Assembly: GCA_020742515.1 (NCBI GenBank)
Contig: DYWT01000237.1
Coordinates: 1-36,384, forward strand
Length of the DNA: 36,384 nt
Source of the DNA: Sporosarcina psychrophila
GTDB taxonomy: Bacteria > Bacillota > Bacilli > Bacillales_A > Planococcaceae
Direction: 5' to 3'
Shown here: in pieces, positions 1 to 36,384 of the stretch
Layout of the letters: each line of letters begins with the position of its first letter
Position numbering within the stretch: position 1 is the first letter of the stretch
The notes under the pieces: model-generated
What the model saw: only the letters and a program-made list of their open reading frames with translations
Database searches by the model: none
What the model was told of the DNA's origin: nothing
Position numbers and translations under genes: made by a program

Positions 1-205
1 ATCAACAGGAGATTTAAAAATAAAGATATGACTAACAATGACTTAACCTTTTTCAAACCTTGCACTTCCTATTCTTCAACTGATTTTCTTATGGATCGAA
101 CGTATTACAATATATCTATACCCACATTTTCAACAAGTCATGTTTTTTTCATCTACAATCCGAGTTCAATTTCCTCCGAAGACAGGCTCTTCTTCTAAGT
201 TTTTT

Positions 206-229
206 GAATTGTAGTGGTGACTGTCACCC
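206..229 (+). repeat. 24-bp inverted repeat, left copy (REP-like)
   Basis: The exact reverse complement of this 24-base segment lies at 6500-6523. Its core GGTGACTGTCACC is a 13-base palindrome with an unpaired centre. A related half-site, CTCTGTCAC, follows at about 238-246. The small palindromic core in noncoding DNA resembles a REP or mobile-element end; no transposase is present in the window. Confidence 0.7.
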
Positions 230-257
230 CCATTTGACTCTGTCACATTTTTTCAAA

Positions 258-300
258 ACAAAAACCGCGTACCTTCTTATCATAAAAGGCTTGCGGTTGA
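258..300 (-). terminator. Likely intrinsic terminator after LuxR gene 2
   Basis: On the minus strand AACCGC and GCGGTT pair across a loop, with extra imperfect pairing inside, and are followed by a T-rich tract (TTTTTGTTTTG). It lies about 50 bases past the stop of the minus-strand LuxR gene. The stem has internal mismatches. Confidence 0.5.
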
Positions 301-348
301 TTGAACGATGCTGGAACGGCAATGGTTTATAAACGGAAAAGCCCGCGG

Positions 349-2895
349 TTATTCACTTAGCAGTAAAATTGCTTGTGTCCTGGAATTCACATTAAGTTTT
401 TCATAGATGGAAGTTAAATAGACACGCACCGTTCCTTCTTTTAAAAAAAGTTGTTTCGCAATGTCACGGTTAGAAGCACCGCTTGCCAGCAATTGAATCA
501 CCTCTTGCTCGCGTGGCGTGAGTAAATCAAGAACATTATTCTGTCCTCTGCTTTCACTTAGCAAGTGTTCGACATAAGAAAGAGAAACGGTATCCCGTTG
601 TCCAAGTAAACCTTGTCGATGTGATTTCAAATATCGCTTCAATAAAGGGATAATTGTCGGTTCATCGATAAACGTCCGCAAATAGCCATATGGTTCTCCT
701 CGTACGATCGCTTCATGCAAGGCATACAATGCTTCGGCTTCATTCGATAACATTGAATAACAAAGCGCTTCGAGCACCGCTGATTCAATGATAGTTGTAA
801 CCTGCTCTTCCTCCAACGCTTGGATTTTCACACGGATGATCAACTGCAATGCATCTTCCGGCTGCCCCTTTTCCAATAAAATGCGAGCGTCCACTAGAGA
901 ACGAAACGGGTTCTCCAGTGCCAAGCCTCTGTTGTTTTTCATCGTAGTTTTGGCAAGTTCATTTTCTGCTTGAACCACTTTATTCTCCCGCAAGAAAAAC
1001 AATGCCTTCATAATATACAATGCATCTTTCCAATGTTGTGCATTCACTTTCTCCAGTTCATTATCCAACGCAGTATGGGCTTCCAGAAAATTCTTTTTCA
1101 AGGCATGAATTCGGCTTTCTAAAAATGCCATCGGAATAAAAAGACCGGGATCTTGAAACCGATTCCTAAAGGACATCGCCTTCTTTTGTTCCTCAGATGC
1201 TTCCTCCAAACGATTCCATTCATATAGTTTTTCAGCGCGAATTCCATAACTGTATCCTGCCATATTGAAATTTTCAAACGCGTCCGTACGAAATCCATTA
1301 AAGTAAAACATTTCATTTTCATCCAGGAGTAGCTTCCCTTTGGAACAAATAGTTGTACGGAAAAGCGACGACTCCGTCTGGTTATACTGGGTTGCGATTG
1401 CATCCCATACTGAATCTTCGGGTTTATTCGAATCCAGCCTTTGTTTAATTAACTTCAAAGCTTGTCCCATATCTCCTGTTCTCAAAATAATGAGATAAGC
1501 TTTGACGCCAAGAAAATCGTAAACAGCTCCTGAATACTCTGCTTTCCCCATCCATTGATCCATTTTGACTTGGGACTCCAAGTCAATAAGGATTCGATCC
1601 GCTTCTTCCAAGTTGTGTAAAGCTGCCAATGCAAATGCATACATCACCTTCATTTGCGGATTCACATCATAATAATTATCCAGCAACGTTCTGATCCAAC
1701 GAACAAACACTGTGAAACGTTCAGCAGTTAGAACGTCGATGATATTGGCCATAATCCATTCTTCCGCACGTCCATACATATGACCGTTTAAAGCATGTTC
1801 GATTGCGCAAATGAAATCGCCTTTTTCGTAAAGAATTAGAGCTACCTTTTCGTTCATCAATACAATAAAATCATCCGCATACCGATTTTCCAGCTCACTT
1901 CGCAATGTTTCGGTCAATAAATTATGGTAGCGGAATATGGGTTCTTTTTCGTGCAAGCGGATGATGAATAAACCCTTTTTTTCTAGCTCATGTAATCTTT
2001 CATGACTATCCGAACGACGTGTAAGTTTATCACAGATTTCAGGCGTTAATTGATCCAGTATTGACGTACAGAGGAGGAAAAAATGGCTGGATGGAGAAAG
2101 AGTTTCAAATACTTCCTTCATCAGAAACTCCGCCACAAAAGGATGACGGCCGTCAAATTGCGAAAAGTCCCCATCCCTTTCAGAATCGCTTGCCAACGAG
2201 AGACCCGCCAATTGCAGGCCTGCCGCCCACCCTTCTGTCACATCTACTACAGTTTGCAAATGATGTGCATGATCAAAAACTATATTCTGCTGTTCGTAGA
2301 ATTCCTTTCCTTCTTCATAAGTGAGGCGAAGCTGCTCAATTCCGATTTCCGAGAGCCAAGATTTCTCACGCCATTTTGCAAAGGGCAATGGCAAATCCAT
2401 CCGACTTGATAGACATACTTTCGTATTGCTCGGTAAATAATTCATAAACTGCTCCATCATCGCATGTATATTCGCATTCTCAATTAAATGATAGTCATCA
2501 ATGATAATCTGGATGTTTCCTGGCAACAAACTGATTTCATTCAATAAAGAGTCTATTAACTTCTCGGATGAAAAAGAAGACTGAGCATGGAACATAGATA
2601 GTATGCTTGAGGCTGTTGAACTGCGAAAACTAGCAAACACTGTATACGCTACGTACTCCCAAAAACGAAGGAGGTCATTATCTGTCACATCAACGGTGAA
2701 CCATGCAATGGGTCCCTCATGTTGTATTGCCCATTGACTGAGCATAGTCGTCTTTCCATAACCCGCCGGAGCGCGAACAAACAGAAGTTTCGACCGACTT
2801 CCCCGTTGCAAAAGTTGTGTTAACCGCTCTCTTTCCACTATCTTCCCCGTATTCATGGGTAACGTTATTTTTGACGTAAGCAAAACCCCTTGCAA
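349..2895 (-). CDS. MalT-like LuxR family ATP-dependent regulator (copy 2)
   Basis: Large STAND-type transcription activator of about 848 residues. The N-terminus has a Walker A motif APAGYGKTT near residue 45 and a Walker B-like IIIDDYHL. A long helical TPR-like middle follows, and the last 60 residues are a LuxR helix-turn-helix (LTPREQEVIQLL, then SNRDIAKQL). In this family an inducer plus ATP drives oligomerisation and promoter activation; the inducer here is unknown. The first possible start is a GTG at 2904, but it lies inside the AGGAGG ribosome binding site, so TTG at 2895, eight bases downstream, is chosen. It sits about 50 bases downstream of a same-strand paralogue and is probably co-transcribed with it. 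No obvious target operon is adjacent. Confidence 0.9.
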   Translation of the reverse strand: MQGVLLTSKITLPMNTGKIVERERLTQLLQRGSRSKLLFVRAPAGYGKTTMLSQWAIQHEGPIAWFTVDVTDNDLLRFWEYVAYTVFASFRSSTASSILSMFHAQSSFSSEKLIDSLLNEISLLPGNIQIIIDDYHLIENANIHAMMEQFMNYLPSNTKVCLSSRMDLPLPFAKWREKSWLSEIGIEQLRLTYEEGKEFYEQQNIVFDHAHHLQTVVDVTEGWAAGLQLAGLSLASDSERDGDFSQFDGRHPFVAEFLMKEVFETLSPSSHFFLLCTSILDQLTPEICDKLTRRSDSHERLHELEKKGLFIIRLHEKEPIFRYHNLLTETLRSELENRYADDFIVLMNEKVALILYEKGDFICAIEHALNGHMYGRAEEWIMANIIDVLTAERFTVFVRWIRTLLDNYYDVNPQMKVMYAFALAALHNLEEADRILIDLESQVKMDQWMGKAEYSGAVYDFLGVKAYLIILRTGDMGQALKLIKQRLDSNKPEDSVWDAIATQYNQTESSLFRTTICSKGKLLLDENEMFYFNGFRTDAFENFNMAGYSYGIRAEKLYEWNRLEEASEEQKKAMSFRNRFQDPGLFIPMAFLESRIHALKKNFLEAHTALDNELEKVNAQHWKDALYIMKALFFLRENKVVQAENELAKTTMKNNRGLALENPFRSLVDARILLEKGQPEDALQLIIRVKIQALEEEQVTTIIESAVLEALCYSMLSNEAEALYALHEAIVRGEPYGYLRTFIDEPTIIPLLKRYLKSHRQGLLGQRDTVSLSYVEHLLSESRGQNNVLDLLTPREQEVIQLLASGASNRDIAKQLFLKEGTVRVYLTSIYEKLNVNSRTQAILLLSE

Positions 2896-2948
2896 GATTT
2901 TCACCTCCTTCTCAATATCATCTCTGGCAAGCGCTTTTTAGTATCCTA

Positions 2949-5534
2949 TCATTTGATGACTTTTGAACGATCCGGCCATTCCCATTTATTCGCCAGCAAA
3001 ACCGCTTTTGTTCGTGAATCGACGCCTAGTTTACTATATACTTTCGATAAATAGACACGCACAGTTCCTTCTGATAAAAACAATTGACTGGCAATCTCAC
3101 TATTCGAGGCTCCTTTTACCAATAATTGCAATACATCCCGCTCTCGCGGTGTAAGCTTCTCTAGCATGGGGTTCCGGACGCTTTCACTCACTTCCTCCGC
3201 CGTCAATCGTTCCACATAATTAATCGGAACGGAATCCCACTCCGCATGAATCCCCTGTTGCCGTAGCTTTACATACTCTTTCAGTAAAGGTATAACGCGT
3301 ATTTCATTAAGGAATGTCCTTACATACCCGTATGGCGCTCCTTCTTTTAAAGCTTCATGCAACGCTGTCAATGCTGCTTCTTTGTCGGATAAATCCAGTT
3401 GGCACATTGCCTCAAGTACCCCAGCCTCCACGATTGTAGATATTTGCCGTTCTAGCAATGCTTTTTCTTTCACTCGTCCAACAACTTCCAGTGCTTCTTT
3501 TGCCTGCGCTTTAGCCAATAAAATACGTGTCTGTATTAACAACCAAAACTCTTGACCTGATTCAACTCTTTGATTATGTATTGCAGTTGATTGATAGAGT
3601 TCCAGTTCTGCTCGCAATGAATCCCCTTCGAGTAAATAGCAGTACGCTTTCATCGTTCGTAATGTACTAATCCAATAGCGTTCCTTTATCGTTTCCATTG
3701 CATAATCCAACAAGGCATGTGCTTCAATAAATTGTCCTTTTGTGGCGTAAATTCTTCCCTTCAGCAAGTACATCGGGACGATTAGACTAGGATCTTTAAA
3801 GCGATGACCGTATCGTAAGGCCTCTTCCAATACAATCGATGCTTCATATACACAATCTTTTTCGTATAAAGCCTCTGCCTGAACCGCATAGCTAAATCCC
3901 GTCATATTTTGCTCATTGAATTCGCTTTCCCTAAATAGGTCAAGAAAAGGCAGGACTTCTTTCACAGCCCATAGTTTCCCCTTCGAACCGAGGCTCGTCC
4001 GAAGCGTTTGTGGTTCGAACTGATTATATTGCATCGGAATATCGTCCCACCTAGAAATTACCCGGCCGATTTTCATTTGACTTAGGATAATGCCTATTGC
4101 ACGTTCAATATCCTCACAATTTGCAATCAAAACAAATGCTTTTACTGTCTCTAAAATATAGGCCATGCCTTGATAGTCATCTTTTTGTTTCCATTGTTCA
4201 TGCACTTGTCTGCACTCCAACTCCTCTATGAGTTGTTTGGCTTCTTCTATTGCATATATGTTTGTAAATGTAATGACGTTCATGATTAGCGTCTCTACAT
4301 TCACCCGATAATCCGTATCTCGCAATTGTTGCACCCACCGCATGAATGTCGTCGTTTGGCCTGATAAAAAGACTTCGAGAATATGAGCTGTAATCCATCT
4401 ATCTGCAACTTCATACAATTTCCCCGTTAGAGCAAGTTCAATCGCGGAAATAAAATCGCCTTGCTCCCGCAAAAGAATGGCTGTTTTCTTATAATTCAAC
4501 GAAATTTCTTGATCTGAATAGTGGTTTTTCATTTCTATTTGCAAAGCATCCGCAAATAAATGATGGTAACGAAAAATGGGCTCACTCGCATGAAGACGCG
4601 TGATGAATAGACCACTTCTCTCAAGCTCAAGCAAGACATTTTCACTATCCGTTCGATTTGTGAGAGTATTACAAATTCCGGGTTCAAGTTGATTCACTAG
4701 CGAAGTGCGGATAAGAAAGTCTTGTGTAGATAGGGGAAGCGATGCGAGGATTTCCTGAGAGAGAAACTCAATTAAAAACGGATGTGCACTGGAAATCAGG
4801 TCACTATTCCGTCCATCCGCTACAGTCATGCTCCCAGAAAGGCTCGTCAATTGAATGCCAGCCGCCCATCCCTCTGTCGTATCCAATACTTGTTGAACCG
4901 TTGCAACATCTCTAAGCATAAGCCCTCGTTTAGTATAGAAACGTTCCACTTCCTCATAAGTGAAGCGTAGCTGCTCCATGCCAATTTCTGTAATCCAACC
5001 TTTAACACGCCACTTGGCAATCGGGAGCGGCAATTTGGTTCGGCTAGTCATATACACCCGCACATTGCTTGGTAAATAGGTGATAAACCGGTCCAACATA
5101 TCATGAATCGATTGGTTGTCAATTAAATGATAATCTTCAATAACAATACGCAGTATTCTTGGAACGGATCCAATTTCATTTAAAAATGAGTCTATCAATA
5201 ATTCGATTGGGGAGTGACTATTAGATAAGGGAAATTGTGTTGTATCCGTTTCACTCATAAATGTTTCAGAAACGGTATAGATGACGTATTTCCAAAAGCG
5301 TATGGGATCATTATCAATGGCATCGACGGATAGCCAAGCAACTGGCTCATAGGATTGACCAAACCATTGACTAAGCATGGTTGTCTTACCATAACCTGCC
5401 GGCGCACGTACAATCGTTAATCTATTGGAACCGGCATATCGAAGTAAATCGGCCAATCGCTCACGCTCCACAGCTTCTGCAGCAACACGTGGAATTGCTG
5501 TTTTAGAATTCAAACTCGTCATTTGCACAGTCAT
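2949..5534 (-). CDS. MalT-like LuxR family ATP-dependent regulator (copy 1)
   Basis: Paralogue of the downstream gene with the same architecture and length (about 860 residues): Walker A APAGYGKTTMLSQW near residue 44, a Walker B-like segment IVIEDYHL, a TPR-like helical middle, and a C-terminal LuxR HTH (LTPRERDVLQLL, then GASNSEIASQL). The first acidic residue of the Walker B pair is Glu here and Asp in the paralogue. The ATG at 5534 is only two bases from the AGGGG ribosome binding site; GTG at 5528 (8-base spacing) or ATG at 5522 may be the true start. The pair looks like a tandem duplication that has since diverged. The ligand and target genes cannot be told from the sequence. Confidence 0.9.
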   Translation of the reverse strand: MTVQMTSLNSKTAIPRVAAEAVERERLADLLRYAGSNRLTIVRAPAGYGKTTMLSQWFGQSYEPVAWLSVDAIDNDPIRFWKYVIYTVSETFMSETDTTQFPLSNSHSPIELLIDSFLNEIGSVPRILRIVIEDYHLIDNQSIHDMLDRFITYLPSNVRVYMTSRTKLPLPIAKWRVKGWITEIGMEQLRFTYEEVERFYTKRGLMLRDVATVQQVLDTTEGWAAGIQLTSLSGSMTVADGRNSDLISSAHPFLIEFLSQEILASLPLSTQDFLIRTSLVNQLEPGICNTLTNRTDSENVLLELERSGLFITRLHASEPIFRYHHLFADALQIEMKNHYSDQEISLNYKKTAILLREQGDFISAIELALTGKLYEVADRWITAHILEVFLSGQTTTFMRWVQQLRDTDYRVNVETLIMNVITFTNIYAIEEAKQLIEELECRQVHEQWKQKDDYQGMAYILETVKAFVLIANCEDIERAIGIILSQMKIGRVISRWDDIPMQYNQFEPQTLRTSLGSKGKLWAVKEVLPFLDLFRESEFNEQNMTGFSYAVQAEALYEKDCVYEASIVLEEALRYGHRFKDPSLIVPMYLLKGRIYATKGQFIEAHALLDYAMETIKERYWISTLRTMKAYCYLLEGDSLRAELELYQSTAIHNQRVESGQEFWLLIQTRILLAKAQAKEALEVVGRVKEKALLERQISTIVEAGVLEAMCQLDLSDKEAALTALHEALKEGAPYGYVRTFLNEIRVIPLLKEYVKLRQQGIHAEWDSVPINYVERLTAEEVSESVRNPMLEKLTPRERDVLQLLVKGASNSEIASQLFLSEGTVRVYLSKVYSKLGVDSRTKAVLLANKWEWPDRSKVIK

Positions 5535-5978
5535 AGCCCCTTTTCGCCTTTTCTATATGCATCAATACTTCTACATTCTATTCGCATTCTCCTTTAATTT
5601 CAGGTTAATTTTACAGTTTTTTCATGGTTAGTAGTGAAAATGGTATGCCCTTGACCTTCCATACATTGAATTATGTCAACTATAAAAATACCCTAAAGTG
5701 ATCTTTACTTTTCAACCTGCCACTATCCACAGTTGAACTAGCACTCCAAACGAAAATAGTCTGCTAATCCAAAAGATATCATTGCCGTTATAACTGAACA
5801 TTGGACTACGTGTACCTGGGTATAGTTTTCCATAGTGCAGGCATCTGCTGACATGCAATAGTAGACATCAGGTTTTTATTGTCTAGTTATCTTTAAAACC
5901 CGTAGATTCAATACGTTAGCTTTCACTTTAAAGTTTCTGCCCCAAGTATTCCATCATCCCATATGGTACAATCTGTAT
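5535..5978. other. Divergent intergenic region, LuxR pair / vanZ-like
   Basis: This 444-base gap should hold the promoter of the LuxR pair and does hold the vanZ-like promoter (5964-5972). On the minus strand about 5710-5875 is open in one frame for some 50-60 codons (for example LYPGTRSPMFSYNGNDIF) without a start codon or recognised family. It could be a decayed gene or chance. Confidence 0.4.
5964..5972 (+). promoter_or_regulatory. Extended -10 promoter giving a leaderless vanZ-like mRNA
   Basis: TGGTACAAT is an extended -10 (TGn plus TACAAT, one mismatch to TATAAT). It ends six bases before the ATG at 5979, so transcription should start at or within a base of the start codon. No Shine-Dalgarno sequence precedes the ATG, and the -35 region is poor, as is common for extended -10 promoters. 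Confidence 0.6.
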
Positions 5979-6455
5979 ATGAAAAAACTCCTTATTTTGA
6001 CCATTCTACTAGGTATTTTATTCTTTTCTTCCGGGCAAACGCCTGAGCAGCAATCGCTCATTCCGACACTGGAAAAGTGGCTGCCCGGGGAGCCGCTTAA
6101 ATCATCCCTGTCTAATTTGCACGTGCCTTATTGGGGCAAAATGATTTCAATTGAGGAGCGGGGTTATTATCCCTTTGTTGAATTCCTTCTCAGAAAAGGC
6201 GCTCATTTCTTTACGTTTGGTTTTATCGCATCCGTCATCTACTTGATATTGCCTACACATACGTTTCGTCTACTGAACGCCACCTGGATTACGCTTTTAC
6301 TGGCCATCGGGGATGAATATCATCAGTCGTTGACAAGCGGAAGAACACCCACTCTTCAAGACGTTCTGCTCGATATGACAGGAGCTATTACATTCCTCCT
6401 CCTCTTAAGGCTGTTTTTATTGATGAAACGTCCCAAAAAAGCAAGAAAACGCTGA
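5979..6455 (+). CDS. VanZ family membrane protein
   Basis: 158 residues with hydrophobic segments at about 3-17, 76-92, 98-111 and 131-150. It carries the VanZ-family signatures: RKGAHF (72-77) before a membrane segment, and DEYHQ (112-116) followed by GRTPTLQDVLLDMTGA. VanZ in enterococci gives low-level teicoplanin resistance; most Bacillales homologues have no proven role, so resistance is not claimed. The gene appears leaderless: an extended -10 ends six bases before the ATG and no ribosome binding site is visible. It is divergent from the LuxR regulators, and its stop codon lies inside the terminator stem. Confidence 0.9.
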   Translation: MKKLLILTILLGILFFSSGQTPEQQSLIPTLEKWLPGEPLKSSLSNLHVPYWGKMISIEERGYYPFVEFLLRKGAHFFTFGFIASVIYLILPTHTFRLLNATWITLLLAIGDEYHQSLTSGRTPTLQDVLLDMTGAITFLLLLRLFLLMKRPKKARKR

Positions 6456-6482
6456 GATGTGCACAGCGGATTCTTGCTTTTT
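6436..6482 (+). terminator. Terminator overlapping the end of the vanZ-like gene
   Basis: AAAAAGCAAGAA (6436-6447) pairs with TTCTTGCTTTTT (6471-6482), with an inner CGCTG/CAGCG pairing. The left arm lies in the last codons of the vanZ-like gene. The A/T-rich outer arms could serve both strands. Confidence 0.85.
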
Positions 6483-6499
6483 GACGGGGGGCGGGACGA

Positions 6500-6523
6500 G
6501 GGTGACAGTCACCACTACAATTC
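6500..6523 (-). repeat. 24-bp inverted repeat, right copy (REP-like)
   Basis: Exact reverse complement of 206-229, sitting just after the vanZ-like terminator. The two copies face each other across about 6.3 kb holding the two LuxR genes and the vanZ-like gene. Confidence 0.7.
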
Positions 6524-6569
6524 TGGCACAATTTAAGATCTTCTAGTATCGAGCAAATGATAGCTCCCA

Positions 6570-7046
6570 TTACTCATCTTTATTAGCATACATAGTTTCA
6601 GTACTGTGGCTATAAAGTTCTATGATGTTCCCATACGGATCTTCACAATAGACTAAGTAATAGGGCTTCCCGTCCCATGTATTCCAGATTTCACTTTGTC
6701 TTTTTCCGCCTGTAGTTGCAATTTCTTCAGCTAGTTTCTCGATATCATCCGCTATTAAGCAAATATGAAAATAGCCTCCATAATCACTCGGTTTGTTATC
6801 TCTCATTTTTGGTTCCTGAAATTCAAAAAGTTCTATCCCTACTTGGTTATCTGATGTCATATGAGCATTCCGCATTTTCTTGATCTGTTCGCCAAGTAAG
6901 TCATTAGTCATATTATGTTTCTTCTCGTCTTTTGCTTGAAATGAATAGGGTCCTGCTATTAATTTAAATCCCAATACTTCTCCGTACCAGTTAATAGCAG
7001 ACTCCAAATCAGGTACAGCTAAACCAATATGTGTAATTGCTATCAT
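6570..7046 (-). CDS. VOC (glyoxalase/bleomycin resistance/dioxygenase) family protein
   Basis: 158 residues forming two beta-alpha-beta-beta-beta modules. His6 (THIGLAV), Glu72 (GIELFEF), His94 (YFHICL) and Glu143 (YGNIIELY) occupy the positions of the usual metal-binding quartet of glyoxalase I-like enzymes. The family covers glyoxalases, epimerases, dioxygenases and antibiotic-binding proteins, and the substrate here is not evident. The AGGAGG ribosome binding site lies eight bases before the ATG. The gene stands alone on the minus strand, convergent with the vanZ-like gene. Confidence 0.85.
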   Translation of the reverse strand: MIAITHIGLAVPDLESAINWYGEVLGFKLIAGPYSFQAKDEKKHNMTNDLLGEQIKKMRNAHMTSDNQVGIELFEFQEPKMRDNKPSDYGGYFHICLIADDIEKLAEEIATTGGKRQSEIWNTWDGKPYYLVYCEDPYGNIIELYSHSTETMYANKDE

Positions 7047-7481
7047 GTGAATCCCTCCTACACTATAACTTCCCTTTGCAGATTAGCGGCAAACAAGTTA
7101 CATGAAAGCCTTTCTGCCTCATCATCCGCTGTCGTTATTTCAGTTTGTAGTAAAACTGCATCTACATTTTTTTATTCGTTTAAAAGATAATATCCCGCTA
7201 ATTTCACATGCGCAATTGGACACTGAAAAAATCAGACGAAAATATACTTCAATTAAAAAAAGAGTAAACCTCTGAATGGTTTACTCTTTTTATACTTATA
7301 CGTAATTTCACTGAAAGTGGATATATGCGAGTCACGATTATGATACTTCGCCGAAACACAAAAGCATACAAAACATATTTGAACCCTAAACCCTGAAATC
7401 CAAACAAGATTCTCCTTTAATCCACCAATTTCAGGTGCTCTACTATACTTTCTAAATAGTATTTCCTCCATTTATTAAATA
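7047..7481. other. Intergenic region between VOC gene and brnQ
   Basis: Contains the brnQ terminator hairpin at 7257-7291. A 72-codon minus-strand reading frame at 7253-7471 starts next to the brnQ stop, runs through that hairpin and resembles no known protein, so it is not called. The promoter of the VOC gene should lie in 7060-7250 but is not clear. Confidence 0.5.
7257..7291 (-). terminator. Terminator downstream of brnQ
   Basis: Perfect 14-base inverted repeat: AAAAAGAGTAAACC (7257-7270) with GGTTTACTCTTTTT (7278-7291), seven-base loop. T-rich on both strands, so it may be bidirectional. It lies about 190 bases past the brnQ stop. Confidence 0.85.
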
Positions 7482-8834
7482 TTAACTGACCTTTTCACCG
7501 GCAATGTTAATTAATATGATTTGTTCTTTCCTTGATTTCGCTACAAGTAAGCCTATACAAAATCCAATTGCCCCTGTAACAATCCATCCTGCACCATTTT
7601 CAAATAATGGGATAAAACCGAACATGTTATTGATGGCTTCAGTTGCAATGTTCGCTTCTTTTAAAGCATCCAGAATCGCAACGAAACCTGCGCCTATCAC
7701 GGTTCCAACATATACCGATCTATGGCCATTAAACAAGTTATTCGCAAATATTAGAACAATTAAAGCGATCGCTAAAGGATAGAGTAAAAGCAAAATTGGT
7801 GATGCCAATGTCAAAATGGTAGTGAGACCAAAGTTTGTGATGCCTAAGCCTAAAACAGCAAATATGATCAACCACTTCTTATAAGATACAGAAGGAATAA
7901 TTCTTTCGAAATACTCGGAAACAGCCGCTAAACAAGCTACATTTGTTGTAATTCCCGTCAATAAAATGACTGTCCCTATGATATAGATGCCAATTTGTCC
8001 GAAAAGAACGATAGCACTTTGGGCTAACACTTCTCCTCCATTCTCTTTGTAACCAATTGGGTCTACGCTTGAAGCTCCTATCCATGCCATTGAAACTTGT
8101 AACGCTATCAATCCGAATACTGTGATTAACCCTGCTTTTATAAATAACTTGGAGACCTCTTTTTCAGACTTTATCCCCAAAGAGCTGATAGATTTAATAA
8201 AGATTCCACCAAATACAAAAGCTGCAAGAACGTCCATCGTATAGTATCCTTGAGTGAATCCTTTCAAGAATGCACCACTTATATAATCTCCTTTAGGCGG
8301 ACCAAAACTTCCCATAGGAGTAATAATTGACTTGGTAACTAATACTACTAATAATACGACAAATATAGGGGTTATAATCTTACCTAAGCGTTCCACAAAC
8401 TTTGTTGTATTCCATGAGAGTAAGACGGTTAGAATAATAAATAACAATGAAAAAATGAATAAATAGATCCCGCCGTTTGAGGTCGTTGGTACTAATGGAT
8501 TTATACCAATTTCATATACGACAGATGTTGTTCTTGGAATTACGTAAATTGGGCCAAGCGTTAAGAATAGTAATATGGAGAAAACCGTTGCAAAAAGGGG
8601 ATGAACCCTTCCAGCTAGTTTTTCCACAGTCCCTCCCCCACGAGTTAATGCGATAATTGCAAGCAGGACTAGCCCCACGCCTGTTATTAAGAATCCACCC
8701 ATCGCAATCCACGTATTTGTCCCGGCCTCTTGACCTAACATTGGTGCAAATATAACGTTTCCCGCTCCTAAGAACATGGCAAAAAGCATAAAACCGATTG
8801 CTAGTAATTGTGAAAAGGATACCTTTTTCTCCAT
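7482..8834 (-). CDS. brnQ: BrnQ-type amino-acid carrier (LIVCS family)
   Basis: 450 residues with about twelve hydrophobic segments. The N-terminus (FMLFAMFLGAGNVIFAPMLG) is typical of branched-chain amino-acid:cation symporters of the LIVCS family. These carriers import Leu/Ile/Val with Na+ or H+. Here the gene is last in an operon with proline racemase and proline dehydrogenase (40-base gap to the latter), so proline or a proline analogue is a plausible substrate; this is inferred from context only. AGGGGG lies nine bases before the ATG. A strong hairpin terminator follows. Confidence 0.88.
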   Translation of the reverse strand: MEKKVSFSQLLAIGFMLFAMFLGAGNVIFAPMLGQEAGTNTWIAMGGFLITGVGLVLLAIIALTRGGGTVEKLAGRVHPLFATVFSILLFLTLGPIYVIPRTTSVVYEIGINPLVPTTSNGGIYLFIFSLLFIILTVLLSWNTTKFVERLGKIITPIFVVLLVVLVTKSIITPMGSFGPPKGDYISGAFLKGFTQGYYTMDVLAAFVFGGIFIKSISSLGIKSEKEVSKLFIKAGLITVFGLIALQVSMAWIGASSVDPIGYKENGGEVLAQSAIVLFGQIGIYIIGTVILLTGITTNVACLAAVSEYFERIIPSVSYKKWLIIFAVLGLGITNFGLTTILTLASPILLLLYPLAIALIVLIFANNLFNGHRSVYVGTVIGAGFVAILDALKEANIATEAINNMFGFIPLFENGAGWIVTGAIGFCIGLLVAKSRKEQIILINIAGEKVS

Positions 8835-8874
8835 TCTTATATTCCCCCTATGTTTTAAAACCCATAAAAATTTC

Positions 8875-9855
8875 TTAAAGCTTTCTTTTCTTACTAGCTC
8901 TTCCTAATAAGAATACACCCGCTCCAATTCCAATCAGTACATTTGTCCTTTTATTAAACATCTGTTTAGCGACAAGATTAAGATTTTGTGGTCTTTCTGC
9001 CAAGCGACGCATGAAATAGCCATACCAATCTATCCCAAATGGCACATAGGTACAGAAATTGTATCCCTCATTGGCAAGTTCAGTTTGCAATTCGGTTCTG
9101 AACCCGTACAGCATTTGAAACTCATATTTATCCTTCGGTATATTATGTTCTTCCGCGAACTGCTTAACATGATTAATAACATGATGATCATGCGTTGCAA
9201 TTGACGTAAATTTCCCATTCAGCAAATGATACTCAATTAACTGTATATAATTTTGATCAATTTCTTTTTTATCCTGATACGCCAAGTTCTCAGGCTCTTT
9301 GTAAGCACCTTTTACAATTCTTAAACGGTAGTCCTTGTACTTCTCCAAACTTTTATCAGCTTCAAAGAAATAAGCTTGGATAACGGTTCCAATATTGTCA
9401 TAGTCCTTTGAGAGCTCATCAATGAGGTCAAATGATGGCTGTAAATGAGCATAATCCTCCATGTCAAAGTTAATAAAAATATTATATTCATAGGCTTTGG
9501 CAACGATTTCTCTTAGATTATTCAAGCAAAAATCATAATCAATATCCAAGCCAAGCTGGGTAGCTTTCAATGATATATGCGCATCCAATTGATGTTCATG
9601 AATAGCCTCAACGACTGCTATTATTTGTGTTTTCGCATCAATTGCTTCCTGTTTCTCGAAAACAAATTCCCCTAGATTATCGATTGTTGCGGAGATACCC
9701 TTTGCGTTTATTTGTTTAACACTTTCAACCATTTCCTCAATACTAGTTCCGGCCACTACAGAATGTGCACCCAGTTTTAATCCCCAACGTTTTGCACCAC
9801 TGTTTAAAATTTTATTTTGTGAAAGCATTATAAAAAAGTCTCTCGTTAATCCCAT
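8875..9855 (-). CDS. Proline dehydrogenase (FAD-dependent, monofunctional)
   Basis: About 326 residues, the size of stand-alone Bacillus PutB/FadM enzymes. It oxidises L-proline to 1-pyrroline-5-carboxylate, passing electrons to FAD and then the respiratory chain. Family motifs are RIVKGAY (about 179-185), FQMLYG (246-251) and YVPFGIDWYGYFMRRLAERP near 272-289, whose arginines bind the substrate carboxylate. An ATG at 9870 overlaps the GGAGG ribosome binding site, so the ATG at 9855 is taken as the start. It is the middle gene of the sigma-54-driven operon, 65 bases after proline racemase. No P5C dehydrogenase is present in the window, so that step must be encoded elsewhere. Confidence 0.93.
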   Translation of the reverse strand: MGLTRDFFIMLSQNKILNSGAKRWGLKLGAHSVVAGTSIEEMVESVKQINAKGISATIDNLGEFVFEKQEAIDAKTQIIAVVEAIHEHQLDAHISLKATQLGLDIDYDFCLNNLREIVAKAYEYNIFINFDMEDYAHLQPSFDLIDELSKDYDNIGTVIQAYFFEADKSLEKYKDYRLRIVKGAYKEPENLAYQDKKEIDQNYIQLIEYHLLNGKFTSIATHDHHVINHVKQFAEEHNIPKDKYEFQMLYGFRTELQTELANEGYNFCTYVPFGIDWYGYFMRRLAERPQNLNLVAKQMFNKRTNVLIGIGAGVFLLGRASKKRKL

Positions 9856-9920
9856 ATTAAATTCCTCCATTTCTAGAACTATTCCTTAAACCGCTTACAT
9901 AATGAAATGCTGCTTTTATA

Positions 9921-10904
9921 TTATTTTAATAGAAACCCTTCTATATATGGGTCTGTTGCATCCAATGAGAATTGATGAATCCCCGTCATCCATGCAGAAC
10001 CAGTAATTTTAGGGATAATCGCACTAACATCTTGCACCTTTGTATAGTCCACTACTGTCCCCTTAAATTTCGATCCTATAATACTTTCTTGAATTATTTG
10101 TTCACCTTTTTTCAGATTTAATGTTGCAAGCTTTGCGCAAGTACCTGTTCCACACGGCGATCTGTCAATTTGTCCATCACCAAAAACAACTGTGTTCTTG
10201 TAATGATTTTTTCCCACTTCCAAACTAAACTCAACAAGGTCAATCGTATTTATTTCCGGTATTTCAGGATGTTTGATTTCTAATTGCTCATTTGCCGCTT
10301 TTCTGATTTCCATACCGAGTGCCGCTATTTTATCTTGTTCTTCAATAACCAGTTCAAGTTCAAATTGCTTGGCATCGACTATCGCAAAAAAGCTTCCGCC
10401 AAATGCGATGTCCATTTTTATGTATCCAACGTTTTCGACTAAAACGCTTACATTCTTTTTCAATAAAAATGCAGGTACGTTAATAAAGGAAACTTCTTTA
10501 ACTCGATCATTTTCATATACGATATGACATTCCACAATTCCTGAGGGTGTATCAAGCAATACTTTGTCTTTTTTCCCAATCAAGTTTTGATCAATTGCTA
10601 CTGTTACAGCCGCAATTGTTCCGTGACCGCACATATTCAGATAACCGCCACTATCCATGAATAATACGCCAAGGTCACATTCTGAATTGATAGGTTCGGT
10701 TAAAATTGCGCCAAACATATTTAAGTGTCCCCTTGGCTCATGCATAAGCAACTTTCGGATCGCATCCATTTCAGTTTGCATATAGTTTTTCTTTTCCATC
10801 ATCGTATTCCCATGAATTTCTGGGATTCCCTCAATAACTATTCTAGCTGCTTCTCCCATCGTATGGGCATCAATCGTTTGAATATAATTTTCCAACATCA
10901 CCAT
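9921..10904 (-). CDS. Proline racemase / hydroxyproline 2-epimerase family enzyme
   Basis: 327 residues. Both catalytic cysteines are present: Cys92 in MCGHGT and Cys251 in DRSPCGTGT. That marks a two-base racemase/epimerase rather than a trans-3-hydroxyproline dehydratase, in which the first Cys is replaced. The reaction interconverts L- and D-proline, or epimerises 4-hydroxyproline at C2; sequence alone does not decide between them. The next gene is an L-proline dehydrogenase, so feeding D-proline into L-proline oxidation is likely. GGGAGG lies eight bases before the ATG. First gene of the operon, with a consensus sigma-54 promoter about 50-65 bases upstream of the start. Confidence 0.92.
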   Translation of the reverse strand: MVMLENYIQTIDAHTMGEAARIVIEGIPEIHGNTMMEKKNYMQTEMDAIRKLLMHEPRGHLNMFGAILTEPINSECDLGVLFMDSGGYLNMCGHGTIAAVTVAIDQNLIGKKDKVLLDTPSGIVECHIVYENDRVKEVSFINVPAFLLKKNVSVLVENVGYIKMDIAFGGSFFAIVDAKQFELELVIEEQDKIAALGMEIRKAANEQLEIKHPEIPEINTIDLVEFSLEVGKNHYKNTVVFGDGQIDRSPCGTGTCAKLATLNLKKGEQIIQESIIGSKFKGTVVDYTKVQDVSAIIPKITGSAWMTGIHQFSLDATDPYIEGFLLK

Positions 10905-10952
10905 AAAGTGAACCTCCCAAGTAGATAATTATTTGTTTCTACATACTCTACT

Positions 10953-10968
10953 TGCAAGAAGCGTGCCA
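10953..10968 (-). promoter_or_regulatory. Sigma-54 (-24/-12) promoter of the proline operon
   Basis: The minus strand reads TGGCACG-CTTC-TTGCA, an exact match to the sigma-54 consensus TGGCACG-N4-TTGCW. The -24 GG is at 10966-10967 and the -12 GC at 10954-10955, so transcription should start near 10942, about 38 bases before the racemase ATG. A sigma-54 activator gene lies immediately upstream, divergent. Confidence 0.92.
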
Positions 10969-11020
10969 ACTTATAAAAGTTTGTCTAATCACTGTATTGC
11001 AATCCTTTCTACCATTCAGT

Positions 11021-11055
11021 ACAATGAAAAGTGTTCATCAAGTTTACACTATTGT
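11021..11055. promoter_or_regulatory. Candidate activator binding site (interrupted inverted repeat)
   Basis: ACAAT-4-AGTGT-11-ACACT-ATTGT: two nested inverted-repeat arms centred near 11040, about 100 bases upstream of the predicted sigma-54 start. The placement fits an enhancer site for the divergent activator. It would also overlap that gene's own promoter. Confidence 0.4.
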
Positions 11056-11102
11056 AAATGTATTATTAACAATGACCATATTTCTTGTGAAAGGGTGAGA
11101 GA

Positions 11103-12476
11103 GTGGATAAAATCTCGATTGAACATTCACTTCAATATTTGAACACATTAATTGAAACCAGTTCTGATGCAATTACGATTATTAACGCATCGGGAGAAGT
11201 AGAGTATTGGAGTTCACAAGCTGAGCAAATGTATGGAATACCTCTCAAAGACATTAAAAAAAAGAAAATAAGTACTTTTTTTAAAAAGGAAGATTTAAAA
11301 TTATTAGAGATACTCGTAACTAAAAAAAAGGTTAGTAATGTTTATCATCAACCCAGACCCGATAAACACGTTTTAATAAGTTCTTCCCCGATCTTTGATG
11401 ACCATGGAAAGCTAATTGGAGCAATTTCAATCGACCAAGACATAACCAATATTGTGAAATTAAATGAAAAGCTATCCTTAACAACAACAGAGTTACAAAA
11501 AATAAAGCAACAATATAATTTGCAAGAACAAATAGGTCCTTTATCTGAAATTGCGGGAAATAGTGACGCCATACAAACGGCTAAGGAGTTAACACTAAAA
11601 GTTGCAAAGACGGATGCAACGGTGTTAATCCTAGGGGAAAGCGGAGTTGGTAAGGAACTGTTTGCACAGGGGCTGCATGAAGCAAGCTTCAGAAAAAATC
11701 AGCCTTTTATACCGATTAACTGTGGTGCAATTCCCGAAGCACTTTTTGAAAGTGAATTCTTTGGATATGAAAAAGGTTCTTTCACAGGAGCAAACAAAGA
11801 TGGAAAAGCAGGTAAAATGGAAATGGCCGACGGAGGCACATTATTTTTAGATGAAATCGGAATGTTGCCTCTTGATATGCAGGTAAAGTTATTAAGAGTC
11901 TTGCAAGAAAGAGAGGTTTCTCGAATAGGTGGAGATGCATCCATAAAAGTTGATATTAGAATCGTTGCAGCAACCAATAGTGATCTAGAAGATATGATCA
12001 AAAAGGGAACATTCCGCGAAGATTTGTATTATCGATTAAATGTTGTGACTTTACAAATACCGCCTCTTCGTGAAAGAATTGATGATATTCCTATTTTGGT
12101 CAATAATTTCATTCCAGAATACGCCGTAAAGTATTTGAAAGAGACTCCTACTCTTTTAACTAGTGCGATGGAGATATTTACAACCTATCAGTGGCCCGGA
12201 AATATTAGAGAACTAAAAAACATTGTAGAACGAATGATTATATTTATTGATAAATCAACTATCCATGCAGAAGATGTTGAAAATATATTCCCTGTCATTA
12301 TCAACAAAAGTATAAACAAAGAAGGATTAGCGCAAGAGAAAGCGCTATTGGAACATAACCGGATCAAGGAAGTACTTACAGAGACATACGGAAACAAAAG
12401 TGCTGCTGCGAAGAAATTGGGCATATCAAGGGTAAGTCTTTATAATAAAATAAAACAATATGATATTGAAGTTTAG
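11103..12476 (+). CDS. PAS domain sigma-54-dependent activator of the proline operon
   Basis: 457 residues: PAS sensor (about 10-115), short coiled linker, AAA+ domain (about 145-390) and Fis-type HTH at the C-terminus (about 425-455). The AAA+ domain has Walker A GESGVGKE (178-185), the sigma-54-contacting loop GSFTGA (225-230, a GAFTGA variant) and Walker B GGTLFLDEIG. GTG start with AAAGGG seven bases upstream. It is divergent from the racemase operon, which carries a perfect sigma-54 promoter, so it almost certainly controls that operon, like PrdR-type regulators. The ligand sensed by the PAS domain, perhaps proline, is inferred. No receiver domain is present. Confidence 0.93.
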   Translation: MDKISIEHSLQYLNTLIETSSDAITIINASGEVEYWSSQAEQMYGIPLKDIKKKKISTFFKKEDLKLLEILVTKKKVSNVYHQPRPDKHVLISSSPIFDDHGKLIGAISIDQDITNIVKLNEKLSLTTTELQKIKQQYNLQEQIGPLSEIAGNSDAIQTAKELTLKVAKTDATVLILGESGVGKELFAQGLHEASFRKNQPFIPINCGAIPEALFESEFFGYEKGSFTGANKDGKAGKMEMADGGTLFLDEIGMLPLDMQVKLLRVLQEREVSRIGGDASIKVDIRIVAATNSDLEDMIKKGTFREDLYYRLNVVTLQIPPLRERIDDIPILVNNFIPEYAVKYLKETPTLLTSAMEIFTTYQWPGNIRELKNIVERMIIFIDKSTIHAEDVENIFPVIINKSINKEGLAQEKALLEHNRIKEVLTETYGNKSAAAKKLGISRVSLYNKIKQYDIEV

Positions 12477-12708
12477 TGTGAAAGACAAATATCTTTAAAC
12501 GTGCATCAGTCATCCACAAGAATGAACGAAAAAATCCTGTGAAGACCTGAGTTCAATATTGCCTTTCTTGAAACCTTTTCCGGCTTGTGCTTCAAATAAC
12601 CCTCCCCAAGTAAAGACTTGAGATTTTGCTGTGTCAATGCGTTGCTCCAGTTAAATAGCGTTCCACCGCTTGTAATTTAACTTCTACTATATATTTTATT
12701 ATAAAAAC

Positions 12709-12747
12709 GCCCCGTAAACGTTAGTTGGTATCTAACTTTTACGGGGC
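12709..12747 (-). terminator. Hairpin terminator, minus orientation
   Basis: GCCCCGTAAACGTTAG (12709-12724) pairs with CTAACTTTTACGGGGC (12732-12747) with one or two mismatches. On the minus strand it is followed by GTTTTTAT. On the plus strand no T-tract follows, so it is a poor terminator for the sigma-54 activator gene. Confidence 0.65.
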
Positions 12748-12763
12748 AGTTCATGCTATCGAA

Positions 12764-12796
12764 AAACAGACATCCGCCAATTCGGATTGTCTGTTT
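12764..12796 (-). terminator. Second hairpin terminator, minus orientation
   Basis: AAACAGACA (12764-12772) pairs with TGTCTGTTT (12788-12796), with an inner TCCG/CGGA and one bulge. The minus strand reads into TTTTTCG after the stem. It lies 17 bases from the neighbouring hairpin in the same orientation. Confidence 0.55.
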
Positions 12797-12907
12797 AGTG
12801 TCGTACATTGAACCGATACACAAATACTTCGATTAAAAAGAAGCTTGATTTGCACTGAAATAAAATTGGCAGGAACGAATTTTTTTTACTTTTTCCATTA
12901 AAGGCCG

Positions 12908-12938
12908 GGTTAATAATTCAAGCTTGGGTATATATAAT
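12908..12938 (+). promoter_or_regulatory. Overlapping sigma-B-like and sigma-A-like promoters
   Basis: GGTTAA (12908-12913), 12 bases, GGGTAT (12926-12931) fits the sigma-B consensus GTTTAA-N12-15-GGGWAW with one mismatch. Overlapping it, TTAATA (12910-12915), 17 bases, TATAAT (12933-12938) fits sigma-A with 4/6 and 6/6 matches. Either would start transcription shortly before the AGGAGGGG ribosome binding site of the GGDEF-EAL gene. Confidence 0.5.
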
Positions 12939-12969
12939 ACGACAAGTGCTTTAGGAGGGGAACATAAAT

Positions 12970-15192
12970 ATGACAGAACCATACTACATAACAACGTCTA
13001 AAAGAATGTGCCAAGAGTCCGGGATGGATCCGGAAGAGGTATCGAAACCAAAGAAGTTTTTAAACGAGGTAGAGTTTGAAGTGAAAAGAAAATCATATAG
13101 TGAAATTCTGTCCGTTGTGCGTTTTTTCTCAAATAAGCTGCTAAACTCCTTAAAAGGCACTCCGATACTCGTTGTTGTTTCGGATGCAAACGGTTTTCTT
13201 CTTGATATTGATGGAGATGAAACCATAAAATCTACCATTGAACAATTCGGGATCAGACTAGGTGGCCAGTTCACTCAGGAAGATACAGGCACGAATGTCA
13301 TCAGTCTTTCATTGCAACAAAAGCACCCGATCAGTTTAGTTGGCGAACAACATTACCATTCGTTTCTTCATAACATTGCGTGTTATGGGTCTGCATTTCA
13401 CTATACAGATGAAGATAACCTGCTTGGTAGTGTATCCATCATGATGCCTATTCCGTTTCAGAATCCACTTTTTCTATCGATGTTAACCCAAGCGATTGAT
13501 TCGATTGAAAGAGAACTATTATTAAGGAAACAAAATAAGAAGCTTAATATTATGAATCAGATTATGTTAAGCAGAACAAGAAATGGAATAGTAATTACAG
13601 ATGAGAACGGAATCACTACCGAGTTTAATGATTTCGCCCAAAAAATCTCAAATAACAGCAGAGAATCGGTTGTGGGAAGAAACATTTGCGAATCACATTT
13701 AACGGGAGACTATTTTAAAGAAGTACTAGAACAGGGAAAAATATTCGAAAATGAAGAAATCAAATTTAAAGATGACGCGGGTAACCTAGTCGTCTGCCTG
13801 TTCGATGCCCAACCAATTTATAAAGAAGATAAAATGATTGGCGCCTTCGGTCAGTTCAGGGACATTTCAGACCGTTATTTACTGCAGGAGAAATATAATT
13901 ACTTAGCCTACCATGACGAATTAACAAAACTGCCAAACAGACGATATATTACCAGGGAGATAGGATCCATTATTGACGAGCTAAATGCAGGTCAGCAGCG
14001 AACTATGGCTCTTTTATATGTAGATTTGGATCGTTTTAAAATCGTTAACGATAACTTTGGTCATTCATATGGGGATGAGCTCCTTATTCATGTAAGTAAG
14101 CGTTTATGCAGTTGCCTCGGGGAAAAGGATACACTTGCCCGTATGGGTGGTGATGAGTTTGTTTTCCTGCTTACAGATTTTATTAGCCCTGATTATGCCA
14201 CTAAAAAGGCCGAAGAGATACTCAATCTCTTTCATGTCCCTTTTCAAGTCGGCAAGAAAGAATTATATACGACAGCAAGCGTCGGGGTTGCGATTTATCC
14301 TGACTACCCCATTTCTATGGAGAAACTCATGATTTACGCAGATAATGCAATGTACCAAGCAAAACTACAAGGTAAAAATCGCTATGTCGTTCATACCTCC
14401 GAATTATTAGAAGACATGATGGATGAATACAGTCTCGAAATCGATTTAAGGAAAGCACTTGAAAATAATGAGTTCGTTCTTCATTATCAGCCGCAAATTC
14501 ATAACCAGACCGGTAAATTAGTTGGATTTGAAGCGTTAATCCGCTGGCAACATCCTAGGTTAGGTCTGCTTTTTCCTGCGAAGTTTATCAAATTGGCTGA
14601 AGAAAACGGATTGATCACCCAAATTGGAGAGTGGGTCATCAATGAAGCTTGTTTCCAAAACAAAAAATGGCAGGATGCCGGAATGGTACCGATAAAAGTT
14701 TCTGTTAATCTCTCCACACAGCAATTTCTTACTAGACATCTCATTACATTCGTGGAAGAGGTTCTGGAACGAACAGCACTCGACCCGCAATATTTCGTAG
14801 TCGAGATCACCGAATATATGGCGATGGAATATGAATACTCTATTCTCGTACTAAAAAAGCTGAAATCTCTCGGCATCGGCATTAGTATTGATGATTTTGG
14901 GACTGGCTATAGCTCGCTGAATTATCTTAAAAACTTCCCGATTGATTATATTAAGATTGACAAATCCTTCATTAGTGAATTAATGAACGATTCGAATGAT
15001 GCCATTATTGTAAACGCAATTATCATGTTAGCCCACAACCTTCATAAGGAAGTGATTGCAGAAGGAGTTGAAACAAAGGAACAGCTCGACTTCCTGACAA
15101 ATCACCAGTGTGATATAACACAAGGCTATTTCTTCAGCAAGCCACTTCCAGCTGAGGAAATCGAGATGATTTATTTAGGACGACAAGGATAA
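12970..15192 (+). CDS. GAF-PAS-GGDEF-EAL cyclic-di-GMP protein
   Basis: 740 residues. The first 185 resemble the GAF-like sensor of AcoR-type sigma-54 activators (TGTNVISLSLQQKHPISLVG, then EQHYHSF). A PAS domain follows (about 195-305). The diguanylate cyclase domain has an intact GGDEF (393-397) but no RxxD inhibitory site (GEKD at 384-387). The phosphodiesterase domain keeps EAL (521-523), NLSTQQF, EITEYMAME, DDFGTGYSSL, DYIKIDKSF and EGVET, so it should be able to hydrolyse c-di-GMP. Net activity cannot be predicted. AGGAGGGG precedes the ATG by about ten bases. A ThDP enzyme gene starts 17 bases downstream, so they are probably co-transcribed. Confidence 0.93.
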   Translation: MTEPYYITTSKRMCQESGMDPEEVSKPKKFLNEVEFEVKRKSYSEILSVVRFFSNKLLNSLKGTPILVVVSDANGFLLDIDGDETIKSTIEQFGIRLGGQFTQEDTGTNVISLSLQQKHPISLVGEQHYHSFLHNIACYGSAFHYTDEDNLLGSVSIMMPIPFQNPLFLSMLTQAIDSIERELLLRKQNKKLNIMNQIMLSRTRNGIVITDENGITTEFNDFAQKISNNSRESVVGRNICESHLTGDYFKEVLEQGKIFENEEIKFKDDAGNLVVCLFDAQPIYKEDKMIGAFGQFRDISDRYLLQEKYNYLAYHDELTKLPNRRYITREIGSIIDELNAGQQRTMALLYVDLDRFKIVNDNFGHSYGDELLIHVSKRLCSCLGEKDTLARMGGDEFVFLLTDFISPDYATKKAEEILNLFHVPFQVGKKELYTTASVGVAIYPDYPISMEKLMIYADNAMYQAKLQGKNRYVVHTSELLEDMMDEYSLEIDLRKALENNEFVLHYQPQIHNQTGKLVGFEALIRWQHPRLGLLFPAKFIKLAEENGLITQIGEWVINEACFQNKKWQDAGMVPIKVSVNLSTQQFLTRHLITFVEEVLERTALDPQYFVVEITEYMAMEYEYSILVLKKLKSLGIGISIDDFGTGYSSLNYLKNFPIDYIKIDKSFISELMNDSNDAIIVNAIIMLAHNLHKEVIAEGVETKEQLDFLTNHQCDITQGYFFSKPLPAEEIEMIYLGRQG

Positions 15193-15209
15193 TAGGGGGC
15201 ACATACAAC

Positions 15210-16844
15210 ATGAAAACGATTGCATCCATATTAGTAGCGAATTTTAAGCATTGGGGTATTAATCATATTTTCGGCATTCCGGGAAAAGCAATCTCCCCCA
15301 TATTATTTGAGATATTAACACATGACCTGGAATTTGTATTAAGTAAACACGAAGCAGCTGCAGGGTTTGAAGCTTCTGGCTACGCCTTAATGAACCAGAA
15401 AATCGGGGTTGCAGTTGGTACGTCTGGGCCTGGTGGGACCAACCTGCTGACAGCTGCCGGTCAGGCGAAAGCCTCTAATCTCCCTTTGCTAATTATCACA
15501 GGACACCCTTCGATGAAAGATACTGGAAAAGCAATGGGACAGGACTCCAGCATATTCGGTACCGATCTTGTGGGTATGTTCAATTCTGTCACCAAGTTCA
15601 GTGCACGGGTAGAACGAGGTGATATGCTACAGCCCTTCCTGCAGCATGCCCTTGAAAAAGCGGTATCGGGTGTGAAAGGACCTGTGCATCTGTCCATCCC
15701 ATTTGATATTTTACTAGAAGAGATTGAACCATTCCAACTGGATTTTCCAGTCTCACACGAGATGATTTCACCCAAAACCAGTGATGTAATCGGAAAACTG
15801 AATGCGGCCAAGCGTCCCCTTCTATTCTTGGGAAAAGGCGTTCATTCCAGCAAGGCTTACAAAGAAGTGCAGCATCTTGCTGAGCATTGGAACATCCCAG
15901 TCATCACCACACCAGGTGGAAAAGGGACATTTCCATCCAATCATAAGCTCTCTTTAGGGGCATTCGGATTGGGTGGTACCGTGGAAGCAACAGAATACTT
16001 TAATGAGCGGGTAGACTTACTCATTATCATCGGATCAAGACTAAGTGACATGTCGATCGCCGGCTTATCCGAAGCAATGTATCCGGAGCACATCATTCAC
16101 TTCGACTATGACCCAACCTTTATCGGGAAATCAATCCCAGTACCAACTACCCCTGTGCTTGGCGATATAAAATCTAATCTGTCAGCGATTTTAAAGGATA
16201 TACCGAAAACAAACATTGAAGCCTTTTTATCACCAATCGAGTTGAGTCCACTTCAGGATAATCCTCCAGGAGAGAGAATGTCTGCCGTCCAAGTATTACG
16301 GGCGATGCGAAATACGCTTCCAGATGACGCGATTATTTTTGGAGATGATGGGAGCCACTCTTTCTACGGCATCAAATACTATAATATTTACAAACCAGGG
16401 ACTTTCTTCTTTGATGATATATTCGGTGCGATGGGCAACGGTATCGGCTATTCCATAGGTGCAAAGCTAGCAGCCCCCGAGAAAACAATTATTTGTTTAG
16501 TTGGTGATGGATGTATGTTCATGCACGGTACGGAACTTTCTACAGCGTACAATTATAATTCTCCTGTCCTGTTCATCGTTTTGAATAATGGACGATTGGA
16601 CATGGTGGAAAAAGGAATGCATAAAATGATTGGCTCGTCCATAGGCGGTGTTTATGAAACCCCACTCGACGTAGCCAAATTTGCGGAATCGATGGGACTA
16701 CAAGCAACTACATGCCATAATCCTTATGATTTATCCGATACTATAAAAGAAGCACTACATATGATCAAAGAAACCAACAAACCGATCGTAATTGAAGCAT
16801 TAGTTCTTGAAAATGAAATTCCACCAACCATGGGGAGGCAGTAA
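15210..16844 (+). CDS. Thiamine diphosphate-dependent enzyme, IlvB/POX-like
   Basis: 544 residues with the three-domain fold of acetolactate synthase, pyruvate oxidase and benzoylformate decarboxylase. The ThDP-activating glutamate is Glu48 in SKHEAAAGFEASGYA; the cofactor motif starts at GDG (432-434) and ends VLNN about 30 residues later. The reaction is probably decarboxylation or carboligation of a 2-oxo acid; the substrate is not evident. No acetolactate synthase small subunit is nearby, and the gene is not with branched-chain biosynthesis genes, so a role in valine/isoleucine synthesis is unlikely. It lies between a c-di-GMP gene and a CMD-fold gene; the downstream gene starts one base after its stop. 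Confidence 0.85.
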   Translation: MKTIASILVANFKHWGINHIFGIPGKAISPILFEILTHDLEFVLSKHEAAAGFEASGYALMNQKIGVAVGTSGPGGTNLLTAAGQAKASNLPLLIITGHPSMKDTGKAMGQDSSIFGTDLVGMFNSVTKFSARVERGDMLQPFLQHALEKAVSGVKGPVHLSIPFDILLEEIEPFQLDFPVSHEMISPKTSDVIGKLNAAKRPLLFLGKGVHSSKAYKEVQHLAEHWNIPVITTPGGKGTFPSNHKLSLGAFGLGGTVEATEYFNERVDLLIIIGSRLSDMSIAGLSEAMYPEHIIHFDYDPTFIGKSIPVPTTPVLGDIKSNLSAILKDIPKTNIEAFLSPIELSPLQDNPPGERMSAVQVLRAMRNTLPDDAIIFGDDGSHSFYGIKYYNIYKPGTFFFDDIFGAMGNGIGYSIGAKLAAPEKTIICLVGDGCMFMHGTELSTAYNYNSPVLFIVLNNGRLDMVEKGMHKMIGSSIGGVYETPLDVAKFAESMGLQATTCHNPYDLSDTIKEALHMIKETNKPIVIEALVLENEIPPTMGRQ

Positions 16845-16845
16845 T

Positions 16846-17220
16846 ATGGAAAATAACAAACGATATGAGTCCGGTCTAAAGGCAATGGAAGAATTATTCT
16901 CCCAAGAAGTACGTACGGGCATGGAAGAAATGAAAAAAGTTTCACCTGACCTTTGGGAGATGATTGTGTCCTTCGGCTTTGGCGATCTGTACGCTAGAAA
17001 AAGTCTTTCCCTCTCACAACGGGAAATCATAACACTCACTACACTCATCACACAGGGCGCTTTTGATCAGCTTAGAGTTCACTTGCAGGCAGCCCTGAAT
17101 GTCGGCCTCTCAAAAGAAGAAATTATCGAAGTCATTATTCATTGTGCCGGCTATGTCGGCTTCCCAAAAGCCGTCCAGGCAATGGGAATCGCTGGGGAGA
17201 TTTTTGATAAGAATGAATAG
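16846..17220 (+). CDS. Carboxymuconolactone decarboxylase (CMD/AhpD-fold) family protein
   Basis: 124 residues, mostly helical, with the family core LSLSQREIITLTTLITQGA, then HLQAALNVGLSKEEIIEVIIH and GYVGFPKAVQAM. It lacks the CxxC redox pair of AhpD peroxidases (one Cys, in IIHCAGY), so it is nearer to the gamma-carboxymuconolactone decarboxylase type, whose Bacillus members are uncharacterised. The start at 16846 is set by GGGGAGG (16832-16838) seven bases upstream; a longer frame from 16807 runs inside the preceding gene and is rejected. One base separates it from the ThDP enzyme, so translation is coupled. Possibly they act in sequence on a 2-oxo acid or its product. Confidence 0.85.
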   Translation: MENNKRYESGLKAMEELFSQEVRTGMEEMKKVSPDLWEMIVSFGFGDLYARKSLSLSQREIITLTTLITQGAFDQLRVHLQAALNVGLSKEEIIEVIIHCAGYVGFPKAVQAMGIAGEIFDKNE

Positions 17221-17292
17221 ATTGTGCCGGTGTCAGAAGGCTAGCTGGGATTGGAATAAAGATTAATAATTAACACATCCTAATAAACGCAC

Positions 17293-17322
17293 AAAAAAAC
17301 CAGACAATTTTGTCTGGTTTTT
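17293..17322 (+). terminator. Terminator after CMD-family gene
   Basis: AAAAACCAGACAA (17295-17307) pairs with TTGTCTGGTTTTT (17310-17322), leaving a minimal loop and a T-run on the plus strand. It closes the GGDEF-EAL / ThDP enzyme / CMD transcription unit. Confidence 0.85.
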
Positions 17323-17339
17323 CAATTGTAATGGGATTG

Positions 17340-17688
17340 GTTGGACGCTTCCAGGGCTTTGTTGGACACTTTGAGTTTTTAGTTGGAGACTCCTCCGTTT
17401 GTTGGACGCTTTCCAAGGTTCGTTGCAGACTTCTTAGGGTTGGTTGGACACTTCAATTGGTTCGTTGGAGACTCCCACGTTGGTTGGATGCTTTCCCGGA
17501 TTGGTTGCAGACTCTTCGGGATTGGTTGGACGCTCCCAGGGCTTTGTTGGAGACTTCGATTGATTCGTTGGAAACTCCCCCGTTTGTTGGACGCTTTCCA
17601 AGGTTGGTTGCAGACTCTTTGAGATTGGTTGGACACTTTCCGATCTTTGTTGGACACCTCTATTTTTTCGTTGGAGACTCCCCCGTTT
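17340..17688. repeat. 17-unit 21/19-bp repeat array with higher-order structure
   Basis: 349 bases without interruption: thirteen 21-base units and four 19-base units (3rd, 7th, 12th, 17th), each beginning GTTGGA or GTTGCA. The 19-base units are variants of GTTGGAGACTCCCCCGTTT. Unit types recur in order: GTTGGACGCTTTCC type, GTTGCAGAC type, one or two GTTGGAC/GTTGGAG types, then the 19-base type. The array therefore comprises higher-order blocks (units 1-3, 4-7, 8-12, 13-17). It lies between a terminator and the permease promoter. Reading frames crossing it on both strands are by-products of the repeat and are not called as genes. Confidence 0.9.
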
Positions 17689-17699
17689 GTTTAATATAG

Positions 17700-17708
17700 T
17701 GCTATAAT
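17700..17708 (+). promoter_or_regulatory. Extended -10 promoter of the permease gene
   Basis: TGCTATAAT: TGn followed by a perfect TATAAT (17703-17708), 36 bases before the ATG at 17744. The -35 position (17680-17685) falls inside the last unit of the repeat array and does not resemble TTGACA. Confidence 0.6.
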
Positions 17709-17743
17709 TAGCAAGTTATTTTATTTTCATGGGAGATGTACAG

Positions 17744-18805
17744 ATGAATCATTCATTACCTTCTCAATCGCCCCGTTCTAAAAAGACGATTGTTTACATT
17801 TTGATATTTTTGTTGATTGCCATTGCGGGATTGGCCTATTTGAAATGGATTCCGTATTACAGCAAAAGCATTTTGGCCATTAATTCTCATTCAAACGGAG
17901 ATTCCATTTTGGGCGATCCGTCTGCGTCAGGATCTTTCTCTTGGGAAGGCGCTTGGTCTTATGCCTTGGTCTATTTCAATTCCGTTTGGAAAGCGGCTGT
18001 TTTAGGTATTCTATTGGGATCTTTAGTGCAGGTATTGTTGCCGGCAAACTGGTTGCTCAGAGTACTTGGAAAAACTTCATTTGGCAGCACGGCAATTGGA
18101 GGCCTTTCTTCACTTCCAGGTATGATGTGTACCTGTTGTGCTGCACCGGTTGCTGTCGGACTACGCAAGAAAAATGTCTCTGTAGGGGCTAGCCTTGCTT
18201 TTTGGCTCGGCAACCCGACCTTGAACCCCGCCACGCTGATTTTCATGACATTTGTTTTATCTTGGAAATTCACTTTACTCCGCCTGGTGTTCGGTGTGAT
18301 TTTGACTTTTGGTGTCAGCTATCTGGCCAATCGTTTTGTGCCTGCTGTAAAACAGGTGGATATCGATAAAATCATGAAAGAAGCGGATGTCGAGGAGACA
18401 GGCTCCTTCATTTCGAGATGGATGAAAAGCTTAGGAAAAATGACTTTGTATATTCTTCCGGCCTATATCCTATCCGTTCTATTGATGGGGGCAGTTCGTG
18501 TATGGTTATTCCCGCATGTGAGCGAAGCCTCTGCCAATACCATTTTTACAATTATCATTTTTGCAATTGCAGGTATGTTGTTTGTGATTCCGACAGCTGC
18601 GGAAATTCCTATTATCCAAACGTTCATGTCCTTTGGGCTCGGCGGTGGTCCGGCTGCAGCACTCTTAATCACATTACCCTCTATCAGTCTGCCATCCCTG
18701 TTGTTAGTTGCAAAGTCCTTCCCTAAAAGAGTCTTGTTTTTTGTAGCAGGATCCGTGGTATTGCTAGGAATACTATGCGGTGTGATTGGTATGTATATTT
18801 TATAA
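17744..18805 (+). CDS. YraQ/UPF0718 (DUF318) family permease, ArsP-like
   Basis: 353 residues with about eight to nine membrane segments. The family signature is GMMCTCCAAPVAVGL, with cysteines at 129, 131 and 132, followed by SLAFWLGNPTLNPATLIF; a second pore-like segment is IPTAAEIPIIQTF. The family includes ArsP, an exporter of trivalent organoarsenicals, but most members have unknown cargo, so function is not assigned. An upstream in-frame ATG at 17729 overlaps the GGGAG ribosome binding site; the ATG at 17744, eight bases after it, is the likely start. The gene has its own promoter next to the repeat array and its own terminator. Confidence 0.85.
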   Translation: MNHSLPSQSPRSKKTIVYILIFLLIAIAGLAYLKWIPYYSKSILAINSHSNGDSILGDPSASGSFSWEGAWSYALVYFNSVWKAAVLGILLGSLVQVLLPANWLLRVLGKTSFGSTAIGGLSSLPGMMCTCCAAPVAVGLRKKNVSVGASLAFWLGNPTLNPATLIFMTFVLSWKFTLLRLVFGVILTFGVSYLANRFVPAVKQVDIDKIMKEADVEETGSFISRWMKSLGKMTLYILPAYILSVLLMGAVRVWLFPHVSEASANTIFTIIIFAIAGMLFVIPTAAEIPIIQTFMSFGLGGGPAAALLITLPSISLPSLLLVAKSFPKRVLFFVAGSVVLLGILCGVIGMYIL

Positions 18806-18821
18806 GGGATAGTTATTAGCA

Positions 18822-18868
18822 ACGCCTGTGCACGGGAGGAAATATGTCTCTTGCACAGGCGTTTTTTT
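18822..18868 (+). terminator. Terminator after permease gene
   Basis: ACGCCTGTGCA (18822-18832) pairs with TGCACAGGCGT (18852-18862), followed by TTTTTTT. Strong GC-rich stem. Confidence 0.9.
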
Positions 18869-19017
18869 ATCGGAATACACGACGCAATGTTAGTAGGCAT
18901 CCAAACTTACTCTTAATTGTCGGAAGTAAATTTAACCGATTCAGCATCGGACCGGACGCTCTCAATCCATTGCCCGTGATGACTTAGTAGATTTGTTTAT
19001 GTACCTATGATCACTTT

Positions 19018-19596
19018 TCACTTCGGTATCGCATAAACAATATACCGTTTTGGCGCATTTCCGATATACCGAAATGGATAGCATGTGGATAAAGTCAACA
19101 TTTCCTCCGGCGCTGTAGAACGGATGACTGTTGTATCATTTTCATCTACAATTTCCGTATCCACAACGGCATATGTAAAGGTCCCATGCTGCATTTCCAT
19201 GATGATTGTATCGCCATTTTGCAATTTGTCCAATCCGGTAAATACGGTGTCCCTGTGTCCCGATAATAAAATTTGATCTTTTTGCCCGGGATAAACGGTG
19301 CCTGTGAAGTGACCAACTCCTTGCTTTAAAGCATCGTCATCCGTCCCTTCCACAATGGGGAGCTCTTTTTGGATAATGGGGATTTGCAGGATGCCGATTG
19401 TTTGACCGTTCTGAAAAGACAGGTCCGGATGGGATGACTCAGGCTGGGATGACTCTATTTTTTGTTTTTCCAGCTCCTCCTTTGCCTGAACCAGTGCGAC
19501 TTTTTCCAACTGCTGTGCAGATTTTAGCTGCACACTGGCGTAGCCTATCAAAAACAGTCCAACCGCCAGCAAAATCACAGCCACTTTTTTCAGCAT
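19018..19596 (-). CDS. Sortase (class D-like transpeptidase)
   Basis: 192 residues: an N-terminal membrane anchor (about 5-22), a charged linker, then the sortase barrel. Catalytic residues are His114 (SGHRDTVF), Cys172 (TLSTCYP) and Arg184 (PKRYIVY). Sortases cut an LPxTG-like signal and attach the protein to peptidoglycan; small Bacillales class D enzymes accept variants such as LPNTA. The adjacent upstream gene encodes a protein ending in an LPATS sorting signal, the obvious substrate. GGAGGAG precedes the ATG. A terminator-like hairpin lies between the two genes, so the sortase may be made at lower level or from its own promoter. Confidence 0.92.
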   Translation of the reverse strand: MLKKVAVILLAVGLFLIGYASVQLKSAQQLEKVALVQAKEELEKQKIESSQPESSHPDLSFQNGQTIGILQIPIIQKELPIVEGTDDDALKQGVGHFTGTVYPGQKDQILLSGHRDTVFTGLDKLQNGDTIIMEMQHGTFTYAVVDTEIVDENDTTVIRSTAPEEMLTLSTCYPFRYIGNAPKRYIVYAIPK

Positions 19597-19655
19597 ATTG
19601 CATCTCCTCCAGCTAATAAAGAATGTGTTGAATCATCACATTTTCACGAAAAACA

Positions 19656-19699
19656 GAAAAGCTACCAAGGCACGATACGCCATGCACAGGCAGCTTTTC
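19656..19699 (-). terminator. Terminator or attenuator between anchor protein and sortase genes
   Basis: On the minus strand GAAAAGCT (19692-19699) pairs with AGCTTTTC (19656-19663), with more pairing inside, and is followed by TGTTTTTCG. It would separate or dampen transcription into the sortase gene. Confidence 0.65.
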
Positions 19700-19735
19700 A
19701 TAAGTTTCTCTGTAACCAATTAATCATTTAAGTGT

Positions 19736-20683
19736 CTATTGAGCTATTTTCATCCGCCTGTAATGTCTGATGATCATCAATACAATTCCGCCTGCCACAA
19801 GTACAGAACCAAAAAGCATCAGATTAAATATGTTTGTCGACGTTGCGGGCAAGCTGAACCCCGCTGATGTTGGATCGCCGCTGTCAATCTGTCCTGGTAT
19901 TGTGACTTGAACCGCCGGGCTATCACTTCCTCCCTCCGCCGGGTTATCGCTTCCTCCGTCCCCTGGGTTATCGCTTCCTTCGCCCCCTGGGTTATCGCTT
20001 CCTTCGCCCCCTGGGTTACCGCTTCCTCCGTCCCCTGGGTTATCGCTTCCTTCGCCCCCTGGGTTATCGCTTCCTTCGCCCCCTGGGTTATCGCTTCCTT
20101 CGCCCCCTGGGTTATCGCTTCCTTCGCCCCCTGGGTTATCGCCTCCTTCGCCCCCTGGGTTATCGCCTCCTTCGCCCCCTGGGTTATCGCCTCCTCCATT
20201 CCCCGGGTTATCTCTTCCTTCCGCCGTAAAAGTGAAAACAAATGCCGCCCCAAGGCCTTGAAAATCATTTCCAAGGTGCTCCGGAAAACGAATAGTGATG
20301 TCCAGATTCTCCCCGCTGCCGCGTGTAAGTTTTCTTGCGGGTAGAGATTTAAATGCAGCCAATTTGCCCTGATACAATTCCTTGTCGTCGACTTTTATTT
20401 CCAGCAGTAGCTCGTTGAACAGCTTTTTTTCTCCACTGTTTTCTAACTGCATTTGGTAGGCAAAATCTTTGCTACCTACGTTTCGGACTGTAATGGTCCG
20501 AGGCGCCCAGTCACCAGGCTTCATATTGTTGATTTCAAATAACGTATCATTTGGTGAAATGCTGATGTCTATATCATTCTTGTTCGTGTTATTTTCACCA
20601 TCTGCAAATACGCTCGTCATGGGAAAGAAACAGATTCCACTAATCAATAGAAGAACCGGAAAAAGTCGAAACAGTTTGCTCAT
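19736..20683 (-). CDS. Sortase-anchored surface protein with TasA-like head and Gly-rich stalk
   Basis: 315 residues: signal peptide (about 1-27), a beta-rich domain (about 35-155) with NNMKPGDWAPRTITVRN, which matches the VDNLKPGDWMNRTF element of the CalY/TasA protein in the same locus, a stalk of twelve eight-residue repeats of DNPGGEG type (157-252), then a sorting signal LPATS (278-282), a membrane segment and a basic tail (RHYRRMK). It should be exported and linked to peptidoglycan by the downstream sortase. The TasA-like head suggests it interacts with the locus's fibre protein; this is inference. AAGGAGG precedes the ATG; the gene starts 33 bases after sipW, so they are co-transcribed. 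Confidence 0.85.
   Translation of the reverse strand: MSKLFRLFPVLLLISGICFFPMTSVFADGENNTNKNDIDISISPNDTLFEINNMKPGDWAPRTITVRNVGSKDFAYQMQLENSGEKKLFNELLLEIKVDDKELYQGKLAAFKSLPARKLTRGSGENLDITIRFPEHLGNDFQGLGAAFVFTFTAEGRDNPGNGGGDNPGGEGGDNPGGEGGDNPGGEGSDNPGGEGSDNPGGEGSDNPGGEGSDNPGDGGSGNPGGEGSDNPGGEGSDNPGDGGSDNPAEGGSDSPAVQVTIPGQIDSGDPTSAGFSLPATSTNIFNLMLFGSVLVAGGIVLMIIRHYRRMKIAQ
19928..20215 (-). repeat. 24-bp in-frame tandem repeat (12 units)
   Basis: Twelve 24-base units, each coding one eight-residue repeat (consensus SDNPGGEG). Many central units are identical at DNA level, which points to recent expansion or homogenisation; edge units are diverged (DNPGNGG, DNPAEGG). The length keeps frame, so copy-number change would only alter stalk length. 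Frames in the other phases of this stretch are shadows. Confidence 0.9.
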
Positions 20684-20716
20684 GATAATGCCTCCTTACA
20701 TATCTTAGCGATCGAT

Positions 20717-21328
20717 TCAGGAAGTACTTTTTCCGCCATCTTCCCCCACTATATTCGGCTTTTTTTTCGGAGACAATTCGATTTCTCCAAGTGCTCTCCA
20801 AATCGTAAACCCCGAGTAGAGTAGCAGCAGGAATCCAGGTATTAATAGCAAAAACGCACCATTCTTCGACTGGGTAAAGTTAATGAAGTACCCTACGTAA
20901 GGCACTGTAAAACCAGTGTACTCCGCTACTACATTGTCAGACATAACTGGATTCATGTCCTCTGCATTGTTGTTGTCACCTTTTGTCCGATAAAGTACGG
21001 AGTCTCCACTTTTGACCACCTCAGTAATCCTATGTGTGATCAAAATATTCTCTTCTTCTTGGAATGTGATGACGTCGCCTTTTTTAAAACTGGTTTTAGC
21101 TACGGCTTGTTTTACGGCGATGATTGAGCCGGTTTGGATTCCCGGCTCCATGGACCCCGACAGAACTGTTTTTAATTGGTAACCGAAAAGCTGTGGCTCG
21201 CCGCCAGAGATTTTCGTGATGACCACTATGGAAGCTACACTAATCAGCAGAACCATCAATATGCTTGAGACGATGCTACTTATCCTCTTCATGCGTTTTT
21301 TCTTTTTCATTAATTTCTTCTCTCTCAT
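20717..21328 (-). CDS. sipW: SipW-type signal peptidase I
   Basis: 203 residues: a basic N-terminus, a membrane segment (about 17-38), catalytic Ser59 in LSGSMEPG, and His99 in LITHRITE in place of the lysine of ordinary bacterial SipS enzymes, the hallmark of ER-type SipW. A second membrane segment lies near the C-terminus (LLLIPGFLLLLYSGF). SipW removes the signal peptides of TasA and TapA. An upstream in-frame GTG (21337) overlaps the AGAAGGTG ribosome binding site, so ATG at 21328 is chosen. The start lies 53 bases inside the preceding tapA-like gene, indicating coupled translation. Confidence 0.93.
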   Translation of the reverse strand: MREKKLMKKKKRMKRISSIVSSILMVLLISVASIVVITKISGGEPQLFGYQLKTVLSGSMEPGIQTGSIIAVKQAVAKTSFKKGDVITFQEEENILITHRITEVVKSGDSVLYRTKGDNNNAEDMNPVMSDNVVAEYTGFTVPYVGYFINFTQSKNGAFLLLIPGFLLLLYSGFTIWRALGEIELSPKKKPNIVGEDGGKSTS

Positions 21329-22097
21329 TTGTATCACCTTCTACTTTCTTTGTGTTATTTTCTGGTTTTACGACAGCGTTCACTTCAGCTTCATTCTTTG
21401 TTTCAGAGTTATTTTCTGGAGCCTTACTTTCTATAGAATCCTTTTCTTCCGGTTTTTTTTCATTAGATTCATCAACAGATTCATCCTTATCGTCCGGCTG
21501 TTTTTGACCGTCATCTTCGGGCTTCTGCTGTTCGTTCTCTTTGTTAGCATCCGAATCTGCTTTATCATCTTCACCTTCTGTGGCCTTATCCTTTTCAATT
21601 TTCTCCTTAGATTCATCATCTATATTCTTGCAGTCGGTCTTAATTTTCTCACTTGATACAGCATCCTGTTCGTCTTCTCCCACAGGCTTATCATCTTCCT
21701 CCTTGCAGTCGACATCGTTTGATCCAGCATCCTGTTCTTCTTTTTCCTTAGACTTATCATCTTTGTCCAGGCAGTCGTCTTCGATTTCCTCACCCGATAC
21801 CGTGTCCTTATCGTTTTCTTCCTTTGGCTTATCATCTTTGTCCTCGCGCTCGATTTTGACTTCCTCGCCCGTTATAGCATCCTTTTCAATTTCCTCACCG
21901 CATTGATTCATAAGAACAACCGGAATTTCAGCAATGATCATCTGAGAGAATTCCGACTGGCTACTGAGAAATGCAGACGTGTTAGATGTCATATAACTGA
22001 TACCAAAGAGGGCTACATAACATACAAGCGCCAATTTTAAAGACAGAAATAGACCGCTATGCTTTTCCCTACGTTTGCGCCTTCGCTTGCTTTTCAA
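21276..22097 (-). CDS. TapA-like exported protein with acidic repeat tail
   Basis: 273 residues. A very basic start (RRRKRREK) precedes a membrane or signal segment (about 16-36) and the motif TSNTSAFLS (37-45), which resembles the SipW-type processing region of TapA/YqxM. The remainder, from about 67, is strongly acidic and low in hydrophobics, with four to five degenerate repeats of about 26 residues (DKDTVSGEEIEDDC, DEQDAVSSEKIKTDC). Bacillus TapA also ends in a Lys/Glu-rich tail. TapA nucleates and anchors TasA fibres; homology here rests on position, N-terminus and composition. TTG start with AAGGTGGG upstream. The gene overlaps sipW by 53 bases. Confidence 0.7.
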   Translation of the reverse strand: MKSKRRRKRREKHSGLFLSLKLALVCYVALFGISYMTSNTSAFLSSQSEFSQMIIAEIPVVLMNQCGEEIEKDAITGEEVKIEREDKDDKPKEENDKDTVSGEEIEDDCLDKDDKSKEKEEQDAGSNDVDCKEEDDKPVGEDEQDAVSSEKIKTDCKNIDDESKEKIEKDKATEGEDDKADSDANKENEQQKPEDDGQKQPDDKDESVDESNEKKPEEKDSIESKAPENNSETKNEAEVNAVVKPENNTKKVEGDTNEREEINEKEKTHEEDK

Positions 22098-22224
22098 CCT
22101 GATCCCACCTTTCGAGTTTTCATCACTGGATTTTTCTTACGTATATTCCTCAAAACACAAAATCAAGTTATATGTTGAGAAATATAAATAAGGATGGCAT
22201 CGACTGTCTGATGAAATAAAATGA

Positions 22225-22247
22225 GGGAGGAGAAAAGCTCTCCTCCC
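22225..22247 (-). terminator. Partial terminator after calY
   Basis: GGGAGGAGA (22225-22233) pairs perfectly with TCTCCTCCC (22239-22247), 11 bases past the calY stop. The minus strand continues TCATTTTATTTC, an imperfect T-tract. It could lower read-through so that more CalY than TapA/SipW is made. Confidence 0.6.
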
Positions 22248-22257
22248 GGGATATATG

Positions 22258-22854
22258 TTATTTCGATTCTCCAGCTGTCTGCTGTGCATCAAATGTCCAC
22301 TTTAATTCTAGATTTGCGTCTTGATAAGCATTTTGATCTTGGCCATTATCATTAAATCTAAACTTTACGTACATATTATCTTTCGATCCAGCCTTAAGAC
22401 CGCTTTTTTCACCATCCTGCCATCCAAACCATTTAGGTGATTCATTTTTAACGGCATCCGCTGACATATTTTTCAATTCGCTTAATTTCTTGCTTACGAT
22501 TAAATTGCTTGGTCCAGTGATACCGCTCTTATCATCATTTCTAAGGAATTCAACTACAATATGATCACCAAAACCTGCTACCGATTCTGTATAGTCAGTT
22601 GTCAATAGAACTTTGGAAATATCAAGACTTCCATTGTTCTCCAATTTAAAAGTTCGATTCATCCAGTCACCAGGCTTCAAATTGTCTACACTAATAATAG
22701 TTTCGGGATTCACTGCTAAATCCAATGTACCAGCAGCGAATGTATTCACGCTTGTTTCAACATCATTGAAATAAGCATATGTTCCCCCGCCAATCATACT
22801 TACAGCCAATGCTCCAGTTGCGATACCCATTGCTAGTTTCTTTTTAATACTCAT
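22258..22854 (-). CDS. calY: CalY/TasA family matrix fibre protein (peptidase M73/camelysin family)
   Basis: 198 residues, the size of Bacillus cereus camelysin CalY (B. subtilis TasA is longer). A SipW-type signal peptide (MSIKKKLAMGIATGALAVSM, then GGGTYAYFND) ends near residue 28. The mature beta-sandwich carries FAAGTLDLAVNP and VDNLKPGDWMNRTFKLEN. Members assemble into amyloid-like extracellular fibres of the biofilm matrix; CalY was once described as a metalloprotease. GGGGGA lies nine bases before the ATG. First gene of the surface locus. A 61-codon Lys-rich frame ends two bases before the ATG and might be a leader peptide, but has no clear ribosome binding site. Confidence 0.95.
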   Translation of the reverse strand: MSIKKKLAMGIATGALAVSMIGGGTYAYFNDVETSVNTFAAGTLDLAVNPETIISVDNLKPGDWMNRTFKLENNGSLDISKVLLTTDYTESVAGFGDHIVVEFLRNDDKSGITGPSNLIVSKKLSELKNMSADAVKNESPKWFGWQDGEKSGLKAGSKDNMYVKFRFNDNGQDQNAYQDANLELKWTFDAQQTAGESK

Positions 22855-23768
22855 TTTTAATTTCCCCCAATATAATTTTTATTTTTCACCTTTATTGATT
22901 GCTTGTTCTTTGTTCTTTCCTGTGTCTTGGAAGAAATTGTTTTCTTCTTCGATGTTAGGTATGAGTTCTTTTTTACTTTTGATAACGCAGACTTGATTCC
23001 ATGCGCTATTTTCATAGTCTGGCAGCTATTCACAGCTTCCAATTCCCACTTTTCTCTGGAAGAGTTTCCATTCCTCTCAGAGGAGTCTCCGATTAGATAT
23101 TAATCTCCAGATTTAAGTATCTCTTTATACCGTCCATCCCCTTCCTAAGACTGCGTTTTATCCACTATGCAATGGAACTGTGTTCAGTATAACTAAAGCA
23201 AAGCCACTTCATCTCCCCTCAAATGGGTGATTTTTTTGCATTTTGACATACTACTTTGTAATGATCGTCATCGCATACTTTCGTGTCATTCAATTTAACG
23301 CTTCTATTATTTAGTGAAATTCTCCCATTAGTTTGTTCTATAGGAGCTAAGAGATATGAAACGACGAAATAAACAACAAGTTTGCAAAGAAAGTGTTTGC
23401 TGACTCCAGATAAACGACATAATTTTCGAAAAATAACAAGTATAATGGTAACAACAGAAAATTCACACTAGGCACTAGTTCTCATTTTGAATGGTAGTGC
23501 TCCAATCATTAACATTCATCAGTATCGTCATGCTTTTGTCTATACTATACTTAAAAATATGTTCTTATAAGATGCGGTCATCTCACAAACAATTAATGGT
23601 CAACCAGTTACAGCAATAGGGATTTAAGCTTTTCAGAGCAGGAGACTAGGAGATACATCCTCTATCTGGGCACCTTGGATGTATGGAGTCAGTGGTGCAA
23701 CCGACCTCATTTCATTTGGACTTCTTGAATGAGAAGCGCACTTTTATTTTGAGTGAGGAGGCTATATA
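22855..23768. other. Long divergent regulatory region between calY and the response regulator
   Basis: 914 bases without a convincing gene. The calY side carries small hairpin-forming sequences (TCCTCTCAGAGGA type near 23070-23090) and a Lys-rich 61-codon minus-strand frame (22857-23042) of doubtful reality. CTCCCC...GGGTGATTTTTTT near 23213-23238 resembles a weak plus-strand terminator. The 23641-23755 part is a structured leader for the response regulator. Promoters were not resolved with confidence. Such length fits multiple regulator sites for a biofilm operon. Confidence 0.5.
23641..23735 (+). promoter_or_regulatory. Candidate structured 5' leader of the response regulator
   Basis: ATACATCC (23653-23660) pairs with GGATGTAT (23677-23684), extended by GACT/AGTC outside. 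The loop holds GGCACC, which can pair with GGTGC at about 23695-23699, giving a possible pseudoknot. A further stem CTCATT/AATGAG (about 23705-23732) follows. No known riboswitch consensus was matched. Confidence 0.35.
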
Positions 23769-23771
23769 TTG

Positions 23772-24425
23772 ATGAAAATTGTATTGGTGAATGATCAAAC
23801 AATTATCCGTAAAGGGTTGATCTCGATTTTATCGTTGAAGGATACAATGGAAATAGTGGGAGAGGCTAGCAACAAACAAGAAGCGCTTCTTCTGATTCAA
23901 AGAGAAAAACCGGATTTGGCTATTGTTGATTTTCATTTGGGAAAAGAATGTGGATTAGATTTGATTACTGAAGCGAGACAAATAGGTGGCATCTGTAAAT
24001 TCGCCATCCTTACCTATTCAAAAGATCCGCTGTCTTTCCAACGTGCGAAGGCAATGGATGTGGATGGCTATATATCACTTGAATCACATGCCGAAGAACT
24101 CATTTATGCTTTTCAAATGATTCATAGAGGAAGGAAGTATTATGACCCGGACATAATCGACCTGCTAATGCATTCACGGAATAATCCACGAATGGATGGC
24201 AGCCGTGTAGAGCAACTTACCTCTAAGGAAAGAGAGGTGTTGCAAAAACTCGGAATTGGATTTTCGAATAAACAAATAGCTGAGAATCTATTCATCACAG
24301 AAAATACAGTAAAAAAGCATGTCAGCCAGGTCTTATCGAAATTGGACCTTGGCGATCGTACGCAGGCTGCGCTCTATGCGAACGAAACCGGATTGGTGCA
24401 ATATAAGAATGACATACCGGTTTAA
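23772..24425 (+). CDS. NarL/FixJ-type response regulator (orphan, atypical receiver)
   Basis: 217 residues: receiver domain (1-115) and LuxR HTH (about 150-210: LTSKEREVLQKLGIGFSNKQ). The phosphoacceptor Asp53 (IVDFHLG) and Thr81 remain. The acidic pair is Asn7-Asp8 (LVNDQ), and the conserved lysine after GY is Leu103 (GYISLES), so phosphorylation chemistry may be altered or absent. TTG at 23769 is an equally spaced start option after GAGGAGG. No histidine kinase is adjacent. It is divergent from the calY locus and may regulate it; that is inference from position. Confidence 0.88.
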   Translation: MKIVLVNDQTIIRKGLISILSLKDTMEIVGEASNKQEALLLIQREKPDLAIVDFHLGKECGLDLITEARQIGGICKFAILTYSKDPLSFQRAKAMDVDGYISLESHAEELIYAFQMIHRGRKYYDPDIIDLLMHSRNNPRMDGSRVEQLTSKEREVLQKLGIGFSNKQIAENLFITENTVKKHVSQVLSKLDLGDRTQAALYANETGLVQYKNDIPV

Positions 24426-24519
24426 CATAGCGTTTCCTATCGAGCGCTGGGTTCTAAGGTAATTCCGACAACTATCGAGTTGTGAAGTCGCCTAACATTC
24501 CGTTAGTAGACTACAAAAG

Positions 24520-24568
24520 AAAATAACCAGAAACAACCAACTATCTCTCGGGATGGTTAGCTATTTTT
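24520..24568 (+). terminator. Terminator after response regulator
   Basis: AACCA (24535-24539) pairs with TGGTT (24554-24558), with outer AAATA/TATTT pairing, followed by a TTTTTT run. Located about 110 bases past the stop. Confidence 0.55.
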
Positions 24569-24656
24569 TGAATGTAAATTAAAACTCCGTATCTATGAGA
24601 TAACAACACTATACAAATACTTCTACTGACAACGTTAAGTATTTTGAAGAACAAAA

Positions 24657-24696
24657 AAGCCTAACCCCTCCGTATCTTGAGCGAGGAATTAGGCTT
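24657..24696 (-). terminator. Terminator of bla
   Basis: On the minus strand AAGCCTAA (complement of 24689-24696) pairs with TTAGGCTT (complement of 24657-24664), with CCTC/GAGG inside, then TTTTTTG. Strong intrinsic terminator for the bla transcript. Confidence 0.8.
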
Positions 24697-24801
24697 ATGA
24701 TCTTTAACAATCGGGTTGGATTGTGGAAGAGCTTAACAGTTATTCAAGATAAGCCTCCTTTCGTTTAAATATATTATTCCTCCAACTTTCTTGTAGTAAA
24801 A

Positions 24802-24826
24802 TACGACCTTCACCCGAAGAGTCGTA
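24802..24826 (-). terminator. Hairpin just past the bla stop
   Basis: TACGAC (24802-24807) pairs with GTCGTA (24821-24826) with TTC/GAA inside; the minus strand continues TTTTACTAC. Weaker than the downstream terminator; it may protect the mRNA 3' end. Confidence 0.45.
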
Positions 24827-24847
24827 CTCTTTCTCTAAAATGTTCAT

Positions 24848-25789
24848 CTATTTGTTGTTAGAAAACGCCTGCACAATCACTTTTGTAGCCTTGGCGATGA
24901 GTTCATCATTGAAGCTGGCATCCTCTTCATTGCGACTTGACATGATCGCAATAATAATTGGTTCTCGATTTGGGGGCCACACAATCGCTATATCATTTCG
25001 AGTTCCATAGCCACCGGCTCCACTCTTATCTCCAACCTCCCAACCTTCTGGTACACCAGCTCGAATGAGGGAATCACCCGTAGTACTCCCTTTTAGCCAA
25101 TTTGTAAAAATTTCTTGCTTATCGGCGGGAAGGTACTCACTGATCCCAAACAACTCAAGGGATGTTGCCAGTGCTTTAGGGGTACTTGTATCCCGTGAAT
25201 CCCCAGGAATCGCTTCGTTCAAATCTGGTTCAATACGGTCAGCCATTGTGATCGTATCGCCACTTTCTCGTAACGCCTTTTCAAATCCATCTGGTCCACC
25301 TAATTCTTCGAACAGAAGATTTCCTGCTGTATTATCACTGTACTGCATTGCTGCTTCAGCTATCTTTCCTAGACTCATCCCTTTGTTCACAAAGTCTTCT
25401 GTAATCGGAGAATAGGTAACAATATCTTCATCGGTGAATGTCCTTATTTCCTCAAGCACTGCTATCGGATTTTGCTTTAATAAAATAGCTGTGGCTAAGG
25501 CCTTGGAAGTAGATGTGTACGCAAATCGTTCGTCCTCACGAAATTCCGCGGTTTCTTTTGTTCCTGTGTCAATGGCATAGACTCCAAGCCTCGTGTCATA
25601 TTCCTTCTCAAGTTGTTCAAATTTCTTCAATGTGGTTTCTTTTGCCGTACTATTTTCTGACGTTTGGTTGGTTTGCGCCGTCTGTTCAGTTTCTGAATGT
25701 TGTACAACCTGTTTTTTCTCATCTGAGCAGCCTGCAACCATAAGCACCAAGCCTATTGGTGCTACCATTTGATAAAATCTTTTGTTCAT
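24848..25789 (-). CDS. bla: Class A beta-lactamase (lipoprotein penicillinase)
   Basis: 313 residues. Lipoprotein signal with lipobox VAGC (Cys21), then a Gln/Thr/Ser-rich linker (about 25-52) and the class A domain. Active-site elements are intact: STSK (93-96, catalytic Ser93), SDN (151-153), EPDLN (187-191, Glu187 equals Ambler Glu166) and KSG (255-257, in place of KTG). It hydrolyses penicillins at the outer face of the membrane; the substrate range cannot be read reliably. GGAGG is placed ten bases before the ATG. Divergent from blaR1-blaI, with three BlaI operators in the shared promoter region, so it is inducible by beta-lactams. This is the common chromosomal penicillinase layout of Bacillales, with no sign of a mobile element. 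Confidence 0.95.
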   Translation of the reverse strand: MNKRFYQMVAPIGLVLMVAGCSDEKKQVVQHSETEQTAQTNQTSENSTAKETTLKKFEQLEKEYDTRLGVYAIDTGTKETAEFREDERFAYTSTSKALATAILLKQNPIAVLEEIRTFTDEDIVTYSPITEDFVNKGMSLGKIAEAAMQYSDNTAGNLLFEELGGPDGFEKALRESGDTITMADRIEPDLNEAIPGDSRDTSTPKALATSLELFGISEYLPADKQEIFTNWLKGSTTGDSLIRAGVPEGWEVGDKSGAGGYGTRNDIAIVWPPNREPIIIAIMSSRNEEDASFNDELIAKATKVIVQAFSNNK

Positions 25790-25870
25790 GATGTAAAACC
25801 TCCTAATTGTTTGATTAGACTCCTATGTACGAATTGAAAAAACAACCTTATTCAAGGAGTTTTTACAGAT

Positions 25871-25916
25871 TACATTTGTAGTCCGATTACATCTGTAGTA
25901 TAGTATTACATACGTA
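25871..25916. promoter_or_regulatory. Three BlaI operators over the divergent bla/blaR1 promoters
   Basis: TACATTTGTA (25871-25880), TACATCTGTA (25888-25897) and TACATACGTA (25907-25916) are copies of the TACANNTGTA BlaI/MecI operator core (the third is TACATACGTA), spaced 17 and 19 bases centre to centre. A plus-strand promoter TTGTAG-17-TATAGT (25876-25904) and a minus-strand -10 TATACT (25897-25902) lie within them, so repressor binding would block both directions. Confidence 0.85.
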
Positions 25917-26006
25917 ATCAAATAAAGTCAACTCTTTATTTCCCAACCATCAAGCTACTATAAATATGCTATATACCTGAGTTTTAAAATTTAAAAATCA
26001 AGAGAG

Positions 26007-27833
26007 TTGGTGTTGAAGGACATGTTTTTAACTCATTTTATAATAGGTCTATTGGTGTCTTCATTTTCCGTTACCGTTATTCTACTTATACGAAAATGGT
26101 TTAGAAAACAACTAACAGCAAAATGGACCTATCATTTGTGGATGTTTCTTTTTATGGCTTTGTCCCTTCCATTCATACCTACTGATTTATATGATTTTAG
26201 TTCTCTCTTTAGCGATGGGGATACATATCAGACTAATGCACCCAGCTCTAATGCAGAATTAACTGGAACTGATATGATGCAAGGCCTACACCTGATACAA
26301 GATTTTTCTAAATCGGTTAATCGGCCGGACCTGTCCTTACTTAATATGGGAGTGATGGGTTTGTGGATGTTAGGGATGCTTTTATTTACCTTTACTATGA
26401 TTCGTGGATGGCTCACACTTAGAAGGATAAAGAATTATTCTTCTGCGTTTTCCAATCAAGAAGTTCTCGTTCTTTTCGAAGAATGCAAGAGAAGACTGCA
26501 GATTAAAAAACCAATAAAGATTGTTATTTCGAAAAGAGTCCAATCCCCAATGATATTTGGACTTTTTCAAACCTATATCGTCTTACCTTCTCAGCATGAA
26601 AACTGGATTAGTTTGAAAAGTTACGAGTATATCTTTCTTCATGAACTGAATCACTATAAAAATAAGGATTTGCTGACAAATTACGTGCTGTTGTTCTTTC
26701 AAATCATATATTGGTTTAATCCTCTTGTCTGGCTTGCTTTTAGAGAAATGAGGTTGGATCGGGAAATCGCATGTGATACATCTGTTTTACGGTTACTAGA
26801 TGATATTTCATTTAGTGAATACGGAAATACAATCATAAATTTTTTGGATCTTTCAAAACGGTCAAGTATGCTCCAGATAGGAACACAATTAAACGGTTCG
26901 AAACTTCAACTCAAAAAACGAATTGAACAAATTTCTACCTATAAGCATTCCGCAAAAAAACCAATAAGAAAAAGCGTCTTTATTTATGTATTGGCCAGTA
27001 TCATTTTGACAATCCAATTACCTTTCGTTTCTGCATTTACGACTGAAAACGACCGATACTATTTTAATGATGACGAAGCAGTTTATGAGGATTTACATCA
27101 ATTCTTTAAGGGGTACGAGGGAAGCTTTGTTTTATATGATCAAAACGCACAGCAATATCGAATTTATAATGAAGAGAAAAGTACGTTGCGGGTATCACCT
27201 GATTCCACATACAAAATCTATAGTGCCTTATTTGCATTAGAATCAAATGTGATATCACCCGAAGAAACCACCCTTTCATGGGATGGGACAAAGCAACCTT
27301 ACGATGCTTGGAATATGGATCAGGATGTCTCTTCTGCTTTACAAAAATCCGTAAACTGGTATTTCCAAGATTTAGATCGTAGAACAGGAATTGAAACAAT
27401 ACAATCCAATCTACAAGAGATAAACTACGGAAATTCCGATGTATCTGGGGGATCTGGTGAGTTCTGGAACGAATCTTCATTAAAAATTTCTCCAGTCGAG
27501 CAAGTCCAACTGCTTCAAGCCTTTTATAACAATCAATTCGGGTATAAGGAAAGGCATATCCAAGTTGTGAAGGAAGCACTTCTCTTAGAAAAGAATGAAG
27601 ATGCTCGCCTATCGGGAAAAACAGGTACAGGAGCTGTGAATGGAAAAAACATCAATGGTTGGTTTATCGGTTATGTAGAGACGAAGAACAATACTTATTT
27701 CTTTGCTACCAATATACAAAATAGAGATGATTCATCGGGAAGCAAGGCGGGAGAAATCACTCTATCAATTTTAAAAGATTTAGGAATCTATAAAGAAAAT
27801 GGAGGGGAGAAATATGGAGAAAAACATCCCTAG
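26007..27833 (+). CDS. blaR1: BlaR1 beta-lactam sensor and signal transducer
   Basis: 608 residues: N-terminal membrane segments (about 8-28, 42-58, 115-132), a cytoplasmic M56 metalloprotease loop with HELNH (212-216), another membrane segment (about 325-343), then an extracellular penicillin-binding sensor domain with STYK (400-403, acylated serine 400) and KTGTG. Beta-lactam acylation activates the protease, leading to loss of BlaI repression. The start is uncertain: TTG at 26007, TTG at 26013 (after AAGAGAG) and ATG at 26022 are in frame. The end overlaps blaI by 20 bases, so the two are translationally coupled. Confidence 0.95.
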   Translation: MVLKDMFLTHFIIGLLVSSFSVTVILLIRKWFRKQLTAKWTYHLWMFLFMALSLPFIPTDLYDFSSLFSDGDTYQTNAPSSNAELTGTDMMQGLHLIQDFSKSVNRPDLSLLNMGVMGLWMLGMLLFTFTMIRGWLTLRRIKNYSSAFSNQEVLVLFEECKRRLQIKKPIKIVISKRVQSPMIFGLFQTYIVLPSQHENWISLKSYEYIFLHELNHYKNKDLLTNYVLLFFQIIYWFNPLVWLAFREMRLDREIACDTSVLRLLDDISFSEYGNTIINFLDLSKRSSMLQIGTQLNGSKLQLKKRIEQISTYKHSAKKPIRKSVFIYVLASIILTIQLPFVSAFTTENDRYYFNDDEAVYEDLHQFFKGYEGSFVLYDQNAQQYRIYNEEKSTLRVSPDSTYKIYSALFALESNVISPEETTLSWDGTKQPYDAWNMDQDVSSALQKSVNWYFQDLDRRTGIETIQSNLQEINYGNSDVSGGSGEFWNESSLKISPVEQVQLLQAFYNNQFGYKERHIQVVKEALLLEKNEDARLSGKTGTGAVNGKNINGWFIGYVETKNNTYFFATNIQNRDDSSGSKAGEITLSILKDLGIYKENGGEKYGEKHP

Positions 27834-28197
27834 TATATCAGAATCAGAATGGGAAATCATGAACGTACTTTGGGATAAAGCCCCTCAAACAGCGAATGAC
27901 ATCATAATTACATTACAGGAGAGTACAGATTGGAAGCCGAAAACTATACGCACTCTTCTCGATCGATTGGTTCAAAAAGATGTAGTGGGTGTCAATAAAA
28001 ACCTAAGAGTTTATACCTTTTTCCCGCTCTATACACAGGAAAAGTACCAGCATGCAGAAACCGAATCATTTATTAAGCGTATTTATGGAGGTGCCCTGAA
28101 ATCCATGCTTGTCCAATTCATTCAGGAAGATACCCTATCTGATGATGATATCAATGAACTACGCTCTATTTTAAATAAGAAACCTAAAAAGCAATAA
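27814..28197 (+). CDS. blaI: BlaI/MecI family penicillinase repressor
   Basis: 127 residues: winged-helix DNA-binding domain (about 7-75: ISESEWEIMNVLWDKAPQTA, with WKPKTIRTLLDRLVQK as the recognition region) and a C-terminal dimerisation helix region (MLVQFIQEDTLSDDDINELR). It represses bla and blaR1-blaI by binding the three TACA-type operators upstream. An in-frame ATG at 27799 overlaps the GGAGGGG ribosome binding site, so the ATG at 27814 is used. It overlaps the end of blaR1 by 20 bases and has its own terminator directly after the stop. Confidence 0.95.
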   Translation: MEKNIPSISESEWEIMNVLWDKAPQTANDIIITLQESTDWKPKTIRTLLDRLVQKDVVGVNKNLRVYTFFPLYTQEKYQHAETESFIKRIYGGALKSMLVQFIQEDTLSDDDINELRSILNKKPKKQ

Positions 28198-28201
28198 TAG
28201 T

Positions 28202-28239
28202 AAAAAAGTCGATTTGGAATTTTTTCAAATCGCTTTTTT
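28202..28239 (+). terminator. Terminator of blaR1-blaI
   Basis: AAAAAAGTCGATTTG (28202-28216) pairs with CAAATCGCTTTTTT (28226-28239) with one bulged T; the right arm ends in a six-T run. Confidence 0.88.
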
Positions 28240-28276
28240 CGGTCGAAATCGAAGATACGGAGGTCATATTTTTCAC

Positions 28277-28314
28277 ACCACTCCATCGGATAGGCTTTCG
28301 TCAGCCGGACTGTT
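28277..28314 (+). repeat. 38-bp direct repeat, left copy
   Basis: Matches 29186-29223 with four mismatches in 38, including an exact 15-base core TAGGCTTTCGTCAGC. The two copies flank the DHFR-fold gene about 909 bases apart. Confidence 0.75.
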
Positions 28315-28548
28315 TCGGTAAATTCTCGCACCTATCAGTCGAACTTATAACACGCTTTTCCTTACTAAGCAGCGTGGTTTTAGAATACCAAAAACTGCCT
28401 GACCTTTACCGGAATTTTGTAACCACATTTCATTTGAGCCAGGAACGTTCCACACCTTGAAAAGCGCCCTATTATGGAAGAAGTGAAAAATACTATAGAG
28501 TATTTCCTAATGATTTAATGTATTTTATCTTGGATATGTACAATATTA

Positions 28549-29118
28549 TTAATTCCTATTCAAATGATAAATTAGTTGCACAACGCCAGAGGAGAACGTT
28601 CTTGTATTAACCATTTTCAAATTAAATCTTTGGTTTATATCAATAAACATCGGTTTACCTTTACCCAAAATAACAGGGTGAACAGATAATCTAAATTCAT
28701 CAACAAGCCCTAAATTAATAAAAGTCGTTATAAGACTTGCTCCACCATATAGCCAAATGTCTTTACCAGGCTTATTTTTTAATTTATTTACTTCTTCAAG
28801 AATATTGTCATTTATAAATACTGCTTTATTATCTGTCCCTTTTTGCGTTTTGGAAAACACATATTTTTCTTTGCTATGAACCAGATCCCACATTTCCTTG
28901 TCGCTATCAGGTTCTCCAGTTTTCGGGGTATATTGTCCCCATTCATCGTAACTTTTTCTACCATATAAAATAGTATCGATTTGATTTAAGTAATTAATAA
29001 AACCCATCTCAGAGTCCATAATGCACCAATCAACTTCCCCGTTTTCCCCCTCAATAAAACCATCCAAAGTTACTGCTAAATCTAAAATTATTTTTCTTGG
29101 TCCTACGTTTTTGGACAT
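28549..29118 (-). CDS. Dihydrofolate reductase / RibD C-terminal fold protein (YyaP-like)
   Basis: 189 residues with the DHFR-like fold of the RibD C-terminal family: KIILDLAVTLDGFIEGENG at the start, ILYGRKSYDEW, KYVFSKT, DIWLYGGASLITTFINLGLV (nucleotide-binding region) and DEFRLSVHPVILGKGKPMF. Such stand-alone proteins are common in Bacillales and mostly uncharacterised NAD(P)H-dependent reductases. They lack the deaminase half of RibD and are not the housekeeping DHFR. GGAGGA precedes the ATG. The gene is bracketed by a 38-bp direct repeat, which may mark an acquired or inserted segment. Confidence 0.85.
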   Translation of the reverse strand: MSKNVGPRKIILDLAVTLDGFIEGENGEVDWCIMDSEMGFINYLNQIDTILYGRKSYDEWGQYTPKTGEPDSDKEMWDLVHSKEKYVFSKTQKGTDNKAVFINDNILEEVNKLKNKPGKDIWLYGGASLITTFINLGLVDEFRLSVHPVILGKGKPMFIDINQRFNLKMVNTRTFSSGVVQLIYHLNRN

Positions 29119-29185
29119 AATTCTTCCTCCTTTTATTCAAATAGATAACTCACCACATCTGTTCAGCCCAAGCAATATGATTTAT

Positions 29186-29223
29186 ACCACCCCATCAGGT
29201 AGGCTTTCGTCAGCAGGACTGTT
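29186..29223 (+). repeat. 38-bp direct repeat, right copy
   Basis: Second copy of the 28277-28314 sequence (34 of 38 identical). It lies upstream of the DHFR-fold gene, between it and the membrane protein gene. Confidence 0.75.
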
Positions 29224-29284
29224 GACTGATTCATTTATTTATTACTTCTTTAATGGTCCGTTTACGGAAGATAGGTTTTTATGA

Positions 29285-29596
29285 TTAACTTTCCTCTTTC
29301 TTGCTATACATTTCATAAGCAAAATATCCAAGTAGTAAGCCTATCCCAGATCCAAAAGTTAGTATAGATAATAATGAAAACGAGAAAAACAGACTAAGAA
29401 TGATACCAGTTGCACAACCAAAAAGCATTCCTAGTGGAATTAAACTGTCTAATAAGTTTTGAGCGTCTTTTGACTTTTTCTTACCTAATTTACCTTGCTT
29501 ATGTTTATATTCAAGCCTTTTAACAACAAAGATCGCAATGCCTCCAACTATTGCAATGGGTAGTACAATACCTACAATTTCCTGAAATAACTCCAT
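29285..29596 (-). CDS. Small membrane protein, unknown function
   Basis: 103 residues with three hydrophobic segments: about 8-25 (IVLPIAIVGGIAIFVV), 53-72 and 75-95, and a basic loop between the first two (KHKQGKLGKKKSKD). No family was recognised. GGAGA lies eight bases before the ATG, and composition is that of a real membrane protein. It is followed by the DHFR-fold gene on the same strand, about 165 bases away, and is probably an independent unit. Confidence 0.65.
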   Translation of the reverse strand: MELFQEIVGIVLPIAIVGGIAIFVVKRLEYKHKQGKLGKKKSKDAQNLLDSLIPLGMLFGCATGIILSLFFSFSLLSILTFGSGIGLLLGYFAYEMYSKKEES

Positions 29597-29726
29597 GCTG
29601 TAATCTCCTTTCAGGATCTAATTTTAACGCAGTTCATGCCAAAATCCGGCCCTATTGTGGCACATGTTTATCCAGCTATTACGCACGGAAGCCGAATTAG
29701 TTATTAGGAATACGATCAATACTTTT

Positions 29727-30161
29727 TTATGGTCTTTCTGATATGTCCAACTCAATAGTTTCTGCATTAAATGTACTACCATCATCTTTTTTTCTAATTA
29801 CATTAATGGAGACTAAACTATCATTAATCCACTGAATATCAAAATAATCTACGGTCGATAAAACGAACTGATCATACTCTTTATATTCCTCCAGAATACT
29901 TCCATATTCTCCGTAATATATGCGAAACGAATAAAAGGTTTGGGTTATTTTATTATCCTTTTTATCTTCAAAATTCCTACCCATTTCTTTTAATTCAATG
30001 ATATTCTCTTGGTTAGGAGATGCGCTAGTTGCAATGGAAAATGAGTACAACTCAGGTTCATCTTTGTTTTGATTTGAAGAAGACCCTATTCCATTCGAAC
30101 ACGCCGAACACGCTAGCAAAGAAAGGGCTACCCCTATAAATAACAACCATTTCCTTAACAA
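29727..30161 (-). CDS. Putative lipoprotein, unknown function
   Basis: 144 residues. An N-terminal hydrophobic segment ends in SLLACSACSNG, with Cys18 or Cys21 as possible lipidation sites (neither lipobox is ideal), then a Ser/Asn/Gln-rich linker and a small mixed alpha/beta domain with a repeated YxEYxQF-like aromatic pattern (YYGEYGSILEEYKEYDQF) and INDSLVSINVI. No function can be assigned. TTG start, with GGGGGTG five bases upstream. Monocistronic. Confidence 0.65.
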   Translation of the reverse strand: MLRKWLLFIGVALSLLACSACSNGIGSSSNQNKDEPELYSFSIATSASPNQENIIELKEMGRNFEDKKDNKITQTFYSFRIYYGEYGSILEEYKEYDQFVLSTVDYFDIQWINDSLVSINVIRKKDDGSTFNAETIELDISERP

Positions 30162-30464
30162 CCCATCACCCCCGATTTAAATATAGCTAAAACATTCTGC
30201 CGAAATATGGATCGTTTGTGCGATATGGAAGCAATTGCTTATTGAACAAGCTTGCACGTTTATTGAAGATCAAACTTCGTATAATTTCTTATGAAACGAT
30301 TATTCACTTTTCTAATCGCTTCCACATCTCCCTTATTCATTTTACCCTTAGCTTCACCATACATCAGTTTACTAAATGAAGAAAACATTTGCGGTTCACC
30401 AGTTTTCGAACAGGGGACCGATTTTTCATATGTAAAGAGAGGCAGAAACAGGACGGAACAATGG
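30162..30464. other. Region between lipoprotein gene and YvrJ-like gene
   Basis: Both strands are open here. A minus-strand frame (30260-30475) ends with a protein-like Lys/Arg-rich stretch (GKMNKGDVEAIRKVNNRF) and could be the tail of a broken gene. A plus-strand frame from 30291 runs into the YvrJ-like gene but its first part looks like antisense noise. Neither is called. Confidence 0.4.
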
Positions 30465-30581
30465 ATGAGTCTCATACAGGAACGCGGTTTTCCGATACTT
30501 ATATCAATCTATCTTTTGCATCAGCTCGAAACAAAACTCGTTGCGATACATGAAGATTTACTAACATCGAAAATGAAATGA
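30465..30581 (+). CDS. YvrJ family small protein
   Basis: 38 residues: one hydrophobic helix then a charged tail (ERGFPILISIYLLHQLETKL, then VAIHEDLLTSKMK). This follows the YvrJ pattern, in which GFPI, a membrane stretch, LLxRxETKL and a short polar end make a protein of about 45 residues. B. subtilis YvrJ has no known function. The ATG at 30465 is preceded by AGGACGG; a longer frame from 30291 is possible but unlike the family in length. No partner gene is visible. Confidence 0.6.
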   Translation: MSLIQERGFPILISIYLLHQLETKLVAIHEDLLTSKMK

Positions 30582-30610
30582 ATGTTAAAAACATTCACAG
30601 GGATATGCAC

Positions 30611-30647
30611 ACAAAAAAAGATAAGACATGCGCACATGTCTTATCTT
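30611..30647 (-). terminator. Terminator of the amidase operon
   Basis: Perfect 13-base stem AAGATAAGACATG (30618-30630) with CATGTCTTATCTT (30635-30647); the minus strand runs into TTTTTTTGTGTG. It lies immediately after the amidase stop. Confidence 0.92.
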
Positions 30648-30653
30648 CATAAA

Positions 30654-32081
30654 TTACTTACTAGTTGCCGCTACAAGCGATTGAGGACGGGCACCTTTTA
30701 ATGGATTCGTCTTCTCAAATGCATAGGCAACATTCAAGACGAGATCCTCCCTGAATGCTGGTCCCATAATTTGCATCCCCGCTGGCATTCCTCCGACCAA
30801 TCCACATGGAATCGTTAGTGCTGGAAGTCCTGTCAAGTTGCCGGGACCTGTGAATCTAATAATATTTTCAATCAGATCAACATTTTTACCGTTAATCGCA
30901 ACTGTGTCATCGCCAATATTCGGTACGATCAATGGCAATGTCGGTGAGATAAGCACATCCACTTTTTCAAACGCTTTTTGGAAGTCGAGTTTAATCATCC
31001 TTCTGATTTGTTGGGCTTGTAAATAGTCAACTGCCGAAGGGATTTCACCAAGTTCAAATAGATACCTGATATCCTCTCCAAAGTCATTCGGGCGTTTTTG
31101 CAAGTTCTTATGATGGATCGTACTTGCTTCAGATAACGAAGTGATCAATTCCGCATACTCAGCATATTTCAATGAAGGGATGGATACGACCTCCACTTTG
31201 GCCCCTTGGTCGACCAATGCCTGGATGCCTTCACGCACCAATTTCTCCACATTCGAATCGACATCCTTGAAGAAATAATCTTCATTGACACCGATAACCA
31301 AATCCTTGACATCCCCCGTTAACTTTTCTGTGTATTTCATCGTCGGGACATTTACGGAAGTCGGATCTTTGCTATCATACCCCGCGAGCACTTCGAGCAT
31401 TGCCGCCGCATCTGTCACTGTCTTCGTCATCGGACCAATATGATCCAAAGACCAGGCAAGCGGCCAACATCCATATTTACTCACCAATCCATGAGTCGGC
31501 TTCAGTCCGACAATACCACAAGCCGATGATGGAATTCGAATTGAACCGGCAGTATCTGTCCCTAACGTCCCAATACTCATATTGGAAGCGATTGCCACTC
31601 CCGAGCCTCCGCTCGATCCCCCTGGAATCTTATCCAAATCCCATGGATTACGCGCCGGACCGAAGTGTGGGTTATTATTGGTGATGCCCCAAGCATATTC
31701 GTGCATATTAAGCTTACCGGTAAAAATGACACCGGATTCTCTAAGGTTTTCGATAACAGTCGCATCGTAATCTGAAACGAAATCACTGTGGATTTTCGAT
31801 GCCATCGTCGTCACTTCATCTTTGAAGTAAATATTATCTTTAATACCCATCGGAATCCCGTGAAGCTTGCCGCGGTAATTTCCGTTAGCAATCTCGCTCT
31901 CTGCTTTTTTAGCAGACTCTTTCGCACTTTCGTGTGTAATGGTGATATATGCATTGTTCTTGTCATTTAGCGCATCGGCCTGATTCAATACTGCGTCTGT
32001 CAGTTCGACCGGAGAAACTTCTTTTTTCTCAATAAGTGGTGCCAATTCTTCTATTGAAAGAGAGATGAGATCTTTACTCAA
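30654..32081 (-). CDS. Amidase signature family hydrolase (GatA/AtzE-like)
   Basis: About 475 residues. The Ser-cisSer-Lys catalytic set is present: Lys81 in GIPMGIKDN, cis-Ser within IPGGSSGGSG (about 152-161), and the nucleophile in GTDTAGSIRIPSSACG (Ser180). It hydrolyses an amide bond. Without a GatB gene it is unlikely to be the tRNA amidotransferase; a free amidase for a small amide is more probable, substrate unknown. TTG at 32081, eight bases after GGGAGG, is chosen; an in-frame ATG at 32120 lies inside the upstream gene and has no ribosome binding site. The start overlaps the stop of the 60-residue upstream gene by eight bases, so the two are coupled. Confidence 0.88.
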   Translation of the reverse strand: MSKDLISLSIEELAPLIEKKEVSPVELTDAVLNQADALNDKNNAYITITHESAKESAKKAESEIANGNYRGKLHGIPMGIKDNIYFKDEVTTMASKIHSDFVSDYDATVIENLRESGVIFTGKLNMHEYAWGITNNNPHFGPARNPWDLDKIPGGSSGGSGVAIASNMSIGTLGTDTAGSIRIPSSACGIVGLKPTHGLVSKYGCWPLAWSLDHIGPMTKTVTDAAAMLEVLAGYDSKDPTSVNVPTMKYTEKLTGDVKDLVIGVNEDYFFKDVDSNVEKLVREGIQALVDQGAKVEVVSIPSLKYAEYAELITSLSEASTIHHKNLQKRPNDFGEDIRYLFELGEIPSAVDYLQAQQIRRMIKLDFQKAFEKVDVLISPTLPLIVPNIGDDTVAINGKNVDLIENIIRFTGPGNLTGLPALTIPCGLVGGMPAGMQIMGPAFREDLVLNVAYAFEKTNPLKGARPQSLVAATSK

Positions 32082-32256
32082 CTTGGTCACCTCCCGCAAT
32101 ATTGCGTAATGAAATGTCATAGCTTTCTAGCGGCAGATCTGTTAGTTGTTCTTTCAGTTTTTCAATTGCTTCCCACCGTGACTCCACCACTTTGTAGTCA
32201 CCTTCTGGTATTTCCAACCCTTTTGCAGCAAATAGTTCCCGAATTGACACTGTCAT
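32074..32256 (-). CDS. Small GatC/AtzG-like partner of the amidase
   Basis: 60 residues, helical and acidic: MTVSIRELFAAKGLEIPEGD, then a helix rich in Glu/Lys (VVESRWEAIEKLKEQLTDLP), ending ESYDISLRN. Size, sequence style (ending in a DISLRN-like tail) and coupling to an amidase recall GatC/AtzG-type subunits that wrap around the amidase and help fold or stabilise it; this is an inference. GGAG precedes the ATG by ten bases. Its last eight bases overlap the amidase start. Confidence 0.65.
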   Translation of the reverse strand: MTVSIRELFAAKGLEIPEGDYKVVESRWEAIEKLKEQLTDLPLESYDISLRNIAGGDQVE

Positions 32257-32744
32257 TAATAAATCACTCCAATTAGTATTTTATTAAAGCTATTACAATC
32301 GGTACAAAATTAAACGCAAAAATTAGAACGAATACCTACAGCTCAACAACGAACAAAAAGATCGTCAACTAGAAAACTATCACCACCAACATATAATCAA
32401 GTTTTAACATAGCAAATATAGTGTACATTAAACCTATATGGATATCAAATTATTCAAATTATTCATTGTATAGGCACTATGATTCTCGATGATGAACCAA
32501 TTTATTGAGGTATTAGTTATTAAAGAAAATACCTAAGTGTAAGGTGCCTGGTTCTGATAAAGTTCTGAATCTTATTAGTACCAGGCAACTTTTTAACAGC
32601 TTTCAATAATCTATAATTTCTCGATATGAAAGATGCTTTCCATTAACGTTTCTCTCACCCACCCGTTTCATAAGTTCGGAATCTAGTATGGGCAAGAGAA
32701 AGTCGTTTTTAACGGCGAAGAAGCAAACAACGTTATCATTTTCT
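32257..32744. other. Intergenic region, amidase operon / gnd
   Basis: Contains a long hairpin at 32545-32587. A minus-strand frame (32603-32815) overlaps the end of gnd in another frame and ends protein-like (SELMKRVGERNVNGKHLSYR), perhaps a remnant; it is not called. No other gene is seen. Confidence 0.5.
32545..32595 (+). terminator. Long hairpin with T-run (REP-like or terminator)
   Basis: TGCCTGGT (32545-32552) pairs with ACCAGGCA (32580-32587), with an inner CTGATAA/TTATTAG, followed by ACTTTTT on the plus strand. No plus-strand gene lies upstream, so it may be an intergenic repeat rather than a functional terminator. Confidence 0.5.
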
Positions 32745-34163
32745 CTATAACTTGTTTTTCCAAACAGTATGGTAAGTACCTTCTTTATCGATACGCTCAT
32801 ATGTATGAGCACCAAAATAATCCCGTTGAGCCTGTATCAGATTAGCCGGCAATGTTTCGGAACGATAGCTATCATAGTACGCCAAAGCACTTGAAAATGC
32901 AGGGACTGGAATGCCTAGAGTAATGGATACAGATAACACCTCACGGAGAGAATTGTGATACTCCCCCACAATTGATTGAAAATAGGAATCCAACAATAGA
33001 TTTTGCAATTCTATATTGCGATCAAACGCCTCTTTAATCTTCTGTAAAAACTGTGCACGAATGATACACCCCCCACGGAAAATCATTGCTATATCTCCGT
33101 ATGGAATATCCCATTTATATTCTACTGAAGCTGCACGCAGTTGGGCGAAACCTTGAGCATAAGAGCAAATTTTGCCCATATATAAGGCCTTTCTAATTGC
33201 TTCAATTAACTCTTTTTTACTACCCCTATACAAGTCTTGTTTAGGCCCATTAAGAATATCACTTGCTATAACCCGCTCATTTTTTAAGGAAGATATGAAT
33301 CGTGCAAATACAGATTCAGTGACAATAGGCAAGGATACTCCTAAGTCCAATGCATTTTGACTTGTCCATTTTCCTGTACCCTTTTGACCAGCTTGGTCTA
33401 GAATCTGATCAATGAGTGGTTTCCCAGTTACTTCGTCTATTTTCGTGAAAATGTCCGCGGTAATCTCTATAAGATAACTATTAAGTTCGCCTTTATTCCA
33501 TTCGGAAAATATTTCATGTAATTCTGTGGCTTCAAGGCCTAGTGCATTTTTCAATATAAAATAGGCTTCAGAGATTAGTTGCATGTCTCCATATTCTATT
33601 CCATTATGAACCATCTTGACATAATGGCCTGAGCCATCTGCACCCATATAAGCACTACAAGCAACTCCATCTACTTTGGACGAAATCGCTTCAAATATCG
33701 GTTGGACTTGGTTATAAGCTTCTTTTAATCCACCCGCCATTATGGATGGACCAAACCGTGCACCCTCTTCTCCGCCAGAAATACCTGCTCCAATAAAATG
33801 AAGGCCCAAACTATTCAAGTAGTCTACACGTCTGTTTGTATCTTTAAAAAAAGTATTCCCCCCATCAATAATAATATCCCCCTTGCAAAGGTGAGGAATA
33901 AGAGAATTGATGACATCATCCGTGGTCTTTCCTGACTTTACCATCATTAAGATTTTACGTGGAACTTCCAATGACTCAACAAACCTCTCAATACTTTTGG
34001 TTCCTAAAATATCTTTATCACTTGCCTCTTCACCAATGAATTCATCCGTTCGGTATGCCCAATAATCATATACCGATACAGAATATCCTCTACTCTCAAT
34101 GTTAAGTGCTAAATTTTTTCCCATAACCCCTAAACCAATAACTCCTATTTCTTTATTTGACAT
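32745..34163 (-). CDS. gnd: 6-phosphogluconate dehydrogenase, decarboxylating
   Basis: 472 residues, full length for the family. It converts 6-phosphogluconate to ribulose 5-phosphate and CO2, reducing NAD(P)+. Motifs: Rossmann [15 protein letters not shown] at the N-terminus, substrate-binding [10 protein letters not shown], the catalytic region [15 protein letters not shown], and the C-terminal [19 protein letters not shown]. An in-frame ATG at 34181 lies upstream of the GGAAGGAG ribosome binding site; ATG at 34163 is the likely start. Bacillus has two such enzymes (oxidative pentose phosphate GndA and gluconate-inducible GntZ); the GntR-type gene nearby hints at the inducible sort, without proof. 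Confidence 0.95.
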
Positions 34164-34181
34164 ATTACTCCTTCCCTTCAT

Positions 34182-34704
34182 CCTATTTTACAACAACTAC
34201 ATATAACTTATTTTTCAGTCATTGAAGAATAGATTCTACTGAAATAGAATATGTGTTAATTCAACAAGGTTAAGAATCCAAGTTTTACTTTCCATACTTA
34301 AACCCCTCTTCCTACAACATTTTTATGTTTGTGGACCATAATCCCACAAAGTTTCTAGTATTGGATTCTCAAACTTAAAAACTCAAGGTTTCCAACCATT
34401 TGTTTATCTAAGTAATGGTCTATTCTATGGTTTTCTTCTTCCTTAGAGACTTTACTTAATTCATAATTCATTTTCTTGATGCTAAGTAAGATCTTTTAAA
34501 ATTCGATAGGTTGTTTGATTTCGTACATTCATTTTGGAGTATCGGAACTGTAGAACGGCGTTGCCTTTAAGCCCCGCCTGAAACAACAGAAGAATTGACA
34601 GGGGTGGCTATAGATGTTCGGAGCTTATTAAAGTAAAATCCATAGTCGAGTTATGACCTGAAATAAACGCACTTTATCAGTGGTAGTAGCTATTAATTGT
34701 GTAT
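34182..34704. other. Intergenic region upstream of gnd
   Basis: 523 bases without a recognised gene. An inverted repeat TTTGTGG/CCACAAA lies at 34328-34350. Short protein-like fragments occur on both strands (plus strand near 34575-34631 reads PETTEELTGVAIDVRSLLK before a stop; minus strand near 34495-34565 reads FRYSKMNVRNQTTYRILKD), which suggests decayed coding DNA. Confidence 0.4.
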
Positions 34705-35376
34705 TCACATTAAAATTCTATTTTTATTTACAAGGCTTATTACATCTTCGAGCGTCATATCAGTCATTGAGCTCAATCTATGTTCAACTTTGCAGAAATC
34801 CATCGTATCTGTCACTTCATTTGGAACAATTACACAGCTCATTCCCGCTTTTTTGGCGGCTAATGCTCCGTTAGCTGAATCTTCAAATATCAAAACTTCA
34901 TCAGCAGTCAACCCTAAACATTTAGCAGCTTTCAGGTATAACGATGGGTCAGGTTTAACCTTTTCGACATCATCCGATGTTCTAATACATTCAAAGTACT
35001 CAAAAATACCAAGATTTTTTAAATGAGAAGATACCCATTGAAAATTCGAACTGGATGCTAATCCAATCTTTAAACCCAACCCTTTTGCTGCTTCCAAATA
35101 ATTTTCAACCCCTGGTCTTATCTTTTCCATAGCGAGGCTTGCATGGAATCTTTTTTTAAACTGCTCTTCCAATAATTGATGTTCTATTTTCCGTTCAAGC
35201 TTTTCTTCCAAGTAGTGAAAAACTGAAAAACCAGTCTTAGTTCCTATTTCTTTCTGCCAACGTACAATCGGTAGTTCACTTCCATGTTCAGCGAATATAT
35301 CTTGCAAAACAAGGTATTGACGCGTTTCTGTATCTAATATTAAACCATCAAAATCAAAAATAATTCCTTTTATCAT
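34705..35376 (-). CDS. HAD family phosphatase (beta-phosphoglucomutase-like)
   Basis: 223 residues. HAD motifs: I, DFDGLILDTE (nucleophile Asp9, acid/base Asp11); II, GLASSS; III, KVKPDPSLYLKAA; IV, IFEDSANGALAA. A helical cap lies between motifs I and II, as in the beta-phosphoglucomutase/phosphoglycolate phosphatase group. The substrate is not deducible; it is probably a sugar phosphate or similar small phosphate ester. GGAAAGGAAAG precedes the ATG. Same strand as the upstream GntR gene (about 130 bases apart), so they may be related in regulation. Confidence 0.9.
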   Translation of the reverse strand: MIKGIIFDFDGLILDTETRQYLVLQDIFAEHGSELPIVRWQKEIGTKTGFSVFHYLEEKLERKIEHQLLEEQFKKRFHASLAMEKIRPGVENYLEAAKGLGLKIGLASSSNFQWVSSHLKNLGIFEYFECIRTSDDVEKVKPDPSLYLKAAKCLGLTADEVLIFEDSANGALAAKKAGMSCVIVPNEVTDTMDFCKVEHRLSSMTDMTLEDVISLVNKNRILM

Positions 35377-35507
35377 TTTGCACTTTCCTTTCCAATCATT
35401 ATCCGCTAATAAACAAGATTGAAATACACAATTAATCGTTATTAAGATATAATTTTAAATAAGTGACAAACTATTATTACCGGGAATTTTATACTTCAGC
35501 AATTATC

Positions 35508-36251
35508 TTACTCTGAGTAATCAGCTTCTATATAAAACTTAACTCTATCTCCAATTAAATAATACTTTGAATAGTGTAGTGGTAAATGATCGGATCCATA
35601 TATTACTTTTTTAACTAGAATTACAGGTGACATCCGGCTAATTCCTAAATTTCTACAAATTTCTTGTGAGGGTTGGATATATTCAAACTCTTTTTCAACT
35701 TTTGTAAATTCAACATTATATTTTGTTTTCATAATTTCAAATGTCGATACATTGTTTGTAAATAATTCATCAATATCAGGATATAAACTTAATGGTAAGT
35801 ATGCATAATCTATGCTGAATGGTCCTTCTGAATCTTTTACAACTCGCACTAACTTTACAAACTCATTATATTTATATGAAAAAACTTTCGATATTTCTGA
35901 TTCATCTTTTATTTTCTCATTAAATAAAATTTCTTTTTCTATATTATTTTCTTCAGTATTTAATCCTTCCGTATAACCTTTTAAATTTAACAAGTGTATG
36001 TGTTTTTTCTCTGCTTTAACAAAAGTTCCTTTTCCTCTTATTACTTCGATAATACCCTCTTCAACTAATTCTTTTATGGCTCTGCGAATAGTTATTCGAC
36101 TCACATTGAAAAGTTCACCTAACTCTGACTCAGTGGGAATTTTTTCTCCATGTCTTAGATTCTTACTATTAATTAGTTCGATTATTTCCATTTTCACTTG
36201 TTCATATAGTAATATGGAATTATCCAAGTTCACTTTTTTTTGATTCAACAT
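35508..36251 (-). CDS. GntR/HutC family transcriptional regulator (UTRA domain)
   Basis: 247 residues: N-terminal winged-helix GntR domain (about 14-80: YEQVKMEIIELINSKNLRHG, PTESELGELFNVSRITIRRA, VEEGIIEVIRGKGTFV) and a C-terminal UTRA ligand-binding domain (about 92-240), which in relatives binds sugar phosphates, amino sugars or histidine intermediates. Most act as repressors released by ligand. GGAG precedes ATG 36251 by five bases; GTG at 36257 overlaps this site and is less likely. A candidate autoregulatory palindrome lies 33 bases upstream. Targets may be the downstream HAD and gnd genes or genes beyond the window edge. Confidence 0.9.
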   Translation of the reverse strand: MLNQKKVNLDNSILLYEQVKMEIIELINSKNLRHGEKIPTESELGELFNVSRITIRRAIKELVEEGIIEVIRGKGTFVKAEKKHIHLLNLKGYTEGLNTEENNIEKEILFNEKIKDESEISKVFSYKYNEFVKLVRVVKDSEGPFSIDYAYLPLSLYPDIDELFTNNVSTFEIMKTKYNVEFTKVEKEFEYIQPSQEICRNLGISRMSPVILVKKVIYGSDHLPLHYSKYYLIGDRVKFYIEADYSE

Positions 36252-36283
36252 AAACACTCCAATCAGTCGTTCATAATCCTCAA

Positions 36284-36318
36284 CATATTAATATGTAAAT
36301 AGATCTTTATATTAATAA
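36284..36318. promoter_or_regulatory. Candidate GntR-type operator
   Basis: CATATTAATATG (36284-36295) is a perfect 12-base palindrome, with a second near-palindrome TTATATTAATAA (about 36306-36317) one to two helical turns away. Both lie just upstream of the GntR gene. AT-rich chance palindromes are common, so support is moderate. Confidence 0.35.
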
Positions 36319-36384
36319 GTCACTTTAGAATTCCTTTGGATATCCAAATCCGCCATAAAAAGCACATGTTTTTTCAGCAGATTT

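Follow-up and report, generated by a model that had tools for sequence, protein, structure and literature searches.

Donor-strand polymerization of TasA and sortase anchoring are, to our knowledge, known so far as separate assembly principles. Chaperone–usher pili (FimH, FimG, FimA, and PapH) are donor-strand polymers with a one-sided end subunit, and in sortase-assembled Gram-positive pili the base subunit is joined to peptidoglycan by sortase. The tapA–sipW–tasA operon of Bacillus subtilis, in which we know of no anchor gene, encodes a TasA-family subunit, SipW, and TapA with a donor strand. According to the parts of the published accounts available to us, F29 of subunit n, Q232 of n+1, and F200 of n+2 make contact around P62 of n+2 in the TasA fiber (PMC10151520), monomeric TasA complements itself through residues 48-61 (PMC9674648), and TapA gives the first donor strand to TasA (PMC9674648, PMC10151520). 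TapA was named an anchoring protein; later work describes it as starting fibers as a chaperone and playing little part afterwards (PMC10151520, available in part).

Three further systems resemble the locus described here. The B. cereus TasA–CalY–CapP system shares CalY/TasA filaments, SipW, and a partner with a wall-retained repetitive tail, but it reportedly does not depend on sortase, CapP carries a DUF4047 domain, and the available part of the report describes no TasA-like LPxT architecture (PMC13082335). In Clostridium perfringens, the TasA-type filament protein BsaA and SipW are encoded beside a sortase gene, srtB, but srtB deletion changed neither BsaA polymers nor the pellicle; BsaA has no LPXTG motif, and no TasA-like wall-anchored partner is described in the available part of that report (PMC7395162). 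Class D sortases (B. subtilis YhcS, B. anthracis SrtC, and that of B. cellulosilyticus) share family and motif with the system below (NF058671, NF058670), and the substrates described in the accessible parts of the literature are mainly enzymes together with BasH and BasI, with no TasA-family fiber part among them; YhcS is reported to anchor LPDTS and LPDTA proteins (PMC3222306, available in part).

We analyzed a window of 36,384 nucleotides from Sporosarcina psychrophila (contig DYWT01000237.1), in which five genes, all on the minus strand (19018..22854), encode CalY/TasA, a TapA-like protein, SipW, an anchor protein, and a class D sortase. We consider it probable, at roughly 60%, that this locus encodes a TasA-type donor-strand fiber with a wall-anchored end subunit. 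Its features are as follows.

22258..22854, minus strand: calY/tasA, major fiber subunit, 198 aa (PF12389, E 4.7e-72)
22729..22773, minus strand: donor-strand region of CalY/TasA, residues 28-42, YFND...FAAG (aligned to TasA F29, F39)
22225..22247, minus strand: terminator-like hairpin with T-rich tail, directly after tasA (from the sequence)
21276..22097, minus strand: TapA-like protein, 273 aa, with signal, donor-like strand, and acidic tail (TIGR04087, residues 3-54)
21927..21974, minus strand: predicted donor strand of the TapA-like protein, residues 42-57, AFLSSQSEFSQMIIAE (TasA-like spacing)
20717..21337, minus strand: sipW signal peptidase, 206 aa (NF046067, 290.5 bits, cut-off 190)
19736..20683, minus strand: anchor protein, 315 aa, with Sec-like signal peptide, TasA-like head, Gly-rich stalk, and sorting signal
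20216..20602, minus strand: TasA-like head domain of the anchor, residues 28-156 (hhalign, AF2, Foldseek)
19853..20215, minus strand: stalk of 121 residues rich in Gly, Asp, and Pro, made up largely of a 24-base tandem repeat
19832..19852, minus strand: sorting motif LPATSTN (start of the NF058670 match)
19739..19831, minus strand: remainder of the sorting signal, a hydrophobic stretch with a positively charged tail (sequence; NF058670 match 278-309)
19018..19596, minus strand: class D sortase, LPxTATN-specific, 192 aa (NF058671, 247.5 bits, cut-off 140)

The fiber subunit and the hairpin behind its gene

CalY matched PF12389 at 242.4 bits, over the curated cut-off of 22.5, and carried a SipW-type signal peptide (TIGR04088, 44.8 bits, cut-off 19). 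Since its score against the TasA equivalog model NF046066 was 92.1 bits with a cut-off of 450, we assign the protein to the CalY/TasA family and not to the TasA equivalog. An AF2 model of medium confidence (pLDDT 74.9) found the TasA fiber 8aur_A as its best match (E 2.0e-11). SipW scored over the cut-off of its model NF046067, and coordinates and profile matches together bore out the five same-strand genes and the identities that a sequence-only reading of this DNA had proposed.

As in B. subtilis TasA, all five donor-strand residues (the equivalents of F29, F39, P62, F200, and Q232) are kept in CalY of the window. They were similarly retained among 84 TasA/CalY sequences of related loci (F29 in 84, F39 in 78, P62 in 84, F200 in 83, and Q232 in 83), a set that takes in 25 mostly divergent second copies, with which F39 falls to 78. 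Unlike the B. subtilis operon, tasA comes first here and is followed by the hairpin; hairpins of a similar kind follow 70 of 83 tasA genes, compared with 6 of 83 base-shuffled controls. The hairpin may act as an attenuator ahead of the minor genes and, because it follows calY/tasA, this subunit is probably made in excess.

Donor and acceptor elements in the anchor head and the TapA-like protein

Anchor residues 26-75 matched PF12389 at 25.6 bits (cut-off 22.5), and hhalign aligned the whole head to the CalY profile (E 1.9e-15, 98.5%, 125 columns). A search of the head profile against PDB sequences placed TasA (5of1/8aur) in the top two positions at a weak E of 0.01. The AF2 model of the head had a mean pLDDT of 89.5, with the first 7 residues below 50; Foldseek ranked the TasA fiber 8aur_A first, followed by other donor-strand pilins (the Pyrobaculum bundling pilus and FimG), and also matched the PapG pilin domain. 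The fit to 8aur_A was moderate (TM 0.60, rmsd 5.7), and the TasA monomer forms 5of1 and 5of2 were absent from the best 50 of 1758 matches. Profile alignment, predicted fold, and Foldseek thus agree with the earlier proposal that the head is structurally similar to TasA/CalY.

The KPGDW element, already noted as common to the fiber protein and the anchor, is present in both and was invariant in all 64 aligned heads. On the acceptor side, the P62 equivalent was found in 64 and the F200 equivalent in 60 of the 64 anchors, and the Q232 position was occupied by Q in a single anchor and by G in 44. An N-terminal donor strand was found in none of the 64 heads, either as the strict pattern, which 71 of the 84 TasA/CalY sequences displayed, or as aligned residues for F29 and F39. 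These alignments and counts exclude the Brevibacillus locus L104 (a 440-aa ORF with 27% identity and no motif). By the donor-strand criterion, the head has the TasA fold but is not a middle subunit; since the donor strand is absent throughout and the Q232 equivalent in 63 of 64 cases, it could accept the last TasA strand and would be unable to pass one on. SipW was also considered as the anchor's signal peptidase and rejected, as TIGR04088 was absent from the profile matches of the anchor and its signal appeared Sec-like by eye.

Such a head could instead belong to a wall-bound adhesin or tether that touches the sides of the fiber or the matrix, its groove filled by its own first strand. The head does keep the segment equal to residues 48-61, with which TasA monomers are reported to self-complement (PMC9674648, available in part), and most stalks are short. 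However, the acceptor residues are nearly invariant and the donor side is lost in the anchor, neither of which side-binding would need, and Foldseek put the fiber form 8aur first, with 5of1 and 5of2 outside the best 50 of 1758. We regard this explanation as unlikely.

The TapA-like protein scored 24.9 bits against the TapA model TIGR04087 (cut-off 80), with the match limited to residues 3-54. Its label is drawn from the N-terminus, the position, the SipW-type signal region, and the acidic tail, and the protein may still work like TapA through its N-terminus. Of 25 distinct TapA sequences from the family, 24 retained the spacing of the TasA donor strand, as did 29 of 46 from elsewhere, compared with 1 of 71 in a control further along the same proteins; the pattern is a relaxed one, drawn up after the sequences had been seen. 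Unlike B. subtilis TapA, the protein showed no Ig domain, as the match to an Ig-type TapA model was confined to its N-terminus and a tail match of 2.3 bits. Family TapA-like sequences in general matched this model weakly beyond the N-terminus, and two long weak matches (L032 and L117) looked by eye to be acidic tail. Because 46 of the 50 non-family sequences scored had gone into building this model, its 46/50 recovery is circular and was not used. The sequence-only reading had not remarked on an asymmetry visible here: a donor strand is missing from the anchor and an acceptor domain from TapA of this lineage, a pattern that suggests a way of capping the fiber.

A different role for the head would be to take the donor strand of TapA and not that of TasA, the anchor then holding the nucleator TapA at the wall to start fibers. 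TapA keeps a strand with TasA-like spacing, 58 of 64 loci carry a TapA-like ORF within the gene group, and B. subtilis TapA is reported to colocalize with the membrane (PMC10151520, available in part). Against this, a TapA strand so engaged could no longer initiate a TasA chain, TapA without an Ig domain offers no further domain for binding, and the published work, as far as available, concerns TapA donating to TasA (PMC9674648, PMC10151520). This arrangement appears distinctly improbable to us.

Sortase, sorting signal, and stalk

The C-terminus of the anchor is an LPxTATN sorting signal (NF058670, 38.1 bits, cut-off 32). It was the sole NF058670 match over the cut-off in the host genome, and the adjacent sortase was the sole such match to NF058671 (SrtD). 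The class C sortase model gave the window's sortase 100.4 bits with a cut-off of 160, and CalY has no sorting motif in its sequence; the locus is therefore not classed as a sortase-assembled pilus. Unlike in those pili, polymerization here would be non-covalent, and the sortase is of class D, not class C.

The LPxT[AS] motif was intact in all 14 family anchors accompanied by an SrtD gene and in 2 of 10 without one. Fisher tests of sortase against motif, uncorrected for kinship, gave 6e-5 over 24 genomes and 2e-6 over 37 genus genomes, and a tree-aware sign test on 2-3 independent pairs was not significant (median p 0.5). Since the sign test cannot reach significance with 2-3 pairs, the Fisher values stand without kinship correction, and the association reflects only about three losses. 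LPxTG motifs occurred in L077, L083, and L087 despite the presence of an SrtD-type sortase. SrtD was not found (E <= 1e-40) in 10 of the 24 anchor-bearing family genomes; as the anchor is kept there, wall linkage is not indispensable in these genomes, and some lineages may have moved to a membrane-held version after sortase loss. No anchor was present in 59 of the 73 family genomes that carry SrtD, indicating that SrtD-type sortases usually serve other proteins; G003, within the genus, has SrtD and no anchor, and the SrtD gene lies far from the anchor in G005 and G013. The proposed linkage of the anchor by the sortase thus draws on gene adjacency, the single SrtD/LPxTATN pair, and motif decay without SrtD, and a covalent linkage may be inferred from them. 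The SrtD-less genomes with an anchor, the SrtD genomes without one, and the LPxTG motifs count against our preferred explanation, as does the dispensability of C. perfringens srtB for BsaA polymers, as given in the available part of PMC7395162.

The stalk contains 11.7 copies of its 24-base unit. Long stalks of like repeat were found in the window (121 residues), G030 (113), and G261 (105), and the close relative G002 has a stalk of just 25 residues. The median length in homologues was 27 residues (quartiles 25 and 37), as obtained from the 59 homologues, among the 63 of L041-L103, whose motif was recognizable; a stalk of that length would leave most heads inside the wall. The idea of a spacer of adjustable length is accordingly supported only locally, for the window and two close relatives, and as a general principle it is weakened by the short stalks elsewhere and in G002.

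Conservation of the gene group and its proposed assembly

Genes for TasA, a TapA-like ORF, SipW, and the anchor occurred together in 58 of 64 related loci of named genomes, a survey that takes in L104, so that the gene order on which the sequence-only reading had been staked is conserved in many relatives. TapA-like genes were assigned by their position before sipW, and the N-terminus of the window's TapA-like protein matched only 34 of 79 records; some of the TapA-like ORFs among the 58 loci may be other proteins. A related sortase lay in the flank of 36 of the 64 loci, and a genome check for sortase covered 25 of the 28 others. The anchor was present in 24 of 26 host-family genomes with SipW over the cut-off and in 0 of 235 others; five further family genomes, in which SipW matched below the cut-off, had no anchor. 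The system is widespread in Bacillales. Viral carriage was set aside, as one scan of viral_contigs returned no related locus.

That a sortase–substrate pair merely lies by the tasA operon with no functional tie to the fiber, as might be read from G003, G005, and G013, from the 59 of 73 SrtD genomes without an anchor, and from L036 (an anchor-like protein and sortase with no TasA or SipW within 18 kb), is very improbable indeed given the grouping of four genes in 58 of 64 loci, sipW–anchor gaps of <=112 bp in 57 of 61, the TasA-family head, and the restriction of the anchor within the family to SipW genomes (24/26 versus 0/235), which also makes a chance neighborhood unlikely.

In the donor-strand fiber with a wall-anchored end subunit that we favor, CalY/TasA would be cleaved by SipW and polymerize as the N-terminal strand of each subunit enters the groove of the one that follows; the first donor strand would come from the TapA-like protein, which could only donate since it has no Ig domain in this lineage. 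The anchor would be exported via its ordinary Sec-like signal, its head keeping the acceptor side (the KPGD proline and the F200 equivalent), and the class D sortase would cut LPATS and join the anchor to peptidoglycan. Because the anchor would be joined in this way, uptake of a TasA strand would terminate the fiber and at the same time fix it to the wall. The computed results show the homology and predicted fold of the head, its lack of a donor strand, the conservation of the genes, and the association of sortase with motif; we infer the head–TasA complex, the excess of TasA, and the direction and timing of capping. Whether the result is a hybrid of donor-strand TasA polymerization and sortase anchoring, with TapA as donor only, TasA as both, the head as acceptor only, and strand uptake as the step that stops and fixes the fiber, we consider an even proposition. 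Like chaperone–usher pili, such a fiber would have a one-sided end subunit; FimG and the PapG pilin domain are also among the fold matches of its head. Unlike in those pili, there is no sequence relation, the end subunit has a wall-sorting signal, and no usher or chaperone was found by name at the locus.

The gene group thus appears to build a biofilm protein fiber and a matching end-piece that a partner enzyme could fasten to the wall. How TasA fibers hold on to cells is unsettled, and the gene group offers a direct answer for many Bacillales, with lineages that have naturally lost the sortase serving as controls. If this is right, Gram-positive fibers would have a counterpart of the one-sided end subunits of Gram-negative pili, and engineered TasA materials could be attached to cells by simple means.

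Gene content and distribution of the fibre locus

The five genes lie on the minus strand and are listed below in order of transcription, together with a terminator-like hairpin.

22258–22854, minus strand: calY/tasA, the major subunit gene
22225–22247: terminator-like hairpin with a T-rich tail, directly after tasA and ahead of tapA–sipW–anchor
21276–22097, minus strand: TapA-like gene
20717–21337, minus strand: sipW
19736–20683, minus strand: anchor gene
19018–19596, minus strand: sortase gene

The five-gene locus described in the sequence-only reading was confirmed, with curated models identifying calY (PF12389), sipW (NF046067), the anchor (NF058670 and PF12389) and the sortase (NF058671), while the TapA-like protein matched the TapA model at its N-terminus only and under the cut-off. 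Among named genomes, Sporosarcina sp. E16_8 carries the protein most closely related to the anchor, and one close relative of the window genome (G002) is marked as belonging to the same genus. In Bacillus coahuilensis (L078:6534-7958), the TapA-like protein and SipW share one 474-residue frame, reflecting either a natural fusion or a sequencing error.

Using the anchor head as a query against genome_contigs, we obtained 64 loci in named genomes, including Sporosarcina, Psychrobacillus, Solibacillus, Oceanobacillus, Virgibacillus, Ornithinibacillus, Lentibacillus, Rossellomorea and Fictibacillus. tasA was present in 60 of the 64, sipW lay upstream of the anchor gene in 61 (within 112 bp in 57 of these 61), a TapA-like ORF preceded sipW in 58, and all four genes occurred together in 58. 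A related sortase was found in the flank (up to 8 kb) of 36 loci and the complete five-gene set in 33; a nearby sortase gene was downstream in Sporosarcina-like loci and divergent, upstream of tasA, in many others. For 25 of the 28 loci lacking a flank sortase, the whole genome was checked, and a class D sortase (SrtD) scored over the cut-off in 20 and not in five.

Among 261 genomes of the GTDB family Planococcaceae, SipW exceeded the cut-off in 26, and the anchor was present in 24, all within those 26; in five further genomes SipW matched more weakly and the anchor was absent. In a class-wide spread of 398 genomes, an anchor-profile match (E ≤ 1e-6; overlaps counted from the listed matches) occurred in 27 of 40 genomes with SipW over the cut-off and in 11 of 358 without it, nine of these 11 having a sub-cut-off SipW match. 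Some of the class-wide matches are weak and may be other TasA-like proteins rather than anchors.

The fibre locus varies between strains. In G262, which is marked as conspecific with the window genome, none of SipW, the anchor and SrtD was matched at the applied thresholds; the left flank showed 97–98% identity that broke off at window position 18890 (window 18890–24822 compared with its contig stretches L134 and L135), and its pieces matching window 24822–25832 were located far away. In locus L032 (genome G031), three tasA paralogues lie upstream of an anchor gene whose product has a decayed motif, LLGSSTK, and a search of that genome for SrtD at E ≤ 1e-10 gave no match. In L036 (genome G038) and other large genomes of the class-wide survey, a longer TasA-head protein with an LPNTAEP motif is encoded next to a class D sortase, and the 18 kb examined gave neither a SipW nor a TasA match; this pair may represent a separate module.

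Stalk length and the hairpin after tasA

An 8-residue stalk repeat was common to the window genome and two close relatives, whose stalks comprise 121, 113 and 105 residues, and a third close relative had a stalk of just 25 residues (window 19853–20215; L028, L122 and L027); the repeat is changing fast. A separate segment at window 17310–17700 is rich in repeats with units of about 21, 42, 82 and 103 bases, and in G262 the region around it lacks about 280 bases of the length seen in the window.

In one ad hoc scan, hairpins similar to that at 22225–22247 followed 70 of 83 tasA genes as compared with 6 of 83 base-shuffled controls, and also 15 of 62 sipW, 26 of 64 anchor and 18 of 37 sortase genes. 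Partial read-through of the hairpin would make TasA the major product.

The anchor head and proposed one-sided fibre ends

When a profile of 64 heads was compared with one of 59 CalY/TasA sequences, 125 columns aligned (E 1.9e-15). The head structure predicted from the 64-sequence alignment (mean pLDDT 89.5) had as its top fold match the TasA fibre 8aur_A (E 1.3e-4, TM 0.60, rmsd 5.7), followed by Pyrobaculum bundling pili and FimG; each of the best eight of 1758 matches was a pilus subunit from the TasA, archaeal bundling or Fim/Pap groups, and only five of the 1758 reached E ≤ 0.001. The CalY model (pLDDT 74.9) likewise matched 8aur_A best (E 2.0e-11), with TasA monomers next.

As described in PMC9674648 and PMC10151520, the TasA donor strand comprises residues 28–38, and P62 of subunit n+2 is surrounded by F29 from subunit n, Q232 from n+1 and F200 from n+2 itself. 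We located the equivalent positions through sequence alignments of the head with CalY and of CalY with TasA. In 84 TasA/CalY proteins of these loci, the equivalents were retained in 84 (F29), 78 (F39), 84 (P62), 83 (F200) and 83 (Q232), and all five were invariant in the 59-sequence subset. In the 64 anchors, the P62 equivalent was invariant and the F200 position was Phe in 60, whereas the Q232 position was Gln in one and Gly in 44, and the alignment placed no residues at F29 and F39; the predicted mature anchor begins a few residues ahead of the first strand. A strict donor pattern occurred in 71 of 84 CalY/TasA proteins and 0 of 64 anchors. This residue pattern fits an acceptor-only last subunit, since such a subunit must offer P62 and F200 and has no later subunit to contact.

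A strand with TasA-donor spacing was present in 24 of 25 Planococcaceae TapA-like proteins and 29 of 46 from other families, as compared with 1 of 71 when the identical pattern, a relaxed one devised after the sequences had been seen, was sought further along these proteins. No Ig domain was seen in the Planococcaceae TapA-like proteins (window 21276–22097; L028–L034, L041–L050 and L109–L124), in which a signal and a donor-like strand are followed by an acidic tail of considerable length. Since B. subtilis TapA cut down to residues 44–57 after cleavage still supports biofilm, as stated in PMC10151520, a natural minimal TapA is plausible.

Sorting motif, sortase and novelty

In the window genome, no protein other than the anchor passed the LPxTATN cut-off, and no sortase other than the neighboring one passed that for SrtD, with two weaker sortases also present. 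Among 63 anchor homologues (L041–L103), the motif was LPxT[AS] in 53, LPxTG in six and broken in four; the last four came from exactly the four of the 25 genome-wide-checked genomes without any SrtD match. Across 24 family genomes, those four among them, LPxT[AS] was found in 14 of 14 with SrtD versus 2 of 10 without it (absence defined at E ≤ 1e-40), an association of limited statistical weight because the genome tree requires only three sortase losses. Sortase-less anchors retain the hydrophobic segment and basic tail, which suggests membrane retention in these genomes.

The rule is not strict, since three of the six LPxTG anchors (L077, L083 and L087) occur with an SrtD-type sortase; another (L075) is from a genome without SrtD over the cut-off. 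The remaining two (L091 and L092) carry LPxTGES, and their neighboring sortase is nearer class C than class D, with its best score, under the cut-off, against the class C model; motif and enzyme possibly switched jointly. SrtD often occurs without an anchor (59 of 73 SrtD-bearing family genomes).

The core of the earlier proposal, a TasA-like fibre whose base subunit is sorted to the wall, was supported and sharpened, with the covalent bond and the head–TasA complex as predicted parts of the model. Among the titles and abstract openings listed by searches of an open-access library, none described a sortase-anchored TasA-family protein, and with this scope its novelty is provisional. The sortase and motif pair is already known, since NCBIfam names both; the use of the class D sortase/LPxTATN pair on a TasA-family fibre part seems to be new.
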